From assembly GCF_900119155.1 (NCBI RefSeq), contig NZ_FPIR01000008.1:1-64000 (forward strand): DNA of 64,000 nucleotides. Direction: 5' to 3'. The position numbers and the translations under genes were made by a program. Under the pieces are notes generated by a model. The model searched no databases and was not told the origin of the DNA. It was given only the letters and a program-made list of their open reading frames with translations. Source of the stretch: Ruminococcus sp. YE71. Lineage in GTDB: Bacteria; Bacillota; Clostridia; Oscillospirales; Ruminococcaceae. Positions 1 through 64,000 of this stretch are shown one piece after another; the first letter of the stretch is position 1, and each line of letters opens with the position of its first letter.

Positions 1-1
1 G

Positions 2-172
2 TTCGGAGTGCTGAAAGAAGATCACGGCTTCAGAAGATTCCTTTGCAGGGGCAAAAACAACATCAAAACAGAGTTCATTTTGCTCGGGCTGGCATACAAC
101 ATAAAGAAACTTTTTACGAAGATCTCGGGAAACCGACTCGGAATATCTCTTTTTGAACTAAAATCGGCATAA
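2..172 (+). CDS. IS1182-family transposase, C-terminal end (cut by window edge)
   Basis: The frame opens at the window edge and reads 56 residues to a TAA at 170-172. It contains FGVLKEDHGFRRFLCRGK followed by KTEFILLGLAYNIKKL, which matches the conserved C-terminal block of IS1182-type DDE transposases (FGvLKqDyGFRRFltRGkknvktE). In the family this region follows the catalytic domain. There is no start codon inside the window, so whether the element upstream is intact cannot be judged. The hairpin just downstream (189-226) probably belongs to the element end or its terminator. Confidence 0.82.
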   Translation, partial: FGVLKEDHGFRRFLCRGKNNIKTEFILLGLAYNIKKLFTKISGNRLGISLFELKSA

Positions 173-188
173 AACCAACAGAACAAAA

Positions 189-226
189 CACCCCCGAGTT
201 CTCTTTTTGAAGAGGGCTTGGGGGTG
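189..226. terminator. Hairpin beyond the transposase, possible two-way terminator
   Basis: CACCCCC (189-195) pairs with GGGGGTG (220-226), with weaker pairing inside. On the minus strand it is followed by a T-rich tail (TTTTGTTCTG), so it could end the minus-strand operon that stops at 322. It may instead be part of the IS right end. Nothing else is apparent between 227 and 321. Confidence 0.5.
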
Positions 227-321
227 TGCGCGCTGAAAATGCCTATTTTACAAAGCATTGTATTTGACGGGTTTGATGTGCGGATATTGAGAGGGAGTGC
301 TGATGGTGCAACAGCTCCTTT

Positions 322-1164
322 TTATTTGCTCTTAATTTCTATCGTGGTGCGTTCGGGGTCTGTTTCCGAACTGTCGAGGGTCAGCTCACCGATTCCGTCA
401 GCCCTTATGACGCCGCCCGACGGATTCAGTACGCTGTCCACCGTCCCGACAATGTCCGCGTCAACTGTCGAGAACTCAAACGCGAGGGTCGTATTCGGCA
501 GCCTGCAATTCACCAGCTTCAGATCCTCGATGTAGCAGAAACCCTGCAAGCTCTCGATGGTGCAGTTGATGAATGTCAACCGTTTAGAGTTCCAGCCGAT
601 GTACGCGCCCGAGATGGTGCAGTTTTCGGCGGTCACATCCTCACTGTTCCAGAATGCGTCGCGCCCCGTGATGGACGAGTTGCGGATATGTACGTTCTTC
701 ACCCCGTCAAAACTGTAACAGCCGTCAAGGGTCAGCCCGTCTATGTCGATATCCGAGCTGTTCATGCACAGATAATCGCCGCACACGCTGACGTTGCGCA
801 TGGTGATGTCTGTGCACTCCCAGAGCGTTTCCGCGCCCTTCGGGAAGCTGACATTTTTGAGGTCAACGCCCCTGCATCTTCTGAACCCCTTCTGACCGAC
901 GTAAACACTGCCGCGCATGACGATATCGTCGGTATACCACAGCCCTGCACGGGCGTGTTCGCTGAAAATGCAGTCATCTATCTCCAGACGGCGGCAGTAC
1001 CACAGCGGATACTTCCACAAAAACTCCGAACCCGAGAGGATCACGCCCTGCGAATGTTTGAGCGCCGACTCTCCCACATCAAAACTGCATCCGACAACGC
1101 TGATATTTTCCGAGCGGAACAAGGCGCGTTCGTCATTGAACCGCTGATCGCGATATTCGGTCAT
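322..1164 (-). CDS. DUF3737 family protein (predicted right-handed beta-helix)
   Basis: 280 residues. The body is a run of short strands with regularly spaced Asn, Cys and aromatic residues (for example DITMRNVSVCGDYLCMNSSD and VTAENCTISGAYIGWNSK), the pattern of the DUF3737 pectate-lyase-like solenoid. No enzymatic motif can be named and there is no signal peptide, so it is expected in the cytosol. The start at 1164 is preferred over one at 1200 because GAGGAGGAG lies a few bases before it and it does not overlap the upstream gene. It is the last gene of ispD-deacetylase-DUF3737. The function is unknown for the family. Confidence 0.8.
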   Translation of the reverse strand: MTEYRDQRFNDERALFRSENISVVGCSFDVGESALKHSQGVILSGSEFLWKYPLWYCRRLEIDDCIFSEHARAGLWYTDDIVMRGSVYVGQKGFRRCRGVDLKNVSFPKGAETLWECTDITMRNVSVCGDYLCMNSSDIDIDGLTLDGCYSFDGVKNVHIRNSSITGRDAFWNSEDVTAENCTISGAYIGWNSKRLTFINCTIESLQGFCYIEDLKLVNCRLPNTTLAFEFSTVDADIVGTVDSVLNPSGGVIRADGIGELTLDSSETDPERTTIEIKSK

Positions 1165-1174
1165 CTGCTCCTCC

Positions 1175-1810
1175 TCAGTATAATTCGGTCTTAAAGACAT
1201 CGCTGTATATTATCGGCAGATCGGCTCTCGGCGTGATACCGTGCGCCGCAAACAGCTCGCTAATCGTGCAAAGCTCATACCCCTGACCGATAAGCTCGGG
1301 AACGATGGTTTTCAGCGCATCGACAGTCTGCTGATTGTGCTCCTGATCATGAAGCAGAACGATCAGCCCGTCCCTTGCGGCGCCGAGAACAGCATCCACA
1401 CGTTCTTTGACCGAAACGCTTGGTTCCCAGTCTCTGCACCCCTCGCCGCAGATAAACGGCAGGTCGATGAGTTCAAACATCCTCGCGTCATAAGCGATAT
1501 ACGGCGGACGGAAAAACTTCGGATGTTCGCCCGTCAGCTCGGTTATCCGCCTGTCGGTCTCGCGCATCTCGGCGAGTATCACCTCATCCGAAAACTTCGT
1601 CATATCACTGTGGGTCAGCGAGTGGGAATTGATCTCATGTCCCTCATTCTTCTCGCGTACAACGATATCCGCGGTATCCGCCGTAATATTCTCACCGATC
1701 AGAAAAAACGACCCTTTAACGCCGTACTGCCCGAGAATATCGAGCACCTGCGGAGTGATCTCCGCGTCGGGTCCGTCATCAAATGTCAGTGCGATGTATT
1801 TCTTGTCCAT
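1175..1810 (-). CDS. Polysaccharide deacetylase family protein (NodB domain)
   Basis: 211 residues, almost all NodB homology domain. TFDDGPD (about residues 9-15) supplies the catalytic Asp and a metal Asp. SHSLTHSD supplies the two metal His. RPPY is motif 3, and LHD near residue 153 fits the late His motif. The family removes N-acetyl groups from peptidoglycan or other glycans. There is no signal peptide or anchor, which is unusual for a cell-wall enzyme, so a cytoplasmic sugar substrate is possible. The start codon lies inside the end of ispD (25-nt overlap), indicating translational coupling. Confidence 0.87.
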   Translation of the reverse strand: MDKKYIALTFDDGPDAEITPQVLDILGQYGVKGSFFLIGENITADTADIVVREKNEGHEINSHSLTHSDMTKFSDEVILAEMRETDRRITELTGEHPKFFRPPYIAYDARMFELIDLPFICGEGCRDWEPSVSVKERVDAVLGAARDGLIVLLHDQEHNQQTVDALKTIVPELIGQGYELCTISELFAAHGITPRADLPIIYSDVFKTELY

Positions 1811-2514
1811 AATTGATCCTCTTCTAAAAGCATTTCGGCGATGGTCAGGTCGGTAGGAGTTGTGAGCTTGATGTTCCGCTCACTGCCGCGGATAAGCCCA
1901 ACAGGCAGACCTGCCGAAATGAAAACGCTTGCGGTATCGGTAAGACGGCTCTTCTGTTCATCGGTCAGCGAGCGGTAAGCGATGTCAAGCTTTGCGAGCC
2001 TGAAAGTCTGCGGCGTCTGCGCCCGAAACAGCTTTGCGCGTTCGGGAACGCTGTCTATCCTGCTCCCGTCCTCCGAGAAAAGCAGGGTGTCTGTCGAAGG
2101 TATGCTGACAGTCACGCCGTCCTGTTCCTTCATGGCGATGATGCTGTCGATTATCTCGCGGCGGCTGACAAAAGGTCTGACACCGTCATGGGTAAGGATG
2201 ATATCCTCCTCCGTGATACCGTTATCAAGCCTGATCCTCTCGACGATGCGGAAGACTGTCTCGGTGCGGTCTTTACCGCCCTCGATTATCCTCAGTTTCG
2301 AGCCGTCAAGCCCGTACTCCGCGCACATTTCGCCGAACTTCTGCACCCATTCCGCGTGAACGCCCACGTAGACCATATCTATCTCACCGCAGGCAAGAAA
2401 CCTTTCGGCGGTGCGGACAAGCACCTGTCTGTCTCCCAGCATGAGGAACTGCTTTGGTATGTCAAGTCCCATCCTCGAACCCGTACCGCCTGCGACTATA
2501 GCAGCGTAGATCAT
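1786..2514 (-). CDS. ispD: IspD/TarI family cytidylyltransferase
   Basis: 242 residues. The N-terminal AAIVAGGTGSRMG is the CTP-binding loop, followed by IPKQFL. HDGVRPFV, RAQTPQTF and NIKLTTPTDL are the other family signatures. IspD makes 4-diphosphocytidyl-methylerythritol in the MEP isoprenoid route; TarI makes CDP-ribitol for teichoic acid with a very similar fold. An ispF gene at 30991 shows that the MEP pathway exists here, which favours IspD, but motifs alone do not exclude TarI. The start at 2514 follows GAAGGTG; a longer frame to 2544 would run into the upstream terminator hairpin. Confidence 0.82.
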   Translation of the reverse strand: MIYAAIVAGGTGSRMGLDIPKQFLMLGDRQVLVRTAERFLACGEIDMVYVGVHAEWVQKFGEMCAEYGLDGSKLRIIEGGKDRTETVFRIVERIRLDNGITEEDIILTHDGVRPFVSRREIIDSIIAMKEQDGVTVSIPSTDTLLFSEDGSRIDSVPERAKLFRAQTPQTFRLAKLDIAYRSLTDEQKSRLTDTASVFISAGLPVGLIRGSERNIKLTTPTDLTIAEMLLEEDQLWTRNTSH

Positions 2515-2533
2515 AATATCACCTTCTATAAAT

Positions 2534-2556
2534 AAAGGCGGCACGCAGCCGCCTTT
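2534..2556 (-). terminator. Terminator hairpin between prs and ispD
   Basis: AAAGGCGGC (2534-2542) pairs perfectly with GCCGCCTTT (2548-2556) around a 5-nt loop. On the minus strand the 3' arm ends in TTT and continues ATTTATA, a weak U-tract. It probably reduces rather than abolishes transcription from prs into ispD. Confidence 0.65.
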
Positions 2557-2563
2557 AACATTT

Positions 2564-3703
2564 TTACTTTTTGTATTTATCGAGAAGAGCAGAGATCTTC
2601 TGATGCGGGTCGATAACGTCCGAGATGGACATATCGTGGTTGAGAGTCGCGATGTAGTATGCGATATACTTTGTGCAGTCTACCTCGTGGAACCAGGGAG
2701 CCGCCTGAAGTTCGGGAGTGCGGTAGGTGAGGTTAGTACCGAATACAGCGTCGATAGTGCCCTCGGCATACATCTCGTCGAACTTCTTGAGACCGCTTGT
2801 GAACATACCGTAGGTAGCATAGCAGAAGATCTTTTTAGCGTTGCGCTTTTTCAGCTCAACTGCGATGTCGAGCATCGACTCACCCGAAGCGATAAGGTCG
2901 TCAGCGATGAATACGCTCTTGCCCGCAACGTCGTTGCCCATGTACTCGTGAGCCACGATGGGGTTTCTGCCGTTTACAACAGTAGAATAGTCGCGGCGCT
3001 TGTAGAACATACCGAGGTCAACGCCGAGAACGGAAGCATAGTACATATTTCTTCCGATAGCGCCTTCATCGGGAGATACGATCATGAAGTTCTCCTTATC
3101 GAACTTGAGCTCGGGGAAGGTGCGAAGCATGGTCTTGAGCACCTGATAGGAAGGCATGATGTTGTCAAATCCCGTGAGGGGGATAGCATTCTGAACTCTC
3201 GGGTCATGAGCGTCGAAGGTGATGATGTTCTGAACGCCCATGTTCGCAAGTTCCTGCAAAGCCACCGCACAGTCAAGAGACTCACGGTAGGTGCGGCGGT
3301 GCTGTCTGCCGCCGTAAAGGATAGGCATGATAACATTTATACGGTGAGCCTTGCCGCTCGCTGCCTGAATGATACGCTTGAGATCCTGAAAATGATCGTC
3401 GGGAGACATAGCGTTCTCCTTGCCGAACATCTTGTATGTACAGCTGTAATTTGCCATATCGCAGATGATGAAAAGGTCTTTGCCGCGTACCGTAGATTTG
3501 ATGAGACCCTTGCCGTCGCCCGATTGGAAACGGGGGCACTCAGCCTCGATAAGGAAACCCTTGTGATCTTCGGGGATATTGAACCATTTGCGGAAATAGC
3601 CGTCGAGCTTTGCACCGATCTCCGATGCGCTCTGCATAGCGATTATGCCGAGAGGCGCCACACTTGTACTGGTGTCAAAGATCATTTTTTCGTTACTGCC
3701 CAT
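2564..3703 (-). CDS. prs: Ribose-phosphate pyrophosphokinase (PRPP synthetase)
   Basis: 379 residues, longer than the usual 310-320 aa enzyme and like the extended form common in Clostridia. It converts ribose 5-phosphate and ATP to PRPP for nucleotide, His and Trp synthesis. PILYGGRQHRR is the flexible-loop region, ITFDAHDPRVQNAI the metal/ATP segment, and VFIADDLIASGES the PRPP-binding loop. In that loop the classical DDMIDTAGT is replaced by DDLIASGES. It has its own promoter at 3759-3787 and a terminator at 2534-2556. Confidence 0.93.
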   Translation of the reverse strand: MGSNEKMIFDTSTSVAPLGIIAMQSASEIGAKLDGYFRKWFNIPEDHKGFLIEAECPRFQSGDGKGLIKSTVRGKDLFIICDMANYSCTYKMFGKENAMSPDDHFQDLKRIIQAASGKAHRINVIMPILYGGRQHRRTYRESLDCAVALQELANMGVQNIITFDAHDPRVQNAIPLTGFDNIMPSYQVLKTMLRTFPELKFDKENFMIVSPDEGAIGRNMYYASVLGVDLGMFYKRRDYSTVVNGRNPIVAHEYMGNDVAGKSVFIADDLIASGESMLDIAVELKKRNAKKIFCYATYGMFTSGLKKFDEMYAEGTIDAVFGTNLTYRTPELQAAPWFHEVDCTKYIAYYIATLNHDMSISDVIDPHQKISALLDKYKK

Positions 3704-3758
3704 CTGATAAATCCTCTTTTCTCAGTCATTTCGTCCATTTGGACGCTAATATATCTAT

Positions 3759-3787
3759 ATTATACAATATCTGTGCCGAATTATCAA
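3759..3787 (-). promoter_or_regulatory. Sigma-A promoter of prs
   Basis: Minus strand: TTGATA (3787-3782), 17-bp spacer, TATAAT (3764-3759), about 55 bp before the prs start. About 32 bp further upstream lies a perfect palindrome ATTTGTACAAAT (3819-3830). Confidence 0.8.
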
Positions 3788-3840
3788 GTGCTTTCAGAAA
3801 ATTTCATTATTTTTTCTCATTTGTACAAATTAGTAGCAAA

Positions 3841-3920
3841 AGAGACAGGTCACTTTATTCAAGAGTGGTAAGCATTATGTAACTCACGGGGTTTGAGCTG
3901 TTGTACTGTCTCTGTTTTTT
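3841..3920 (+). other. Possible structured element in the prs-alaX gap
   Basis: This 337-bp gap (3704-4040) carries no gene I can support. Within it AGAGACAG (3841-3848) pairs with CTGTCTCT (3906-3913) and is followed by GTTTTTT. Between the arms, CACT/AGTG (3851-3854/3864-3867) and CTCA/TGAG (3883-3886/3894-3897) can form two small hairpins, giving a three-way-junction shape. There is no clear promoter in front. An 8-bp pairing in a gap this size can arise by chance. Confidence 0.25.
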
Positions 3921-3956
3921 CGAGTACCTCCCCGCAGCTTCTCCGTCTGACAGGAC

Positions 3957-3985
3957 TTGCAAATCCTGCCGAAAGGTGCTATAAT
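3957..3985 (+). promoter_or_regulatory. Sigma-A promoter of the alaX gene
   Basis: TTGCAA (3957-3962), 17-bp spacer, TATAAT (3980-3985), with the start codon at 4041. Confidence 0.8.
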
Positions 3986-4040
3986 ATAAAATAACAGCCG
4001 CGGAGCGCATAAGCTCTGTGGAAAACACGGAGGTATAAAC

Positions 4041-5189
4041 ATGACAGAAAGATTATACGATGACGGTTCACTGATGGAGTTCGACGCAAAAGTCGTCTCC
4101 TGCACAGAGATAAAGAAAGGCTTCGAGGTCGTTCTCGACAGAACTGCTTTCTTCCCCGAGGGCGGCGGACAGCAGGGCGACGTCGGCAGAATCGACGGAG
4201 CCGAGGTCATCGACACCTATGAAAAAAACGGAGAGATAATCCACAAGTGCAAGTCCGCACTCGAAGTCGGCAGCAGCGTACACGGCACAGTCGATGAGCA
4301 TATTCGCCTCAGAAGGATGCAGAACCATTCGGGCGAGCATCTGCTGATGGGCTTCATCCACGCAAAACTCGGCTATGAGAACGTGGGATTCCATCTCGGT
4401 TCGTCGGAAGTCACCCTCGACCTCAACGGCACCATAACCGACGAAGACCTGAAAGAATGTGAGCTGAAAGCCAACGAAGCCATAGCACGCGACCTGCCGA
4501 TAACCATCACCTATCCCGACAGTTCCGCCCTCGCTTCGATGGAATACAGAAGCAAGCTCGAAATGACCGAGAACGTGAGGATAGTCACTATAGAGGGCGT
4601 GGATGTCTGCGCCTGCTGTGCTCCTCACGTCAGCTCCACAGGAAAGATCGGCATCGTGAAGGTGCTTTCGTCCGAAAGCTACAAGGGAGGCACAAGAGTG
4701 CATATCCTCTGCGGTCTCGACGCTTTTGAACTGCTCGGTCAGCGTCTCGAAGCGGTCGCCGAGATTTGCAGACTGCTCTCCGCAAAGCCCGAAAAGGCAG
4801 TCGGTTTCGTGGAAAAACTGCTGGGCGAGAACAACGAGCTGAAACGCAGGATAGCCGAAGCCGAAAAGGAGAAAGCCGCCGAGATCATCGCAAGCCTGAA
4901 AAACGACAGCAGAAAGAGCTTCTGCGTATTCACGAAGGGTATCGGACGCGACGCTCTGCGTGAGGTCGCAAACAAGGCAGTGCTCCTGACCGACGGTATC
5001 GCAGGCGTTTTCGGCGAGGAAGAGCAGGGATTCAGCTACATTATCGCGTCCGCAAACGTTCCGCTCAGGGCGAAGTCGAAAGAGATCAACTCGGCACTCG
5101 GCGGCAAGGGCGGCGGCTCGGATCAGATGATCCAGGGCAGCGTCACCGCCGACAAAGAAACTATCGAAAAATTCTTCTCGGAACTCTGA
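4041..5189 (+). CDS. AlaX-type alanyl-tRNA editing protein with DHHA1 domain
   Basis: 382 residues. It resembles the editing half of alanyl-tRNA synthetase and would hydrolyse mischarged Ser- or Gly-tRNA(Ala) in trans. FFPEGGGQQGD near residue 37 is the substrate loop; HSGEHLL (about residue 96) and CACCAPH (about 191) hold the zinc ligands HxxxH and CxxxH. After a charged coiled segment (about 255-285) comes a DHHA1 domain ending in GGKGGGSDQMIQG. It has no catalytic aminoacylation domain. It is a single gene between its own promoter (3957) and a strong terminator (5201). Confidence 0.92.
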   Translation: MTERLYDDGSLMEFDAKVVSCTEIKKGFEVVLDRTAFFPEGGGQQGDVGRIDGAEVIDTYEKNGEIIHKCKSALEVGSSVHGTVDEHIRLRRMQNHSGEHLLMGFIHAKLGYENVGFHLGSSEVTLDLNGTITDEDLKECELKANEAIARDLPITITYPDSSALASMEYRSKLEMTENVRIVTIEGVDVCACCAPHVSSTGKIGIVKVLSSESYKGGTRVHILCGLDAFELLGQRLEAVAEICRLLSAKPEKAVGFVEKLLGENNELKRRIAEAEKEKAAEIIASLKNDSRKSFCVFTKGIGRDALREVANKAVLLTDGIAGVFGEEEQGFSYIIASANVPLRAKSKEINSALGGKGGGSDQMIQGSVTADKETIEKFFSEL

Positions 5190-5200
5190 AAAAAATAACA

Positions 5201-5236
5201 GCGTCTCCGCAGACTATCGACTGTCTGCGGAGACGC
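5201..5236. terminator. Bidirectional terminator between alaX and queF
   Basis: A 14-bp perfect stem: GCGTCTCCGCAGAC (5201-5214) with GTCTGCGGAGACGC (5223-5236), loop of 8. TTTGTTTTT follows on the plus strand and TGTTATTTTTTT on the minus strand, so it ends both convergent units. Confidence 0.93.
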
Positions 5237-5251
5237 TTTGTTTTTGCGGAA

Positions 5252-5746
5252 TTATCTGTTGTTGACCTGTTCGGGATAGAGGTCGTGGTGGGTGAGCCTT
5301 TCCCAGGCGACCTGCTCCCACTTTGTGCCCGGTCTGCCGTAGTTGCAGTACGGGTCGATGGAGATGCCGCCCCTCGGCAGGAATTTGCCCCACACCTCGA
5401 TGTAGGCAGGCTCCATCAGCTTTATAAGGTCGTTCATGATGATGTTCACGCAGTCCTCATGGAAATCGCCGTGGTTGCGGAAGCTGAACAGATAGAGCTT
5501 CAGCGACTTGCTCTCCACCATCTTCACACGCGGAACGTAGCTGATGTATATGGTCGCAAAGTCGGGCTGACCCGTTATCGGGCACAGGCTCGTGAATTCG
5601 GGACAGTTGAACTTCACGAAGTAGTCGCGGTCGGGATGCTTGTTCTCAAAGGTCTCCAGTACCGACGGGTCATAGTCGGTCGGGTAGTTCGTATGCTGAT
5701 TTCCGAGCTGGGTGATGCCCTCGTCGGTCTTGTTTCTTTCGCTCAT
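5252..5746 (-). CDS. queF: NADPH-dependent 7-cyano-7-deazaguanine reductase QueF
   Basis: 164 residues, the short unimodular (B. subtilis-like) form. It reduces the nitrile of preQ0 to the aminomethyl of preQ1 in queuosine synthesis. [14 protein letters not shown] carries the nucleophilic Cys (about residue 55) and the acid Asp seven residues later. ESKSLKLY is the NADPH-binding QueF motif, and RNHGDFHED supplies the conserved His and Glu. It is the last gene of queD-queE-folE-queC-queF, 9 bp after queC, and ends at a shared terminator. Confidence 0.95.
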
Positions 5747-5755
5747 ATTTCCTCC

Positions 5756-6433
5756 TTAAAGTGCAGGGTCTGCGATGCCGTTCGCCGCGAATGCTGCCGC
5801 ACGGTCGCGGCAGGTGCCGCATACGCCGCAGGGCTTGTCGCCGCCCTCGTAGCAGCTCCATGTCAGGTGATAGGGAGCACCGAGCCTGATGCCCTCAGCG
5901 ACCACCTGTGCTTTGTTCCATGTCACGAACGGCGCTTCAACACGCAGCTGTTCGCCGCTTCCGAGATATATCGCGGTGTTTATCGCATCGTTGAACTGTT
6001 CGCTGCAATCGGGATAGGCGTTGCCTGCCGCGTCGTCCGAATGCGCACCGTAGTAGATGACCTCGCAGCCGTTCGAGAGCGCGATGCTCGCCGCCGACGA
6101 AAGGAACAGTCCGTTCCTGAACGGAACGTAGGTCGAAACAGGCTTGCCGTCGGTCACGGCGAGCTGCTCGGCGTAGGATTCCTTCGGTATCTCTTCGCTG
6201 CTGCCTTTCAGAAGCGAGCAGTCGGAATCCGCGAATATCGCCGCAAGGTCGAGAGTCCTTAGTGTGACGCCGTAATGTGCGGCGACGGCTCTTGCGGCTT
6301 CAATCTCCTTCGAGTGCTTCTGACCGTATGAGACCGACAGAGCCATGACCTCATCCGAGCCGTATTTGTCAACAGCAATCGCAAGACAGGTAGTGCTGTC
6401 AAGTCCTCCGCTGAAAAGTACAAGTGCTTTCAT
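5756..6433 (-). CDS. queC: 7-cyano-7-deazaguanine synthase QueC
   Basis: 225 residues. It converts 7-carboxy-7-deazaguanine to preQ0 using ATP and ammonia. [10 protein letters not shown] at residues 7-16 is the PP-loop for ATP. The C-terminal [15 protein letters not shown] supplies the four zinc-binding Cys. Its ATG overlaps the folE stop by 4 nt, a typical coupled arrangement. Confidence 0.95.
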
Positions 6434-6999
6434 TTTACGCCCTCCATCAGCTGTCTTTGCAGGTCGCGGTCGGTAAGGAACTCGCCGAAGTAGGTCTGCG
6501 AGATAGTCCTTGCCGAAGTGTTTTTGATGCCGCGTGCGGTCATGCAGCTGTGTGTGCCTGCGATGACGACGCCCACATCGGGAGTGCCTGCCGCCTCCAT
6601 AAGTATCTCCGCGATATCCGCGCCCAGCTTCTCCTGCAATTGCAGACGCTTTGCCGCCATCTCGCAGATGCGTGCTATCTTGCTGAGCCCGATGACTCTG
6701 CCGCGGGGTATGTAGGACACGTTCACCGACATATCGTACATAAGCGCCAGATGATGCTCGCAGTAGGAGAAGACCTCGATATCCCGCACAGTCACGGGTC
6801 CCGAACTGTAGGGCGCGTCAAAGGTCTTTCCGAACATCTCGGCGATCTCGTGATTCGTGTAGTTTATTCCCTCGAACACCTCGTTATACATCCTCGCGAC
6901 GCGTGCGGGTGTCTCCGCAAGACCCTCTCTGTCGGGGTCCTCGCCCAGCGCGATAAGAATGCCCCTGATGTGTTCCTCTATCGCTTTTGTATCTATCAT
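6430..6999 (-). CDS. folE: GTP cyclohydrolase I FolE
   Basis: 189 residues. It converts GTP to dihydroneopterin triphosphate, the first step of queuosine here and also of folate. [11 protein letters not shown] holds the zinc Cys and His. [21 protein letters not shown] is close to the family signature (shown here in part), and [10 protein letters not shown] supplies the second Cys. The start at 6999 is chosen because GAGAGGAG lies at the right distance; an ATG at 7017 would sit inside queE. Its place between queE and queC suggests it mainly serves preQ1 synthesis. Confidence 0.94.
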
Positions 7000-7000
7000 G

Positions 7001-7666
7001 TCAGACTCCTCTCGCATTCGGGTCCCAGATGAACTTGTGAAGCTGCAATTGCAGCCTTACTTCACCGAGCCTATGCTCTTTCATGAACTCCACCATATCG
7101 GCAGGCTCTATCATGCCGAACACGGGGCTGAGATATATCTTTCCTTTCGGGCGGTAATCCTCAATGACCTTTGCCGCCCGTTCCAGGTCTTCCGCCGAGC
7201 CGCAGACGAATTTGAGCGTGTCGCAGTCCCGCAGCTTCGGCAGGTTGTCAAGGCACATCCTGTTCTCCATGCCGCTTGAGGGCAGCTTGTAGTCCATAGT
7301 GAACTCCGCACCGCTTTTCATCACATCGTCACCAAAAGCTACCGAACCGTTGGTCTCGATCTCGACCCTCATCCCCAGAGCGCACAGCCCCTTGATGAGT
7401 ACACAGATGTTCTTCTGTAAAAGCGGTTCGCCGCCAGTGAGGGTAACGTTCTTCATCCCATCGTCAAAGGCTTTTTTCGCCGTCTGCAATAACTCATCAA
7501 GAGTAACTGCCCTGTGAGGCGCGTCGGGGGGATTCGCCCATTTCGTATCGCACCATGAACAGCTGAGGTTGCACCCCGTGAAACGCAGAAAGAGCGCAAG
7601 TTCACCTGCGTGCTGACCCTCGCCGTTTATGCTCACAAAGCTTTCCGCAAGTCTGAAACTATCCAT
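7001..7666 (-). CDS. queE: 7-carboxy-7-deazaguanine synthase QueE (radical SAM)
   Basis: 221 residues. It performs the radical SAM ring contraction of 6-carboxytetrahydropterin to [14 protein letters not shown] holds the CxxxCxxC that binds the 4Fe-4S cluster, and [11 protein letters not shown] is the radical SAM GGE motif. The N-terminal [17 protein letters not shown] is typical of QueE. Its start lies 1 nt after the queD stop and its ribosome site (GAGGTG) lies within the queD end. Confidence 0.95.
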
Positions 7667-7667
7667 G

Positions 7668-8087
7668 TCACACCTCGTAGCAAGCGCAGTTGTCGGGTGT
7701 CTCGTAAACGGTCACCCGCGAGACGGGAAGTCCCTGACGGGTCAGCTCTTCGTAAAAGAGCTTCGCAAAATTCTCCGCAGTCGGACGGCAGGAAATCTCG
7801 ATCCGTCTGAAACCCTCACTGTCGAAAGCCGCGATAGTCTCGGGTCTGAGGGTGCCCACTTCGTGGATAAGCGCGTGGTCGTAGCTGTCGCAAAGCCTGC
7901 GCACAGCCTTTTTCAGGTCGCCGAAATCTATCACCATACCGCGCTTTTCGCCGCCCTCGATAAGTTTTTCCTGCGACACTTCCACTTCAACGATCCAGTG
8001 ATGACCGTGGATATTCGCGCACTTTCCGTTGTATCCCGAAAGAAAATGCGCACTGTCGAAGGAAGCCTGTGTTTTAAGTATATACAT
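7668..8087 (-). CDS. queD: 6-carboxy-5,6,7,8-tetrahydropterin synthase QueD
   Basis: 139 residues. It turns dihydroneopterin triphosphate into 6-carboxytetrahydropterin. FDSAHFL and NIHGHHW supply the three zinc His, and GKCANIHG has the catalytic Cys; the late YDHALIHEV His and the C-terminal YETPDNCACYE match the family. It is the first gene of the operon, just after a terminator hairpin and its GGAG ribosome site, so its expression is likely set by the preQ1-type riboswitch at 8153-8195. Confidence 0.95.
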   Translation of the reverse strand: MYILKTQASFDSAHFLSGYNGKCANIHGHHWIVEVEVSQEKLIEGGEKRGMVIDFGDLKKAVRRLCDSYDHALIHEVGTLRPETIAAFDSEGFRRIEISCRPTAENFAKLFYEELTRQGLPVSRVTVYETPDNCACYEV

Positions 8088-8106
8088 TTTTCACTCCATA
8101 AAAAAA

Positions 8107-8126
8107 CTGCCTGCTCTCGCAGACAG
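8107..8126 (-). terminator. Attenuator terminator of the que operon
   Basis: Minus strand: CTGTCTGC (8126-8119), loop GAGA, GCAGGCAG (8114-8107), then seven T (8106-8100), 13 bases before the queD ATG. The upstream GGGCAGA (about 8156-8150) can pair with TCTGTCT in the 5' arm, which would provide an antiterminator next to the aptamer. Confidence 0.85.
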
Positions 8127-8152
8127 AAGTGTACAAATCGACCTCATATCTG

Positions 8153-8195
8153 CCCTGGTTTTGTTTATCGACAGGATGGCGCAAACGAACTGTCG
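8153..8195 (-). ncRNA. preQ1-I type riboswitch aptamer
   Basis: Minus strand: a 6-bp stem CGACAG (8195-8190) / CTGTCG (8174-8169) is followed by an A-rich tail ATAAACAAAACCAGGG. The tail resembles the T. tengcongensis class I aptamer (UUAACAAAACAAGGG after its P1 stem). The final CC-AGGG region would form the pseudoknot with the loop. Position (promoter, aptamer, terminator, queD) and the five preQ1 synthesis genes downstream support the call. The family senses preQ1 and represses; that response is inferred here. Confidence 0.85.
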
Positions 8196-8215
8196 GGCGG
8201 TAACCGCCAAATGAA

Positions 8216-8244
8216 ATTATAGCACACTGTTTTTTCCAAGTCAA
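8216..8244 (-). promoter_or_regulatory. Sigma-A promoter of the que operon
   Basis: Minus strand: TTGACT (8244-8239), 17-bp spacer, TATAAT (8221-8216). The transcript would start near 8209. A small GGCGG/CCGCC hairpin (8206-8196) precedes the aptamer. Confidence 0.9.
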
Positions 8245-8344
8245 GCAAAGACATGATTATTCACATTTTTTTTACAGCGAATACGGATAGATGACCCGCC
8301 CCCGCGCATAATATGAAATATCTGAGTAAACGGAGGTAATACTT

Positions 8345-9400
8345 ATGTCTGAAAAATATTTTCTCGGAGCTGTCTGCGGCGGAAAGTTCAGGACAGAATT
8401 CCCGCAGATGCTGTCGGATGAAAACTGCTTTACTTACATCCTCAAAGGGGGCGCGGGAACAGGGAAGTCCTCGCTGATGAAGCGTGTCGCCGAGCATTTC
8501 GAGCACGACTGCCGCGTTCAGCGCTGGTACTGCTCGTCCGACCCCGATTCTCTCGACGCTGTTGTCATCCCCGAACACCATGCGGCTATCTGCGACGGAA
8601 CAGCTCCCCACGTTTTCGAGCCCGTCTACCCGGGAGTGAGTCAGCAGTACATCGACCTCGGCAGATTCTGGGACAGAGCCGTCCTCAGCCGTGACCGTGC
8701 GAAGCTGACCGAAGCCGCCGATGCGAACAAGGCTTTGCTTGCAAGCTCTTCGCGCTACAACGAAGCGGCGTCGGTCATCTTCACCGATACGCTCCGCATC
8801 GGCGAAGCCTGCCTTGACCGTGCAAAGTCCGAAAAACTCACCGAAGAGCTTTCCGACAACCTGTTCAAAAGCAAAAAGGGAAGCGGCGGCAGGCTGTTTT
8901 TCCGCAGGCTGACCGCACTCACGGGTTCGGGAGTCATCACCCATTACGAAACGGCCGCCGACTGCAAAACCGTGTACCTTCTCCGCGACGAGCTGTCCGC
9001 CGCATCCGACGCCCTGCTGAAAAAGCTCGCGGATCTATGCGTGAAACTCGGTTTCGACGCGGTCGTTTCGCCCTCTCAGCTTGTGGACGGAACTTATCAG
9101 CATCTTGTCATCCCCGAGCTTTCGGCGGCGTTTTTAAGCGACACGGGAACTGAACCGCCGTTCAAAGCTGAACCTCTTGAGCTGACGCGGCTTTATCGCC
9201 CCGACAAACTCACCGAAATGTCCGAGCGCATAGCCATAAACAAACGTTTCGCAGAAAAACTCTCGGAAGAGGCCTCACACCTGCTCCGCGAAGCAAAGGC
9301 AGTACACGACGTGCTCGAAAGTTTCTACATCTCCGCGATGGATTTTTCGGCGGTAGACACTCTGACATCACGCCTTATCAGCGAGATAGAGAAGATGTAA
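8345..9400 (+). CDS. P-loop ATPase of unknown role (PRK06851-like)
   Basis: 351 residues. KGGAGTGKSSLMKR near residues 35-48 is a Walker A motif, followed by the conserved block CSSDPDSLDAVVIPE and CDGTAPHVFEPVYPG, which I recognise from the uncharacterised PRK06851-type ATPases of Firmicutes. The middle of the protein (about 110-190) is charged and helical, perhaps coiled coil. There is no membrane segment or signal peptide. The biochemical role is unknown. The ribosome site CGGAGG is good; no convincing promoter was found in front. Confidence 0.72.
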   Translation: MSEKYFLGAVCGGKFRTEFPQMLSDENCFTYILKGGAGTGKSSLMKRVAEHFEHDCRVQRWYCSSDPDSLDAVVIPEHHAAICDGTAPHVFEPVYPGVSQQYIDLGRFWDRAVLSRDRAKLTEAADANKALLASSSRYNEAASVIFTDTLRIGEACLDRAKSEKLTEELSDNLFKSKKGSGGRLFFRRLTALTGSGVITHYETAADCKTVYLLRDELSAASDALLKKLADLCVKLGFDAVVSPSQLVDGTYQHLVIPELSAAFLSDTGTEPPFKAEPLELTRLYRPDKLTEMSERIAINKRFAEKLSEEASHLLREAKAVHDVLESFYISAMDFSAVDTLTSRLISEIEKM

Positions 9401-9445
9401 TTTGTGAACTAGTGGCAAACATTTATCGTGAATTCTATTAACTGC

Positions 9446-9474
9446 TTGACAAGTCGGGTCAGGTAATGTATAAT
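9446..9474 (+). promoter_or_regulatory. Sigma-A promoter of the rtcB leader
   Basis: TTGACA (9446-9451), 17-bp spacer, TATAAT (9469-9474): a consensus promoter. Transcription should begin near 9481. Confidence 0.92.
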
Positions 9475-9483
9475 TATTGAAAC

Positions 9484-9582
9484 TTAGTTCGGCAAACTAA
9501 CGGAACAGATGCGCGATAACAGACGATCTTTTGCGGCACAACTTGCTGCGGTCGTCCTTTCGCACATTCTGTTCTTTTTTTT
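9484..9582 (+). ncRNA. Structured leader or small RNA ending in a terminator, before rtcB
   Basis: The transcript starts with a perfect hairpin TTAGTT/AACTAA (9484-9489/9495-9500). A rod-like stem follows, built from GAACAGA/TCTGTTC (9503-9509/9568-9574), GCG/CGC (9511-9513/9561-9563), GACGA/TCGTC (9522-9526/9552-9556) and GCGGCA/TGCTGC (9533-9538/9544-9549, one G-U). Eight T (9575-9582) follow directly, so the whole rod is an intrinsic terminator placed 19 bases before rtcB. I see no antiterminator and recognise no known riboswitch class. It could be an attenuated leader or a separate ~100-nt RNA. Confidence 0.7.
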
Positions 9583-9601
9583 ACAGAAAGAAGGAGATAA
9601 T

Positions 9602-10807
9602 ATGCTGGAATTACAAGGCAAGTACGCAACGTGCAAGGTTTTCACCGACGTGATCGACGAAAAGGCAGTCGCGCAGATAATCACGCTGCTGAATCAGCCG
9701 ATGGCAGAAGGGCAGAGCATACGCATCATGCCCGACGTCCACGCAGGTGCAGGCTGCACTATCGGTACGACTATGACCATAACCGACAAGGTCGTTCCGA
9801 ACCTTGTGGGCGTGGACATCGGCTGCGGAATGGAGACGGTAAAGCTCAGAGAAAAGCACATCGAACCCATGAAGCTCGATAAGCTGATCTACGAGAAAAT
9901 ACCCTCGGGCTTCAACATCAGAAGCAATACCCACCGATTTTTCGACGAGATCGACCTGACCGCGCTTTACTGTTATGACCATATAAACCCCATCAGAGCG
10001 GAGCGCAGTCTCGGCACCCTCGGCGGCGGGAACCACTTCATCGAAGCCGACAAGGGAAGTGACGGCAGTATCTACATTGTCATCCACTCGGGTTCGAGAC
10101 ACCTCGGCGTCGAGACCGCATCATACTATCAGGATCAGGCATACAAGCGGCTCAACGGCAGTTCGCAGAAGGACATCGACGCTCTCATCGCGGAACTGAA
10201 GAGCACGGGCAGGCAGAAGCAGATAGAATCCGAGCTGACAAAGCTCAAAAACACCAAGCGCACAAGCGTCCCGAAGGAGCTTGCCTACTGCGAGGGCGAC
10301 CTGTTCGAGCAGTATATCCACGACATGAAGATAGTTCAGCAGTTCGCGATGCTCAACCGCAGGGCGATGATGGACGAGATCATCAAGGGCATGGGTTTCC
10401 ATGTCGAGGAGCGTTTCACCACCATCCACAACTACATCGACACCGAAAATATGATACTCCGAAAGGGCGCGGTATCGGCGCAGGCAGGGGAAAAGCTGCT
10501 TATCCCGATCAATATGCGCGACGGCAGTCTCATCTGTGTCGGAAAGGGCGACCCCGACTGGAACTGTTCCGCTCCCCACGGCGCAGGCAGGCTCATGTCC
10601 CGAACGGAAGCCAAGCACAGCTTCACCGTGTCCGAGTTCAAAAAGCAGATGTCGGGCATCTACACGACGTCGGTAAGCTCATCCACCCTCGACGAATGCC
10701 CGATGGCATACAAGAGCATCGACGACATCGTCGGCAACATCGGCGGAACGGTGGAGATCACGGAAATTATAAAGCCGATCTACAACTTCAAGGCGGGCGA
10801 GGAATGA
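9602..10807 (+). CDS. rtcB: RtcB family RNA ligase
   Basis: 401 residues. RtcB joins 2',3'-cyclic phosphate ends to 5'-OH ends with GTP and Mn2+. MPDVHAGAG, GVDIGCGM (metal Cys), GTLGGGNHF, HSGSRHLG and APHGAGRLMSR (the His that is guanylylated) are all present. The start at 9602 follows AAGGAG; an ATG in frame at 9509 lies inside the leader stem and has no ribosome site. In bacteria RtcB often repairs tRNA or rRNA after stress cleavage; no RtcA, archease or RtcR gene is visible nearby. Confidence 0.92.
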   Translation: MLELQGKYATCKVFTDVIDEKAVAQIITLLNQPMAEGQSIRIMPDVHAGAGCTIGTTMTITDKVVPNLVGVDIGCGMETVKLREKHIEPMKLDKLIYEKIPSGFNIRSNTHRFFDEIDLTALYCYDHINPIRAERSLGTLGGGNHFIEADKGSDGSIYIVIHSGSRHLGVETASYYQDQAYKRLNGSSQKDIDALIAELKSTGRQKQIESELTKLKNTKRTSVPKELAYCEGDLFEQYIHDMKIVQQFAMLNRRAMMDEIIKGMGFHVEERFTTIHNYIDTENMILRKGAVSAQAGEKLLIPINMRDGSLICVGKGDPDWNCSAPHGAGRLMSRTEAKHSFTVSEFKKQMSGIYTTSVSSSTLDECPMAYKSIDDIVGNIGGTVEITEIIKPIYNFKAGEE

Positions 10808-10843
10808 GCCGCCTTTCGGTCGTGATCGGCTGATATGCGTAAC

Positions 10844-11971
10844 TCAGATAACGCGGCGGATGGAAAGATCACCCTTGTCAAGCAGGAGAAAACGGGCTTT
10901 CTTGCCGACTTCGATGCTACCGTAACTGCCGTCGATACCTATCGATCTGCACGGATTTATCGTTGCGGCTTTGACCGCACTTTCGAGGGGGATACCGAAC
11001 TCCACTGCCTTTTTCAGGCAGTCGTACAGACTGCTGGCGCTCCCTGCGAGAGTTCCGTCTCCGAGGACTGCTTTTCTGCCGTGCTTTATGACGCGGTGAC
11101 CGCCGAGGGTGTACTCACCGTCGGGCATCCCGACCGCTTCCATGCTGTCGCTGATAAGCACTATCCTGTCGCCGCCGAACAGCCTGAACGCGGCTTTCAC
11201 CGCCGTCTGCGAAAGGTGAATACCGTCGCAGATAAGCTCGGCGAAGCACCGCCCGTCATCAAAAGCCGCCCCGATGACGCCCGTATCTCTGTGATGAAAG
11301 GGCGGCATGGCGTTGAACAGGTGAGTCACATGGTCAGCACCCGCTTCAAAAGCCTTTGCCGCGGTCTCGTAGCCGCAATCGGTGTGACCCACAGAAAAGT
11401 GGAACTTCCCCGACAGCTCCGCGATAAGCCCGAGCGCACCGTCCGTTTCGGGCGCTATCGTCACAAGCGAGATAAGACCGTCGGCGGCAACCTGCCAGGC
11501 CATCAGCTTTTCGGCTGATGGCTTTTGTATGTATTCGGGTTTCTGAGCGCCGCATTTTGCCTTTGAGATGAACGGTCCTTCAAGGTGTATGCCCACAAGC
11601 TCGGAGCCTCCGTCAGAGGAATGGCGCTTCCTGTATTCAGCGGCATTTTTCAGGATAGAAGTCAGCCTGTCCTCGGGCAGGGTCATGGTGGCAGGGCAGA
11701 ATGAAGTCACCCCCCGGCTGTATTCAAAAACCGAAATAGCGTCGAGAGCTTCAAAGTCACCGTCGCAGAAGTCGTGTCCTGCACCGCCGTGAAGATGTAT
11801 ATCCGTAAGCCCCGGCAGAACATAGCACCCCGAACAGTCGATGACGTCCGCATCTACGCACGAGAGCCCGCTCCCGACATTTGTGATAACACCGCCCTCC
11901 GAAACAACATCCGCATCTTCCCGAAAGCCGCCGTCAACAAAGACAGTGCCGCCCTTTAATATAGTACCCAT
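10844..11971 (-). CDS. nagA: N-acetylglucosamine-6-phosphate deacetylase
   Basis: 375 residues. It removes acetate from GlcNAc-6-phosphate in amino-sugar and cell-wall recycling. GLTDIHLHGG is the amidohydrolase metal motif; HLEGPFI carries the metal Glu, HFSVGHTD and HLFNAMPPFHHRDTG the later His, and LISDSMEA the catalytic Asp. The start at 11971 is chosen because a longer frame to 12031 would lie inside the terminator of the tRNA gene. There is no nagB next door. It converges with rtcB. Confidence 0.92.
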   Translation of the reverse strand: MGTILKGGTVFVDGGFREDADVVSEGGVITNVGSGLSCVDADVIDCSGCYVLPGLTDIHLHGGAGHDFCDGDFEALDAISVFEYSRGVTSFCPATMTLPEDRLTSILKNAAEYRKRHSSDGGSELVGIHLEGPFISKAKCGAQKPEYIQKPSAEKLMAWQVAADGLISLVTIAPETDGALGLIAELSGKFHFSVGHTDCGYETAAKAFEAGADHVTHLFNAMPPFHHRDTGVIGAAFDDGRCFAELICDGIHLSQTAVKAAFRLFGGDRIVLISDSMEAVGMPDGEYTLGGHRVIKHGRKAVLGDGTLAGSASSLYDCLKKAVEFGIPLESAVKAATINPCRSIGIDGSYGSIEVGKKARFLLLDKGDLSIRRVI

Positions 11972-11997
11972 CCGATTCCGCCTCACAGAAAATAATG

Positions 11998-12039
11998 AAA
12001 AAAGCCCTGAAACCGCAAAGCGCGTTTTCAAGGCTTTTT
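11998..12039 (-). terminator. Terminator of tRNA-Lys
   Basis: Minus strand: AAAAAGCC-T-TGAAA-A-CGC pairs with GCG-G-TTTCA-G-GGCTTTTTT (mismatches between the blocks), starting just after the tRNA CCA end and finishing in a T run. Confidence 0.85.
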
Positions 12040-12040
12040 C

Positions 12041-12116
12041 TGGTGAGCTATCGGGGATTCGAACCCCGGACCCTTTGATTAAAAGTCAAATGCTCTGCCG
12101 ACTGAGCTAATAACTC
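12041..12116 (-). tRNA. tRNA-Lys (anticodon TTT), CCA encoded
   Basis: 76 nt on the minus strand. The acceptor GAGTTAT pairs with ATAGCTC (one G-U). TAGCTCAGTCGG is the D arm; TTTGA-CTTTTAA-TCAAA is the anticodon arm with anticodon TTT. CGGGGTTCGAATCCCCG is the T arm. The gene ends in A plus an encoded CCA. Confidence 0.97.
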
Positions 12117-12138
12117 ATGCACTCATTTGTGCTATAAT

Positions 12139-12167
12139 ATTATAGCACATCAGACCGCCTCTGTCAA
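12139..12167 (-). promoter_or_regulatory. Sigma-A promoter of tRNA-Lys, with a 20-bp palindrome
   Basis: Minus strand: TTGACA (12167-12162), 17-bp spacer, TATAAT (12144-12139). The -10 region sits in a perfect 20-bp palindrome GTGCTATAAT/ATTATAGCAC, which also gives a TATAAT on the plus strand (12134-12139) but with no matching -35. Confidence 0.9.
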
Positions 12168-12228
12168 CCACGAACAGAAAACTTCGTCAATATGCACAAG
12201 CCGCAACCATCGTCAGGGCATCAAACTG

Positions 12229-12747
12229 TCATATCATCTTACCGAAAATGTAGTCTTCCGCAACAAAACCCTCGCCGATATCTCTGTCAAGCTCGTCGAT
12301 AAGGCGCATACCCTTGTGCTTGTAGACGGATATAGCGTGTTCATTCTTGCGGTTGACGTACAGCTTTATCAGCTCAAAGCCGTTCGCACGGGCATACTTG
12401 CGTATCTGCTTGAGTATCAGCGACGCAAAACCCTTATGACGGATGTCAGCCAGCAGATACATCTTCGAGATGAAAAGATAGTCCTTGCCGTAAAGCACAT
12501 CATCGCTGCGCTTCTCAAAAGCGTAGTAACCCACGGGCAGACCGTCGATCTCGATCATGTAATACTCGGTGCCGTTTTCAAGCTGTTCCTTCAGCGATTC
12601 AAAGCTCTGCAAAGTCCTGACCATATAATCGATCTGCTGAGCGGGCAGGATCTTTCTGTAGCATTCGTGCCATATCTGGTCTGCGAGCACGGCGACGGTG
12701 CGCAGATGCTCGTCGGTCGTACACTTCTTGTATTCAAGTGTCTGCAT
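12229..12747 (-). CDS. GNAT family N-acetyltransferase
   Basis: 172 residues. It has the GNAT fold: strands before DYLFISKMYLLADIRHKG, then RHKGFASLILKQI as the acetyl-CoA pyrophosphate loop and helix, and NEHAISVYKHKGM as motif B. The N-terminal DQIWHECYRKILPAQQIDYM is typical of the RimI/YhbS-like group with a substrate pocket of unknown specificity. It lies 7 bp after the DUF815 ATPase gene and is probably co-transcribed from 13994-14022. The acceptor cannot be named. Confidence 0.88.
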   Translation of the reverse strand: MQTLEYKKCTTDEHLRTVAVLADQIWHECYRKILPAQQIDYMVRTLQSFESLKEQLENGTEYYMIEIDGLPVGYYAFEKRSDDVLYGKDYLFISKMYLLADIRHKGFASLILKQIRKYARANGFELIKLYVNRKNEHAISVYKHKGMRLIDELDRDIGEGFVAEDYIFGKMI

Positions 12748-12754
12748 ACACGTA

Positions 12755-13954
12755 TCAATCCTCCATACCTTTCAGATATTCAATGAACTGTTTAGCCACA
12801 CGGGGCGAACGTCCTGCGCGTGCGAGTGCGAAAGCCTCCGCCTGCTTGCGGACCTCCTCGATAGGCATCTTTACGCTGTACTTCTTCGCAAGGTCATCGA
12901 CAACGCTGAGATAGTTCTGCTTGTCGGGCTTGACGAAGGTAACGGTCAGTCCGAAGCGGTCGGACAGCGAAACGAGCTCCTGCATCGTATCCTTGAAGTG
13001 AATCTCGTCCCCCTTGCGGGCGGAGAAGGTCTCACGGATAAGATGGCGGCGGTTAGAGGTCGCGTAGATGCAGATGTTGTTCGCAGACGAAGCAACGCTT
13101 CCTTCGAGTATTGCCTTGAGCGCCGCGAAATCGTCGTCGTCCTCGGTGAAGCTGAGGTCGTCGATGAAGATGATGAATTTCAGCGGATTACGGCTGATCT
13201 GCTTGACGATGTCGGGGAGTTCGTGGAGCTGTTTCTTTTTCAGCTCGATAAGACGAAGCCCTCTGTCGGCGAAGTCGTTGGCTATCGCCTTGACTGTAGA
13301 GGATTTGCCCGTGCCGCAGTCTCCGTAAAGCAGAACATTGTTCGCAGGCTTGCCCGAAAGCAGTGCGAGGGTGTTGTTGATGACCTCGCCGCGCTCACGC
13401 TCGTAGCCCGAGAAATCCGAGAGCGAGATGCTGTCGGGATACTTGACGGGAACTATCTCTCCGTCCTTCGAGACGAACATATGGAACTGCGCGAAGATAC
13501 CGTATCCGAAACGGTCAAGACCGTGGATGCGGTCGGCGTAGGTCTTTGAGAAATCGCACGCCGAGGTGCGGTATCTCGGCAGGAAACCGTCGTAGTCTAT
13601 CCTGTCGAGCAGTTCATCGCAGGGAATAGTCGCAAGCTGTTCGAGCAGATAAAGCTCATTCGCAAGGCATTCGTCCAGCAGTTCGCCCGTAGGTCTGCCC
13701 TCCGCACGCTTCACGATGTAAAGATTCTCGCTCTCAAGCACGCTTTCGAGGACATACTCCGTAAGGTCGTCGGTCTCGCTGTACAGCCCCTCCACAAAAG
13801 AGCAGTAGCCTGTCACAGCTTTTTCGGTATCGCCTTCTTCGATGTAACCAAGCGTTTTTATGAGTCCTGCGATAACGGGATCATCCAGCAGACCCCTGAA
13901 AATAACGGGCGTTCTGCACGCTTCGGCGATAGTTTTGATGTCTGTCATTTTCAT
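12755..13954 (-). CDS. DUF815 family AAA+ ATPase
   Basis: 399 residues. The N-terminal 190 residues are helical. VLLYGDCGTGKSSTVKA (Walker A) follows a GYERERGEVINNT segment, then FIIFIDDLSF (Walker B) and ATSNRRHLI (sensor 1). This order and the C-terminal ARAGRSPRVAKQFIEYL match DUF815, an AAA+ group without an assigned function. No membrane segment is seen. It is first in a two-gene unit with the GNAT gene, from a strong promoter that diverges from the phospholipase-like gene. Confidence 0.85.
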   Translation of the reverse strand: MKMTDIKTIAEACRTPVIFRGLLDDPVIAGLIKTLGYIEEGDTEKAVTGYCSFVEGLYSETDDLTEYVLESVLESENLYIVKRAEGRPTGELLDECLANELYLLEQLATIPCDELLDRIDYDGFLPRYRTSACDFSKTYADRIHGLDRFGYGIFAQFHMFVSKDGEIVPVKYPDSISLSDFSGYERERGEVINNTLALLSGKPANNVLLYGDCGTGKSSTVKAIANDFADRGLRLIELKKKQLHELPDIVKQISRNPLKFIIFIDDLSFTEDDDDFAALKAILEGSVASSANNICIYATSNRRHLIRETFSARKGDEIHFKDTMQELVSLSDRFGLTVTFVKPDKQNYLSVVDDLAKKYSVKMPIEEVRKQAEAFALARAGRSPRVAKQFIEYLKGMED

Positions 13955-13993
13955 ACACTTCCTTAATGTCTTTCAGTAAAGACTTATATGTAT

Positions 13994-14022
13994 ATTATAC
14001 CACATCGATACGATGATTGCAA
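13994..14022 (-). promoter_or_regulatory. Sigma-A promoter of the DUF815-GNAT unit
   Basis: Minus strand: TTGCAA (14022-14017), 17-bp spacer, TATAAT (13999-13994). The -35 boxes of this and the divergent promoter are only 4 bp apart, so the polymerases may compete. Confidence 0.85.
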
Positions 14023-14026
14023 GTGC

Positions 14027-14055
14027 TTGACAAAACGAATATAATGTGATATGAT
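14027..14055 (+). promoter_or_regulatory. Sigma-A promoter of the phospholipase-like gene
   Basis: TTGACA (14027-14032), 17-bp spacer, TATGAT (14050-14055). Confidence 0.82.
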
Positions 14056-14109
14056 AGAAATGTCTTTGCAGACGCAGATCTGCAATATCGTATGGAGGAA
14101 AAATCAAGC

Positions 14110-15240
14110 ATGAAAAACATCTTAGCTCTGCTTCGTCCCGAACGCGCTCACGCATGGGCAAAGCAGACACATCTCGACATTACCGAAAACGCACTGGCAC
14201 TTATCGAAAGCGAAAAGAAGCAGAAGCTTATAGCTTTGACCAAGCCGTATAAAGATAAGATACTCAAAGGCAGCACCGACCCCGACCGTGAGGGCGATAT
14301 CGACAAGGGTCCCGGTACACATTATTATTCATCCGCAAGCCCTAAAGGCAAGGCGTTCGGCAAGACCGAGGGATACTATCCCAACCGTCTCGGCAACGTG
14401 GCGAAGAGCGCCCGCACCATGCTCGAAGACAACTACACCTGCGCCGTGAACCTTTACAAGAACGGCAGGGAAGCCGAGGGTCTCTATTATCTCGGCAGAG
14501 CCATCCACTTCCTTGAGGATATGAGCAACCCCGCTCACACCGCTTCGATGAAGTTCGAGGACAAGGCGACCAATCCCCACAAGGCTTTTGAAAAGCACGC
14601 CGTGAACATCGCAAAGCGCTACACCGCACAGCAGTTCGACAAGCGTCTTATCAAGACCTTCTCGGGCGACAGCTTCGAGAATGCGGCAAACAAGCTCAGC
14701 GAGACCGCGAACAAGTTCGCTCCCTCTATCACGGGTCTCGACCCGAAAGCCTTTGAGGAAGCCGTAAAGAATATGGTGCCTGTTGCCGTTCAGAACGTCG
14801 TTGCTCTTATCAACCGTTTCTGCGACGACTGCGCAAAGGACAACGCCAACTACCTCATCGACGGCATGAGCTGCCACATCAGATGCGAAGGCACGGGACT
14901 TATCCTCACTCAGGAGACAAAGGGCGTGATCCTCGACAAACTCGACCCTAAGCGTGAAAAGCCCCAGAAAATGACGCTCATCCTCGCTGATTCGGGCACC
15001 TTCGCCATCCGCGTACCCGACGGTCAGTTCCTTTCGGGCAACCTGAAGAACCTCGACACTGTACTCGGCGAAGCGCAGGGCGAACAGTTCCGTTTCACCG
15101 CACTGGGCAAGAACCGTTTCCGCATCAGCCCCGAAGTCACACGCTACGAGAAAGTGCTCGCCTGCACCAAATCGGGCGGACTCGTGCTGACCGAGCTCGA
15201 CCCCAAGGACAAAAATCAGGTCTGGATCATCAATAAGTAA
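14110..15240 (+). CDS. Zinc-dependent phospholipase C-like protein with C-terminal beta domain
   Basis: 376 residues. Residues 16-190 match the alpha-toxin/PC-PLC fold. W16, H21, D59, H71, H133, D137, H143, H157 and E161 fall where the zinc ligands lie, with the key spacings kept (H+4 D+10 H; H+4 E; D+12 H). Residues 240-376 (RCEGTGLILTQ, GQFLSGNLKN, FRISPEVTRY, GLVLTELDPKDKNQVWII) look like a beta-trefoil or other lectin-like domain. In known enzymes the zinc-bound Trp is the mature N-terminus. Here A-H-A precedes W16 but the first 15 residues are not a normal signal peptide. The start at 14110 follows GGAGG. Substrate unknown. Confidence 0.75.
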   Translation: MKNILALLRPERAHAWAKQTHLDITENALALIESEKKQKLIALTKPYKDKILKGSTDPDREGDIDKGPGTHYYSSASPKGKAFGKTEGYYPNRLGNVAKSARTMLEDNYTCAVNLYKNGREAEGLYYLGRAIHFLEDMSNPAHTASMKFEDKATNPHKAFEKHAVNIAKRYTAQQFDKRLIKTFSGDSFENAANKLSETANKFAPSITGLDPKAFEEAVKNMVPVAVQNVVALINRFCDDCAKDNANYLIDGMSCHIRCEGTGLILTQETKGVILDKLDPKREKPQKMTLILADSGTFAIRVPDGQFLSGNLKNLDTVLGEAQGEQFRFTALGKNRFRISPEVTRYEKVLACTKSGGLVLTELDPKDKNQVWIINK

Positions 15241-15246
15241 AACAAC

Positions 15247-15277
15247 AAGGGCACCGCGTTGAATGCGCAGTGCCCTT
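15247..15277. terminator. Bidirectional terminator between the phospholipase-like gene and cheX
   Basis: AAGGGCAC (15247-15254) pairs with GTGCCCTT (15270-15277), with a GCG/GCG inner region. TTTAATTATT follows on the plus strand and a TTGTTGTTTTAC tail on the minus strand. Confidence 0.82.
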
Positions 15278-15297
15278 TAATTATTCGTTTACCGTAT

Positions 15298-16179
15298 TCA
15301 GAAAGAGATAGCGAAAGCGACCTCACCGAATGTGAACTGAACGGGGATAAGGAAGGTCTCGCGTCCTATCTCGCAGGGGTCGCCCTTTGTGAAGGCAAGG
15401 GGAGTGAGCGAGATCTCGGTACCGCTCTCGTTCGATTCGTTTACGGCGTACAGACCGTTGCAGACATTAAGGAACTCGGCAACGCTCGCGTCATCGAATT
15501 CAGGGTCGGCAACGTAAGCGTCCTTCGCGAAACGCTTTGCAAAAGTCCTGTACTCATACTCGCCCGTAGCGATAACGGTCACGCCCGAGTAAGCGCCCGT
15601 GATGTCCTGACGGACAGTGCGCTCTGCCTCGACGCTCTTGACTATCTCCGCCTCAAGCGGAGTGAAGTCATCGCCGATGAATCTGATAAGGCTCTTGAAA
15701 AGGAGCGTAGCGTAGCTGGTATAAAGACGCGCATTCGCCGCAGTCCCGAAATGGAAGAACTCCTTTACCAGCATACCCATCTTGTCGTTGCTCTCGGCAT
15801 TGAGATCCTCGTCTTCGATGGAAAGGTCCTGCTTGTAGGTGTTGATCGCGGTCTCGAAATCCGCATTGGACAGAACGCCCATATTCACGAGGGTCTGACC
15901 CAGCAGCAGATAGTCGGTAGGCTGCTTTGACAGCAGTTTTTCAACGTCCTCGGCAGCGATGTATCCCAGCTCGACCGCAAGATCGCCGAAACGCTTGTCC
16001 ACCGTCTGCTGAGTGACATTTACGATCTCGACCTGTTCGGATGTCATAAGACCCTCATTGATAGCCAGAACACCGAGTCTCATACGGGTGTTCTTCTTCT
16101 CGTCGAGCGCCTTTGCGAGCTGTTCTTTGGTCACAAGACCGTTATTGAGCAGAAATCCTCCGAAAAACTGTGAAAACAT
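15298..16179 (-). CDS. CheX-like phosphatase with four MshEN-like repeats
   Basis: 293 residues. The N-terminus holds four repeats of exactly 29 residues with glycines at 7/14, 36/43, 65/72 and 94/101 (RLGVLAINEGLMTSEQV, RFGDLAVELGYIAAEDV, LLGQTLVNMGVLSNADF). This is the pattern of the MshEN (type II secretion ATPase N-terminal) motif, which in MshE binds c-di-GMP. Residues about 135-293 resemble CheX, with E235-x-x-N238 and G242 where CheX has its catalytic Glu/Asn that dephosphorylate CheY. The stand-alone receiver gene ends 2 bp upstream. c-di-GMP binding and phosphatase action are inferred. No other chemotaxis or flagellar gene is in the window. Confidence 0.75.
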   Translation of the reverse strand: MFSQFFGGFLLNNGLVTKEQLAKALDEKKNTRMRLGVLAINEGLMTSEQVEIVNVTQQTVDKRFGDLAVELGYIAAEDVEKLLSKQPTDYLLLGQTLVNMGVLSNADFETAINTYKQDLSIEDEDLNAESNDKMGMLVKEFFHFGTAANARLYTSYATLLFKSLIRFIGDDFTPLEAEIVKSVEAERTVRQDITGAYSGVTVIATGEYEYRTFAKRFAKDAYVADPEFDDASVAEFLNVCNGLYAVNESNESGTEISLTPLAFTKGDPCEIGRETFLIPVQFTFGEVAFAISF

Positions 16180-16181
16180 TA

Positions 16182-16562
16182 TCAGATCACTCCCTTCGCA
16201 ACGTTCTCGATGGTCTGCTTGACCTGATCGTTAGAGATAGGCTTCTGTAAGAAGTCGGTGGCACCTGCCTTGATGGCAGCCTTGAGGTGGTTCTGAGTGC
16301 CGACGGACGAAGCCATGATGACCTTCGCGTCAGCATCGATCTCGCGGATCTTTGCGAGGGCGTCGATACCTGTAACTACAGGCATTACGATGTCCATGAA
16401 CACAAGGTCGGGTCTGTGCTCGGAGTACGCTTCGATAGCCTGCTGACCGTCAGCGGCCTCGAATACGTTCTCGATACCCATAGATTTGATAAACATAACA
16501 AGGCTTTTGCGTGCAAACATGGAATCGTCGCATACAAGTACCTTCATCTCTTCTATCTTCAT
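16182..16562 (-). CDS. CheY-like stand-alone response regulator receiver
   Basis: 126 residues, one receiver domain and no output domain. D12, D13 and the phospho-acceptor D57 (VFMDIVMP), S85/S86 and K107 (LQKP) are all in place. The start at 16562 follows GGAGGTAA; the longer frame to 16643 has no ribosome site. It is first in a two-gene unit with the CheX-like gene and is probably its substrate. The kinase that phosphorylates it is not obvious nearby. Confidence 0.92.
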   Translation of the reverse strand: MKIEEMKVLVCDDSMFARKSLVMFIKSMGIENVFEAADGQQAIEAYSEHRPDLVFMDIVMPVVTGIDALAKIREIDADAKVIMASSVGTQNHLKAAIKAGATDFLQKPISNDQVKQTIENVAKGVI

Positions 16563-16599
16563 AGTGGTTACCTCCAAAATGTTAATGATCTCTCTATTT

Positions 16600-16628
16600 A
16601 TTTTAACATAAAATGAATTTTTTTGCAA
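16600..16628 (-). promoter_or_regulatory. Sigma-A promoter of the cheY-cheX unit
   Basis: Minus strand: TTGCAA (16628-16623), 17-bp spacer, TAAAAT (16605-16600). Confidence 0.75.
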
Positions 16629-16662
16629 GTGTTTTTTGAACAATAATCATGGTCGATTTACA

Positions 16663-16680
16663 CAATTTTTTACAAAATTG
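16663..16680. repeat. Inverted repeat in a divergent intergenic region
   Basis: CAATTTT (16663-16669) and AAAATTG (16674-16680) with a 4-bp centre, between the divergent promoters of cheY and the DUF3783 gene. It could be an operator; AT-richness makes chance likely. Confidence 0.3.
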
Positions 16681-16717
16681 CTGTGCAGATTGCTGATTGT
16701 TTTTGTTATATTGATTA

Positions 16718-16746
16718 TTGAATTGTATTTGCCGATAATGTATAAT
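16718..16746 (+). promoter_or_regulatory. Sigma-A promoter of the DUF3783-EamA unit
   Basis: TTGAAT (16718-16723), 17-bp spacer, TATAAT (16741-16746). Confidence 0.82.
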
Positions 16747-16796
16747 TATAAATATAGTACAATTCCGACACGAAAGGGAATATAAGGAAATTATAT

Positions 16797-17201
16797 ATGA
16801 AAGCAAGAATAAAAAATACTGCCGTGAAAAAACTGCTCGCAGTCGGGCTCACTTCCGAAAATGAAGAGCAGATAAGAACGGTATGTGCAGAGCTCGGCGC
16901 GGCGCTCATCGCCGCTTCGGCTGAGGACATGGATAAATGCCCTGCCGAGCTTTTCGGCGAGAACGCTTATGCCGACGACCCGAACGGTGAGACCGCCGTG
17001 CCGCCCGAGACAGAGATGCTGATGTTCGCAGGCTTTGACCGCCGACAGCTCGACGACGCACTCGACCGTCTCAAAGCGGCAGGGGTACGCATCCCGTTGA
17101 AAGCGGTCTATACACCTCACAACCGCCTGTGGAAGCTCTCGCACCTCATCGGTGAACTCCGCCGTGAACACGAATACATGACGAAAGGCAGACAGCCATG
17201 A
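16797..17201 (+). CDS. DUF3783 domain-containing protein
   Basis: 134 residues. An N-terminal part with possible ACT-like strands is followed by ETEMLMFAGFDRRQLDDALD and GVRIPLKAVYTPHNRLWKL, then SHLIGELRREHEYM. This is the conserved core of DUF3783, found mainly in Clostridia. The function is unknown. The last 4 nt overlap the start of the EamA transporter gene, so the two are translated together. Confidence 0.8.
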   Translation: MKARIKNTAVKKLLAVGLTSENEEQIRTVCAELGAALIAASAEDMDKCPAELFGENAYADDPNGETAVPPETEMLMFAGFDRRQLDDALDRLKAAGVRIPLKAVYTPHNRLWKLSHLIGELRREHEYMTKGRQP

Positions 17202-18070
17202 AACGTCTCAGCACTCCTCACGCCAAGGGCATCGTCTGCTTAGTGCTGTCCGCGTTCTGCTTTGCGTGGATGATCACCTTTGTGCGGCTCGCAGGCGACC
17301 TGCCGTCGGGACAGAAAGCCTTTTTCAGGAACCTCGTTGCGCTTTTCTTTGCTCTCTTCCTGCTGAAAAAAAAGCACATCCCCTTTAAAGTCCACGACAA
17401 GCACAACATCCCCGCGCTCCTCATAAGGGCGGTCATAGGTGCTTTGGGCGTTCTCTGCAATTTCTACGCGGTCGATCATCTTGTGCTGTCGGATGCGTCC
17501 ATGCTGAACAAAATGTCGCCGTTTTTCGCGGTGCTGTTTTCGTTCCTGTTTCTCGGTGAAAAGCTCACGCTTTTTCAGGGCATGACGGTGCTGACCGCAT
17601 TCATCGGCAGTCTGTTCGTCATCAAGCCCTCGTTCACCGATATGTCCGCGATGCCTGCGTTTATCGGGCTTATAGGCGGCATCTGCGCGGGCGCGGCTTA
17701 TGCGGCTGTGCGCTACTGCGGAAATCACGGCGAACAGGGACCTTTCATCGTGGCGTTTTTCTCAGCCTATTCGACGCTGTTTTTCCTGCCGATGTTCATT
17801 TTCTCCTATCAGCCGATGACGACAGCACAGGTACTCTGCCTGCTTATGGCAGGGCTTTCGGCGGCAGGCGGACAGTTCGCCATAACAGCCGCCTATACAT
17901 ACGCTCCTGCGCGTGAGATATCCGTCTGCGACTACACACAGCTCATATTTACCACGGCTATAGGCTTTCTGATTTTCGGAGACCAACCCGATCCGCTCAG
18001 CATTATCGGCTACCTGATAATTATATCGACAGCCTTTGCATCATTCAAATATAATCAAAAACGCACTTGA
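17198..18070 (+). CDS. EamA/DMT family transporter
   Basis: 290 residues with about ten hydrophobic segments in two EamA repeats. The first repeat ends near GSLFVIKPSF, and the second begins with MPAFIGLIGGICAGAAYAAV. The SDASMLNKMSPFFAVLFSFL segment is typical of the drug/metabolite exporters of the RhaT/YdcZ type. The substrate is unknown. The stop codon overlaps the -35 box of the next promoter, and there is no terminator between them. Confidence 0.9.
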   Translation: MKRLSTPHAKGIVCLVLSAFCFAWMITFVRLAGDLPSGQKAFFRNLVALFFALFLLKKKHIPFKVHDKHNIPALLIRAVIGALGVLCNFYAVDHLVLSDASMLNKMSPFFAVLFSFLFLGEKLTLFQGMTVLTAFIGSLFVIKPSFTDMSAMPAFIGLIGGICAGAAYAAVRYCGNHGEQGPFIVAFFSAYSTLFFLPMFIFSYQPMTTAQVLCLLMAGLSAAGGQFAITAAYTYAPAREISVCDYTQLIFTTAIGFLIFGDQPDPLSIIGYLIIISTAFASFKYNQKRT

Positions 18071-18095
18071 CAAAACCGCATTATAATGTTATAAT
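18067..18095 (+). promoter_or_regulatory. Sigma-A promoter of the PH-domain gene
   Basis: TTGACA (18067-18072), 17-bp spacer, TATAAT (18090-18095). The -35 box overlaps the EamA stop codon. Confidence 0.88.
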
Positions 18096-18146
18096 TAACA
18101 GGTAAAATATACGTTTCCAAATATTCATAAAGAAAGGATGATAACA

Positions 18147-18548
18147 ATGGCAAAAGCATCATTCTCGTATCTCTGGACAGATAAGAAGCGTACCCTCTTC
18201 GGCCTTCCGTGGTCGTTTACGCGCTACTATATCACCGAAACCAAATTCATCACACGCACGGGATTTCTGAGCGTTCAGGAGGACGAATTCGAGCTGTACA
18301 AAGTCACCGACAAAAAGCTCGTTCTTCCGCTTGGTCAGCGCATGGTGGGCTGCGGTTCTATCGTTCTGCATGTCAAGAACGATGTGGACACCCCCGTCAA
18401 GGAGATCAAGTCCATAAAGCATCCCCGCGAAGTCCTTGAGATACTCGACAAGCAGATCGACATGAACCGCGATAAGTACAACATCCGCGGAAGAGATCTC
18501 TACGGTTCCGAGCATCATCACGGCGACGATTTCGATCCCGATATGTGA
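18147..18548 (+). CDS. Bacterial PH domain protein (YdbS-like)
   Basis: 133 residues with no membrane segment. ITRTGFLSVQEDEFELYKVTDK followed by GCGSIVLHVKNDVDTPVKEI is the DUF304/bPH_2 pattern seen in YdbS/YvbH-like proteins, here without the usual transmembrane helices (first part shown to 20 residues: ITRTGFLSVQEDEFELYKVT). The C-terminus is acidic and His-rich (GSEHHHGDDFDPDM). The start at 18147 gives better spacing from AAGAAAGG than the ATG at 18138. It is a single-gene unit. Confidence 0.78.
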   Translation: MAKASFSYLWTDKKRTLFGLPWSFTRYYITETKFITRTGFLSVQEDEFELYKVTDKKLVLPLGQRMVGCGSIVLHVKNDVDTPVKEIKSIKHPREVLEILDKQIDMNRDKYNIRGRDLYGSEHHHGDDFDPDM

Positions 18549-18571
18549 TACATACAGAATAGATAACAACG

Positions 18572-18609
18572 GGCGCACTGCCTTTGCTTTGCATTGGTGA
18601 AGGTGCGCC
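18572..18609 (+). terminator. Terminator after the PH-domain gene
   Basis: GGCGCAC (18572-18578) pairs with GTGCGCC (18603-18609) and is followed by TTATTTTTTG. Confidence 0.75.
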
Positions 18610-18631
18610 TTATTTTTTGATTGGAGCGTAC

Positions 18632-19702
18632 ATGGAAATAAACAGCATCTTAGGTCTTGAACCGTCGTGGGAGCGGCTGAAAAGGTCACGTGAACCCGTT
18701 TGCGTCTACGGCACGGGAAACGCCTGCGAGCGGATACTCGATTTTTTCGCAGAAAAAGAGATAAAGTGCGCAGGCATCTTCGCAAGCGACGGGTTTGTGC
18801 GGCAGCGTGAGTTCCGCGGATTTCCCGTGCTCAGCCTATCGGAAGCCGAAGAACGTTTCGGCGATTTCACAGCCTGCATCGCTTTCGGCAGCGACCTGCC
18901 CGAAGTCATGGCGGCTATGCGCTCACTGACAAAAAGGCACACGGTCATCATGCCCGACCTGCCCATCGCGGGGGATGAGCTGTTCACCGCCGAAGGTCTG
19001 TCGGCGCGTCTCGACAGGGCTAACGCCGTCTGCGAAAGACTTGCCGACAATCACTCACGCAGTGTCATGGAAGCTGTGCTGTCCTTTAAGCTGACAGGCG
19101 ACATCACGCTCCTCGACCCCGTTTTCTCCGACCCGACCGCCGACTTTGCCGAGCTTATCGACCCGAAGCCGACCGATTCCTTTGCCGACCTCGGCGCATA
19201 CACGGGGGATACCGTACAGCGCTTTCTTTCCTGTTCGGGCGGTCACGGACACATCTACGCCTTCGAGCCCGACAAGCGCACCTTCCGCAAGCTGACAAAG
19301 AACCTTCTACCCCTTGACAATGTCACCCTTGTCAACGCCTGCTCATGGGACTGCGATGGTTTTGTACGGTTCTCTCAGGCGGGCGGACGTCAGTCGATGG
19401 TTGATGACAAGGGTCAGCTCACAGCGGCAAGGCGGCTTGACAGCGTGGTCGGGGACAAGCCCTGCACCGTAATAAAATATGATGTCGAGGGTGCGGAAAA
19501 ACGCGCACTCAGCGGCTCATCGGAAGTCATCCGAAGATGTGAGCCCCGACTTGTCATAAGCGCGTACCACCGCCCCTACGACCTCATCGACCTGCCCGAA
19601 CAGGTGCTGTCCCTCAATAGCGGATACAGCCTGTATCTGCGTCAGCCTGCCTATTATCCCGCATGGGACACGACACTGTTCTGCACATTAAGAAAATTTT
19701 AA
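18632..19702 (+). CDS. FkbM family methyltransferase
   Basis: 356 residues. Residues about 20-120 form a Rossmann-like segment (VCVYGTGNACERILDFF). The C-terminal FkbM domain has SFADLGAYTGDTVQRFL (SAM motif I), YAFEPDKRTFRKL, VIKYDVEGAEKRAL and the closing ISAYHRPYDLIDLPEQV. FkbM enzymes methylate sugar or small-molecule hydroxyls. The ribosome site GGAG precedes 18632; an in-frame ATG at 18584 sits in the upstream terminator. No glycan cluster is nearby, so the substrate is unknown. Confidence 0.87.
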   Translation: MEINSILGLEPSWERLKRSREPVCVYGTGNACERILDFFAEKEIKCAGIFASDGFVRQREFRGFPVLSLSEAEERFGDFTACIAFGSDLPEVMAAMRSLTKRHTVIMPDLPIAGDELFTAEGLSARLDRANAVCERLADNHSRSVMEAVLSFKLTGDITLLDPVFSDPTADFAELIDPKPTDSFADLGAYTGDTVQRFLSCSGGHGHIYAFEPDKRTFRKLTKNLLPLDNVTLVNACSWDCDGFVRFSQAGGRQSMVDDKGQLTAARRLDSVVGDKPCTVIKYDVEGAEKRALSGSSEVIRRCEPRLVISAYHRPYDLIDLPEQVLSLNSGYSLYLRQPAYYPAWDTTLFCTLRKF

Positions 19703-19742
19703 GAAAAACATCGACCCGATTTTAAGCATCGTATTTTAGAAT
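19687..19742 (+). promoter_or_regulatory. TTTAAG-type direct repeats and -10 box of the vanRSY-like operon
   Basis: ATTAAG (19687-19692), TTTAAG (19698-19703; one helical turn away) and TTTAAG (19721-19726; two turns on) precede TAGAAT (19737-19742). There is no sigma-A -35; the third repeat sits where it would be. This is the arrangement of an OmpR/PhoB-type activator site, so the response regulator encoded next may control its own operon. The same TTTAAG, 10 nt, -10 geometry recurs before htrA. Confidence 0.5.
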
Positions 19743-19772
19743 AATAAGCGTAGAAAGAAAGGACTGCCCACC

Positions 19773-20477
19773 ATGAACGAAACAGCAACGATACTCGTCA
19801 CCGACGACGACAGGGATATTGTGAACGCCATCGCGAAACTGCTCGAACTCGAAGGCTACAGCGTCATCAAGGCTTATGACGGTCTCGACGCCCTCGAAAA
19901 GCTCGCAGAGAACAAGATACAGCTCATAATCATCGATGTCATGATGCCGCGCCTTGACGGACTGAGTGCCCTGATGAAGCTTCGCGAGAAAAGCAACATC
20001 CCCGTTATCGTGCTGTCGGCAAAGTCCGAAGACACAGACAAAATACTCGGACTTTCAATGGGAGCGGACGACTACGTGACTAAGCCCTACAACCCCAGCG
20101 AGCTTGCCGCCCGCGTTAAAAGCTGCCTGCGCAGGTACATGACTTTAGGTGCTATAGACACGGTGCGCAAAACGGATACGGTTGATGTTGGCGGACTCTC
20201 GCTTGACATCTCCGCAAAGACCCTCACGGTCGATGGTGAGCCCGTAAAGCTCACCGCCACCGAACTGAAGATACTCGAACTGCTGATGACGAACGCAGGC
20301 AGGGTGTTCTCGGCAGAGGAGATATATTCGAGGGTCTGGAATGAGGACGCTTATGCGGTAGAAAACACGGTCATGGTACATATCAGACATATCCGCGAAA
20401 AGATAGAGATAAACCCCAGAGAGCCGAGATACCTAAAGGTCGTATGGGGGATAGGATATAAGATAGAAAAACAGTGA
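19773..20477 (+). CDS. OmpR/PhoB-type response regulator (VanR-like)
   Basis: 234 residues. The receiver (about 7-120) has DDD at the N-terminus, the acceptor Asp in IIIDVMMPRLDG, and K in YVTKPYNP. The winged-helix output domain (about 138-232) has LTATELKILELLM and NTVMVHIRHIREKI with the final WGIGYKIE. Sequence and gene order (kinase, then D,D-carboxypeptidase) resemble VanR. It is first of three genes. Confidence 0.93.
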   Translation: MNETATILVTDDDRDIVNAIAKLLELEGYSVIKAYDGLDALEKLAENKIQLIIIDVMMPRLDGLSALMKLREKSNIPVIVLSAKSEDTDKILGLSMGADDYVTKPYNPSELAARVKSCLRRYMTLGAIDTVRKTDTVDVGGLSLDISAKTLTVDGEPVKLTATELKILELLMTNAGRVFSAEEIYSRVWNEDAYAVENTVMVHIRHIREKIEINPREPRYLKVVWGIGYKIEKQ

Positions 20478-20502
20478 CCCGCAAAAAAGGGAAGTGCGAA
20501 AG

Positions 20503-23112
20503 ATGGAGACAGCAAAACGGATAAGAAAGACCCTTCTGAGGGATATCATGTGCGTCGCGGCTTCGCTTTGTGCGGCTGCGGTCTGCGTTGTCAAGCCGAT
20601 GTTCAACAACGCAAAAAGCGTATCGGTAGCATCCGAGGGATACTATAACGATATCCCTTCCGAAGACAGCACAACAGACAACATAGCGATATACAATACC
20701 TGCCGCAACGCGGTTTACAGCGACCTGTGTACCGTCGGCACGGTCTACCTGTCAAACTGCGAGAAAGGGAAGTACACAGGTACGTCCCAGCTGTACGAGA
20801 ACATGATAGGAAAGCTCTCGTGGTTCAGATTTGACGACGGCAAAAATCCCTTCGGCATCGAAGGCGGCGCACTGCGCGGACTGTCGATAGCTCAGTCGCA
20901 GTACAGGATAACCAACATCGACAGCGATTACTACTGGTTCTTTGTCAGCTACGGCGATGAATTCCTCACGAACATCGGCAAGTACAAAACGGTAAAGCCC
21001 GACGAGATAGGCAGCGTCCCTGATATGCTCAAAGAGGACTACAGCGACTGGTTCTACCTCAGAAGCAGCAATCTGCTGAACTTCGTGACCAAGTACAACG
21101 AGGGCGGCAGAGGCAAGACCGAGACATACTACACCGTTTCCGACAAACACGGCGGAGTCAAGCTCACCAGCGAATACATCGACTCGGACAGAGTGATGTT
21201 CGGCACCTGCGGCACGGACAATTACGGCAACTACATCTTCTGCTTCGACAACAACGGCGACAAATGCATCTCGACCTACAGCAGCAGTGAAAAGCCCGAA
21301 GGCGTGCTGCATCTGAACACAGACGGCAGCGTGACCCTTGTAGAAGGCATGATAGGCTATGTAGACACAGACGGCCTGTATCGCGAGTACATCAACGACA
21401 GTGAGGTGCATGATGGAGAGCGCTGTGAACAAGGCACCGAACGTTATTACGAGCTGCTCAATCAGTTCGGCGGTGCGGCAGAGGGCACTAACTGGGTGGA
21501 GCTGAAAAACTTCCCCGACTACGACTTCGAGACCCTCGACACCGAAAAGCTGACCGTATTCATGGCTCCCAAGACCGACATCCCCGCGGCTATCCAGACC
21601 TACACAGAAGCGAAAAAGCAGGAATACGACTTCTACAACACCCTTCTCGAAGCGCTGACCATCGCGTGGCTGAGCTTCACTGCGGCGGCGGTCATCCTCA
21701 CCATAACGCGCCGAGCCGAGTACTACCGCGAAGACAGCGGCCGGAGAACGGCAGTATTCAAGCCCGACTTTTCGGCGGTGATGGTGTTTTTCTCGATGAT
21801 CCTGATCGCTTTCGGTATCGACGACCGACATCACTACTGGTATACCTTCGACACGCCGCTGAGCCCGAGGATAAAGCATTTCGCGTGCTGGGGACTGGTC
21901 ATCGCGGCGGCTCATTTCCTGCTGGTGCTCTCGGTGGAGGGAATTGTCCGCTGGATAAAGGTCAGCGGTCTCAGACACCCCGACCTCATGGCAAAGCACA
22001 TCTGGAAAAGGTCGGAAGGCATCCGCAGAAAAGCGGCAGGCATCTCCTTCATCAGATGGCACAGAGGGCTGTCGGTGTTAACGCGCTATGCATTAATGAC
22101 AGCAGAGATAATCATTTCGGGTCTGATAGCGCTGAACGTTTACAATTACCTGCCGTCTGATGAGGCGTATTTAGTCGCAGGAATATTTATGCTGTTTGCG
22201 ATAAGGATTGCTGTCGTATCGTTCAGGCTCGTGTGCGGATTCAGCAAGCTCGAAAAGCAGGCGGACAATATGCTCAAACCCGAATCCGAGCAGGTTCGTT
22301 TCAGACCCATCGGCGAGACCTCGCCCCTCAAACCTCTCAGCCGACGCCTTGAGGACGTGTCGGCTCGCGCCGAGCAGGCGGTCGAACAGCAGGTACAGAG
22401 TGAGCGCATGAAGGTCGAGCTGGTGACAAACGTCAGCCACGACCTGAAAACGCCCCTAACCTCTATTATCAGCTACATTGACCTGCTGGAAAAGAGCGAG
22501 CTCTCGGACGAAGCCCGCGACTACGTCAGCATCATCTCCCGCAAGGCGGACAAGCTCCGCGACATCGTCAGCGATGTGTTCACCCTCGCAAAGGCGGTGA
22601 GCGGCGTCGAGGTGGAGCTGGACGAGCTTGACATGGCGATACTCACGCGGCAGGTTCTGGCGGACAACTCAGACAAGACCGAAGTCTCGGGACGCGACCT
22701 CAGAGTAAACATCGTTCCCGAAAACGCCCCGATAATCGCTGACGGCGTGAAGCTCTACCGCGTGATACAGAACCTTCTCGACAACGCGCTGAAATATTCG
22801 ATGCCTTTTACAAGGATATTCATCGACCTTACCGAGACTTCCGAGGGCTTTGAGCTGACGGTGAAGAATGTCAGCGAAAGAGAGATAGACTTTACCGCTG
22901 ACGAGATACTCGAACGCTTTGCCCGCGGAGACAAGAGCCGCAGCGACGGCGGAAGCGGTCTCGGACTGTCGATAGCAAAATCGTTCACTGAAGCCTGCGG
23001 CGGCAGATTCGCCATAGAGATAGACGGCGACCTATTCAAAGCATCGGTATTATTCCCCAAAAACGAACCCGAACCCATGTCCGAGCCTGTTCTGATGCTC
23101 GGCGGAGAATAA
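20503..23112 (+). CDS. Membrane sensor histidine kinase
   Basis: 869 residues. TM1 lies near residues 12-30 (MCVAASLCAAAVCVVKP). A large extracellular domain of about 340 residues follows, rich in Tyr and Asp, with no recognised family. Then come five hydrophobic segments (about 380-590), a linker, HisKA with NVSHDLKTPLTSIISY, and HATPase with QNLLDNALKY and GGSGLGLSIAKSF. The ligand is unknown. The start at 20503 uses AGGGAAG; a GTG at 20494 is too close to it. Pairs with the upstream regulator. Confidence 0.92.
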   Translation: METAKRIRKTLLRDIMCVAASLCAAAVCVVKPMFNNAKSVSVASEGYYNDIPSEDSTTDNIAIYNTCRNAVYSDLCTVGTVYLSNCEKGKYTGTSQLYENMIGKLSWFRFDDGKNPFGIEGGALRGLSIAQSQYRITNIDSDYYWFFVSYGDEFLTNIGKYKTVKPDEIGSVPDMLKEDYSDWFYLRSSNLLNFVTKYNEGGRGKTETYYTVSDKHGGVKLTSEYIDSDRVMFGTCGTDNYGNYIFCFDNNGDKCISTYSSSEKPEGVLHLNTDGSVTLVEGMIGYVDTDGLYREYINDSEVHDGERCEQGTERYYELLNQFGGAAEGTNWVELKNFPDYDFETLDTEKLTVFMAPKTDIPAAIQTYTEAKKQEYDFYNTLLEALTIAWLSFTAAAVILTITRRAEYYREDSGRRTAVFKPDFSAVMVFFSMILIAFGIDDRHHYWYTFDTPLSPRIKHFACWGLVIAAAHFLLVLSVEGIVRWIKVSGLRHPDLMAKHIWKRSEGIRRKAAGISFIRWHRGLSVLTRYALMTAEIIISGLIALNVYNYLPSDEAYLVAGIFMLFAIRIAVVSFRLVCGFSKLEKQADNMLKPESEQVRFRPIGETSPLKPLSRRLEDVSARAEQAVEQQVQSERMKVELVTNVSHDLKTPLTSIISYIDLLEKSELSDEARDYVSIISRKADKLRDIVSDVFTLAKAVSGVEVELDELDMAILTRQVLADNSDKTEVSGRDLRVNIVPENAPIIADGVKLYRVIQNLLDNALKYSMPFTRIFIDLTETSEGFELTVKNVSEREIDFTADEILERFARGDKSRSDGGSGLGLSIAKSFTEACGGRFAIEIDGDLFKASVLFPKNEPEPMSEPVLMLGGE

Positions 23113-23143
23113 AGAGACAAAAATAAAAGAAGAGGACAACAAA

Positions 23144-23992
23144 ATGAAAAAATTAGCTGCATTATTCACCGCCGCCATCGTATTGGCGGCAGGGGGCACC
23201 GCTCTCGCGATGCGCCCCGACTGGAGATTTGTCATGACCACAGCCGCCGAAAACACGGTCAGAAGCGGCACACTTCCCGAAAAAACGGTCATCAGCACGG
23301 AAAAGCACTCCCTCGAAGAACTGAACAGCCGCGAGGATGTGACCTTCAGCGAACAGCTGATGCTCGTGAATTCCGAACATATGCTGGACAGCGAATACAC
23401 CCCCTCGCTCACCGATTACAAGGATACGGGCATCTACCTCAGGCGCGAATTTGCCGACGCCTTCGCCGAGCTGAACGAGGACGTGAAAAACAACTGCGGC
23501 GAGGGTCTGTACTTCTCGTCGGGCTACCGCAGTCTTACCGAACAGCAGCAGATTTACAACGAAGAGGGTGCCGACACCGCCCAGCTGCCGGGTGCGAGCG
23601 AACATAACACAGGGCTCGCCGCCGATGTCTACGTCAACGGTTTTGCAGGCGAAGCGCTGATAAAGAGCCCCGCAGGAAGATACATGAACGAAAACTGCTC
23701 ACGCTTCGGCATAATAATCCGCTACCCCCTCGGCGGCAAGAACAAAACGGGCATTTCCTACGAGCCCTGGCATCTGCGCTACGTGGGACTGCCGCACTCG
23801 AAGATAATCACCGAGAACGGTCTGACCCTCGAAGAATACAGCGGCATCTACGATGACGGGGAGTGGTACTCCTACTCGGGATACCTCATCTCCCATCAGA
23901 CGGGCAGCGAGCTTTACCTTCCCATAAATTTCACAGACTGCGTGATCTCCCCCGACAACTGCGGCGGATACTTCATAACAGCACACAAATAA
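23144..23992 (+). CDS. VanY-like D-alanyl-D-alanine carboxypeptidase (M15B)
   Basis: 282 residues. The N-terminal KKLAALFTAAIVLAAGG is a signal peptide or anchor. SGYRSLTEQQQIY, GASEHNTGLAADV (zinc His and Asp) and EPWHLRYV (catalytic Glu, zinc His) are the M15B motifs. It removes the terminal D-Ala from muropeptides outside the cell. It is the third gene of a vanR/S/Y-like operon, but vanH, vanA and vanX are absent, so a cell-wall stress or remodelling role is more likely than glycopeptide resistance. Confidence 0.9.
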   Translation: MKKLAALFTAAIVLAAGGTALAMRPDWRFVMTTAAENTVRSGTLPEKTVISTEKHSLEELNSREDVTFSEQLMLVNSEHMLDSEYTPSLTDYKDTGIYLRREFADAFAELNEDVKNNCGEGLYFSSGYRSLTEQQQIYNEEGADTAQLPGASEHNTGLAADVYVNGFAGEALIKSPAGRYMNENCSRFGIIIRYPLGGKNKTGISYEPWHLRYVGLPHSKIITENGLTLEEYSGIYDDGEWYSYSGYLISHQTGSELYLPINFTDCVISPDNCGGYFITAHK

Positions 23993-23997
23993 AAAAC

Positions 23998-24028
23998 GGG
24001 ACGTTTCGGAGAGCTACCGAAACGTCCC
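23998..24028. terminator. Bidirectional terminator
   Basis: A 12-bp perfect stem: GGGACGTTTCGG (23998-24009) with CCGAAACGTCCC (24017-24028). Plus side TGTATTTATGCCTTTTTT; minus side GTTTTTTATTTG. It serves the vanY-like gene and the convergent GyrI-like gene. Confidence 0.92.
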
Positions 24029-24033
24029 TGTAT

Positions 24034-24666
24034 TTATGCCTTTTTTATAGGGTGACGAATGACAGTCTTCAGCTTGTCCGCCTCGACCCGTCTTGCGTCG
24101 GAAAGATATATCTCATGGTGGAAACGCTCATCCGTGATGTCGAGCGTGTAACCCTCACGCTCCATGAAAGCGTGCATCATTTCGACCGTCGCAGGTTCAT
24201 TGTCGTAGCTGCCGACGTGCATACACTGCACGCACAGCCCCTCGTCATAGGTAAGGAACCCGACCTTTGAGAAGTCGGTCTTTTTCTTCCTCTGCGCTTC
24301 ATCCAGCGCCCAGTCGAGATCTTCCTTCGTCACGAAATCGGGCAGACGAATGAGCGAGATCCATCGAAAGTCCTGCTTGCGGCTGTAGTCGATACCCGAT
24401 ACGCCCTCCTGCCACCAGAAGCCCTCCAGCGGCGGCACGACGTAATCGAAGTACCCATCGATCTGCCTGCTGCCTTTCTTGCTCATCTTGATGGTGTAAG
24501 CGATACCATAAAGAAGCTCTATCGCCTGCTTGTACTCGCCGCCTTCGGCATTCGGGTCGCCCTCACCGCGTACTGCGATGAAATTCATAGGCGGAACCGT
24601 GACGATAGCAGGCTTTTTCGGCGGCATATAGAATTCCTTATACTCTTTCTTGAAGTCGAAAGGCAT
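24034..24666 (-). CDS. GyrI-like small-molecule-binding domain protein
   Basis: 210 residues. VPPMNFIAVRGEGDPNAEGG, then QAIELLYGIAYTIKM and PPLEGFWW, is the pattern of the free-standing GyrI-like (COG4832) proteins; the second half has QRKKKTDFSKVGFLTYDEG and the closing HEIYLSDARRVEADKLKT. The related SOUL/GyrI fold binds small hydrophobic molecules, and some members hydrolyse cyclopropanoids. The start at 24666 has GGGAG before it; a GTG at 24675 is possible. It sits 14 bp after the aldo/keto reductase gene. Confidence 0.85.
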   Translation of the reverse strand: MPFDFKKEYKEFYMPPKKPAIVTVPPMNFIAVRGEGDPNAEGGEYKQAIELLYGIAYTIKMSKKGSRQIDGYFDYVVPPLEGFWWQEGVSGIDYSRKQDFRWISLIRLPDFVTKEDLDWALDEAQRKKKTDFSKVGFLTYDEGLCVQCMHVGSYDNEPATVEMMHAFMEREGYTLDITDERFHHEIYLSDARRVEADKLKTVIRHPIKKA

Positions 24667-24680
24667 CTGTCCCACTCCCG

Positions 24681-25649
24681 TCAGATAATGTTTTCGAGGA
24701 AAGCGATGGTCTTGTGGTCGAAACGCAGATCCTGCGCCGCCATGTCCTCATCTATCTGCCAGGGCTTTGAAGCCGCAAATACCGAGCTTACAAAGAACGG
24801 CTGCGAGTTAAGGTAGCCCAGCGGGATGACTGCCGCAGGGATGCCCTCCTTTTCACTGAACTGCTTTACCCTTGCAAGACGTGCGAGGTTCGCGGTCGAA
24901 GTGAAGCTGCCCTCGGGAAGGTTCTTCGCGGGGTCGCCCTTGGCGAGCTTCGCAAAGAAGCCCTTTGCCTGCGGACAATATGCCATTACAGGGAAGTTGT
25001 TGCGCTGATACCACTTGAATTCGCGAAGGTTCATGCAGACAACGGTCGGGTCGCCGAAGGTATCGGTGCTCGAATGTGCAAGGCTGTAGTTTATCTGGCT
25101 GACACGGAAAGGCTCCATGCCGTTCTCTTCCGCAAACTTGTTCGCTTCCTCGATACGTGCGGCAGTCCAGTTGGAAGCGCCGAGGAAATGCACCTTGCCG
25201 CTCTGATAGAAGTCATTGAGTATCGGCATTATCTCGCTGACGGGGATAAGCTCGTCGTCGCGGTGCAGGAAGTAGATGTCTACATAGTCGAGCCCAAGCA
25301 CTTCGAGGGAACGATTCAGGTCGTACTCAAGGTCTTCTCTCGTGAGTCGTGACTGTTCCATATTGTCGAAAGGCGGATGACCGCCCTTGGTCGAAACAAT
25401 CATCTCATCGCGGCAGCCCCTTGCTTTGAGCCATCTGCCGACAACGCCCTCCGAAGTATCGGCGCCCTCTTCGAGCCATTCACAGTAGACTCTCGCGGTG
25501 TCGATACAGCGTCCGCCGTCTTTATAGTAGGTATCGAGAAGCTCGAAATAAATATCATCCGAATCACTGCGCTCAAAACTTGCCGTGCCGAAAGTAAGTG
25601 CAGGCAAAGAAAGCGAATATCTGTCGTTTTTCAGGTCAAAGCTAAACAT
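24681..25649 (-). CDS. Aldo/keto reductase family oxidoreductase
   Basis: 322 residues with a TIM-barrel AKR fold. CIDTARVYCEW carries the catalytic Asp and Tyr, MIVSTKGGHP the Lys, and YVDIYFLHRDD the His. GKVHFLGASNW and NYSLAHSS follow, and the NADP-binding end is VIPLGYLNSQPFF. The substrate is unknown. The ribosome site GGAGAGG is close to the ATG. The AT-rich DNA in front (25650-25780) has no promoter I would name with confidence. Confidence 0.9.
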   Translation of the reverse strand: MFSFDLKNDRYSLSLPALTFGTASFERSDSDDIYFELLDTYYKDGGRCIDTARVYCEWLEEGADTSEGVVGRWLKARGCRDEMIVSTKGGHPPFDNMEQSRLTREDLEYDLNRSLEVLGLDYVDIYFLHRDDELIPVSEIMPILNDFYQSGKVHFLGASNWTAARIEEANKFAEENGMEPFRVSQINYSLAHSSTDTFGDPTVVCMNLREFKWYQRNNFPVMAYCPQAKGFFAKLAKGDPAKNLPEGSFTSTANLARLARVKQFSEKEGIPAAVIPLGYLNSQPFFVSSVFAASKPWQIDEDMAAQDLRFDHKTIAFLENII

Positions 25650-25781
25650 TAATTATCCTCTCCGTTCACTTTCAAATTATCACTATATACATCTTATTAA
25701 ACATTATGAATAATCATACCATATATTTATAGCTTGTTTTAATGCAAATTGTAAACTTTTTTAAAGAGTTCTGCAAAAGCC

Positions 25782-25810
25782 TTGACAAGCCGATTTACTT
25801 GATATATAAT
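25782..25810 (+). promoter_or_regulatory. Sigma-A promoter of the ylxM-ffh operon
   Basis: TTGACA (25782-25787), 17-bp spacer, TATAAT (25805-25810). Confidence 0.92.
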
Positions 25811-25860
25811 TAAATAGCGATGTAAAGACATTGTACTTTACGAAAGGGGCTGAGAGAGAC

Positions 25861-26259
25861 ATGGCACTGCCTGCGGAGATAGAAAAGAATCTGTATATCG
25901 GCGTACTGCTCGACCTGTACGGAGCTCTGCTCACCGAAAGACAGCGCGATATGATGGAGATGTATTTCCATGACGACCTCTCACTCTCCGAAGTTGCGGA
26001 ACAATACGGTATTTCAAGGCAGGGCGTTCACGACGCGATAAAGCGCGGTGAGGAGACCCTCGAAGAACTTGAAAGCAAGCTCGGGCTCGCGGCTCAGCAG
26101 GAGACCCAGAAAGCACAGCTCCTTGAATTCAAGGGACTTGCACTGGCGGCTCTCGATGAGTGCAGGAAGGTCAGCTTCGGCAAGAATATCGCCGACAAGG
26201 TGATAGCACTGCTCGAAGACCTTGACTCGAAGCTCGAAGAGTTTGAAAATCCGATGTAA
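25861..26259 (+). CDS. ylxM: YlxM/p13-like putative DNA-binding protein (UPF0122)
   Basis: 132 residues. LYGALLTERQRDMMEMYFHD then LSLSEVAEQYGISRQGVHDA is the sigma-70 region 4-like helix-turn-helix of the UPF0122 family, followed by a helical tail of about 60 residues. The gene is almost always next to ffh and is thought to act with the signal recognition particle pathway. Here it is 18 bp before ffh. The start at 25861 is ATG; a TTG at 25831 is less likely. Confidence 0.9.
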   Translation: MALPAEIEKNLYIGVLLDLYGALLTERQRDMMEMYFHDDLSLSEVAEQYGISRQGVHDAIKRGEETLEELESKLGLAAQQETQKAQLLEFKGLALAALDECRKVSFGKNIADKVIALLEDLDSKLEEFENPM

Positions 26260-26277
26260 TATAAAGGGGGAAAGGCT

Positions 26278-27681
26278 ATGGCATTCGAGAGCTTATCCGA
26301 GAAGCTCGGCGGAGTATTCAAAAGGCTGAAAAACAGAGGTAAGCTGACAGAAGCTGACGTTAAGGAAGCAATGAGAGAGGTCAAGATGGCACTCCTCGAG
26401 GCTGACGTAAGCTACAAGGTTGTTAAGGATTTCGTTAGCAAGGTCACCGAGCGCAGTATCGGTGAAGAGGTGCTTTCGAGCCTTACTCCCGCTCAGCAGG
26501 TTATTAAGATAGTTAACGATGAGCTTATCGCACTCATGGGCGACGGCAGCGCAAAGGTGAATTTCCCGAACAAGCCGCCCTGTGTTATCATGATGTGCGG
26601 ACTTCAGGGCGCAGGCAAAACTACCCACGCCGCTAAGCTCGCTAAATATTTCAAGCGCACGAGAGAGATGCGTCCGCTGCTCATCGCGGCCGACGTTTAC
26701 AGACCTGCGGCTATCGAACAGCTCAAGGTCGTAGGCTCTAAGGCGGAAGTCCCCGTGTTTGAGATGGGTCAGATCGATCCGAGAAAGATCGTTAAGGAAG
26801 GTCTCAAGCACGCAAAGGATCACGGTAACGACCTCGTTATCATTGATACGGCAGGCCGTCTGCATATCGACGAGGAGCTTATGAAAGAGCTCGTTGATAT
26901 CAAGAAGATCGCCGAGCCGAACGAGATCATGCTCGTTATCGACGCTATGATCGGTCAGGACTCCGTAAAGGTCGCTGAGGCATTCGATCAGGCACTCGGT
27001 ATCGACAGCGTGCTGCTCACAAAGCTCGATTCCGATACAAGAGGCGGTGCGGCTCTGTCCGTTCTGTCCGTAACAGGTAAGCCTATCAAGTTCGTCGGCA
27101 TGGGCGAAAAGCTCGACGAGTTCGAGATGTTCCACCCCGACAGAATGGCATCGCGTATCCTCGGCATGGGCGATATGCTCTCCCTTATCGAGAAGGCGAC
27201 TATGACCATCGACGAGGCTGACGCCGAGCGTATGGCAAAGAAGGTACAGGAAAAGGGCTTCGATATGAACGACCTGCTCGAAAATATGGAGCAGATCAGC
27301 AAGATGGGCTCTGTAGCTTCCATCATCAAGATGCTCCCGGGTGCCGCTGACGTGAGCGAATCACAGATCGCACAGGGCGAAGTTCAGCTCAAATATACAA
27401 GGGCTATGATCCAGTCAATGACTAAGGCCGAGCGCGTTAAGCCCTCGATCATAGATCCTAAGCGCAAGAGAAGAATAGCTGCCGGTGCAGGCGTTAACGT
27501 CTCCGACGTGAACAAGCTGCTCAGACAGTTCGAGGATATGCAGAAGCTGATGAAGCAGTTCGGTATCGGAAACGGTAAGCTGCACGGAAAAAAGCAGCGT
27601 ATGAGCCGCGCTAATATGCTCAGAGCTATGGGTGCGCTCCCTGCCGATATGTCGATGCCCGGCGGCAAGAAGAAAAAGTAA
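26278..27681 (+). CDS. ffh: Signal recognition particle protein Ffh
   Basis: 467 residues. N domain 1-90; G domain with GLQGAGKTTHAAKLA (G1), DTAGRLHIDEE (G3) and TKLDSDTRGGAALS (G4/G5); the Met-rich M domain (from about 300) ends in KKQRMSRANMLRAMG and a basic tail. It binds SRP RNA and signal sequences for co-translational targeting. Codon use is more AT-ended and GCT/GTT-rich than its neighbours, typical of highly expressed genes in this window. Confidence 0.97.
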   Translation: MAFESLSEKLGGVFKRLKNRGKLTEADVKEAMREVKMALLEADVSYKVVKDFVSKVTERSIGEEVLSSLTPAQQVIKIVNDELIALMGDGSAKVNFPNKPPCVIMMCGLQGAGKTTHAAKLAKYFKRTREMRPLLIAADVYRPAAIEQLKVVGSKAEVPVFEMGQIDPRKIVKEGLKHAKDHGNDLVIIDTAGRLHIDEELMKELVDIKKIAEPNEIMLVIDAMIGQDSVKVAEAFDQALGIDSVLLTKLDSDTRGGAALSVLSVTGKPIKFVGMGEKLDEFEMFHPDRMASRILGMGDMLSLIEKATMTIDEADAERMAKKVQEKGFDMNDLLENMEQISKMGSVASIIKMLPGAADVSESQIAQGEVQLKYTRAMIQSMTKAERVKPSIIDPKRKRRIAAGAGVNVSDVNKLLRQFEDMQKLMKQFGIGNGKLHGKKQRMSRANMLRAMGALPADMSMPGGKKKK

Positions 27682-27687
27682 GATTTC

Positions 27688-27873
27688 ATGAATATAGCGA
27701 TAATCCTTTGCGGAGTGTTCTGTATATTCTGCGCTTACAAAGATTACGACTGGTTTATGAATAATTACAAGGCGAGACCGCTCGTGAAGCTGCTCGGAAG
27801 AAACGGCGCGAGAGTGTTCTATATCATTATCGGCATCATGTTTGTTCTGTGCGGCATTTTTATCAAGGTTTGA
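27688..27873 (+). CDS. Small two-helix membrane protein (Imm17-like)
   Basis: 61 residues. There are two hydrophobic segments ([15 protein letters not shown] and [17 protein letters not shown]) around a basic loop [15 protein letters not shown]. It resembles short proteins annotated as immunity 17 family in Firmicutes; no toxin gene is nearby, so that name says little about function. It lies 6 bp after ffh and 52 bp before rpsP in the same operon. Confidence 0.7.
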
Positions 27874-27925
27874 GGCTCTTCGAGCTTTAAATACAATCAG
27901 GAAATTTAACGGAGGTGAAAGTAAA

Positions 27926-28168
27926 ATGGCAGTAAAGATCAGACTGAGAAGAATGGGTGCTAAGAAGGCTCCTTTCTATCGTATAGTTGTTGCAGATTCG
28001 AGATACCCCAGAGACGGCAGATTCATCGAGGAGATCGGTTTCTACGATCCTACCAAGGAGCCTGTAGTTCTGAAGGTTGACGATGAGAAGGCTAAGGCTT
28101 GGATCGCTAACGGCGCACAGCCTACCGACAGAGTTAAGGCTCTTCTCAAGAAGAACGGAACTATCTGA
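27926..28168 (+). CDS. rpsP: 30S ribosomal protein S16
   Basis: 80 residues. [20 protein letters not shown] at the N-terminus and [15 protein letters not shown] are S16 signatures. The start follows CGGAGGTGAAAG. It lies between ffh and khpA as in Bacillus, but rimM and trmD, the usual next partners, do not follow here. Confidence 0.97.
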
Positions 28169-28175
28169 TAAAGGC

Positions 28176-28210
28176 AAAGCGGTTTATCGCATTTGCGATA
28201 TTACCGCTTT
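28176..28210 (+). terminator. Terminator or attenuator between rpsP and khpA
   Basis: AAAGCGGT-TT-ATCGC (28176-28190) pairs with GCGAT-ATT-ACCGCTTT, followed by TTTTATT. khpA begins 20 bases later with its own AGGAGG, so it probably lowers rather than abolishes khpA transcription. Confidence 0.82.
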
Positions 28211-28230
28211 TTTATTAGGAGGACACACAA

Positions 28231-28464
28231 ATGGAAGAATTATTAAAGACTATCGCTACCGAGCTTGTTGAAGATAAGGACGCCGTTACCGTAAGTGTTG
28301 ACCCCGAAAACGAGGAAGGCGTTATCGTATATCACCTCCACGTTGCTGAGGCTGACATGGGCAGAGTTATCGGCAAGCAGGGCAGGATCGCAAAGGCTAT
28401 CAGAGTTGTAATGAGAGCCGGCGCTGCAAGACTCGATCAGAAGATAATGGTCGAGATCGACTGA
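28231..28464 (+). CDS. khpA: KH-domain RNA-binding protein KhpA
   Basis: 77 residues, one type II KH domain with GRVIGKQGRIAKAIR containing the GxxG loop. In Firmicutes KhpA pairs with KhpB/Jag and influences cell division and elongation through RNA binding. The gene order rpsP-khpA is conserved. A terminator follows at 28489. Confidence 0.95.
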   Translation: MEELLKTIATELVEDKDAVTVSVDPENEEGVIVYHLHVAEADMGRVIGKQGRIAKAIRVVMRAGAARLDQKIMVEID

Positions 28465-28488
28465 TATAGACGGTACTGATTAAAATAC

Positions 28489-28515
28489 GCCCCGATGGGA
28501 ATAATCTCATCGGGG
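28489..28515 (+). terminator. Terminator after khpA
   Basis: GCCCCGATGGGA pairs with TCTCATCGGGGT (CCCCGATG/CATCGGGG perfect) and is followed by GTTTATT. The ribosome site of the next gene overlaps the 3' arm. Confidence 0.75.
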
Positions 28516-28523
28516 TGTTTATT

Positions 28524-28883
28524 ATGTCAGATATTTCAAAACAAAAGCTCGCCGCAGTCGGCTTTGCGAGCGGATTGGTGAACGGTCTGTTCGGCGCGGG
28601 CGGCGGGATGCTCGCAGTACCGATGCTTGAACAAAACGGCTGTGACCCGAAAAAGGCGCACATCACATCCGTCTGCATGATGCTGACTTTCAGCATGGTG
28701 AGCATCATCGTCTACACGGCACGAGGGAGCCTTGAACCCGCACAGACCCTCGGTTATCTGCCCTTCGGAGCCCTCGGAGCGGCGGTCGGATGCCTTGCCA
28801 TGAAGCGGATAAGACCGCTGACACTGCAGCGGCTCTTCTCCTGCCTGATGATCTACTTCGGTCTGAAGACCCTGATGAACTGA
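28524..28883 (+). CDS. Half-size TSUP (TauE/SafE) membrane protein, first half
   Basis: 119 residues, about four hydrophobic segments. The glycine motif GLVNGLFGAGGGMLAVPML and the helix SVCMMLTFSMVSIIVY fit one repeat of the sulfite exporter TauE/SafE family, normally one protein of about 250 residues with two such repeats. The second half is encoded separately 14 bp downstream. Together they would form one transporter for a sulfur anion or organic acid; the substrate is unknown. The ribosome site (CGGGGTG) lies in the khpA terminator arm. Confidence 0.85.
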   Translation: MSDISKQKLAAVGFASGLVNGLFGAGGGMLAVPMLEQNGCDPKKAHITSVCMMLTFSMVSIIVYTARGSLEPAQTLGYLPFGALGAAVGCLAMKRIRPLTLQRLFSCLMIYFGLKTLMN

Positions 28884-28897
28884 AAGGGGAGTGCCCG

Positions 28898-29314
28898 ATG
28901 GAAATGATCCTTATGTATGCGGTATCCTTCGCTTCGGGACTGTGCGCTTCGATGGGGCTGGGCGGCGGAACCGTACTGATACTCTGGCTTACCCTCGCCG
29001 AAAGTCTGCCCCAGCAGCAGGCACAGGGCATCAACCTCGTATTCTTCATCCCATGCGCTCTGACCGCGATGTTTTTCTACCGACGAAGCGGTATGATCGA
29101 GATACAGCAGCTCGCGCCCGCACTCGTGTCGGGAACGGTCGGCGCCGTCATAGGCGCATCACTGAGCGGTCTTATCGTCAGCGAAGTCCTGCGCAGAGCG
29201 TTCGGCGCGTTCCTGCTGATAATGGGAATGCGTTCGCTTACGTCCTGTCAGTCTCGTCTGACTCGGCAGATGCCTTTTTCTTGCGCCTGTAGTCGAGATA
29301 ACCCTCAAGAATGA
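28898..29314 (+). CDS. Half-size TSUP (TauE/SafE) membrane protein, second half
   Basis: 138 residues. ASGLCASMGLGGGTVLIL is the second TSUP glycine motif, followed by GINLVFFIPCALTAMFFY and GAVIGASLSGLIV. The expected end of the fold is near FGAFLLIMGMRSL. The last ~24 residues (SCQSRLTRQMPFSCACSR and on) are not membrane-like and run 77 nt into the convergent ruvX gene, which suggests a lost stop codon. The start at 28898 follows AAGGGGAG. Confidence 0.82.
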   Translation: MEMILMYAVSFASGLCASMGLGGGTVLILWLTLAESLPQQQAQGINLVFFIPCALTAMFFYRRSGMIEIQQLAPALVSGTVGAVIGASLSGLIVSEVLRRAFGAFLLIMGMRSLTSCQSRLTRQMPFSCACSRDNPQE

Positions 29315-29690
29315 TGACGGCAGCGACCGTATCAACGACCTTCTTGCGCTTACCGCCGCGGACGTTCGTCTCGTTGAGTATCTGATGAGCGGTCACAGTG
29401 GTGGAACGCTCGTCCCACATAACGACGGGCAGTTCGGTCACACACTCGACCATTTCCGCAAAAGCGCGGCACTTCTGCGCACGGGGACCCTCGGAACCGT
29501 TCATGTTCATGGGGAGCCCGATGACGATCTCTCCGACCTCGTACTGTTCCGCCATGTGAGCGACCTTCATCGCGAGTATCTGAGCGTTGCGCTCCTCTAT
29601 AGTGCCTATCGGCGATGCGAGGAATTCTGTCCTGTCGCAAACCGCAAGCCCTGTCCTTGCGTCACCGTAATCTACTGACATTATTTTCAT
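29238..29690 (-). CDS. ruvX: Putative Holliday junction resolvase YqgF/RuvX
   Basis: 150 residues with an RNase H-like fold. MSVDYGDARTGLAVCD has the first catalytic Asp, EIVIGLPMNMNGSEGP the second motif, WDERSTTVTAHQIL the Glu, and VDTVAAVIILEGYLD the final Asp. YqgF acts in pre-16S rRNA 5' end processing and possibly on recombination junctions. It has its own promoter at 29721-29749. Its 3' end overlaps the second TSUP gene tail to tail. Confidence 0.94.
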   Translation of the reverse strand: MKIMSVDYGDARTGLAVCDRTEFLASPIGTIEERNAQILAMKVAHMAEQYEVGEIVIGLPMNMNGSEGPRAQKCRAFAEMVECVTELPVVMWDERSTTVTAHQILNETNVRGGKRKKVVDTVAAVIILEGYLDYRRKKKASAESDETDRT

Positions 29691-29720
29691 ACTGAAATCT
29701 TCCTTTCCTGAGATAATCTA

Positions 29721-29749
29721 ATTATAACACAGAGCAGGGAAGTTGTCAA
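29721..29749 (-). promoter_or_regulatory. Sigma-A promoter of ruvX
   Basis: Minus strand: TTGACA (29749-29744), 17-bp spacer, TATAAT (29726-29721). Confidence 0.9.
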
Positions 29750-29808
29750 ATGCAGTAGGACAGTTCGCAGTGAAACCTTAAAGATTAATGACCATTTTGT
29801 AAAATCGG

Positions 29809-29837
29809 TTGCAATCCATCCCACTATATGTTAAAAT
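29809..29837 (+). promoter_or_regulatory. Sigma-A promoter of pheA
   Basis: TTGCAA (29809-29814), 17-bp spacer, TAAAAT (29832-29837). I see no T-box or Trp/Phe leader peptide in the short leader. Confidence 0.8.
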
Positions 29838-29875
29838 AAGGTGTATGAATTTAACACATTAAAGGAGCATATCGC

Positions 29876-30991
29876 ATGGAGCTGAAAGAGCTTAGAGGTC
29901 AGATCAACGAGATCGACGCACAGATACTCGATTTGTTTCAGAAGCGCATGGACATCTGCTGTCAGGTCGCTGAATACAAGATCGAGAATGATCTGCCAAT
30001 ATTCCACCCCGAACGCGAACAGCAGGTGATAGAACAGGTGCGCGAAAGCGTTCCCGAAGTCCTCGGAGAATCCGCTGTGACACTGTTTACGAACCTGATG
30101 GATATTTCAAAATGCAGACAGTTCCAGATGCTGTTTGCCAACGAGCCGCAGCTCGAAAGTGTACCCCTTGAAAGGACAGGCAAGCAGTCGGTAGCCGTTC
30201 CGGGAACGATCGGCTCGTACACTCACGCCGCCGCAAACAAACTGCTCCCCGATTCCGAGCCGCAGTTCTTCGAGTCCTTCGCGGAGGTTTTCGCAGCAGT
30301 TGAGAGCGGCACCACCGAGTTCGGCGTTGTCCCCATAAACAACTCCACCGCAGGCACCGTGAACGCTACATACGAGCTTATGAGCAAGTACGACCTGACG
30401 ATCTGCGCCGCTACAAAAGTCTCGGTCAACCACAGCCTCTGCATCAGACCCGAGACGAATATCGAGGACGTACACCGCGTTTACTCCCACGAACAGGCGC
30501 TGATGCAGTGTTCGGAATTCCTCGCGGCACACGGCTATTCGGCACGCCCGTATGTCAACACATCCCTTGCCGCATCCCGCGTCAAGGAATCGGATGAGCC
30601 TATCGCCGCTATCTGCTCGGAGATATGCGCAAAGCACTTCGGACTGAAAATAGTCTCCAGAAATATCAACAATGCCGATACCAATTTCACAAGGTTCATC
30701 ATGATGAGCAAGAAACTGCATCTTGACCCCGACGCCAACATGATTTCGGTATGCCTGCGCCTGCCTCACCAGACTTCGGCGCTGTACAGACTGCTGACGA
30801 AATTCTCCGTTGCGGGTCTGAACCTCACGAAGATAGAATCCCGTCCCGTTGCGAACACCGATTTTGACGTGATGTTCTACCTCGATTTCGAGGGATCGGT
30901 CACCACGCCTGTTGTGCTCCAGCTTATCAGAGAGCTGAAAACAGAGCTTAAATACTTCAAGTTCCTCGGAAACTACAGGGAGGTATTGTGA
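29876..30991 (+). CDS. pheA: Bifunctional chorismate mutase / prephenate dehydratase
   Basis: 371 residues. An AroQ chorismate mutase domain (1-85; [20 protein letters not shown]) is followed by a prephenate dehydratase domain (about 103-285). That domain has [20 protein letters not shown] and [13 protein letters not shown], where TRF is the catalytic Thr motif. An ACT domain with KIESRPV (the ESRP phenylalanine site) closes the protein. It makes phenylpyruvate for Phe synthesis and should be feedback-inhibited by Phe. Its TGA overlaps the ispF ATG. Confidence 0.95.
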
Positions 30992-31458
30992 TGCGTATCG
31001 GACAGGGCTATGATGTTCACAGACTCGTCGAGGGCAGAAAGCTCATCCTCGGCGGAGTAGAAATAGAGTATGAGAAAGGTCTGCTCGGACATTCCGACGC
31101 GGATGTGCTGACCCACGCGATAATGGACGCGCTGCTGGGTGCGGCGGCACTCGGCGATATCGGGCATCTTTTTCCCGACAACGACCCTGCCTACAGCGGA
31201 GCGGACAGCCTGAAACTCCTGCGGGAGGTCTGCGCTGTTATCCGCAAAAACGGCTACGAGATAGGTAATATCGACGCTACCGTTATAGCACAGCGCCCGA
31301 AGCTCGCACCCCACATCCTGACCATGCGCGAAAACATCGCCGCCGCCTGCGGTACCGACGTTTCACAGATCTCGGTCAAGGCGACAACGGAAGAAAAGCT
31401 CGGCTTCACGGGCTCGGGCGAGGGTATGTCGGCTTCGGCGGTCTGCCTGCTTTTATAA
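30991..31458 (+). CDS. ispF: 2-C-methyl-D-erythritol 2,4-cyclodiphosphate synthase
   Basis: 155 residues. [11 protein letters not shown] supplies the zinc Asp and His, [13 protein letters not shown] the third ligand region, [10 protein letters not shown] the loop and [12 protein letters not shown] the CMP-binding end. It performs the fifth step of the MEP pathway. The start ATG at 30991 (TGATG overlap with pheA) follows GGGAGG at good distance; a GTG at 30988 is possible. Confidence 0.96.
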
Positions 31459-31470
31459 TGTATATCTCAG

Positions 31471-31502
31471 CTCCTTTCGTGGAACAATAGGTGCGAAAGG
31501 AG
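31471..31502 (+). terminator. Terminator hairpin that also buries the next ribosome site
   Basis: CTCCTTTCG (31471-31479) pairs with CGAAAGGAG (31494-31502) and is followed by TTGTTTTTT. The 3' arm contains AAAGGAG, the ribosome site of the gene at 31512, so the hairpin both ends ispF transcripts and can block translation downstream. Confidence 0.75.
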
Positions 31503-31511
31503 TTGTTTTTT

Positions 31512-31952
31512 ATGAAGGATAACAAGACCGATTCCATAAGACTTCTGCGTGAGACGAACGCAGGCATACAGATGGGCGTTTCAAGCCTTGAGGACATCAT
31601 CGGCAGCATCCAAAATCAGGAGCTCCGCGACCTTATGAGCCGCGCAAAGACCGAGCATGAAAAGCTCGGGAACGAAGCTCACAGACTGCTGCACTTCTAC
31701 GGGAGCGACACCAAGGAACCCCATCCCGTCGCAAAGGTGATGAGCTCGGTCAAGACCAATGTCATGCTCGCAGCCGACCCGAATGACAGTACCGCCGCAG
31801 GGCTGATAACCGATGGCTGCAACATGGGGATAAAGAATCTCAACAAGTACCTGAACGAGTACGGGAACGCATCGCCGCTCGTTTCGGCGCTCACAAGGCG
31901 CGTAATCAGGAGCGAGGAAAAACTCTGCGAGGATGTAAGGGCGTACCTTTGA
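31512..31952 (+). CDS. Helical-bundle protein of unknown function
   Basis: 146 residues with no membrane segment. It is almost entirely amphipathic helix (for example LRETNAGIQMGVSSLEDIIG, LRDLMSRAKTEHEKLGNEAH, LVSALTRRVIRSEEKLCEDV), suggesting a four-helix bundle of the ferritin-like or DUF2383 kind, but the metal Glu/His pairs of ferritins are not clearly present. I do not recognise the family. The start at 31512 uses the AAAGGAG inside the preceding hairpin. A strong hairpin follows. Confidence 0.7.
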   Translation: MKDNKTDSIRLLRETNAGIQMGVSSLEDIIGSIQNQELRDLMSRAKTEHEKLGNEAHRLLHFYGSDTKEPHPVAKVMSSVKTNVMLAADPNDSTAAGLITDGCNMGIKNLNKYLNEYGNASPLVSALTRRVIRSEEKLCEDVRAYL

Positions 31953-31958
31953 TGAGAA

Positions 31959-31987
31959 CAGACCGTCTGTTTCTTGCAGACGGTCTG
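31959..31987 (+). terminator. Hairpin after the helical-bundle gene
   Basis: CAGACCGTCTG (31959-31969) pairs with CAGACGGTCTG (31977-31987). The U-tract is poor (CATTTGTGG). Confidence 0.6.
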
Positions 31988-31999
31988 CATTTGTGGAAA

Positions 32000-32068
32000 G
32001 TTTACAATGGGAATCGTTTACATTTGGTACAAATGTGCATTTCAAAATATTAAAAAATATGATATAAT
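32000..32068 (+). promoter_or_regulatory. Promoter region and likely operator of the LacI-type gene
   Basis: A perfect 17-bp palindrome ACATTTG-GTA-CAAATGT (32020-32036) sits just upstream of TTCAAA (32041-32046), 16 bp, TATAAT (32063-32068). Two GTTTACA direct repeats (32000-32006, 32016-32022) overlap its left side. The placement suggests autoregulation by the LacI-family protein, though classical LacI sites have an even, CG-centred palindrome. Confidence 0.5.
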
Positions 32069-32104
32069 GTTACAAGTAATTATATCCCGAAAGGAAAAAA
32101 CAAC

Positions 32105-33115
32105 ATGAGCGCTACGATAAAGGACGTTGCAAACGAAGCGGGGCTGTCGGTGGCGACAGTTTCAAGAGTGCTGAACAACAGCGCCAACGTTTCGGATGAG
32201 GCTGCCGAAAAGGTAAATATGGCAATCGAGAAACTCGGCTATTCGCCGAACTTCCTCGGGCGTAATCTCCGCAAGCGCGAGACAAACGTTATCCTCGTGC
32301 TGATGCCGACCTCTGAACATTCGTTCTACATGAAGATAGTTGCAGGCATCCAGAAGTACGCACAGCCGAGAGGCTACGATATTATCTGCGCATCCTCGAA
32401 CTCCACCAGCGAGATCGAGGTCAGACAGATGAATATGCTGTTCAACCGCACCGTTGACGGCGTTATCCTGCTGGGCACTTCCTACGATGCCGATACCCTC
32501 AACAAGCTCTCGAAAAACTATAATATCGCGCTCTGCTGCGAGGGCGTAGAGGGCGCCGAGCTGCTGACCGTAGTCGTTGACGACGAACAGGCGGCTTACG
32601 ACGCTATAAAGGAGCTCATAAGGCTCGGCCACAGGAAGATCGGCTTTGTGGGCGCAAATGACAGCTCCGCGTCCAGCAAGAACAGACATTCGGGTTACGT
32701 CCGCGCCATGAAGGAATTTCTCGGCGAGGTGCGCGAGGAGTATATCTACACCGAGTCCTTTGAATACGAGTGCGGTCAGAAAGCGCTCGAATATTTCAGG
32801 AACCTTTCCGACCCGCCGACCGCGGTGTTCTGCGTGTCTGACCTGCTTGCCATCTCCGTGATACATAAGGCGCACGACCTTGGTATGAAGATAGGCGAGG
32901 AGATCTCGGTCATGGGCTTCGACAATATCTCAATGTGCGAGATGATGCTCCCGACAGTTTCGACCGTCGAACAGCCCTGCGAAAAGCTCGGCGAGATGGT
33001 GGTCAGAAAACTTATCTCGAACATCGGAGCGCCCTCGGGCGCCAAGGACAACGGCTATTACACCGTTCCTCACAGGGTAATACTCCGCGATTCCACGGGC
33101 AATATAAAGAAATGA
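32105..33115 (+). CDS. LacI family transcriptional regulator
   Basis: 336 residues. The N-terminal helix-turn-helix TIKDVANEAGLSVATVSRVL and the hinge helix LGRNLRKRETN are complete. The periplasmic-binding-protein-like core has VILLGTSYDA, FVGANDSSASSKNRHSGYV and ISVMGFDNISM. The effector is probably a sugar. The next gene is a sugar-type solute-binding lipoprotein, a likely target. It is a single-gene unit ending at 33204-33235. Confidence 0.93.
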   Translation: MSATIKDVANEAGLSVATVSRVLNNSANVSDEAAEKVNMAIEKLGYSPNFLGRNLRKRETNVILVLMPTSEHSFYMKIVAGIQKYAQPRGYDIICASSNSTSEIEVRQMNMLFNRTVDGVILLGTSYDADTLNKLSKNYNIALCCEGVEGAELLTVVVDDEQAAYDAIKELIRLGHRKIGFVGANDSSASSKNRHSGYVRAMKEFLGEVREEYIYTESFEYECGQKALEYFRNLSDPPTAVFCVSDLLAISVIHKAHDLGMKIGEEISVMGFDNISMCEMMLPTVSTVEQPCEKLGEMVVRKLISNIGAPSGAKDNGYYTVPHRVILRDSTGNIKK

Positions 33116-33203
33116 AATAGGTTTCAGAATTTTCACATACGGATTGAAGCCTGTTTCTTACCGATTATTGCGAAAGTGCATTATTTAAAAAATATTAGCA
33201 AAG

Positions 33204-33235
33204 TCTGCCTGCTCAGGTACTGTCCTACAGGCAGA
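33204..33235 (+). terminator. Terminator of the LacI-type gene
   Basis: TCTGCCTG (33204-33211) pairs with CAGGCAGA (33228-33235), followed by TTTTTTATTTTT. Confidence 0.88.
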
Positions 33236-33423
33236 TTTTTTATTTTTCACGGCCGCGTCAAGGGCATTCAGGCAGTCGGAATATTCTGACCGACAGCAAA
33301 AAATACTAAACGGGATATAAGAATATTATCTTATATATTGTATGGAATCACCAAAGTACGTTCATATTTTTGATATGTTATCACAAAAATGATTAAGAAA
33401 TAATATCAATAGTTTGTTACTCA
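33236..33423. other. Intergenic DNA before the solute-binding protein gene
   Basis: No gene is seen in the 410 bp between 33116 and 33525. Beside the terminator and the promoter it holds GTCGG/CCGAC (33275-33279/33290-33294) and an 8-bp perfect inverted repeat ATATAAGA-atatta-TCTTATAT (33315-33336), about 90 bp upstream of the -35. The latter could be a regulator site, but the DNA is very AT-rich. Confidence 0.4.
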
Positions 33424-33452
33424 TTGACAATTTTCGGTGGATATGATATGAT
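33424..33452 (+). promoter_or_regulatory. Sigma-A promoter of the solute-binding protein gene
   Basis: TTGACA (33424-33429), 17-bp spacer, TATGAT (33447-33452). Confidence 0.88.
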
Positions 33453-33525
33453 TATTTTGTAAGATAAGGTGAAAATGACCGTACTACATAGCGATAAAAA
33501 AGCGAATTTTACGGAGGTTATTATT

Positions 33526-34944
33526 ATGAAAAGAACTAAAAGAATACTTGCGGGAGCGTTCGCACTGACATTTGCGGCACTCTCCTGCGGCTGCGGCTCA
33601 AAGGGCGGCAGCAGCGACAGCAGCTCATATGTGGATCAGGTAGTCGTTGAAGACACCGAAGAGATCGAGGCTATCCCCGAGGGCGCCGAGAACACTCTTG
33701 AATGGCTCTCCTACTTCGACCTCAACCCGGGCAAGGGCGCAAAGGAAAAGAGCGTTGAGCTCGACCTGTTCGAGAAGAAGGGCGGTTCCATCCACTACAA
33801 CCCGACCACCTCGCTGACAAAGTTCGATACCCTTGCAGAGCGTCTGCTGGCAAACGACGTGCCCGATATGTTCTGGTTCGAGTCCTACTGCTATCCGACC
33901 TGCTGCATCAAGCAGATGTTCCAGCCTGTTGACCCGATCATCAACTTCGAGGATCCGCTCTGGGCTGATGTGAAGGAGACCGCCGACAAGTTCACCCTCA
34001 AGGGTGAGCACTACGTCGCACCCTTCAAGTACGTTGCGAACTCTGTACTGACCTACGACAAGGACATGATCGAAGCGGCAGCACTCGACGACCCGTATGA
34101 TCTCTACCTCAACGGCGAGTGGAACTGGGATACCTGGTACAACATGATGGACGAATACGTCAAGGGCGCTGAGGGCGATGAGGAACGTTACGGCGTCAAC
34201 GGCTGGTTCGCAAACTTCATCTTCTACTCCACAGGCCACACCCTCATTGAGTACGATGCCGATTCGGATATGTTCGTCTCCAACGTTGACGACCCGAACT
34301 TCGACAGAGCTACCGACCTTCTCTATAACATCAAGAAGAACGGCCTCTCCTACAACGAATGGATCGGTCAGGCTTCCGACTGCTTCAAGCAGAACATCCT
34401 GTTCTACGCAATGGGTCCCTGGGCTTCGTCCGACATCCACACCCCAAAGGAAGGCAACAACTGGGGCAGCGTTCCGATGCCGAAGGATCCCAACGCCGAC
34501 AAGCAGTACATAACCGTCGAGATCGACGCTTATATGTGGATCAAGGGCTCCAAGAAGAACGAGGCTATGAAGTGCTGGCAGGAATGCGCAAAGAGCGCTT
34601 ACAGCGACCCGACCTACAAGGAACAGTCCAAGGAGAAGTTCTTCGTCAAGAACCCCTACTGGTCTGAGGATATGTACAACGTAGGCTATCAGGAGTACGC
34701 TTCCGACAACTGGACGAGGATAATCGACCCGGGCTACGGTATCTCGCTTGTTCTCTCGAACGACAACGCGGCTACCAACGCAACCAAGGAAGCTATCATT
34801 TCCTATATGTACACTTCTGTAATGAAGACCGACGACGGCGGCGCTCAGTACACATGGACCCAGCTCCGTGAGATGTATAAGGGCACTATCGAATCCGAAC
34901 TCAAGACCTTCAATCAGGAGTACCACAATTTCATCAATTCGTAA
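33526..34944 (+). CDS. Extracellular sugar-type solute-binding lipoprotein
   Basis: 472 residues. The basic start KRTKRILAGAFALTFAALSC and a Cys at about residue 21 or 23 form a lipoprotein signal. The Ser/Gly linker KGGSSDSSS and a family 1 binding-protein fold follow (LTKFDTLAERLLANDVPDMF, NGEWNWDTWYNMMDEYVKG, MGPWASSDIH). It would deliver a sugar or oligosaccharide to an ABC importer. No permease or ATPase gene lies on either side. The start at 33526 follows CGGAGG. A LacI-type regulator is upstream. Confidence 0.9.
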   Translation: MKRTKRILAGAFALTFAALSCGCGSKGGSSDSSSYVDQVVVEDTEEIEAIPEGAENTLEWLSYFDLNPGKGAKEKSVELDLFEKKGGSIHYNPTTSLTKFDTLAERLLANDVPDMFWFESYCYPTCCIKQMFQPVDPIINFEDPLWADVKETADKFTLKGEHYVAPFKYVANSVLTYDKDMIEAAALDDPYDLYLNGEWNWDTWYNMMDEYVKGAEGDEERYGVNGWFANFIFYSTGHTLIEYDADSDMFVSNVDDPNFDRATDLLYNIKKNGLSYNEWIGQASDCFKQNILFYAMGPWASSDIHTPKEGNNWGSVPMPKDPNADKQYITVEIDAYMWIKGSKKNEAMKCWQECAKSAYSDPTYKEQSKEKFFVKNPYWSEDMYNVGYQEYASDNWTRIIDPGYGISLVLSNDNAATNATKEAIISYMYTSVMKTDDGGAQYTWTQLREMYKGTIESELKTFNQEYHNFINS

Positions 34945-34954
34945 GATAAGATGC

Positions 34955-34984
34955 GACCGCTGCGGCTTTCGGGCTGCGGCGGTC
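34955..34984 (+). terminator. Terminator of the solute-binding protein gene
   Basis: GACCGC (34955-34960) pairs with GCGGTC (34979-34984), with further inner G-C pairs, followed by TTTTTATTTTTT. Confidence 0.88.
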
Positions 34985-35039
34985 TTTTTATTTTTTGTAA
35001 ATAAAAAATGTATTTTTTGGTTTTATTTTTCAAAAATAC

Positions 35040-35068
35040 TTGCAAATCGCGTATATAAGTGCTATAAT
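35040..35068 (+). promoter_or_regulatory. Upstream promoter of the thyX operon
   Basis: TTGCAA (35040-35045), 17-bp spacer, TATAAT (35063-35068), preceded by a long A/T-tract. Confidence 0.82.
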
Positions 35069-35102
35069 AAAAAAAGATATGCCGTTTCCTTAATTTAGCT
35101 TG

Positions 35103-35132
35103 TTGACGAACGCGGCAGTATAATGCTATAAT
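35103..35132 (+). promoter_or_regulatory. Downstream promoter of the thyX operon
   Basis: TTGACG (35103-35108), 18-bp spacer, TATAAT (35127-35132), 20 bp before the thyX ATG. A second TATAAT (35119-35124) overlaps the spacer. Confidence 0.7.
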
Positions 35133-35152
35133 GGATCAAGAGGTGCAATTTT

Positions 35153-35923
35153 ATGAAAGTCAAGCTCCTGACATATACCCCCGAGCCCGAAAAATATATC
35201 GCGGCGGCGGCAAAACTCTGCTATGCGAACGCCGATGTCGATACGCTTATCGAAGGTCTTACCGAGGATAAGGTAAACAGCTTCGTTCAGATGCTGGCGT
35301 CTATCGGTCACGAAAGCCCTATCGAGCACGTTTCGTTCACATTCGCGGTGGAGGGAATTTCGAGAGCCTGCTCGCACCAGCTTGTCAGACACCGCATCGC
35401 ATCCTACTCGCAGCAGAGCCAGCGATATGTCAGCATGGAACAGTTCGAATATGTGACTCCGCCCGAGATAGCGGCAGACCCCGAAGCACTTGCTCTTTAC
35501 GAGGAGCAGATGAAACAGGCTGCCGACAGCTACAAAAAGCTCTCGGACACGCTGGAGGAAAGACACTTCAGGACATTTCTCGCAGAGGGCTGCGATGAAA
35601 AGCAGGCTCGTCAGAAAGCAAAGAAAAAAGCGATCGAGGACGCACGCTTCGTGCTACCGAATGCCTGCGAGACAAAGATCGTCGTGACGATGAACGCAAG
35701 AACGCTCATGCACTTCTTCAAACTGCGCTGCTGCAACAGAGCACAGTGGGAGATAAGAGCGGTCGCTGTGGAAATGCTCAGACAGGCAAGAGAAGCCGCA
35801 CCGCTGCTGTTCAAGAACGCAGGACCGTCCTGCGTGAACGGCACTTGCACCGAAGGAAAAATGAGCTGCGGAAAAGCCGCCGAGATGCGTGAGTTTTTCG
35901 CAGGTCTGAATAATAATGATTGA
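35153..35923 (+). CDS. thyX: FAD-dependent thymidylate synthase ThyX
   Basis: 256 residues. The ThyX motif [14 protein letters not shown] (RHRxxSxxxxxSQR) is intact, with [12 protein letters not shown] before it and [20 protein letters not shown] after it. It methylates dUMP to dTMP using methylene-THF and FADH2. The C-terminal ~30 residues include four Cys ([17 protein letters not shown]), an extension seen in some clostridial forms. It is first in thyX-pfpI-fthC-mltG-U32; the folate gene fthC fits the same metabolism. Confidence 0.96.
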
Positions 35924-35938
35924 CGGAGGGAAGCAGTT

Positions 35939-36481
35939 ATGGTATACGTATTTCTCGCAAACGGATTTGAGGAGCTTGAAGCACTTGCACCTATCGACGT
36001 TCTGAGACGTGCAGGCGTGGAGACTGTGACCGTGGGTATCGGCTCGAACAATATCACCGCCGCACACGGCGTGAAGTTCGTCACCGACATCACAGACGAT
36101 CAGATCAAGCTCGGCGACGGCCTTGAGATGATAGTTCTCCCGGGCGGTATGCCGGGTGCTCTGAACCTTGAGAATTCGCCCGACGTTCAGGCGGCTATCG
36201 ACTATTGCAGCGATAACGGCAGATACATCGCCGCCATCTGCGCCGCACCGCAGATACTCGGTCATAAGGGTCTGCTCCGCGGAAAGTACTGCACCTGTTT
36301 CCCGGGCTTCGAGAAGGAGCTCGACGGCGCAAAGCACACAGGCGAGCCCGTTGTATGCGACGGTAATATCATAACCGCCAAGGGAGCGGGAGCCGCAATG
36401 AGATTCGCGCTGAAACTCGTTGCGGTGCTCTGCTCGGAGGGTAAGGCGGCGGCTCTGGCTGCTTCGCTCCAGTTCAAATAA
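35939..36481 (+). CDS. DJ-1/PfpI family protein (YajL/ThiJ-like)
   Basis: 180 residues. FLANGFEELEALAPIDVLRR has the conserved Glu, VLPGGMPGALNL the glycine turn and AAICAAPQILG the nucleophile-elbow Cys (about residue 101). It resembles YajL/DJ-1, proposed as a protein or metabolite deglycase, glyoxalase or chaperone; the true activity is debated. It lies 15 bp after thyX. Confidence 0.9.
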   Translation: MVYVFLANGFEELEALAPIDVLRRAGVETVTVGIGSNNITAAHGVKFVTDITDDQIKLGDGLEMIVLPGGMPGALNLENSPDVQAAIDYCSDNGRYIAAICAAPQILGHKGLLRGKYCTCFPGFEKELDGAKHTGEPVVCDGNIITAKGAGAAMRFALKLVAVLCSEGKAAALAASLQFK

Positions 36482-36491
36482 GGCGGCTGAC

Positions 36492-37070
36492 ATGGAAAAG
36501 AAGGAACTTCGCCGAAGCATAATGCACGCACGCCGCGCATTATCCATCGAGCTGCTGCGCTCACGGTCGCAGAGTATCGCAGAGCAGCTGTTCGGTCTCG
36601 ACGATTATAAAAAAAGTGAAACGATACTGTGCTTCGTCTCGACACGCATCGAGGTCGATACATCGCCTATCCTGACGCGGGCGTTTGCCGACGGCAAGAA
36701 GGTCGCAGCGCCGAGATGCCGTACCGATTCCAATCAGATGGATTTTTACTACATCAACAGCCGTGATGACCTTGAGCCTGCGGCTTACAGCCTTTTGGAG
36801 CCCGTGCAGCACTGCGAGAAGGCTGAGTCTTTCAGCCGCGCGCTCTGCATCGTCCCGGGGCTTGCCTACAATACCGACGGTCACAGACTCGGCTTCGGGA
36901 AAGGCTACTATGACCGTTTTCTCAAAGGTTTCGACGGCGTCACCTGCGGACTCATCTTCGACGAGAATATCCGCGATGACCTGCCTGTAGAGCCCGACGA
37001 CGTGCCTGTTATGGTGGTCGTTTCCGAGACACAGACGTTTTTCACAGGTTCATATGAGCCTATCGGATAA
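36492..37070 (+). CDS. 5-formyltetrahydrofolate cyclo-ligase
   Basis: 192 residues. KKELRRSIMHARRAL at the N-terminus and PGLAYNTDGHRLGFGKGYYD near residue 122 (ATP/substrate loop and the GYYDRFL motif) identify the family. It converts 5-formyl-THF to 5,10-methenyl-THF with ATP. The start at 36492 follows AAGGCGG. Its position near thyX, which uses methylene-THF, is sensible. It is often called fthC or ygfA. Confidence 0.93.
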   Translation: MEKKELRRSIMHARRALSIELLRSRSQSIAEQLFGLDDYKKSETILCFVSTRIEVDTSPILTRAFADGKKVAAPRCRTDSNQMDFYYINSRDDLEPAAYSLLEPVQHCEKAESFSRALCIVPGLAYNTDGHRLGFGKGYYDRFLKGFDGVTCGLIFDENIRDDLPVEPDDVPVMVVVSETQTFFTGSYEPIG

Positions 37071-37086
37071 GGAAAGGATACAGAAC

Positions 37087-38526
37087 ATGGAAAAGAATGA
37101 GAATCTGTTCGGTGACAGCACCGAGCTTAATAAGGATGTCTCCGAAGCCGCCGAAGAGCGAATTTCGGAGCACAGACATTCTCTCGATCTCGCTCTTCAT
37201 GAGTTTGAGAACGAGTATTCGGACGAGCCCGTCATCCAGAAGCAGAAGCCCAAAAAGAAAACCGCTTCTCCGCTCGATGAACTCGGCGACCCGTTTGCTG
37301 ACATAAAGCGCAAAAGCTCTGCCGTGCCCGAGGATGCGATGGAGGAGGAAGAGGCCGTACACAGCAGTGCCGCACCGAAAAAGCGACCTGCACCCGTACA
37401 GTCACGTCCGCCGAGACAGAGAACCGCTCCCAACGGCAAGAGACCGCCTGCACGCCGCAAGAAGAAGCGTGAGCGCATACTCAACACCTCGATAATCACG
37501 GGGCTTACCATCACCATCGTTATCGTGTCGCTGTCTATCGTGCTTTCGACGGGCGCAATCACCCTCGGAATGGAATATCTCGGCATCAACAAGCCCGACA
37601 AGGAGATCACCTTCAACATCCCCGCGGGCTCGAACAACGAACAGATAGCCGACATCCTCATCGAAAACGGCATCATCAAAAACAGATACCTGTTCAAGCT
37701 AGCATTAAAGATCAAGCACGGACCCACCCTTTACCCTGGTGATATTTCTCTCAGCCCGAGCAGAAGCTATCCCGATATCGTTGAGGAACTGTCCTATATG
37801 CGCGAATCCTATAAGACCGTCGAGCTTACATTCAAGGAAGGCACGAACCTTTTAGCGGTAGCTAAGAAGCTCGAAAAGAACGGCGTATGCAGTAAGGATG
37901 ATTTTCTTGCAGCCTTTAACGCCAAGCAGGATTTTGAGCTTGACAAAAGAGTTAACCGAAACGTGCTCGCGTTCTATTCGATGGAAGGATTCTTCTTCCC
38001 CGATACTTATGAATTCTATGTTGATGACTCTGCTTATAATGTTACAAAGATAATCCGTGAGAACTTTGAGAGCAAGATCACCGATGATATGTACGAGCGC
38101 ATGAAAGAGATGAACATGGATCTCTATGAGGTGATAACTCTCGCTTCCATCGTTCAGGCTGAGGCAGGTTCTGCTGAGGATATGCCCTTAGTTGCTTCTA
38201 TCTTCCTGAACCGTCTCAATGATTCGGCGACCTTCCCCAGCCTCCAGTCGGATGCTACAGGAAATTACATCGACAAGGTCATCAAGAAGGTCGAAACAAC
38301 TGACCAGATGATCGAATACTACACCAACAACTACAACACCTACATCTGTCAGGGTCTGCCCGCAGGTCCTATCGGCAATCCCGGACTTGACGCGATCAAG
38401 GCAGTTCTGTACGCAGAAAAGACCGACTACTACTACTTCTGTAACGACCTGAAGACAGGTGAACTGTTTGTTGCGAAGACCCTCGAAGAGCACGAGGAAA
38501 ACCTGAAAAAGGCAGGGCTCGCCTGA
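37087..38526 (+). CDS. mltG: Endolytic peptidoglycan transglycosylase MltG
   Basis: 479 residues. An N-terminal cytoplasmic, charged, Pro/Lys-rich tail of about 125 residues is followed by one TM helix (SIITGLTITIVIVSLSIVL). Next come a LysM-like part (IPAGSNNEQIADILIENGII) and the catalytic YceG domain with LASIVQAEAG (catalytic Glu) and LPAGPIGNPGLDAIKAVLYA. It cuts nascent glycan strands during septal and peripheral wall growth. The start at 37087 follows AAGGAAAGG. Its TGA overlaps the U32 gene ATG. Confidence 0.94.
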   Translation: MEKNENLFGDSTELNKDVSEAAEERISEHRHSLDLALHEFENEYSDEPVIQKQKPKKKTASPLDELGDPFADIKRKSSAVPEDAMEEEEAVHSSAAPKKRPAPVQSRPPRQRTAPNGKRPPARRKKKRERILNTSIITGLTITIVIVSLSIVLSTGAITLGMEYLGINKPDKEITFNIPAGSNNEQIADILIENGIIKNRYLFKLALKIKHGPTLYPGDISLSPSRSYPDIVEELSYMRESYKTVELTFKEGTNLLAVAKKLEKNGVCSKDDFLAAFNAKQDFELDKRVNRNVLAFYSMEGFFFPDTYEFYVDDSAYNVTKIIRENFESKITDDMYERMKEMNMDLYEVITLASIVQAEAGSAEDMPLVASIFLNRLNDSATFPSLQSDATGNYIDKVIKKVETTDQMIEYYTNNYNTYICQGLPAGPIGNPGLDAIKAVLYAEKTDYYYFCNDLKTGELFVAKTLEEHEENLKKAGLA

Positions 38527-39776
38527 TGGGAGTTTTCGGAAATACCTATAACTACAGCCGTCCGCTCGAGGTGCTGTCGCCCGCTGGCGACATGGAACGT
38601 CTCGAAGCGGCTCTCGAATTCGGCGCCGACGCTGTTTACCTCGGCGGAAAAAAGTTCGGCATGAGGGCAGCCTCGCCGAATTTCACCTCCGAACAGCTCG
38701 CAGAAGCCTGTGCAAAGGCTCATGCACTGGGCAGGAGAGTGTACCTCACCTGCAACACTCTTCCGAGAAATGACGAGATACCCCACTTTGAACAGTTCGT
38801 CCGCGAAGCACAGGATGCAAAAGTCGATGCGCTCATCGCAAACGACATCGGTGTGTTCTTCATGATAAAGCGCTACGCCCCCGATATGGAGATCCATATG
38901 TCCACACAGACGGGCATCGTGAATTACGCGGCGGCGAACGAGTTCTACAATATGGGTGCAAAACGCGTAGTCCTCGCCCGTGAGCTTTCGCTCGAAGAGA
39001 TCGCCGAGATACGCGCCAAGACACCGAAGGAGCTTGAAATAGAAGTGTTCGTTCACGGTGCGATGTGCGTGAGCTTTTCAGGCAGATGCCTGATCTCCCA
39101 GTACATGATCGACCGCGATGCGAACAGGGGAGAGTGCGCTCAGCCGTGCAGATGGGGCTACCATCTCATGGAGGAAAAGCGCCCGAACGAGTTCTATCCC
39201 GTGTTCGAGGACGAAGCGGGGACTTACATCCTCAACGCAAAAGACCTCTGCATGATCGACCACATCGACAAGCTCGCAGAAGCAGGCGTTGACAGCTTCA
39301 AGATCGAGGGCAGGGCAAAGTCTTCGTACTACGTTTCGGTGGTGACAAACGCTTACCGCCGCGCTATGGACGAGTTCCTCAAAAACCCCGACAGCTTCAC
39401 GCTGCCGAAATGGGTGCATGACGAGGTGTTCAAGGTCAGCCACCGCGCTTACTGCACGGGATTTTTCTTCGGTCACCCGAAGCAGTGCCAGTACTACGAA
39501 AGCAGCGGATACATCCGCGACTGGGACGTGGCTGCGATAGTCACGGGCTACGACAAGGAACGCGGACTTATCGAATGCGTTCAGCGGAACAAGTTCCTCA
39601 AAGGCGATACCCTCGAACTGCTCGAACCCGACGGAATGCCTGTTACCATCACGGCAGACGAGATCTTTGACGAGAACCTCGAACCGATAGAAAGCACCAA
39701 CCACGCCGCGATGAAGTTCTTCATCCGAAGCGATACCGAGTACGCAAAGCACTCGATAATCAGGATAGAAAAGTAA
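38526..39776 (+). CDS. Peptidase U32 family protein (TrhP-like tRNA hydroxylation)
   Basis: 416 residues. LEVLSPAGDMERLEAALEFG opens the U32 fold. The Cys cluster region CVSFSGRCLISQYM, then NRGECAQPCRWGY, supplies the conserved Cys of the group, and DSFKIEGRAKSSYYV is the U32 signature. Family members once called collagenases include TrhP/YrrO, which hydroxylate tRNA U34 in Bacillus, and RlhA, which acts on 23S rRNA. Coupling to mltG matches the Bacillus yrrL-yrrN-yrrO neighbourhood, which favours TrhP. Confidence 0.9.
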   Translation: MGVFGNTYNYSRPLEVLSPAGDMERLEAALEFGADAVYLGGKKFGMRAASPNFTSEQLAEACAKAHALGRRVYLTCNTLPRNDEIPHFEQFVREAQDAKVDALIANDIGVFFMIKRYAPDMEIHMSTQTGIVNYAAANEFYNMGAKRVVLARELSLEEIAEIRAKTPKELEIEVFVHGAMCVSFSGRCLISQYMIDRDANRGECAQPCRWGYHLMEEKRPNEFYPVFEDEAGTYILNAKDLCMIDHIDKLAEAGVDSFKIEGRAKSSYYVSVVTNAYRRAMDEFLKNPDSFTLPKWVHDEVFKVSHRAYCTGFFFGHPKQCQYYESSGYIRDWDVAAIVTGYDKERGLIECVQRNKFLKGDTLELLEPDGMPVTITADEIFDENLEPIESTNHAAMKFFIRSDTEYAKHSIIRIEK

Positions 39777-39778
39777 TA

Positions 39779-39806
39779 AAAAGCCTTGCCCCACGGCAGG
39801 GCTTTT
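39779..39806 (+). terminator. Terminator of the thyX operon
   Basis: AAAAGCC-T-TGCC (39779-39790) pairs with GGCA-G-GGCTTTT (39795-39806). Confidence 0.75.
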
Positions 39807-39824
39807 CTCAAAGAGGTGAAATGA

Positions 39825-40820
39825 ATGAAGCAGAAATACAGAGACGACTGTCCGCAGTATCTCGAAGATTTTCTGACCTATATGAAGGTGATACAGGACA
39901 GGGCAGACCGCACCGAGGAAGCCTACTACATCGACCTGCGGACTTTTCTGCGCTACCTGAAGATCAAAAACCGTCTCTGCGACCCAGCGGTGGAATGGGG
40001 CGACATCAGTATCGCAGATGTTCCGTTCGAGCTGATAAAGCGATTCACCCTGAACGAGGCTCACCAGTACCTCTACTATCTCAGAAACGACCGTCAGAAC
40101 TCCACAGCCACAAGAGCAAGAAAAGCGTCGGCGCTCAAACGTTTTTTCAACTATCTCCACCTGAAAGCCGAGCCGCAGTTCCGACTGTCAGAAAACCCTG
40201 TCGAAAATCTCGACCTTCCGAGGGTGAAGAACAAACAGCCTCGTTTCCTCACGCTGGAACAGTCGCTGCAAATGCTCGCAAGTATCGACTCGAAGAACCG
40301 CGAGCGCGACTACTGCATCATCTGCCTGTTCCTTAACTGCGGGATGCGTCTGTCTGAGCTTGTCGGGCTGAACATCATAGATTACAGCGAGGAGAACCGC
40401 ACACTCAGACTGTTTGGAAAGGGCAGCAAGGAACGCATCGTCTACCTCAACAACGCCTGCATCGACGCTCTGAACGAATACCTTGTGATAAGAAAATCCG
40501 TGACCACCGAGGAACGTGCAATGTTCCTGTCGGCAAGGGGCACGCGGATAACAAGGCGCAGAGTTCAGCAGATAGTCGAGGAAATGCTGAAAAGAGCAGG
40601 ACTGTCAAACCTCGGCATCACGACCCACAAGCTGCGTCATACGGCTGCAACGCTGATGTATCAGCACGGCGGCGTCGATACGCTGGTGCTGCGTGACGTG
40701 CTCGGCCACAAAAGCATCGCCACCACCGAGATCTACACCCACCTTGTGGATGATAACCTGCGAAAAGCTGCCGAATCATCCCCCCTCGCAAACGTACAGC
40801 ATGACAAGAAAAAGAAATGA
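39825..40820 (+). CDS. Tyrosine recombinase (XerC/XerD-like)
   Basis: 331 residues. The N-terminal core-binding domain (8-140) is SAM-like. The catalytic domain has Arg in NCGMRLSELVG, Lys in GKGSKERIVY, HKLRH (HxxR), LGHKS and the nucleophile Tyr in IYTHLVDDN. All six active-site residues are present. It could be the chromosome-dimer resolvase or a housekeeping relative; no attachment site or mobile element is seen next to it. The ATG at 39825 follows GAGGTG. Confidence 0.9.
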   Translation: MKQKYRDDCPQYLEDFLTYMKVIQDRADRTEEAYYIDLRTFLRYLKIKNRLCDPAVEWGDISIADVPFELIKRFTLNEAHQYLYYLRNDRQNSTATRARKASALKRFFNYLHLKAEPQFRLSENPVENLDLPRVKNKQPRFLTLEQSLQMLASIDSKNRERDYCIICLFLNCGMRLSELVGLNIIDYSEENRTLRLFGKGSKERIVYLNNACIDALNEYLVIRKSVTTEERAMFLSARGTRITRRRVQQIVEEMLKRAGLSNLGITTHKLRHTAATLMYQHGGVDTLVLRDVLGHKSIATTEIYTHLVDDNLRKAAESSPLANVQHDKKKK

Positions 40821-40831
40821 TCTTCCAGCGG

Positions 40832-40849
40832 CCGCCGTCCTTTCGGCGG
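40832..40849 (+). terminator. Terminator of the tyrosine recombinase gene
   Basis: CCGCCG (40832-40837) pairs with CGGCGG (40844-40849), followed by TCTTTTTG. Confidence 0.72.
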
Positions 40850-40969
40850 TCTTTTTGCTGAAAGCGTGAGGATATATGTAATAATTGTTAAAAATCCTTA
40901 CATATCCATCACATTCTATCACAGTGTGACAGCAATGTGTATGAAAATATCTATGCGTTTTCATTCAGA

Positions 40970-41002
40970 TTTAAAGTATCTTTAAGTTACGGGAAATATA
41001 AT
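40970..41002 (+). promoter_or_regulatory. TTTAAG-type repeat and -10 box of htrA
   Basis: TTTAAAG (40970-40976) and TTTAAG (40981-40986) are 11 bp apart, also readable as the inverted repeat TTAAAG-TAT-CTTTAA (40971-40985). TATAAT follows at 40997-41002, exactly 16 bp after the start of the second copy, as at the vanRSY-like promoter. There is no sigma-A -35. This looks like a response-regulator-dependent promoter. Confidence 0.5.
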
Positions 41003-41059
41003 TAAATCATAGTAAAGAGCAGGACAAACCAAAGACCTGCTAAGAAAGGAAGTATCATT

Positions 41060-42451
41060 ATGAACGATTTCAATTACAACGCAAACTATCAGCCCGAGAA
41101 CATAAGACCCGTAAAAGTAAAAGCTAAGAAGAGCAATACAGGAAAGAAAATCATCGCAACAGCTATCTGCTGCTCGATATTCGGCGGTGCGGTCGGCGCA
41201 GGCGGACTTTACGCAGGAATGAGATACCTCGGACAGGACACCATCACCACCTCACAGTCCCAGACCAAGAGCACCAAGACCACGAACCTCGTAACATCTT
41301 CAAGAAACAACACCGTTGTTACCGAGACTTCCGCCGCTTCGGGCAAGGTGATGACCGCTTCCGAGGTCTACGCGAATAACGTAAACTCCACTGTCGGTAT
41401 CACAACTTCCATCTCGACCACCAACTACTTCGGATACAAGACCACCGCGGCGGCTTCGGGTTCGGGTTTCATCATAAGCGATGACGGCTATATCATCACC
41501 AACTACCACGTTATCGAAGGCGCTGAGTCCATCACCGTTACTGCATACGACGGCAAGACCTACGAAGCTGAGCTTGTAGGCAGCGACGACAGCAACGATA
41601 TCGCGGTAATCAAGATCGACGCAACAGGCCTTACCCCTGTAGTGCTCGGCAGCTCGGACAGTCTGGCAGTCGGCGATCAGGTAGTCGCTATCGGCAACCC
41701 CCTCGGAGAGCTGACCTTCTCGCTCACATCGGGCGTTGTAAGCGCTCTTGACAGACAGGTCACCACCTCTCTCGCGACCATGAACCTTATCCAGACAGAC
41801 TGCGCGATCAACTCGGGCAACTCGGGCGGCGCACTGTTCAATATGTACGGCGAGGTAGTCGGCATCACCAACGCAAAGTATTCTTCCAGCAGCTCGAATG
41901 AGGCTGAGATAGATAACATCGGTTTCGCGATCCCGATCGACACTGTAAAGGAGATCGTGACAAGCATCATCGAGAACGGCTACGCTGTCAAGCCCTACAT
42001 CGGACTCGGTGTCGGCGATGTCAGCGACGAAGCTTCGGGCTACGGTCTGCCCAAGGGCGCGGCTGTAATGAAGGTCACCGACGGTGCTCCCGCTGACAAG
42101 GCAGGCATCAAGATCAACGACATCATCACCGAGGCTAACGGCAAGGAGATCACCAACAGCTCCGACCTCATCGCCATCGTAAAGAAGTGCGCGGCAGGCG
42201 ACACTCTTGAACTCAAGGTCTACTCTCAGGGCGAGTACAAGAACGTCACCGTGACCGTCGAGGAGAAGAAGCAGGAAGCTTCCGAAACATCCGACAATAA
42301 CCAGCAGTCCGCACAGCAGGGTCAGCAGGGTCAGCAGGACCAGCAGGATCAGCAGTACGGCGGCGGTCAGCAGGGCTACGGTCAGGGCGGCTTCGGAGGC
42401 AGCGATCCTTTCCAGGATTTCGGTGACTTCGGCAGTATGTTCGGATACTGA
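41060..42451 (+). CDS. HtrA/DegP-like serine protease (S1C) with PDZ domain
   Basis: 463 residues. A cytoplasmic basic N-terminus (about 35 aa), a TM anchor (IATAICCSIFGGAVGAGGLY) and a Thr/Ser-rich linker lead to a trypsin-like domain. Its triad is His in IITNYHVIEGA, Asp in SNDIAVIKID and Ser in NSGNSGGALFN. One PDZ domain (about 310-395; GAPADKAGIKINDIITEANG) follows, then a low-complexity Gln/Gly tail. It degrades misfolded envelope proteins. Often under two-component control; the repeat in front suggests so here. Confidence 0.95.
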   Translation: MNDFNYNANYQPENIRPVKVKAKKSNTGKKIIATAICCSIFGGAVGAGGLYAGMRYLGQDTITTSQSQTKSTKTTNLVTSSRNNTVVTETSAASGKVMTASEVYANNVNSTVGITTSISTTNYFGYKTTAAASGSGFIISDDGYIITNYHVIEGAESITVTAYDGKTYEAELVGSDDSNDIAVIKIDATGLTPVVLGSSDSLAVGDQVVAIGNPLGELTFSLTSGVVSALDRQVTTSLATMNLIQTDCAINSGNSGGALFNMYGEVVGITNAKYSSSSSNEAEIDNIGFAIPIDTVKEIVTSIIENGYAVKPYIGLGVGDVSDEASGYGLPKGAAVMKVTDGAPADKAGIKINDIITEANGKEITNSSDLIAIVKKCAAGDTLELKVYSQGEYKNVTVTVEEKKQEASETSDNNQQSAQQGQQGQQDQQDQQYGGGQQGYGQGGFGGSDPFQDFGDFGSMFGY

Positions 42452-42494
42452 TATAAGATCAAGCGTTCCACACACATCCTTCATATAGTTTGCT

Positions 42495-42531
42495 GCACGC
42501 AGAGTTTTTCGCAGAAGAAAGCTCTGCGTGC
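42495..42531 (+). terminator. Terminator of htrA
   Basis: GCACGCAGAG (42495-42504) pairs perfectly with CTCTGCGTGC (42522-42531), then TTTTTCTTT. Confidence 0.92.
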
Positions 42532-42575
42532 TTTTTCTTTGCATATCGCACCGTCTGTCAGCATATGATATGACA

Positions 42576-42588
42576 GGTAAAATTTACC
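42576..42588 (+). promoter_or_regulatory. Palindrome upstream of sigG
   Basis: GGTAAA-A-TTTACC (42576-42588), 75 bp before the sigG ATG. No sigma-A promoter is evident between the htrA terminator and sigG. GCATA (42541-42545) followed 16 bp on by CATATGA (42562-42568) only loosely resembles a sigma-F/sigma-G promoter. Confidence 0.3.
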
Positions 42589-42663
42589 CAGAGTATTCGT
42601 CGGCATAATGCCCGCCGCTCCGTCAATAATCTTATTGAGAACGAAACCCGACGGAGGATAGAA

Positions 42664-43440
42664 ATGCAATACAACAAAGTCGAAATAAGCGGAATAAATA
42701 CCTCTCAGCTCGAACTGCTGAGCGATGAAGAGACCAAACACCTGCTTACCCTCGCCTCGCAGGGCGACAAGACCGCAAGAGAGCGGCTGATAAACGGCAA
42801 TCTCAGACTCGTGCTGAGCGTTTTACAGCGCTTCATCGGGCGCGGCGAGTCATCCGACGACCTGTTTCAGGTGGGTGTTATCGGGCTGATAAAGGCGATC
42901 GACAACTTCAACACCGATCTGAACGTGCGGCTCTCGACCTACGCCGTTCCGCTGATACTCGGCGAGATCAAACGCCATTTGCGCGATTATCGCCCCGTCC
43001 GCGTCAGCCGTTCGCTCCGAGACCTTTCCTACAGAGCCATGCAGGTTAAGGAACGGTTCACAGCCGAGAACAGCCGCGAACCCACCATCGGCGAAATAGC
43101 CGAGGAGCTGGGCGTCGAACGGAGCGAGGTGGTCGCCGCACTCGAATCGGCGGCTGACCCCGTGTCGCTCTACGAGCCCGTGTATTCCGACTCGGGGGAC
43201 ACGCTCTATCTGCTGGATCAGGTGAGCGACCCTTCCGACTCGCAGACCGCGCTGAACGAGCTTCTTGTCCGTGATGCCGCAAAAAACCTGCCCGAACGTG
43301 AGCGTCTGATACTCGATCTGCGGTATATCCGCGGCAAGACTCAGGTCGAGGTCGCACACGAGATCGGCATTTCTCAGGCACAGGTCTCACGCCTTGAAAA
43401 AAACGCGGTCGAAAGCATAAGGAGACAGATACAAGCATGA
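42664..43440 (+). CDS. sigG: Sporulation RNA polymerase sigma factor SigG
   Basis: 258 residues. The N-terminal NKVEISGINTSQLELL is the SigG-specific extension (NKVEICGVdTSkLpvL in Bacillus), which separates it from SigF and SigB. NGNLRLVLSVLQRF, DDLFQVGVIGLIKAIDNF and FSTYAVP-like LSTYAVPLILGEIKRHLRDY are region 2; region 3 has RVSRSLRDLSYRA; the region 4 helix-turn-helix is KTQVEVAHEIGISQAQVSRL. It drives late forespore genes. The last 4 nt overlap a YlbJ-like gene. No SigE/SpoIIGA pair, a common neighbour, is seen. Confidence 0.93.
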   Translation: MQYNKVEISGINTSQLELLSDEETKHLLTLASQGDKTARERLINGNLRLVLSVLQRFIGRGESSDDLFQVGVIGLIKAIDNFNTDLNVRLSTYAVPLILGEIKRHLRDYRPVRVSRSLRDLSYRAMQVKERFTAENSREPTIGEIAEELGVERSEVVAALESAADPVSLYEPVYSDSGDTLYLLDQVSDPSDSQTALNELLVRDAAKNLPERERLILDLRYIRGKTQVEVAHEIGISQAQVSRLEKNAVESIRRQIQA

Positions 43441-44480
43441 CCCCATCACGAAAAAACATCGCCGTATCAGCAGTTCTGTCCGTAACGGCAGTCCTGCTGA
43501 CCGCGTTTTCCGCACAGCTTGCCGATGATATGCGGCAGGCTGTCATGCGGTGCATGAACATAATCATACCATCGCTGTTCGCATTCATGGCGGTCTCCGA
43601 CCTCATGGTGAGGAGCGGAGGGTACATACCCCTGTCGGCACCTCTGCGGCCGCTGTCATGGCTCGCGGGCTTGCCGAAAGAATACGGAGCGCTGTTTCTG
43701 ATATCGAACATCGCGGGCTATCCCGTGGGCGCGTCGATGATATGCCGTATGTACGACAGAAAGACCCTCGATAAGCGTGATGCGGAACGACTGCTGTGTA
43801 CCTGTTACGGAGCAGGCCCCGCATTTTTCTGTTCGGCAGTCGGGGTGACGGTGTTCGGTTCTCAGCGGACGGGAATGCTCATTTTTCTGTCATGCGCCGC
43901 CGCGAACATCATCGTCTCGGCAGTCGTTTTCAGGATTTTTCCCATCAGACGTACCGAACAGACCGTGAACAGGACTTTCTCCGCCGAGATGCTCCCCGAA
44001 AGCGTCTCGGCGGCAGGCAGGGGACTGTTCGGCATCTGCTCGATGATTCTTTTCTTTCAGATGATAATGACGCTTGTCTCGCCACTCACGGAACACATTC
44101 CCGTGACCGACAACACACGTAGGACTATGCTGGCATTCATCGAGATATCGTCGCTCACGTCGCTGACGGGCACACCCTATCGGATGCTTCCGCTTATCGC
44201 CGCCGCAGGGGCTTTCGGCGGTGTGTGCGTGCTGATGCAGGTGTATGTCATCGTCGGCGGACGCTTCTCGCTGAAGCCGTTTCTGACCGCAAGGACAGCA
44301 GGAACGTGCGTATCGGCGGGTATGATGCGGCTGCTCTGGCATTTATTTGGCACGAAAACCGCAGCCGCGTCAACGGGTTTGTCTATTATGGTCAATTTCA
44401 ACAATTTTATACCCTCGGTTTGCTTGATAATGATGATTTTTTTGACAGTTTTGAGAAAAAGGGTAGCATTTTCCGATTAA
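43437..44480 (+). CDS. YlbJ-like sporulation integral membrane protein
   Basis: 347 residues, eight or more hydrophobic segments. The nucleoside-recognition-type motifs NIIIPSLFAFMAVSDLMVRS and ISNIAGYPVGASMICRMYD, and GAGPAFFCSAVGVTVFGS, match YlbJ (SpoVV), which moves dipicolinic acid across the mother-cell-side forespore membrane. Overlap with sigG by 4 nt gives co-translation. In Bacillus ylbJ is a mother-cell (sigma-E) gene, so coupling to sigG is a departure, unless this paralogue has another role. Confidence 0.8.
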   Translation: MTPSRKNIAVSAVLSVTAVLLTAFSAQLADDMRQAVMRCMNIIIPSLFAFMAVSDLMVRSGGYIPLSAPLRPLSWLAGLPKEYGALFLISNIAGYPVGASMICRMYDRKTLDKRDAERLLCTCYGAGPAFFCSAVGVTVFGSQRTGMLIFLSCAAANIIVSAVVFRIFPIRRTEQTVNRTFSAEMLPESVSAAGRGLFGICSMILFFQMIMTLVSPLTEHIPVTDNTRRTMLAFIEISSLTSLTGTPYRMLPLIAAAGAFGGVCVLMQVYVIVGGRFSLKPFLTARTAGTCVSAGMMRLLWHLFGTKTAAASTGLSIMVNFNNFIPSVCLIMMIFLTVLRKRVAFSD

Positions 44481-44492
44481 ATATGATATAAT
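44464..44492 (+). promoter_or_regulatory. Weak promoter before the small Cys protein
   Basis: TATAAT (44487-44492) with only TAGCAT (44464-44469) at 17 bp as -35. The -10 starts 6 bp after the ylbJ-like stop codon. Confidence 0.5.
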
Positions 44493-44556
44493 ATAAAGGC
44501 GAAATAAAAGGCTCATGTCAGAGTCATTGGCATTATGCTCAAGGAGATGTATTAGA

Positions 44557-44772
44557 ATGGCTAAGAAGAAGAATTATTTTGGAAACAGTATATCACCGTC
44601 ATGTTCATACTGCCTTTACGGAAATCGCTCGAGAGAGGGCAACAAGGTACTCTGCGAAAAGCAGGGACTTGTAGAGGCTGATTACTCCTGCAAGAAGTGG
44701 ATTTATGACCCCATCAAGCGCATTCCCAAGAAGCAGCTTGAGATACCTCAGCAGGAAGACGATATTATCTGA
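44557..44772 (+). CDS. Small Cys-motif protein, conserved hypothetical
   Basis: 71 residues. PSCSYCLYG then VLCEKQGLVEADYSCKKW gives four Cys (CxxC...C...C) that could bind zinc, followed by YDPIKRIPKK. Short proteins with the same CxxCxxG, C, SCxKxxYDPxKR order occur in many Clostridia; none has a known function. The start at 44557 uses AAGGAG at about 10 nt. It is a single gene with its own terminator. Confidence 0.75.
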   Translation: MAKKKNYFGNSISPSCSYCLYGNRSREGNKVLCEKQGLVEADYSCKKWIYDPIKRIPKKQLEIPQQEDDII

Positions 44773-44778
44773 TAAAAT

Positions 44779-44807
44779 GACCCTTGCGGTTAAAAGCCGC
44801 AGGGGTC
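44779..44807 (+). terminator. Terminator of the small Cys protein gene
   Basis: GACCC-T-TGCGG (44779-44789) pairs with CCGCA-G-GGGTC (44797-44807), then GGTTTATTTG. Confidence 0.75.
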
Positions 44808-44857
44808 GGTTTATTTGTATATGTGATTACAGTATGTTTACAAAACGGCGCAATCAC

Positions 44858-44886
44858 TTGATTTAGTGGCTGTGATGTGTTATAAT
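44858..44886 (+). promoter_or_regulatory. Sigma-A promoter of the HAD gene
   Basis: TTGATT (44858-44863), 17-bp spacer, TATAAT (44881-44886). Confidence 0.85.
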
Positions 44887-44913
44887 AACAATATATTGAC
44901 TGATGGAGAGACT

Positions 44914-45570
44914 ATGAAAAAATATAAGGCTTGCATATTCGATTTCGACCTTACACTCGCGGATTCGTCAAAGGGGATACTCATCTGTTTCAGGCATACC
45001 CTCGAACAGTTCGGCTATCCCGTACCCGACGACCGCACCATATACAACACCATCGGGATGCCGCTGACCAACGCTTTCGACCTTCTCTCGGGCATACCCG
45101 ACAACCCGAACAAAGAAGCCATGCGAAAGGTCTACATCCGCAAGGCTGATGATGTGATGGTAAAGTACACTTTCTTCTACGACGGCGTTATCGAGGGGCT
45201 GAAAAGGCTCAGGGAACACGGCGTGAAGGTCGGTATCTGCTCTTCAAAGATGCGCTACCGCATAGTGGAGAGCTTTGAAGAAAAGGCAGGCTGTCTGCCT
45301 GTCGATGTCCTGATCGGGCTCGGCGATACGGCAAAACCCAAGCCAGACCCCGGAAGTCTGTTTGAGTGCATATCACAGCTCGGACTTGACAAGAGCGAGA
45401 TACTCTACGTCGGAGACAACATCATCGACGCTCAGACCGCACAGAATGCGGATGTCGATTTCGGCGCAGTTCTCACGGGTTCGACAGTGCGCGGCGAGTT
45501 TGAAAAGCTGCCGAATGTCGTCATCGCCGAACGGCTTACGGACATCCTTTCCTTTGTTGATGAAACGTAA
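44914..45570 (+). CDS. HAD family hydrolase (phosphoglycolate phosphatase-like)
   Basis: 218 residues. FDFDLTLADSS carries the nucleophile and acid Asp, VGICSSKMR is motif II, KPKPDPGSL motif III and YVGDNIIDAQTA motif IV. The helical cap (about 20-90) is of the Gph/PpaX type, so the substrate is a small phosphate such as phosphoglycolate or pyrophosphate. The start at 44914 follows GGAGAG. Confidence 0.9.
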   Translation: MKKYKACIFDFDLTLADSSKGILICFRHTLEQFGYPVPDDRTIYNTIGMPLTNAFDLLSGIPDNPNKEAMRKVYIRKADDVMVKYTFFYDGVIEGLKRLREHGVKVGICSSKMRYRIVESFEEKAGCLPVDVLIGLGDTAKPKPDPGSLFECISQLGLDKSEILYVGDNIIDAQTAQNADVDFGAVLTGSTVRGEFEKLPNVVIAERLTDILSFVDET

Positions 45571-45599
45571 AAACATAGTCAATAATGTATGAACAACTA

Positions 45600-45628
45600 T
45601 TGAAATACACTGCAAAAAATGGTATAAT
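45600..45628 (+). promoter_or_regulatory. Sigma-A promoter of the yicC-to-spoVM operon
   Basis: TTGAAA (45600-45605), 17-bp spacer, TATAAT (45623-45628). No clear terminator is seen until 59513, so transcripts could span about 14 kb, with internal promoters likely. Confidence 0.88.
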
Positions 45629-45664
45629 AATAAGATGAACAAATGAACTTAAAGGAGGAAACTC

Positions 45665-46543
45665 ATGCTAAGATCTATGACCGGATTCGGCAGAGAACGC
45701 GCCGAATACGCTGAAAGGGAAGTGCTTGTCGAGATCCGCTCGGTCAATCACCGCTTCTATGAGTTTTCAGCACGCACACCGAGGGCTTACGGCTACCTTG
45801 ACGAAAAGCTGAAATCGCTGCTCGGCGGAAAGATCGCAAGAGGCAAGGTCGAAGTTGCGGTATTCATATACAACAAAGAGGGCGTGAACGCAAACATCAC
45901 CGTCAACCGCGAGATCGCACACGGATATATCGACGCACTCAGAGGCGCGTCGGAGGAACTCGGTGTCGAGGATGACCTCAAACTTTCGGATATCATGCGC
46001 CTGCCCGATCTGTTTACCGTAGTCAAGACTCAGGAGGACGAGGAACAGGTCTGGGAACAGGTCAAGGCAGCCGCCGAGACCGCACTCTCTCGTTTCATCG
46101 AGATGCGCGAGACCGAAGGCGTAAAGATGTTCGACGACATTTCTTCAAGACTCGACATGATCGAAAAGTCGGTGAGATTCGTCGAGGACAGATCGCCGAA
46201 GGTCACCGATGCATACAGAGAAAAGCTCTACGCTAAGATAAAAGAAGTCGTCGGAGACAGAAACATCGACGATGCAAGGATAATCACCGAAGCGGCCATC
46301 TTCTCGGAAAAGACTGCCGTTGACGAGGAAACGGTAAGGCTTCACAGCCATATCGCTCAGTTCCGCGAGCTTATAGGCTCAAATGAGCCTGTGGGGAGAA
46401 AGCTCGATTTTCTTGTTCAGGAAATGAACCGTGAGGTAAATACTACAGGTTCAAAATGCTCCGATCTCGACATAACAAAGATAGTCGTTGAGATGAAGAG
46501 CGAGATAGAAAAAATAAGAGAACAGATCCAGAATATTGAATAA
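45665..46543 (+). CDS. YicC/YloC family endoribonuclease
   Basis: 292 residues. MLRSMTGFGRERAEYAERE is the N-terminal signature, and VLVEIRSVNHRFYEFS follows. The C-terminal DUF1732 part ends in VGRKLDFLVQEMNREVNT, TGSKCSD and VVEMKSEIEKIREQIQNIE. Family members cut single-stranded RNA; in E. coli YicC affects RyhB turnover. The order yicC-remA-gmk-rpoZ is conserved in Firmicutes. The AGGAGG ribosome site is near perfect. Confidence 0.94.
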   Translation: MLRSMTGFGRERAEYAEREVLVEIRSVNHRFYEFSARTPRAYGYLDEKLKSLLGGKIARGKVEVAVFIYNKEGVNANITVNREIAHGYIDALRGASEELGVEDDLKLSDIMRLPDLFTVVKTQEDEEQVWEQVKAAAETALSRFIEMRETEGVKMFDDISSRLDMIEKSVRFVEDRSPKVTDAYREKLYAKIKEVVGDRNIDDARIITEAAIFSEKTAVDEETVRLHSHIAQFRELIGSNEPVGRKLDFLVQEMNREVNTTGSKCSDLDITKIVVEMKSEIEKIREQIQNIE

Positions 46544-46555
46544 GGGGTGTCTGAT

Positions 46556-46825
46556 ATGCGTCTTCTGAATATCGGTTTTGGAAATTTAGTATCATCCGAA
46601 AGGGTGATATCAGTGGTAGCTCCCGACTCCGCGCCTGTAAAAAGGCTTATGCAGGAGGCAAGGGACAGAGGAACGCTTATCGACGCTTCGTGCGGAAGAA
46701 AGACCAAATCGGTGCTTATAATGGACAGCGACCATGTGGTGCTCTCCGCACTTTCTACTGATACCATAGCTCTCCGCGCAGGTGTCGCGCCAGAGAAAGA
46801 TATGGAGGATACAGATGAAGAATAA
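46556..46825 (+). CDS. remA: RemA/DUF370 family DNA-binding regulator
   Basis: 89 residues. [20 protein letters not shown] and [20 protein letters not shown] are the family core. In Bacillus RemA is a ring-shaped DNA-binding protein that activates biofilm matrix operons; in most Clostridia it is conserved beside gmk with an untested role. It ends 11 nt inside gmk. The start ATG follows AAGGGG. Confidence 0.93.
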
Positions 46826-47456
46826 CGCAAAACTGTTTATCATATCCGCACCTTCGGGATGCGGTAAAGGCACGCTCATCGCTGAGCTGAACAAGAGATT
46901 CGATATTTACAATTCAATCTCCTGTACAACGAGAAAGCCCCGCGAGATCGACAAAGAGGGCGTGACCTATTTCTTTAAAACAAGAGAGCAGTTTGAACAG
47001 ATGATCGCAGAGGACGCTTTTCTCGAACACGCCGAGTTCAGCGGCAACTGCTACGGAACTCCGAAAGCCCCCGTTGAGGAAAACCTCGCGGAAGGCAGGG
47101 ACGTGCTTCTTGAGATCGAGCCGCAGGGCGCTTTTCAAGTAAAGAAGAAGAGACCCGACGCGATAATGCTGTTCATACTTCCGCCGAGCGTTGCGTCTAT
47201 CGAACGCAGGCTCCGAAGAAGAGCAGTCGAATCGGGCGAGACTGAGGAGCAGATACAGAAACGTCTGACTACCGTCGTTCCCGATGTAAAGACCGCTTAC
47301 GACTACGATTACGTGATGGTAAACGCAGACCTCGACAAGGCTGTTGAGGATCTCGTGACTATATTCAAAAAGGCAAAGGACGGCGGCGAAGGCCTTGAAG
47401 CCTTCAAAGCCGATAATATGAAAGAGACTATTGACGAGGTGCTTAAAAATGCTTAG
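46815..47456 (+). CDS. gmk: Guanylate kinase
   Basis: 213 residues. [18 protein letters not shown] is the P-loop. [19 protein letters not shown] binds GMP, followed by [11 protein letters not shown] and the lid [20 protein letters not shown]. It phosphorylates GMP to GDP. The start at 46815 uses GGAGGATACAG; the ends overlap remA and rpoZ by a few bases. Confidence 0.96.
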
Positions 47457-47655
47457 ACCCGCAGCTATCCAGATCTTAAAGAACAATGAAAGCTACTATT
47501 CGCTCGTAGTAGCAGTAGCAAAGAGAGCAAGAGAGATCACCGACGATTCCTTCAAGAATCACACCGTACTCGACGAGAGACCTGTAAAGAAGGCTGTTGA
47601 CGAGTTCGCGGCAGGTGAGTACAAACTCATCGAGAATCCCGCTGTAAGAGGCTGA
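47449..47655 (+). CDS. rpoZ: DNA-directed RNA polymerase omega subunit
   Basis: 68 residues. [20 protein letters not shown], then VAKRAREI and the late VKKAVDEFAAGEYKL, match omega; it helps fold beta prime. The ATG at 47449 follows GAGGTG and overlaps gmk by 8 nt. Its TGA at 47653-47655 sits where the priA reading frame begins. Confidence 0.92.
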   Translation: MLRPAAIQILKNNESYYSLVVAVAKRAREITDDSFKNHTVLDERPVKKAVDEFAAGEYKLIENPAVRG

Positions 47656-47660
47656 TAAAA

Positions 47661-50138
47661 CTGGGAATACTTGTTGTTGAGGCGGCGGTAAGCACCGCCT
47701 CGCAGAGTTTTGACAGACGTTATACCTACACCGTTCCCGACAGGCTCGCCAATAAGGTTTGTGCAGGCGCAAGAGCTTTCGTGCCCTTTGGAAGAGGGAA
47801 CAGGAAGGTCATAGCGCTCATACTTTCTGTCGGCGAAGTCGAAACGGCAGACAGCAGGATAAAGGCCTTGTCCGAGGTGATAGACGACGAACCACTGCTC
47901 GGCGAGGAAATGCTCGCTATGGCAGAATGGCTCAAAGAGACTACTTTCTGCACCTATTTCGATGCGTTCCGCTCAATGGTGCCGAACGGGTTCAGCGTCA
48001 AGGCGGCAGTTCATTACAAGCCGTCTGCCGTCGATGAGACCGAATGCGGTCTTACCGATGAGGAGACCAAGCTCCTGATGCGGCTGAAGACCGCCGCAGA
48101 TCAGCGCGAGACAGATTCGATACTCGATACCGAAAAATGTGCCAATGCCGCCGAGAAAAAACATCTGAGAGAGCTTATCACGTCCATGTGCGATAAGGGT
48201 GCGCTCGAAGAGATAGATGTTTTCAAACGGCTTGTGGGCGACGCTTCCGAGAAGAACTACAGACTGACCGAAGCGTATATCTCGGGAAATATCGAGGAAA
48301 AACTCAGCGCAAAACAGAAGGCGGTAGTCGATCTGCTTACCGAAAATACCTCTGCTTCGGCGTCCGAGATATGCTATATGGCAGGCTGTACCAACGCCGT
48401 TATCAAGCGGCTTGAGGGAAAAGGCATCGTCATGAGCTACTCGGTTGAGGTCATGCGCAAGGCGACAGCCGACGCGGACGAACGTCTGAGTACCGAGGAC
48501 ATACACCTGAACGATGAGCAGACAGCCGCGTACGACGGCATCATGCAGCTCGTGACCGCAGGTAAGCCGTCGGGGGCACTGCTGTACGGCGTGACGGGCA
48601 GCGGCAAAACGTCGGTGTTCTTCAAGCTGATAGCGTCAGTGCTGGCGCTCGGGAAAACAGCCATGCTGCTGGTGCCCGAGATATCGCTCACGCCGCAGAT
48701 GGTGAAGAAATTCAAACTGTACTTCGGGGATGACATCGCCCTGTTGCATTCATCGCTGTCTCTCGGTCAGAGGGCAGACGAGTTCAAGCGTATCAAGCGC
48801 GGCGAGGCAAAGATTGTCATCGGCACGCGAAGTGCGGTTTTCGCTCCGCTCAGCAACATCGGTATCATCATACTCGATGAAGAGGGCGAGCGCACATACA
48901 AGTCAGACAGCTCACCCAGGTATCACGCAAGAGAAGCGGCGATACAGCGGTGCGGCTACCATAAATGCGTGATGGTGCTCGCGTCGGCGACCCCCTCGGT
49001 AGAGAGCTTCTACTACGCGAAGCAGGGCAGGTTCCACCTGTTCGAGATGCACCAGAGATACGCAAACGCAACTCTGCCAGAGGTAGAGATAATCGATATG
49101 CAGACGGAGGCAGCCGCAGGCAACGGCAGTCTTTTCAGCCGAAAGCTCGCTGACGCAGTCGGCGAGACTCTCGAAAAGGGCGAGCAGGTCATTCTACTGC
49201 TGAATCGGCGCGGATACACAACGCACATCTCCTGCGCAGAATGCCGCCAGCCCCTCAAATGCCCGAGCTGTGACCTTCCGCTGACATACCACATAAAAAA
49301 CAATAGACTGATGTGCCACTACTGCGGCTACAGCATCGCGATACCGCACGAATGCCCGTCCTGTCACAGCGAAAAGCTGAGACAAAGCGGCGCAGGCACA
49401 CAGAAAATAGAGGACGAACTCGGCAGGCTTTTCCCTAAGGCAAGGCTTCTGAGGATGGACGCAGATACGACATTTTCGCGCTACGCATATGAGGAGAGCT
49501 TCTCGGCGTTTGAACGCGGCGAGTATGACATCATGCTCGGAACGCAGATGATCGCAAAGGGACTGAACTTCCCGAACGTGACTCTCGTCGGGATCGTGTC
49601 CATCGACAAAGCGCTGTTCACGGGGGATTTTCGCAGCTATGAGCGCACTTTTTCGCTGATAACTCAGGTCGCAGGACGCTCGGGCCGCGGCGACAAGCCG
49701 GGAAGAGCGTTCATACAGACATTCGTCCCCGACCACTACGTCATAAATCTGGCCGCAGAACAGAACTACGATGAGTTCTACGAACAGGAATCGGAGCTGC
49801 GTCACGCGCTGCTTTATCCGCCGTTCTGCGATATCTGCGCGGTGAATTTTTCATCTGTCATGGAAAGCCGCGTGATAGAAGGCTCGAAAGAATTTGTCGG
49901 CATCATGCGGAATTACATCGCAGAAAACCGACTTGACATACCGCTGAGAGTGCTCGGTCCGACTCCGTGTACTCTCGGACGAATAAATAACCGTTATCGC
50001 TACCGCCTGATAATCAAATGCCGCGTGTCTAAAAAACTGCGCGACATGATAAGATACTGCACCGAAACTTTCCGAAAGTCGGCAAAGTACTCGGAAGTAA
50101 GGGTAGTGTGCGATATAAACGGTGACATCGGATTATAA
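47661..50138 (+). CDS. priA: Primosomal protein N' (replication restart helicase PriA)
   Basis: About 825 residues. The 3'BD domain (LVVEAAVSTASQSFDRRYTY) is followed by a winged helix, then the helicase with LYGVTGSGKTSVFF (Walker A), DEEGERTYKS (Walker B; normally DEEH), SATPSVESFYYAK and QVAGRSGRG. The zinc segment has CAECRQPLKCPSC and CHYCGYSIAIPHECPSC. It reloads the replisome at stalled forks. The conserved N-terminus extends well upstream of the first GTG (47781), yet no ATG, GTG or TTG is in frame there. CTG at 47661, 9 nt after AAGAGG, is my choice; ATA at 47655 overlapping the rpoZ stop is the alternative. Confidence 0.85.
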   Translation: MGILVVEAAVSTASQSFDRRYTYTVPDRLANKVCAGARAFVPFGRGNRKVIALILSVGEVETADSRIKALSEVIDDEPLLGEEMLAMAEWLKETTFCTYFDAFRSMVPNGFSVKAAVHYKPSAVDETECGLTDEETKLLMRLKTAADQRETDSILDTEKCANAAEKKHLRELITSMCDKGALEEIDVFKRLVGDASEKNYRLTEAYISGNIEEKLSAKQKAVVDLLTENTSASASEICYMAGCTNAVIKRLEGKGIVMSYSVEVMRKATADADERLSTEDIHLNDEQTAAYDGIMQLVTAGKPSGALLYGVTGSGKTSVFFKLIASVLALGKTAMLLVPEISLTPQMVKKFKLYFGDDIALLHSSLSLGQRADEFKRIKRGEAKIVIGTRSAVFAPLSNIGIIILDEEGERTYKSDSSPRYHAREAAIQRCGYHKCVMVLASATPSVESFYYAKQGRFHLFEMHQRYANATLPEVEIIDMQTEAAAGNGSLFSRKLADAVGETLEKGEQVILLLNRRGYTTHISCAECRQPLKCPSCDLPLTYHIKNNRLMCHYCGYSIAIPHECPSCHSEKLRQSGAGTQKIEDELGRLFPKARLLRMDADTTFSRYAYEESFSAFERGEYDIMLGTQMIAKGLNFPNVTLVGIVSIDKALFTGDFRSYERTFSLITQVAGRSGRGDKPGRAFIQTFVPDHYVINLAAEQNYDEFYEQESELRHALLYPPFCDICAVNFSSVMESRVIEGSKEFVGIMRNYIAENRLDIPLRVLGPTPCTLGRINNRYRYRLIIKCRVSKKLRDMIRYCTETFRKSAKYSEVRVVCDINGDIGL

Positions 50139-50155
50139 GGAAAGGATCGGAACTT

Positions 50156-50641
50156 ATGGCGATCAGAACTATAACTAAAGAGGGCGACCCTATTCTTCGC
50201 AAGGTCTGCCGTCCCGTAACGGAATTCAACGAGAGACTCTGGACGGTGCTCGATGATATGGCTGAGACAATGCACGCAGCCGACGGTGTAGGTCTTGCGG
50301 GCCCGCAGGTCAGCTTCCTGCGCAGGGTAGTTGTCATCGACGTGGGTGACGAGCACGGCATCTACGAGCTCATCAATCCCGAGATAACCTACCGCTCCGA
50401 AGAGACACAGTACGTGCAGGAGGGATGCCTTTCCTGTCCGAACCGCTGGGGCATGACCACGAGACCGCTCAAGGTCAGCTTCAAGGCGCAGGACAGACAT
50501 GGCAAATGGTACGAAGTCAATAATGTCGAAGGTCTGCTGGCGCAGGCAGTCTGCCACGAGCTCGAACACCTTGAGGGCAAGCTGTTCGTTGACATTGTCG
50601 AAGAATGGCTCGAACCCGAATCATCCGAGGAGGATAAATAA
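50156..50641 (+). CDS. def: Peptide deformylase
   Basis: 161 residues. GVGLAGPQV (motif 1), EGCLSCP (motif 2, metal Cys) and CHELEHLEGKLF (motif 3, HExxH as HELEH) are present. It removes formyl from nascent proteins. The last base is shared with the fmt ATG (TAATG). Confidence 0.96.
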   Translation: MAIRTITKEGDPILRKVCRPVTEFNERLWTVLDDMAETMHAADGVGLAGPQVSFLRRVVVIDVGDEHGIYELINPEITYRSEETQYVQEGCLSCPNRWGMTTRPLKVSFKAQDRHGKWYEVNNVEGLLAQAVCHELEHLEGKLFVDIVEEWLEPESSEEDK

Positions 50642-51588
50642 TGAAAGTAGTTTTCATGGGCACTCCCGATTTCGCGGTGGCAGCCCTGAGAAACCTCTAC
50701 TATCCCGAACCATACGGCATCGACATCGAAGTTCAGGCGGTCTTCACGCAGCCTGACAAGCCGAAGGGCAGGGGATACAAACTCATCCCGCCGCCTGTGA
50801 AGGTGCTTGCGGAGCAGCACGGAACACCCGTATATCAGCCTCAGAGCCTGAAAAAGGAAGCCGAGGAATACGTCAACGCGCTTCGTGAGCTTGCTCCCGA
50901 CGTTATCGTCGTGGCGGCTTACGGTAAGATACTGCCGAAGGAAGTTCTCGAACTGCCGAAATACGGCTGCATCAATATCCATGCGTCGCTGCTGCCCGAG
51001 TACAGAGGTGCTGCGCCTATCCAACGCGCAATCTACGACGGCAAGACCGAAACGGGCGTGACTGTCATGCAGATGGGTGAAGGGCTCGATACAGGCGATA
51101 TGCTGCTGAAAGAAAGCGTGCAGATCGGCGAGAACGAGACTTCCTCGGAACTGTTCGAGCAGCTTGCGGCACTCGGCGCCGATATGATAATGGAAGTGCT
51201 GAAGAAAGCGGAAAAAGGAGAGCTGACCCCCGAAAAGCAGGACGACAGTCTTTCCACCTACGCCGCAATGATAACCAAGGATATGTGTCCCATTGATTTC
51301 ACAAAGACGGTTTTTGAGGTACACAAGCAGATATGCGCGCTCTCGGAATCGCCTGCGGCGTTCTGTTTCCTCGATGGAAAGCGTCTCAAGGTCTATCACT
51401 CGGAGATAGTATCCACCGAAAAGCCAAACGCACAGCCGGGAGAATTTGTCGGAGGGAAGAAGTTCGACGTTGCCTGCTCGGACGGCGTGATCCGCTTTGT
51501 GGAAATACAGCCCGAAGGCGGAAAAAGGATGGCTTCTCAGGCATATCTGAACGGAAAACCTGTAAAGTCAGGAACTTTACTCGGATGA
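50641..51588 (+). CDS. fmt: Methionyl-tRNA formyltransferase
   Basis: 315 residues. VVFMGTPDFAVAAL at the start, FTQPDKPKGRG, then the active-site HASLLPEYRGAAPIQRAI with Asn/His, and TGVTVMQMGEGLDTGDML with the Asp. A C-terminal OB-like domain follows (about 205-310). It formylates initiator Met-tRNA and pairs with def. Confidence 0.97.
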   Translation: MKVVFMGTPDFAVAALRNLYYPEPYGIDIEVQAVFTQPDKPKGRGYKLIPPPVKVLAEQHGTPVYQPQSLKKEAEEYVNALRELAPDVIVVAAYGKILPKEVLELPKYGCINIHASLLPEYRGAAPIQRAIYDGKTETGVTVMQMGEGLDTGDMLLKESVQIGENETSSELFEQLAALGADMIMEVLKKAEKGELTPEKQDDSLSTYAAMITKDMCPIDFTKTVFEVHKQICALSESPAAFCFLDGKRLKVYHSEIVSTEKPNAQPGEFVGGKKFDVACSDGVIRFVEIQPEGGKRMASQAYLNGKPVKSGTLLG

Positions 51589-51625
51589 TTTTCTATCAAG
51601 TAATCGTGATTTACACAGCCGATAT

Positions 51626-51680
51626 TTTCTTGTGATAGCGCAAGGTTTTATAATCGATTATGTCAAGCAGCCAGCTTGAC
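51626..51680 (+). promoter_or_regulatory. Possible internal promoter with inverted repeat before rsmB
   Basis: TTTCTT (51626-51631), 17-bp spacer, TATAAT (51649-51654), then a perfect inverted repeat GTCAAGC-agcca-GCTTGAC (51662-51680) at the expected transcription start, where a repressor would bind. A third GTCAAG lies at 51696. The 134-bp gap between fmt and rsmB is unusual for this tightly packed operon. Confidence 0.4.
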
Positions 51681-51722
51681 GCCACATTTTCATCTGTCAA
51701 GTATGTAATTCAAGGAGCAAAA

Positions 51723-53048
51723 ATGCCCGTCAATAAAGAAAACCCAAGAAGAACAGCTGTGAAGCTGTTGTGCCGCATTGAAAGCGGCTCTGCTTATTCA
51801 AATATTTTGCTTGACGAGCATTTCAAGCGCAGCAAAATGGACTTGCAGGATAAGAAATTCTGCACCGCGCTGTTCTACGGAACGCTCGAAAGAAAGCTCA
51901 CCCTCGATTCGCTCATCGCAGTGAACTCGTCAAAGCCCGCTGACAAGCTCAGCCTTGAAGTCCGCTGCATCCTCAGAACGGCGCTTTATCAGCTGCTGTT
52001 CATGGACAGCGTGCCCGAGTCGGCGGCCGTCAACGAAGCGGTGAAACTTGCGTCGGGCGGGAAGAATCCTGCCGTCAAGGGCTACGTGAACGGTCTGCTC
52101 AGAGCGTTCATCCGCGACGGGAAACGCATCCCCGAACCCGAGGGATTTGCCGAGAAAATGTCGATGCTCTACTCCTGTCCGCTGCCCCTTGTAAAGAAAT
52201 GGATAGCGGAACTCGGCGAGAAGAACACCGAATCTTTGCTCGCGTCGTCGGTCGGCAGACCGCCTGTCACGATCAAGGTCAACACCGTCAGGATCACCCC
52301 CGAAGAGCTGATAAAACAGCTCGAAAGCGAGGGCTGCGGAGCCGCCGTGAACAAGGTCTGCGGCGACTGTCTCGATCTGTTCGGCGGTTCGCCCGAGAAC
52401 ACAAAAGCCTACAAACAGGGGCTTTTCCACGTTCAGGATATTTCGAGCAGGCTCTGCTGCAAGGCTGTCGATGCCCGACCCGGTATGACCGTGCTCGATC
52501 TCTGCGCGGCTCCCGGCGGCAAGACTTTCACGCTGGCAGAGGATATGGCGAACAGCGGCAGGCTTATCGCCTGCGACCTGCACGAGAACCGCGTCAGACT
52601 CATCCGTGAGGGTGCGCTGATGAAGGGTCTCGACATCGTTGAGGCAAAGGCAAACAACGCCAAGATATTCAGTGAGGAGATGCCACAGGCAGACAGAGTT
52701 CTCTGCGACGTTCCCTGTTCGGGTCTCGGCGTCATAAGGCGCAAGCCCGAGATAAAATACAAAGATCTGTCGGATTTTGACGGATTGCCGGATGTTCAGT
52801 ATGAGATACTCTCTACCTCGGCAAAATATGTAAAGAAGGACGGTATCCTCGTCTATTCGACCTGCACCGTCTCGAACGCGGAAAACCGCGATAATGTACA
52901 GCGTTTTCTGCGCGAACATTCCGATTTTGAACCTGCTCCGCTTTGGAACGACCTCGGAAAATTCGACGGCGAGAAAATGCTCACCGTTCTGCCCGCGTAT
53001 TTCGATTCCGACGGGTTCTTTATCGCAAGATTCAGAAAGGTGAGATAA
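51723..53048 (+). CDS. rsmB: 16S rRNA m5C967 methyltransferase RsmB
   Basis: 441 residues. An N-terminal NusB-like RNA-binding domain (RRTAVKLLCRIESGSAYSN, FYGTLERKLTLD) precedes the SAM domain with VLDLCAAPGGKTFTLAE, DVPCSGLGVIRRKPEIKY and the catalytic Cys in VYSTCTVSNAEN. The start at 51723 follows AAGGAG. The first ~40 codons are more AT-rich than the rest. Confidence 0.94.
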   Translation: MPVNKENPRRTAVKLLCRIESGSAYSNILLDEHFKRSKMDLQDKKFCTALFYGTLERKLTLDSLIAVNSSKPADKLSLEVRCILRTALYQLLFMDSVPESAAVNEAVKLASGGKNPAVKGYVNGLLRAFIRDGKRIPEPEGFAEKMSMLYSCPLPLVKKWIAELGEKNTESLLASSVGRPPVTIKVNTVRITPEELIKQLESEGCGAAVNKVCGDCLDLFGGSPENTKAYKQGLFHVQDISSRLCCKAVDARPGMTVLDLCAAPGGKTFTLAEDMANSGRLIACDLHENRVRLIREGALMKGLDIVEAKANNAKIFSEEMPQADRVLCDVPCSGLGVIRRKPEIKYKDLSDFDGLPDVQYEILSTSAKYVKKDGILVYSTCTVSNAENRDNVQRFLREHSDFEPAPLWNDLGKFDGEKMLTVLPAYFDSDGFFIARFRKVR

Positions 53049-53054
53049 GTTTTC

Positions 53055-53753
53055 ATGCTCGACACAACGCTTCGCCGACTTGAGAAAAAGTACGGTAAAT
53101 ACGCCGTCAAAGGTCTGATGCTGTACATAGTCGGAACGATGCTCCTGCTGTATATGGCGCAGATCGTGACCGTCCTCATGAATATCAAGGGCTCGATACT
53201 GAGCTTCCTGAATTTCGACAGGTCACTGATCCTGCACGGTCAGGTCTGGAGGCTGATAACCTTCATTTTCATCCCGCCTGACGTCAGTCCGATATTTGTT
53301 GCGTTCGAGCTTTATTTCTGCTGGCTTTTCGGCACTACGCTCGAAAACCGATGGGGAAGTTTCAGATTCAACGTGTACTATCTGATCGGCACTGTCGGCG
53401 CCATCATCGGCGGACTTATTACAGGCACGGCATCCAACAGTTTCCTGAACATGAGCCTTCTGATAGCCTTTGCGATGGTCTGCCCCGACTATAGGATACT
53501 GCTGTTCTTTTTCATCCCCATCAAGATGAAGTGGATAGCTTTGGCAGACGCGGCATTTCTGATACTTATGCTGATCTTCGGTTCATTCGGCACAAGGATC
53601 ATGATAGTATTGAGTTTTGCGAACCTTCTGCTGTTTTTCGGCAGGGATATGTATCTGTATGCGGCCGACTTTTTCAAAAGGAAGAAACGCCGCCGCAAAA
53701 AACCGCAGAAGCGTGCAAAAAACATAGACATTTCAAAACACATCGACAAATAA
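53055..53753 (+). CDS. Rhomboid-like membrane protein lacking the catalytic dyad
   Basis: 232 residues. Six hydrophobic segments; HGQVWRLITFIFIPPDVSPI is the rhomboid WR motif, LFGTTLENRWGSFRFNVYYL and GTVGAIIGGLI match helices 2-3. Where a protease would have GxSG it reads TASNSFLNMS, and no His follows in the last helices, so it is probably an inactive rhomboid (derlin- or iRhom-like). The basic C-terminus (KKRRRKKPQKRAK) is cytoplasmic. It lies 6 bp after rsmB. Confidence 0.78.
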   Translation: MLDTTLRRLEKKYGKYAVKGLMLYIVGTMLLLYMAQIVTVLMNIKGSILSFLNFDRSLILHGQVWRLITFIFIPPDVSPIFVAFELYFCWLFGTTLENRWGSFRFNVYYLIGTVGAIIGGLITGTASNSFLNMSLLIAFAMVCPDYRILLFFFIPIKMKWIALADAAFLILMLIFGSFGTRIMIVLSFANLLLFFGRDMYLYAADFFKRKKRRRKKPQKRAKNIDISKHIDK

Positions 53754-53778
53754 CACAAGTGCAGGGAGGTGCAGCGAT

Positions 53779-54852
53779 TTGGTTATATCGGACAACGGAA
53801 AAATTGACATCCTGAGCCTGACCAAGCCCGAACTTACCGAGCAGCTTCTCGCCCTCGGTGAAAAGAAGTTCAGGGCGAATCAGATATACGACTGGCTGCA
53901 CGCCAAACAGGCTGCTTCTTTTTCGGAAATGACCAATCTATCTGCACAACTGCGTGATAAGCTCGAAAAAATATTTTGTTTAAAATCACTATTTATAGAA
54001 AAAAGGCTTGAATCTAAGGTAGATAATACTGTAAAATATTTATATAGGCTCTCAGACGGGGAACACGTCGAGTCGGTCGTGATGGAATACAGCTACGGCA
54101 ACACCATCTGCGTGTCCACTCAGGTGGGCTGCAAGATGGGATGCAGGTTCTGCGCTTCCACCATCGCGGGCTACAAACGCGACCTCGCCCCGAGTGAGAT
54201 ACTCTCACAGATCTACACCGCCCAGCGCGACAGCGGACGCAAGATCTCGGGAGTCGTGCTGATGGGTATCGGTGAACCGCTCGACAACTACGATAACGTG
54301 ATACAGTTCCTGCGGCTGCTCTCCGACCCCGAAGGGTTCGGGATGTCGCTGAGACACGTTTCGGTCTCGACCTGCGGTATCGTGCCGAGGATATACGAGC
54401 TTGCAGAGCTCGGGCTCGGCATCACACTGTCGATCTCGCTGCACGCACCCGATAATGAGAGCAGGAGCGCTGTCATGCCGATAAACGATCGGTACGATAT
54501 CAACGAACTGATGGAAGCCTGCCGAAGCTACTTCGCAAAGACGGGCAGACGCATCAGCTTTGAATACGCATTGATAAACGGCCATAATGATTCAAAGGAA
54601 GACGCAAAGAAACTTGCGGATCTGCTTTCGGGTCAGATATGCCATGTCAATATAATCCCCGTGAACAAGATCAAAGAACGGGGGTACACCTCCGACAGAA
54701 AGTCGGCGCAGAGATTCCGAGAATATCTCGACGGGTTCGGCATAAACGCTACCGTCAGACGAACGCTCGGTGCCGATATCGAAGCTGCCTGCGGACAGCT
54801 GAGAAGGGAAGCGGAGGCATCACAGGTATCAGATGAAGAGACGGGACGGTGA
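53779..54852 (+). CDS. rlmN: 23S rRNA m2A2503 / tRNA m2A37 methyltransferase RlmN
   Basis: 357 residues, TTG start at 53779 with GGGAGGT before it. GCKMGCRFCAST is the radical SAM CxxxCxxC. VLMGIGEPLDNYDNV, SVSTCGIVPRI and SLHAPDNESRS follow, and the C-terminal Cys in DIEAACGQL is the methyl-carrying residue with the other in STCG. Codons for residues about 63-92 (53965-54055) are strikingly AT-rich with TTA, CTA and ATA, unlike the rest of the gene. Confidence 0.94.
   Translation: MVISDNGKIDILSLTKPELTEQLLALGEKKFRANQIYDWLHAKQAASFSEMTNLSAQLRDKLEKIFCLKSLFIEKRLESKVDNTVKYLYRLSDGEHVESVVMEYSYGNTICVSTQVGCKMGCRFCASTIAGYKRDLAPSEILSQIYTAQRDSGRKISGVVLMGIGEPLDNYDNVIQFLRLLSDPEGFGMSLRHVSVSTCGIVPRIYELAELGLGITLSISLHAPDNESRSAVMPINDRYDINELMEACRSYFAKTGRRISFEYALINGHNDSKEDAKKLADLLSGQICHVNIIPVNKIKERGYTSDRKSAQRFREYLDGFGINATVRRTLGADIEAACGQLRREAEASQVSDEETGR
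54008..54037 (+). promoter_or_regulatory. Possible promoter inside rlmN
   Basis: TTGAAT (54008-54013), 18-bp spacer, TAAAAT (54032-54037), within the AT-rich patch of rlmN. It could supply extra transcripts for prpC-prkC-rsgA-thiN. The bases also encode protein. Confidence 0.3.
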
Positions 54853-54859
54853 TCGGTAA

Positions 54860-55588
54860 ATGTATCTGTCATACAATTCGGATATGGGCAAGGAAAGGCA
54901 CGAAAATCAGGATAAGATCTGTGCGGGGTTCATAACCGAGAACGCGGCTCTCGCAGTCGTATGCGACGGAATGGGCGGAGCAGCTTCGGGCTCAGTGGCG
55001 AGCGAACTTGCCGCTTCCGAGATATACCGCCGCGTCACCGAAGGGTTCAATGAGAACATGAAACCGTCGAGCATCGAGAACCTTCTCAAGACCGCTGTGT
55101 CAGCGGCAAACACTATTGTTTATAACAAGAGCCGTGAGGATATCGAGAAAAACGGTATGGGTACTACCTGTGTCGCCGCTCTCGTTGTCGGGAAACGCGC
55201 TCATATCATCAACATAGGCGACAGCCGCGCTTACCTCATGAACGATCAGGGAGTAACTCAGATAACCGAGGATCACACCTACGTTCAGGTACTTTACAAG
55301 CACGGCGAGATCACCTACGAGGAAATGATAAACCACCGTATGAAAAATATAATCACAAGGGCGATAGGTGTTGACAGCACCGTTGAACCCGATTATTTTG
55401 AACTTGAGGAAACGGGAAATTTCGCGGTCTTCCTCTGTACGGACGGTTTATATAACTATTGTCACCCACAGGTCATTTACGAAAGTATGTTCAATAAAAA
55501 TCTTGACAAGGGCGTATCTGACCTGATAGATTACAGCAATGCCTGCGGCGGCAAGGATAATATCTCCGCTGCGGTCATAGCAAACTGA
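54860..55588 (+). CDS. prpC: PP2C-type Ser/Thr protein phosphatase (PrpC-like)
   Basis: 242 residues. GKERHENQDKI, VVCDGMGGAASGS (metal Asp), INIGDSRAYLM, TEDHTY and the late CGGKDNISAAVI (GxxDN) are the PP2C motifs. It dephosphorylates targets of the adjacent kinase PrkC. It starts 7 bp after rlmN. Confidence 0.94.
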   Translation: MYLSYNSDMGKERHENQDKICAGFITENAALAVVCDGMGGAASGSVASELAASEIYRRVTEGFNENMKPSSIENLLKTAVSAANTIVYNKSREDIEKNGMGTTCVAALVVGKRAHIINIGDSRAYLMNDQGVTQITEDHTYVQVLYKHGEITYEEMINHRMKNIITRAIGVDSTVEPDYFELEETGNFAVFLCTDGLYNYCHPQVIYESMFNKNLDKGVSDLIDYSNACGGKDNISAAVIAN

Positions 55589-55633
55589 GTGAGACAACCA
55601 AAACATTCTAATTAACAGGAGTTGAAGTGCATT

Positions 55634-57838
55634 ATGGATTATATCGGCACAAGACTTGACGATCGGTATGAGATCACCGAACAGATCGGCTCGGGAGGCA
55701 TGGCAGATGTCTACAAAGCCAACGATCTGGAAAGTGACCGTATCGTTGCAGTCAAGATCCTTAAGGATGAGTTCTCTGAGAACGCCGATTTCCTCAGAAG
55801 GTTCAGAAATGAGAGCAAAGCTATCGCGGTGCTCAATCACCCGAATATCGTTAAGATCTTCGATGTAGGTCTTGAAGATGACATCAAGTTCATCGTCATG
55901 GAATACATCGACGGCATCACTCTCAAAGACTTTATCGAACAGCAGGGCGTGCTGCGCTGGAAGGACGCACTGTTCTTCATGACGCAGATACTCAGGGCTT
56001 TGCAGAGTGCGCACGACAAGGGCATCGTTCACCGCGACATCAAGCCGCAGAACATCATGATGCTTGAAGACGGCACGATAAAGGTCATGGACTTCGGTAT
56101 CGCAAGATTCTCGCGCACCGACGGCAAGACCCTCTCGGATAAGACCGTCGGCTCGGTACACTACATTTCGCCCGAGCAGGCAAGGGGAGAGATAACCGAC
56201 GAACGCAGCGACATCTACTCGGTGGGCATCATGCTCTACGAGATGGTGACAGGCAAGAAGCCCTACGACGCTGACACGCCCGTGGCTATCGCCCTCAAGC
56301 ATATGAACGATACCTGCGTTCCGCCCCGCGAGATAATGTCTACCATCCCCGAGGCACTCGAAGAGATCATCCACCACGCGATGGAGAAAGACCCCGCAAG
56401 AAGATATCAGAGCGCAGCTCAGATGATCAACGATATCGACACCTTCAAGCTCGACCCGACTGTTGTGTTCGGCTACACCGACCCGAATTTCGAGCCCGAG
56501 TCTGACGGCGATACCCGTTTCTACAATCCTCTCGCAGACAATTCGCAGGATGATTACCCCGAAGAGAATTACGACGAACAGTACCCCGAGGAATACAACG
56601 ACTACGGCGAGAATGACGAGGAGTACTACGACGACGAGTATTACGAAGAGGCAGTCCCGAAAAGAAGCTACGTTCTGCCGATCATGTTTGCCGTTACTGT
56701 AGCGGTCGTTGTTATCGCATCGCTGGTCATCGCTTACTACGCTATCGCAAACTTCGGCCCCGGAGCTACCCACTCGGGAAGCATCGAGATCCCGAACTTC
56801 GTCGGCAAGAACATCGTTCAGGTCGAACAGCAGTATAAGGATAAGCTCACATTCGTTAAGACCGAGGAATACAACAACGAGTACGAAGAGGGCATAATCC
56901 TCAGTCAGGAACAGACAGGTAAGACCGTTAAGGAAGGCTACAAGCTGAAGGTCACCGTTTCAAAGGGTCAGAGGCTCATCACCATCCCCAACATGGTGAA
57001 TAAGGACGCCGAGATCGCACGAAGCGAGCTCGCAAGCGCAGGCTTCATCCCTCTTGCCCGTGAAGTTTATGACGACAACATCGCTAAGGGTACTGTCGTT
57101 AAGACCGAACCGTCCGCAGGTACGGAATACCCCGAGGGCAAGGAAGTTCAGTACTTCGTTTCTCAGGGTCCTCTTGAGACTCAGGTAAAGGTACCGAACG
57201 TTATCGGACTTACTCAGGCTAAGGCTATCGCGACCCTCAAGGAGTCCAAGCTCGGCTACGAGATCGAAGAGATCAAGCACGACGGCGATAAGGGCAAGGT
57301 CGTTGAACAGTCCATCAAGGCTGACACCTACCAGGATAAGGGTACTACAGTTATCATCTACATCTCCACAGGTGAGACCGATCCTATCCCGCTGACTATG
57401 AAGATCCCGATGCCTCAGGGAATCAGAGGTTCGTACACCATCGACGTTTACCGCGACGGCAGCGTTGCTTATACCAAGACCATCAACAACGGTGAAGCTG
57501 TTGCAGGCGGTACCGTAGCTATCGAGATCCAGGGCAAGAAGACCGAGACCCTCGTTGTCTATATCAAGTCGAACGATCTTGGCGCTGAGAACTATATCCG
57601 CTACGCGACCTACGACATCGACTACGATAAGGAAGAGATCAAGCTCAACGGCACTCTCAACGAGTCCGACCTGCTGAAGATCACTCCCGCTTCGACTCCT
57701 GCCGATACTTCGGCTACAGAACAGTCGCTGCCCGATCCCACTATCCCCGATTCGAGCAGTGAGCCTACCACATCGGCTCCCACTGAGAGCCAGCCCGGTA
57801 CTGAATCGACTGACAGCACCGACTACGGCGGATTCTGA
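55634..57838 (+). CDS. prkC: PASTA-domain Ser/Thr protein kinase (PrkC/Stk)
   Basis: 734 residues. The kinase domain (1-270) has IGSGGMADVYKA, VAVKILKDE, VHRDIKPQNIM, DFGIARFS and SPEQARGE. An acidic linker (about 290-340, Asp/Glu/Tyr-rich) leads to one TM helix (PIMFAVTVAVVVIASLVIAY). Three PASTA repeats begin at IPNFVGKN, IPNMVNKD and VPNVIGLT, and a beta-rich domain and Ser/Thr tail close it. PASTA domains bind peptidoglycan fragments; in Bacillus PrkC drives spore germination. The start at 55634 is preferred to a TTG at 55622 that touches the ribosome site. Confidence 0.95.
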   Translation: MDYIGTRLDDRYEITEQIGSGGMADVYKANDLESDRIVAVKILKDEFSENADFLRRFRNESKAIAVLNHPNIVKIFDVGLEDDIKFIVMEYIDGITLKDFIEQQGVLRWKDALFFMTQILRALQSAHDKGIVHRDIKPQNIMMLEDGTIKVMDFGIARFSRTDGKTLSDKTVGSVHYISPEQARGEITDERSDIYSVGIMLYEMVTGKKPYDADTPVAIALKHMNDTCVPPREIMSTIPEALEEIIHHAMEKDPARRYQSAAQMINDIDTFKLDPTVVFGYTDPNFEPESDGDTRFYNPLADNSQDDYPEENYDEQYPEEYNDYGENDEEYYDDEYYEEAVPKRSYVLPIMFAVTVAVVVIASLVIAYYAIANFGPGATHSGSIEIPNFVGKNIVQVEQQYKDKLTFVKTEEYNNEYEEGIILSQEQTGKTVKEGYKLKVTVSKGQRLITIPNMVNKDAEIARSELASAGFIPLAREVYDDNIAKGTVVKTEPSAGTEYPEGKEVQYFVSQGPLETQVKVPNVIGLTQAKAIATLKESKLGYEIEEIKHDGDKGKVVEQSIKADTYQDKGTTVIIYISTGETDPIPLTMKIPMPQGIRGSYTIDVYRDGSVAYTKTINNGEAVAGGTVAIEIQGKKTETLVVYIKSNDLGAENYIRYATYDIDYDKEEIKLNGTLNESDLLKITPASTPADTSATEQSLPDPTIPDSSSEPTTSAPTESQPGTESTDSTDYGGF

Positions 57839-57841
57839 CAG

Positions 57842-58729
57842 ATGAACGGACTGATAATCAAAGCTATCGGAGGCCTCTACACCGTAGAAGCCTCCGATGG
57901 CATATATGAATGTAAAGCAAGGGGCATTTTCCGCAAAAGAGGGATATCGCCCGTCTGCGGCGACAACGCCGAATTTTCACGCGAGAAGGACGGCTCCTGC
58001 GTTATCGACAATATCGGTGAACGCAAAAATGAGCTGATACGTCCGCCCCTCGCTAACCTTGATATGCTGCTGTTCGTGACTTCTGTCGCAGAACCGTCGC
58101 CGAACCTCACGCTGATAGACAAGTTCATCGCCATATGCGAGTACAAGCACATCGAACCTGCCGTTGTCATCACAAAGACCGACAAGGGCAGCAGTGAGGA
58201 TATCGAGAAGATCTACAAGGGCGCGGGAATCACAGTGTTTACCGCCGACAATACCACAGGCGAGGGCAGCGCGGAGGTCAGGGAGCATATCGCAGGCAAG
58301 CTGTGCGCTTTCACAGGCAATACGGGCGTGGGAAAATCCTCGCTCATGAACAATATGTTCCCCGAACTGTGCCTTTCGACCAACGAGATAAGCCGCAAGC
58401 TCGGCAGAGGTAAACACACCACCCGTCACGTCGAACTGTTCAGGATGCCGTCTGGGGGCTATATCGCCGATACACCCGGCTTTTCCAGCTTCGACACCAA
58501 CCGCTATGACATCATTTTCAAGGACGACCTTGCGGACTGTTTCAGAGAGTTCGCAGAGTTTTCCGATGAATGCCGATTCCCCGATTGCAGCCACACTTCC
58601 GAAAAGGGCTGTGCAGTAATCGAGGCGGTAAAGGCAGGCAGGATAGCCGAGTCGAGACACCGCAGCTACCTCGAAATGTACGAACAGGCAAAGCAGCTCA
58701 AAGAATGGGAATACCGCAACAAGCAATAG
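57842..58729 (+). CDS. rsgA: Ribosome small subunit-dependent GTPase RsgA
   Basis: 295 residues. An OB domain (1-70) is followed by a circularly permuted GTPase with VITKTDKG (G4), GNTGVGKSSLMN (G1) and DTPGFSSFD (G3), and a zinc knuckle CRFPDCSHTSEKGC. It checks 30S maturation. It is 3 bp after prkC, as in Bacillus. Confidence 0.95.
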   Translation: MNGLIIKAIGGLYTVEASDGIYECKARGIFRKRGISPVCGDNAEFSREKDGSCVIDNIGERKNELIRPPLANLDMLLFVTSVAEPSPNLTLIDKFIAICEYKHIEPAVVITKTDKGSSEDIEKIYKGAGITVFTADNTTGEGSAEVREHIAGKLCAFTGNTGVGKSSLMNNMFPELCLSTNEISRKLGRGKHTTRHVELFRMPSGGYIADTPGFSSFDTNRYDIIFKDDLADCFREFAEFSDECRFPDCSHTSEKGCAVIEAVKAGRIAESRHRSYLEMYEQAKQLKEWEYRNKQ

Positions 58730-58738
58730 GAGCACATC

Positions 58739-59359
58739 ATGAAACCCTGTATAATCTTTACGGGCGGAAAGCCCGAACCAAAGATACCCGACGGACTTGA
58801 GACCGAGGGCGCATTTATCATCGCCGCCGACAGAGGGTACAAAAACTGCCGCAAGCTCGGCATCATGCCCGACCTCGCCATCGGTGATTTCGACTCCCTA
58901 AAATACGTCCCGAAGGACTGCGAACAGCTCACTTTCCCGAAGGAGAAGGACGACACCGACCTCATGCTCGCGGTGCGCGAAGCCCTTGCAAGAGGATACA
59001 CCGACATCACCATCACAGGTGCGATGGGCGGCAGGTTCGACCACACATTCGCAAACATTCAGACGCTCGCCTTTATCCGCAGTGTCGGCGCATGGGGCAG
59101 GATAGTGACTAACTACGAGAACATCATGCTCGTAACAGCAGGCACCTTCCGCATCCCGAAGCGAGAGCGGTTCTCACTCTCGCTGTTTGCCTACAGTAGC
59201 GAAGTCCACGGACTGACCATCAAGGGCGTGAAATATCCCCTCGAAGACGGCACGATAGCCGAGATTTTCCCCATAGGCATTTCAAACGAGATACTCGACG
59301 ACTATGCCGAGATCTCCTTCGACGAGGGCTGGCTGCTCATCGTTCAGAGCAGACTGTGA
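58739..59359 (+). CDS. thiN: Thiamine diphosphokinase
   Basis: 206 residues. AADRGYKNCRKLGIMPDLAI, GDFDSL and DDTDLMLAVREAL, then GAMGGRFDHTFANI, are the TPK catalytic motifs; the C-terminal beta domain (about 130-206) binds thiamine. It makes thiamine pyrophosphate from thiamine and ATP. In Bacillus rpe lies between rsgA and thiN; here it is missing. Confidence 0.94.
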   Translation: MKPCIIFTGGKPEPKIPDGLETEGAFIIAADRGYKNCRKLGIMPDLAIGDFDSLKYVPKDCEQLTFPKEKDDTDLMLAVREALARGYTDITITGAMGGRFDHTFANIQTLAFIRSVGAWGRIVTNYENIMLVTAGTFRIPKRERFSLSLFAYSSEVHGLTIKGVKYPLEDGTIAEIFPIGISNEILDDYAEISFDEGWLLIVQSRL

Positions 59360-59420
59360 CAACTGCCGATACTTTCGCATATTATGAAATACAGCCTTAA
59401 TCAGACAGGAGGTCTTTCAT

Positions 59421-59507
59421 ATGAAAGTAGTTGTTGTTAAAAGCCCGAAACTGATAGCACCCGTTTTGCGGCTGATATTCAGGATAAAAAAAGAACCGCA
59501 GGAATAA
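59421..59507 (+). CDS. spoVM: Stage V sporulation protein M (SpoVM), 28 residues
   Basis: A 28-residue frame with a perfect AGGAGG 8 nt before its ATG. It begins MKVVVVKSPK and continues LIAPVLRLIFRIKK, the same plan as Bacillus SpoVM (MKFYTIKLPK, then FLGGIVRAML): short polar start, Pro in the middle, amphipathic helix with basic residues. SpoVM recognises the convex forespore surface and anchors the SpoIVA coat base. The location downstream of thiN is the same as in Bacillus (thiN-spoVM-rpmB), which strengthens the call. A terminator follows directly. Confidence 0.85.
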   Translation: MKVVVVKSPKLIAPVLRLIFRIKKEPQE

Positions 59508-59512
59508 TACAT

Positions 59513-59536
59513 AAGGACGGCGTAACTGCCGTCCTT
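59513..59536 (+). terminator. Terminator at the end of the long operon
   Basis: AAGGACGGC (59513-59521) pairs with GCCGTCCTT (59528-59536), then TTTT. Confidence 0.92.
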
Positions 59537-59574
59537 TTTTCATGCCCTGCCGCATAGAATATATCGGTGATACT

Positions 59575-60120
59575 ATGCTTCAATTTGATCTTTTCGGCAT
59601 AAGGATACGCGTCTGCTTCGGGTTCTTTGCCGCTGTCATGCTATACTTTTACACCTCGGGAAAAGATTCCCTCGGTCTGTCGGCAGCGATCCTGTGCTGC
59701 CTCCTTCACGAAATAGGCCATCTGGCCGCAATGTTCGCCTTCGGCTGTCCCCCCGAACGGCTTACCCTCTACGCAGGCGGTTTCAGGCTGACCCCCTCCT
59801 TCGACAAGCTGTGCAGCCGCACGGCGGAGATAGTGATACTCTCGGCGGGCTGTGCGGTGAACCTTCTGCTTGCGGCAATATCCGCGTCCGTCGGTGCAAA
59901 AGACCTCGCCCTGACGAACCTTTCCCTCGCCGCCGTGAATCTGCTGCCGTTCTCATCCCTCGACGGCGGACGGATACTCGCCCTGTTCGGCACCCGTCCA
60001 AGAAAAACGGCAGCCGCCGCAACAGTTATCCTGCTTACGGCGGCTGTATTCTCATTCGGATTAACGCCTGCTTCCGCGGCGGTGATAGCTTTCGCAGCCG
60101 CAGCAGAACTGTTACTCTAA
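59575..60120 (+). CDS. Site-2 metalloprotease, SpoIVFB-like (M50)
   Basis: 181 residues, about five to six hydrophobic segments. CLLHEIGHLAAMFAFG carries the zinc HExxH in a helix, and NLLPFSSLDGGRIL the third ligand Asp. Small M50 proteases of this shape include SpoIVFB, which cuts pro-sigma-K; the substrate here is not known. The start at 59575 has GGTGAT in front, whereas an ATG at 59542 touches the terminator. The gene ends 9 nt inside the convergent flavodoxin gene. Confidence 0.8.
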   Translation: MLQFDLFGIRIRVCFGFFAAVMLYFYTSGKDSLGLSAAILCCLLHEIGHLAAMFAFGCPPERLTLYAGGFRLTPSFDKLCSRTAEIVILSAGCAVNLLLAAISASVGAKDLALTNLSLAAVNLLPFSSLDGGRILALFGTRPRKTAAAATVILLTAAVFSFGLTPASAAVIAFAAAAELLL

Positions 60121-60591
60121 TATCCCCTCAGCCCACTGTTTCAGGTCATCCTTCGTGACCGAACCCGTGAACAGCTTTGCGGCAACGATACTGCCCTTGC
60201 CGTTGAAACTCGGCGAGAGCTTTTCCTCGGTCTTACCGATGTCACTGCCGCCCGAAGTCGCAAACAGCGCGACCCGTTTGCCCGTCCAGTCGTACTGCTT
60301 CACAAAAGTCGAGATAATGTTCGGAGCACCGTAATACCAGATAGGGAAGCCCAGAAAGACGGTATCGTACCCGTCAAAACCCTCAAGAGTATCTCTCACG
60401 GGAACATCCTTCTTGCCTATCTTCTCCTTGTTGCAGCGTGCGAGCGGATTTTTCCAATTGATATCGGCTGCCGAATACGGCTCGGCAGGGACTATCTCAA
60501 AGGTCTCAAGCCCTGCCTGTCTCGCGAGGTTTTTCGCGACCTTGGCAGTCGTGCCCTCAGCCGAAAAATACGCAACTATTGCTTTTCCCAT
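60112..60591 (-). CDS. Flavodoxin-like protein
   Basis: 159 residues. IVAYFSAEGTTAKVA is the FMN phosphate loop; YDTVFLGFPIWYYGAPNIIS and VALFATSGGSDIG bind the isoalloxazine. The last helix ends DDLKQWAEGILE. It is a small electron carrier or NADPH-dependent quinone reductase-like flavoprotein. AAGGAGGG precedes the ATG. It is the second of two tandem flavodoxins, 12 bp after the first. Confidence 0.92.
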   Translation of the reverse strand: MGKAIVAYFSAEGTTAKVAKNLARQAGLETFEIVPAEPYSAADINWKNPLARCNKEKIGKKDVPVRDTLEGFDGYDTVFLGFPIWYYGAPNIISTFVKQYDWTGKRVALFATSGGSDIGKTEEKLSPSFNGKGSIVAAKLFTGSVTKDDLKQWAEGILE

Positions 60592-60603
60592 AACGCTCCC
60601 TCC

Positions 60604-61062
60604 TTACATAGCGGCTATGACCTTGATATCGTTGACGGTCGGATTGACTCTGCCCTCGATTATCTCAGCATCGGGTGCGCTTGGCTGTAAACTCTCGGCA
60701 GCCTTTCCGAAACCGCTGCTGCCCGAAGTCGCGAACAGTATTATGCGCTTACCCGAAAAATCTCCGCTTTCAAGGAAAGTGTTGATGATAGTCGGCGCAA
60801 CATACCACCATATCGGGAACCCGAGGAAGACGGTATCATAGTCTGCAAGTTCGACGTCTATCTTCTGTATCTCGGGACGCGAGCTGCGGTCTCTCATCTC
60901 GATACTCGACCTCGACTCCTTGTTCTGCCAGTTAAGGTCCTCGGCAGTGTAGGGGACTGCGGGACGTATCTCGCAGATGTCCGCACCTGCCGCATCCGCG
61001 AGTGTTTTAGCAAGCCTTGCCGTGTTGCCGCTTGCCGAAAAATACGCAACCAGTGTTTTCAT
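60604..61062 (-). CDS. Flavodoxin-like protein (paralogue)
   Basis: 152 residues. LVAYFSASGNTARLAKTLA is the FMN phosphate loop, with YDTVFLGFPIWWYVAPTIIN and IILFATSGSSGFGKA. It shares motifs and layout with the next gene, so the pair arose by tandem duplication. It contains PAVPYTAEDLNWQNKESRSS, the block typical of the large clostridial flavodoxin family. The start at 61062 follows CGGAGG. Confidence 0.92.
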   Translation of the reverse strand: MKTLVAYFSASGNTARLAKTLADAAGADICEIRPAVPYTAEDLNWQNKESRSSIEMRDRSSRPEIQKIDVELADYDTVFLGFPIWWYVAPTIINTFLESGDFSGKRIILFATSGSSGFGKAAESLQPSAPDAEIIEGRVNPTVNDIKVIAAM

Positions 61063-61109
61063 ATAGCTACCTCCGTTTCGCAATTGACATAAAAATGTAC
61101 CTATTCTAC

Positions 61110-61142
61110 AAAAGCTGTCCGCAGAAAACGCAGACAGCTTTT
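61110..61142 (-). terminator. Terminator of the alpha/beta hydrolase gene
   Basis: AAAAGCTGTC pairs with GACAGCTTTT (61110-61119/61133-61142). On the minus strand TTTTGTAGAATAG follows. It separates the hydrolase from the flavodoxin pair. Confidence 0.75.
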
Positions 61143-61148
61143 GCCATG

Positions 61149-61937
61149 TTAGTCCTGATTTCTTGTGCAGATGGCTCTGATTACCCTGAGATAATCGTCT
61201 GTCTTTTCAACAGAATATGTCAGGTGACCGTAGCCCGAAATAGTCTTGAAATTCGCGGCAGGGTATGCCTCGATAAGATGGCGGAAGCAGGATTTGAAGG
61301 TCTTTTCCTCGTCGGAATAAACGAAGAAGATATTCTCCTGGACCTGTTCGGGCAGGGGCGGGAAGTTGAAGGTATAGCGAGCCTCTGTCTCGTTCTTGAT
61401 GCTGTTCTCCGAGATTATCGGCGCAGTCTTTACCATCGATTCGATGATTGGACGCATAGTCTCGGTATCACCCTTCGAGAACTGATCTACCGACTTCCAG
61501 TTGACTACCTCATCAACGCTCTGATTGCGCATCTTGTTTATCATGGACTTCTGCTTGAAGTTCATGACAGCCTTATAGAGCTTCGGCTGCTTTAAGAAAG
61601 TACCGCCGTCAAAGAAAGCGCTCTCGACCTCTATCCTGTGCTTGAGCAGCTGATAGATGAGCTCCATACCTATCTCAGCGCCCATCGACTGACCATAGAT
61701 AAGGCAGATGTCGCTGATGCGGTTCTCGTCAAGGTACTGCACTATCTCAGCAGACTCTCTCTTTCTGTTGGTGAAGTCCTTGCTGCCCTCATAGTGTCCG
61801 TTGTATTCAGGCACGATAACGAAATAGTCTTGTGCAAGATCGCTGTAAAGATATTCAAGTGACTCAGCCGAACAGAAAGAACTGGTGAGCATGATGACGA
61901 TAGGGTGACGTTTGTTTCCATAGGTATTAAATTTCAT
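61149..61937 (-). CDS. Alpha/beta hydrolase family protein
   Basis: 262 residues. VIMLTSSFCSAESLEYLYSD, then IVPEYNGHYEGSKDF; the nucleophile elbow is IYGQSMGAEIG (Ser near residue 95). NIFFVYSDEEKTF supplies the late Asp/Glu region and TISGYGHLTYSVEK the catalytic His. No signal peptide; the substrate is unknown. The start at 61937 follows AGGAGG. The ~100-nt leader in front has several small hairpins. Confidence 0.88.
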   Translation of the reverse strand: MKFNTYGNKRHPIVIMLTSSFCSAESLEYLYSDLAQDYFVIVPEYNGHYEGSKDFTNRKRESAEIVQYLDENRISDICLIYGQSMGAEIGMELIYQLLKHRIEVESAFFDGGTFLKQPKLYKAVMNFKQKSMINKMRNQSVDEVVNWKSVDQFSKGDTETMRPIIESMVKTAPIISENSIKNETEARYTFNFPPLPEQVQENIFFVYSDEEKTFKSCFRHLIEAYPAANFKTISGYGHLTYSVEKTDDYLRVIRAICTRNQD

Positions 61938-61960
61938 AATTATCCTCCTGTTTATGATAA

Positions 61961-62038
61961 GGCGCGCCGAGCGATATACAATCAGCATCGGGCAGATGCG
62001 CCGAAAATTCTATAGAATAGTGACCCGACAACAGGTCT
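61961..62038 (-). other. Hairpin-rich leader of the hydrolase gene
   Basis: On the minus strand the leader contains GACC/GGTC, a 12-bp palindrome ATTCTATAGAAT (62018-62007), GCATC-tgccc-GATGC and GGCGCGCC. No terminator or known aptamer is recognised. Confidence 0.3.
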
Positions 62039-62044
62039 GTATAT

Positions 62045-62073
62045 ATTATACCATTTTTCTCTCGCGTAGTCAA
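62045..62073 (-). promoter_or_regulatory. Sigma-A promoter of the hydrolase gene
   Basis: Minus strand: TTGACT (62073-62068), 17-bp spacer, TATAAT (62050-62045). Confidence 0.88.
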
Positions 62074-62132
62074 CATTTTTTCACAATTTCATCAATAAAT
62101 AAATATGAATTTTTGTGTATAAACTTAAAATA

Positions 62133-62192
62133 TTGAATAATTTTGAATAATCAAATATGTATTTGTTACTGAAATTTTCTCAACGTTAACGT
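62133..62192. promoter_or_regulatory. Repeats in the divergent gap before the GGDEF gene
   Basis: TTGAATAA occurs twice 10 bp apart (62133-62140, 62143-62150), and a perfect 10-bp palindrome ACGTTAACGT lies at 62183-62192, about 40 bp before the -35 of the GGDEF gene. These may be regulator sites. No gene is seen in 62074-62317. Confidence 0.3.
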
Positions 62193-62230
62193 CAATATGC
62201 ACAAAAGTAATTGTTGGATGCCGTTAGTGA

Positions 62231-62260
62231 TTGACAAATACTTGCTAAAAATGTTATAAT
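62231..62260 (+). promoter_or_regulatory. Sigma-A promoter of the GGDEF gene
   Basis: TTGACA (62231-62236), 18-bp spacer, TATAAT (62255-62260). Confidence 0.85.
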
Positions 62261-62317
62261 AGAGTATGTATAGATTTTTACTTAGAGACAGCATTTTTAC
62301 TCGTCGGAGGAATAAAT

Positions 62318-64000
62318 ATGTTAGAAAACGATATTATATTCAAAAAAATAGCTGAGGCATTGCTTGTTGATTATACGAGCGTTTACTATGTCAATGCTGT
62401 CACTAATGAATATCAGTGGTATTCTGCCGATCCCGAGTTCCACTCGCTGCATCTCGAACAGCATGGCAGTGACTTTTTCAAGGATCTCATCACCGATTCC
62501 GAAAAGGTCATCTACGAGGACGACAAGCACATCTTTCAGCATGATATACAGAAAGACAAACTTCTCGAAAAGATCGGCAAGGGCGATATGCATAACATCA
62601 TCTATCGTCTGATGATCGACGGAAAGCCCGTTTACCATACGCTCCGCCTTATCCGCGGGATGTCCGATGAAAGCGACTACTTCATATTCGGCGTCATCAA
62701 CATCGACACCGAATACCGCGAAAAGCTCGAAGCAGAGCGCTTGCAGAACGAGCGCGAGATCTTCGACCAGATAGCAGGAAGCCTTGCGGAACATTACGAT
62801 ACGCTCTATTATGTTGACCTCGAAACGAACAGCTACTTTGAATACTCATCCACCGACACTTACAAGAAGCTGAATATCCCCGTCACGGGAGATGACTTTT
62901 TTACAGAAAGCGAAAAAAATCTGCGCAGATGCGTATATCCCGACGACCTTGAGAAGGTGCTTGAGATATACAAGAAAGAAACCATATTGCAGAATTTGTC
63001 GGTCAACAGGCTGTTTACCGACTCATACCGCCTGCTCGTTGACGGGGAAGTCATGCACATACGCTGTTCACACATTCTCACCAACGATAAAAAGCATCTT
63101 ATCATATGTATCGAGAACATCAACTCCGAGATCTCGGCGATCGAGGAGCTGAACGAGAGCCGCAGAAAAAGCATAACTTACGGTCAGATAGCACAGAGCC
63201 TTGCCTCCCACTACGACGTTATCTACTACGTGGATATGAAGACAAGGAACTATCAGGAGTTCACGGCAAAATCCATCTACGGTTCGTTCGAGTTTCAGGA
63301 GGACGGCAAGGATTTCTTCTATGAGTCTCACAGATATGCGAGGTCGCTTGTACACCCCGACGACCTGAACAGCGTGCTGTCCGTCCTCAGCCGTGATTAT
63401 CTCATTTCCGCACTTGAAGACAAAAAGCAGTTCAGTCTGGACTACAGGCTGATAGTTGACGGTTCGACACAGTACACTCGCATGACCATCATGTGGTCGG
63501 GCGACAGTGCGCACTTTATCATCGGCGTTGAGAATATCGACGCTGAGGTTCGCAAGAAGATGGCACAGCAGGAAGCCCTCGACCACGCTTCACAGCTCGC
63601 TCTGCGCGACGAACTGACGGGAACGAAGAACAAGAACGCCTACAGAGAGCTTGAAAAGACCGTTCAGAACAGCATATCGAGCAAAAACGGCTGTGACCCC
63701 TTCGCGGTGGCAGTCTGCGACATCAACGGTCTGAAACATATAAACGACACCCTCGGACACAAAAAGGGTGACGAATACATCTGCTCGGCCTGCAAGATGA
63801 TATGCGATATTTTCTCTCACAGTCCTGTTTACAGGATAGGCGGAGACGAGTTCGTTGTATTCCTGCGTGGAAAAGATTATTCGCTCAGGGAAGACCTTAT
63901 GACCGATCTGAGCGCTCAGGTCGGGGAGAATATACGGAAGAAGCAGGGACCGATAGTTGCGGCAGGCATATCAGAGTTCGATCCCGATACGGACACGAAG
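62318..64000 (+). CDS. Diguanylate cyclase (GGDEF) with three PAS-like repeats, cut by window edge
   Basis: 561 residues are visible and the gene continues past the window. Three repeats of about 140 residues begin near residues 10, 151 and 290 (KIAEALLVDYTSVYYVNAVT, QIAGSLAEHYDTLYYVDLET, QIAQSLASHYDVIYYVDMKT), each PAS-like and ending in a short helix. A GGDEF domain starts near residue 435 (ALRDELTGTKNKNAY), and the intact RIGGDEFVVFL is at 506-516. There is no TM segment, so the sensor input is cytoplasmic. It should make c-di-GMP from GTP. CGGAGG precedes the ATG. Confidence 0.93.
   Translation, partial: MLENDIIFKKIAEALLVDYTSVYYVNAVTNEYQWYSADPEFHSLHLEQHGSDFFKDLITDSEKVIYEDDKHIFQHDIQKDKLLEKIGKGDMHNIIYRLMIDGKPVYHTLRLIRGMSDESDYFIFGVINIDTEYREKLEAERLQNEREIFDQIAGSLAEHYDTLYYVDLETNSYFEYSSTDTYKKLNIPVTGDDFFTESEKNLRRCVYPDDLEKVLEIYKKETILQNLSVNRLFTDSYRLLVDGEVMHIRCSHILTNDKKHLIICIENINSEISAIEELNESRRKSITYGQIAQSLASHYDVIYYVDMKTRNYQEFTAKSIYGSFEFQEDGKDFFYESHRYARSLVHPDDLNSVLSVLSRDYLISALEDKKQFSLDYRLIVDGSTQYTRMTIMWSGDSAHFIIGVENIDAEVRKKMAQQEALDHASQLALRDELTGTKNKNAYRELEKTVQNSISSKNGCDPFAVAVCDINGLKHINDTLGHKKGDEYICSACKMICDIFSHSPVYRIGGDEFVVFLRGKDYSLREDLMTDLSAQVGENIRKKQGPIVAAGISEFDPDTDTK

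Follow-up and report, generated by a model that had tools for sequence, protein, structure and literature searches.

Two consecutive genes on the minus strand of Ruminococcus sp. YE71 contig NZ_FPIR01000008.1 encode a 126-residue CheY receiver and a 293-residue protein that joins MshEN-like repeats to a CheX-fold domain. We propose, with slightly better than even confidence, that the pair constitutes the CheY and the dedicated CheY-P phosphatase of a split CheA chemosensory pathway, and that the phosphatase is gated by c-di-GMP. The domain assignments, the pairing of CheY with CheX, and the placement in this pathway are supported by sequence and comparative genomics.

Organization of the locus

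The window—the whole stretch of 64,000 nucleotides that was analysed, taken from a genome of 4.07 Mb—carries the pair at positions 15298–16562, with the receiver first, then 2 bp, then the 293-residue protein. The coordinates, strand and translation reported for both genes in an earlier note on this DNA proved correct on re-reading, and the 126-residue receiver with D57 and K107 does end 2 bp before the start of the CheX protein, as that note had it. The features of the locus are as follows.

16182–16562, minus strand: CheY gene, single receiver with D57 and K107 (126 aa; PF00072, 98.7 bits)
15298–16179, minus strand: MshEN-CheX gene (293 aa; NF053729 match, Foldseek CheX fold)
16096–16167, minus strand: repeat 1, degenerate (residues 5–28; F5 for Arg, K28 for Gln), from sequence and conservation
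15922–16080, minus strand: repeats 2 and 3 (residues 34–86), proposed c-di-GMP site, from profile alignment to MshE and conservation
15835–15906, minus strand: repeat 4, degenerate (residues 92–115; L92 for Arg, Y115 for Gln), from sequence and conservation
15301–15732, minus strand: CheX-fold domain (residues 150–293), from Foldseek and from Pfam CheX in orthologues
15466–15477, minus strand: E235-F-L-N238, the ExxN phosphatase motif, conserved in 117 sequences
15247–15277, minus strand: terminator-like hairpin of 12 pairs, 3' of the gene pair (weak)
16600–16628, minus strand: promoter-like hexamers with TG ahead of the second hexamer, upstream of cheY (weak)

The last two are graded as weak because the region contains two terminator-like sites where 2.2 are expected from shuffles, and four promoter-like sites against 2.2 ± 1.7 in shuffled sequence. 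Searching the whole window with Rfam at the gathering score identified one tRNA and no other family. Convergent with the pair is a gene for a zinc-dependent phospholipase C-like protein (14092–15240, plus strand; PF00882, 28.6 bits against a cut-off of 26.8), the C-terminal region of which has no Pfam match. A GGDEF protein (62318–64000, plus strand; Pfam GGDEF, 57 bits) is cut by the end of the window and also has a weak PAS_3 match below the cut-off. The nearest named relatives of the MshEN-CheX protein are in Ruminococcus metagenome bins (92% identity), with R. albus and R. bicirculans more distant.

The MshEN-like repeats

Residues 1–118 of the 293-residue protein consist of a 29-residue repeat in four copies, with glycines at 7/14, 36/43, 65/72 and 94/101 just as had been described, and the repeats are free of gaps in an alignment of 30 MshEN-CheX proteins. 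The mean BLOSUM62 self-score is 0.82 at a lag of 29 residues and 0.72 at a lag of 58, with all other lags from 5 to 60 at −0.40 or below; none of 5,000 shuffles reached the lag-29 score, and the 29-residue period is therefore not a product of chance.

The suggested kinship of the repeats with MshEN is borne out both by profile and by structure. The NCBIfam c-di-GMP motif NF053729 (cut-off 38) matches the whole protein with 77.4 bits and residues 1–117 with 89.5 bits; on two-repeat fragments it scores 49.7 bits (repeats 1+2), 38.1 bits (2+3) and 38.5 bits (3+4). A profile of the 30 proteins matches Vibrio cholerae MshE (5htl) with an E-value of 9.1e-07, positions 30–87 aligning with MshE residues 5–62. 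The AlphaFold model of the protein (mean pLDDT 89.1) was compared with MshE in its c-di-GMP complex (5htl_B) using Foldseek, which superimposed 53 columns at 0.8 Å with 30% identity and a probability of 1.00, the E-value for the whole model being 0.46. The Pfam MshEN model PF05157 gives no match to the window protein at E ≤ 10, and its only match in the genome is PilB; we do not count this against the assignment because on that PilB the model covers residues 62–147. The MshEN region of the same PilB (L158:4204–5892) has an N-terminal motif that appears, by eye, to be weak at the Arg and Gln positions.

Residues R34-L35-G36-V50-N54-Q57 align with MshE R9-L10-G11-L25-L29-Q32, and R63-F64-G65-V79-L83-Q86 with MshE R38-L39-G40-L54-L58-Q61. 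Gly36, Gly65 and Gln57 are invariant in 117 distinct sequences, Gln86 is kept in 115, and Arg or Lys is present at position 34 in all 117 and at position 63 in 109. The ligand-contacting Arg, Leu, Gly and Gln positions of repeats 2 and 3 are kept or conservatively changed, with the exception of that of MshE Leu29, which is Asn in 63 sequences and His in 53 (116 of 117). The four repeats are not equivalent as had been supposed, for in the window protein the motif Arg and Gln are missing from repeats 1 and 4. Across the 117 sequences the Arg of repeat 1 is replaced by Phe, Tyr or Leu, and its Gln position is mostly Lys (86; Gln in 19); in repeat 4, Leu or Ile usually stands in for the Arg, and Tyr for the Gln in 115. 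On these positions we reject four equivalent c-di-GMP sites, and because only repeats 2 and 3 keep both Arg and both Gln, we predict one site rather than two or four; a single c-di-GMP site formed by repeats 2 and 3 is plausible from the sequence. Conservation alone is no proof of ligand binding, since F6, G7, L21 and Y115, residues of repeats 1 and 4 at non-ligand positions, are preserved in 115–116 of the 117 sequences and a structural role would look alike.

The CheX domain

Fold comparison was needed to identify this domain, since a sequence profile of it yielded only chance matches among PDB sequences, and no CheX. The 13 top Foldseek matches are all CheX, CheC-like or putative chemotaxis proteins, each about 150 residues long (E-values 1.7e-08 to 5.3e-06; TMt 0.69–0.79), and the CheX structures 3hm4, 1squ, 1xko and 3hzh are matched with TMt of 0.70–0.79. 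Pfam CheX matches 28 of the 30 MshEN-CheX proteins at E ≤ 1; the window protein scores 19 bits, under the cut-off of 27, and several orthologues exceed it (for example 36.5 bits in G071 and 34.9 bits in G226). Pfam matches to FumaraseC_C (26 of 30) and DUF4388 (22 of 30) were set aside, the former being far below the cut-off on the window protein.

CheX and CheZ are described as positioning the attacking water through an acid and an amide, with ExxN as the motif (PMC3510030). The E235-x-x-N238 motif pointed out earlier is present, and both residues lie within a predicted helix (226–252), so the ExxN helix is in place in a domain with the CheX fold. Among the 117 sequences the first position is Glu in 111, Asp in five and a gap in one, and the last is Asn in 115, Ser in one and a gap in one. 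A fixed-offset numbering of the motif against the Thermotoga CheX model pointed to positions 91 and 94, and we make no use of it. The CheX assignment thus rests on Pfam, fold and motif; counting against it are the score of the window protein, which is under the Pfam cut-off, and the failure of the profile to find a PDB CheX.

CheY and the chemosensory genes of the genome

D12, D13, D57 and K107 of the window CheY are invariant in 30 CheY proteins, and the best match of the CheY profile is Thermotoga CheY (1tmy; E-value 8.1e-36). The earlier note described a lone receiver with no chemotaxis genes in view. This holds for the window but not for the genome, which encodes CheA, CheW, CheR, CheB and one MCP elsewhere, and the idea of a lone receiver outside chemotaxis is not supported. 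CheA, with Hpt, P2, dimerisation, ATPase and CheW domains, is encoded with CheW on one stretch (L036), and CheR, CheB and CheW are encoded on another (L037); the one MCP (L154) has a HAMP domain and a Cache-like stretch just below the cut-off. Neither the CheA-CheW nor the CheR-CheB-CheW stretch contains a stand-alone CheY or a relative of the CheX protein, and the che cluster of genome G113—with the source genome, one of two in which CheA was read directly—also contains neither. The receivers in the che stretches of these two genomes are those of CheB and of one 254-aa regulator.

Searching the source genome for receivers at E ≤ 1e-3 gave 41 matches, and the window CheY is the only one in a short frame; the other 40 are in open frames of at least 196 aa (the lengths are those of open frames, not genes). 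At the same threshold no flagellin, CheC or Pfam CheX was found in the genome, although the window gene itself misses that threshold for Pfam CheX. Because CheA, CheW, CheR, CheB and MCP genes are present elsewhere and no CheC or other short-frame receiver was found, the window pair probably supplies the CheY and the phosphatase that the che clusters lack. GGDEF domains number at least 46 in the genome, that of the window's GGDEF gene among them, a lower bound obtained by scoring 48 of 56 candidates.

Distribution of the pair and co-occurrence with chemosensory genes

A close relative (E < 1e-30) of the MshEN-CheX protein is present in 41 of 247 family genomes, source genome included, and in 38 of these 41 a CheY gene lies upstream on the same strand (at a distance of about 260 bp in G122). 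The same arrangement is seen in all 80 loci of the genome_contigs set, which comprises the best 80 of 255 relatives and partly overlaps the family genomes. At the level of the phylum, full or near-full-length relatives were found in 13 of 398 genomes (E ≤ 1e-37). Beyond the family, CheY is adjacent in 10 of 11 loci from 11 genomes, being downstream in four of these. In five relatives at a greater distance CheX and CheY are retained and the c-di-GMP motif has no match at E ≤ 0.01. A second relative is present in G468.

The largest shared neighbour families of the 80 loci, presumably dnaX-, recR- and ybaB-like, are present in at most 18, and there is no third che gene among the 12 largest. In five of the 80 loci a member of one protein family is encoded ahead of the pair, on the other strand; the member in L109 (L109:132–560) is a possible phosphotransfer partner because it has an Hpt domain (27.2 bits).

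CheW was found in 33 of 36 pair-bearing genomes (five of the 41 being under 90% complete and left out) versus six of 27 pair-lacking genomes, which were hand-picked for completeness and are not a random sample (Fisher p = 2.2e-08, phylogeny ignored). Counted by genus the figures are 16 of 17 and 4 of 20 (p = 6.9e-06, phylogeny ignored), with G015 and G178 left out; these lack the pair and have CheW but belong to genera counted as pair-bearing, so two genera are mixed. Membership of the pair in the CheA pathway is supported by this co-occurrence with CheA/CheW. Fifteen of the 33 genomes with CheW and the pair have no CheC, and in these Pfam CheX finds either the pair's own gene (12) or nothing (3); CheC is present in every one of the six CheW genomes that lack the pair. 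All 39 CheW genomes therefore have the pair, CheC, or both. Flagellin_N is found in 22 of the 36 pair-bearing genomes and has no match in 14, and the pair thus tracks chemosensory genes more closely than it does the flagellum.

The three family genomes without an adjacent CheY all belong to one genus (g96; L155, L156 and L157). They have no CheW or MCP matches and no CheY relative within 7.5–8 kb around the MshEN-CheX gene, and their ExxN motifs read NxxN, DxxN and DxxD, of which DxxN alone is no clear loss because Asp is found in five of the 117 sequences. The MshEN motif still scores 62–75 bits, and its persistence without CheY suggests that the protein may have another, CheY-independent role in this genus. 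All three genomes are flagellin-bearing.

In Lachnospira eligens ATCC 27750 the order MshEN-CheX-CheY is found on one chain of 435 aa (WP_012740644.1; L171:5001–6308), annotated merely as a response regulator. Its repeats score 46.7 bits with the c-di-GMP motif, the best stretch being 40–86. This natural fusion suggests that the products of the two genes work together, and it makes a one-chain assay possible.

Proposed function and alternatives

CheA, with its CheY-binding P2 domain, would phosphorylate the window CheY at D57; the CheX domain would put E235 and N238 into the CheY active site, and the phosphate would be removed. Both steps rest on knowledge of these families together with the genome evidence. 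We infer, further, that c-di-GMP binds the pair formed by repeats 2 and 3 and alters the phosphatase rate, such that the c-di-GMP level would set the lifetime of CheY-P. As to the sign of the gating we can offer a guess, leaning slightly to activation, with high c-di-GMP damping CheY-P.

That the CheX protein of this pathway binds a ligand at all may be doubted, and it is unlikely, if by no means negligible, that the pair is indeed the CheY and phosphatase of a CheA pathway but has an MshEN module that no longer binds c-di-GMP and serves dimerisation, docking or localisation. MshE Leu29 packs on guanine, mutation of any single conserved hydrophobic residue lowers affinity more than 10-fold, and L29R is among the changes in XpsE, an MshEN protein that does not bind, as the main text of Wang et al. 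describes (PMC5013675). The near-universal Asn or His at this position accordingly counts against gating, as does the score of repeats 2+3, the lowest of the fragments and barely above the cut-off (38.1 versus 38 bits). A silent module would also account for the equal conservation of non-ligand positions in repeats 1 and 4, and for the five relatives that retain CheX and CheY without a motif match. It does not sit easily with the retention of both Arg/Lys and both Gln in repeats 2 and 3, at positions where repeats 1 and 4 differ, or with the abundance of GGDEF domains in the genome.

For gating within a CheA pathway, the two mixed genera (G015, G178), the five motif-less relatives and the MshEN without CheY in g96 are all unfavourable. 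The g96 genomes, in which MshEN stays while ExxN is altered and no CheY is adjacent, would fit a c-di-GMP receptor of the MshEN type in which the CheX domain serves chiefly as a scaffold for CheY, sequestering CheY or CheY-P instead of dephosphorylating it; given an ExxN motif nearly invariant in 117 sequences, and 15 CheW genomes with no other CheC/CheX match, we regard this as improbable. A shade less probable again is a pair that has no connection with the CheA pathway and whose CheY receives its phosphate from an orphan histidine kinase or from acetyl phosphate. Such independence would fit the location of the pair outside the che clusters read in the source genome and G113, the lack of che genes among the 12 largest neighbour families, and the Hpt-domain gene nearby in five of 80 loci, but it is opposed by the co-occurrence with CheW (33 of 36 versus 6 of 27), by the exact coincidence of a missing adjacent CheY with missing CheW and MCP matches, and by a CheA P2 domain for which the genome has no other short-frame receiver.

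Under the preferred reading, a c-di-GMP-gated CheY-P phosphatase of the CheA pathway, flagella are an improbable output, since no flagellin was found in the source genome. Type IV pili are the best candidate, offered as speculation: co-occurrence lent them no support in the 17 genomes in which MCP and T2SSE were searched. The ATPases found with T2SSE, which we take to be of the PilB/PilT type and which the source genome also encodes, are no pointer to the output because they are present in all 17, chemotactic or not. More tentatively, and with somewhat less than even confidence, we suggest that the only phosphatase of CheC/CheX type found for a complete CheA pathway is itself a receptor for c-di-GMP, which thereby directly sets CheY-P lifetime, and that in this flagellin-less Ruminococcus chemoreceptor signals and c-di-GMP converge through it on a single receiver that steers type IV pili or some other surface machinery.

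The links known to connect c-di-GMP with chemotaxis target receptors, CheR or the motor, or else compete with CheY. If our reading is right, a c-di-GMP-gated phosphatase would act on the output clock of the pathway itself, and the two signalling systems could communicate directly; the chemosensory pathway would have a role in a flagellin-less Ruminococcus, and the CheY and phosphatase missing from its che clusters would be named.

Comparison with known systems

MshEN-CheX fusions have been in print since 2016, in one main-text sentence of Wang et al. that names CheX among the partner domains of MshEN; the word CheY does not appear in that text (PMC5013675). Searches of open-licence literature turned up no paper on the pairing of MshEN-CheX with CheY, and among the papers they returned PMC5013675 alone has both MshEN and CheX. 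The present analysis adds the constancy of CheY as partner and the naturally fused protein, the prediction of one likely site altered at Leu29, the assignment of the pair as the CheY and phosphatase that a split pathway otherwise lacks, and the observation that CheY and ExxN change together.

The repeats resemble the MshEN domain of V. cholerae MshE (5htl) in their 24-residue motif, 5-residue linker and 53-residue pair, and in the Arg, Gly and Gln positions. They differ in that there are four tandem motifs, of which the middle pair alone has both Arg and both Gln, in the Asn or His at the Leu29 position, and in being fused to CheX, whereas those of MshE are fused to a pilus ATPase. The C-terminal domain is similar to CheX of Thermotoga maritima (1squ/1xko) and to that of the Borrelia burgdorferi CheX-CheY3 complex (3hzh) in fold, in the ExxN motif within a long helix, and in having a CheY partner; it shares 13–18% identity with solved CheX proteins over the structural alignments, and it is preceded by a repeat module of about 120 residues that they do not have. 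With CheC and FliY it shares the ExxNxxxG motif and, less strongly, the fold (E-values 4.5e-05 to 7.2e-04 for the T. maritima proteins), but the window protein has one CheX-like domain and one ExxN, whereas the CheC of a relative shows two. In gene placement, too, it departs from known CheX, being encoded beside cheY and away from cheA.
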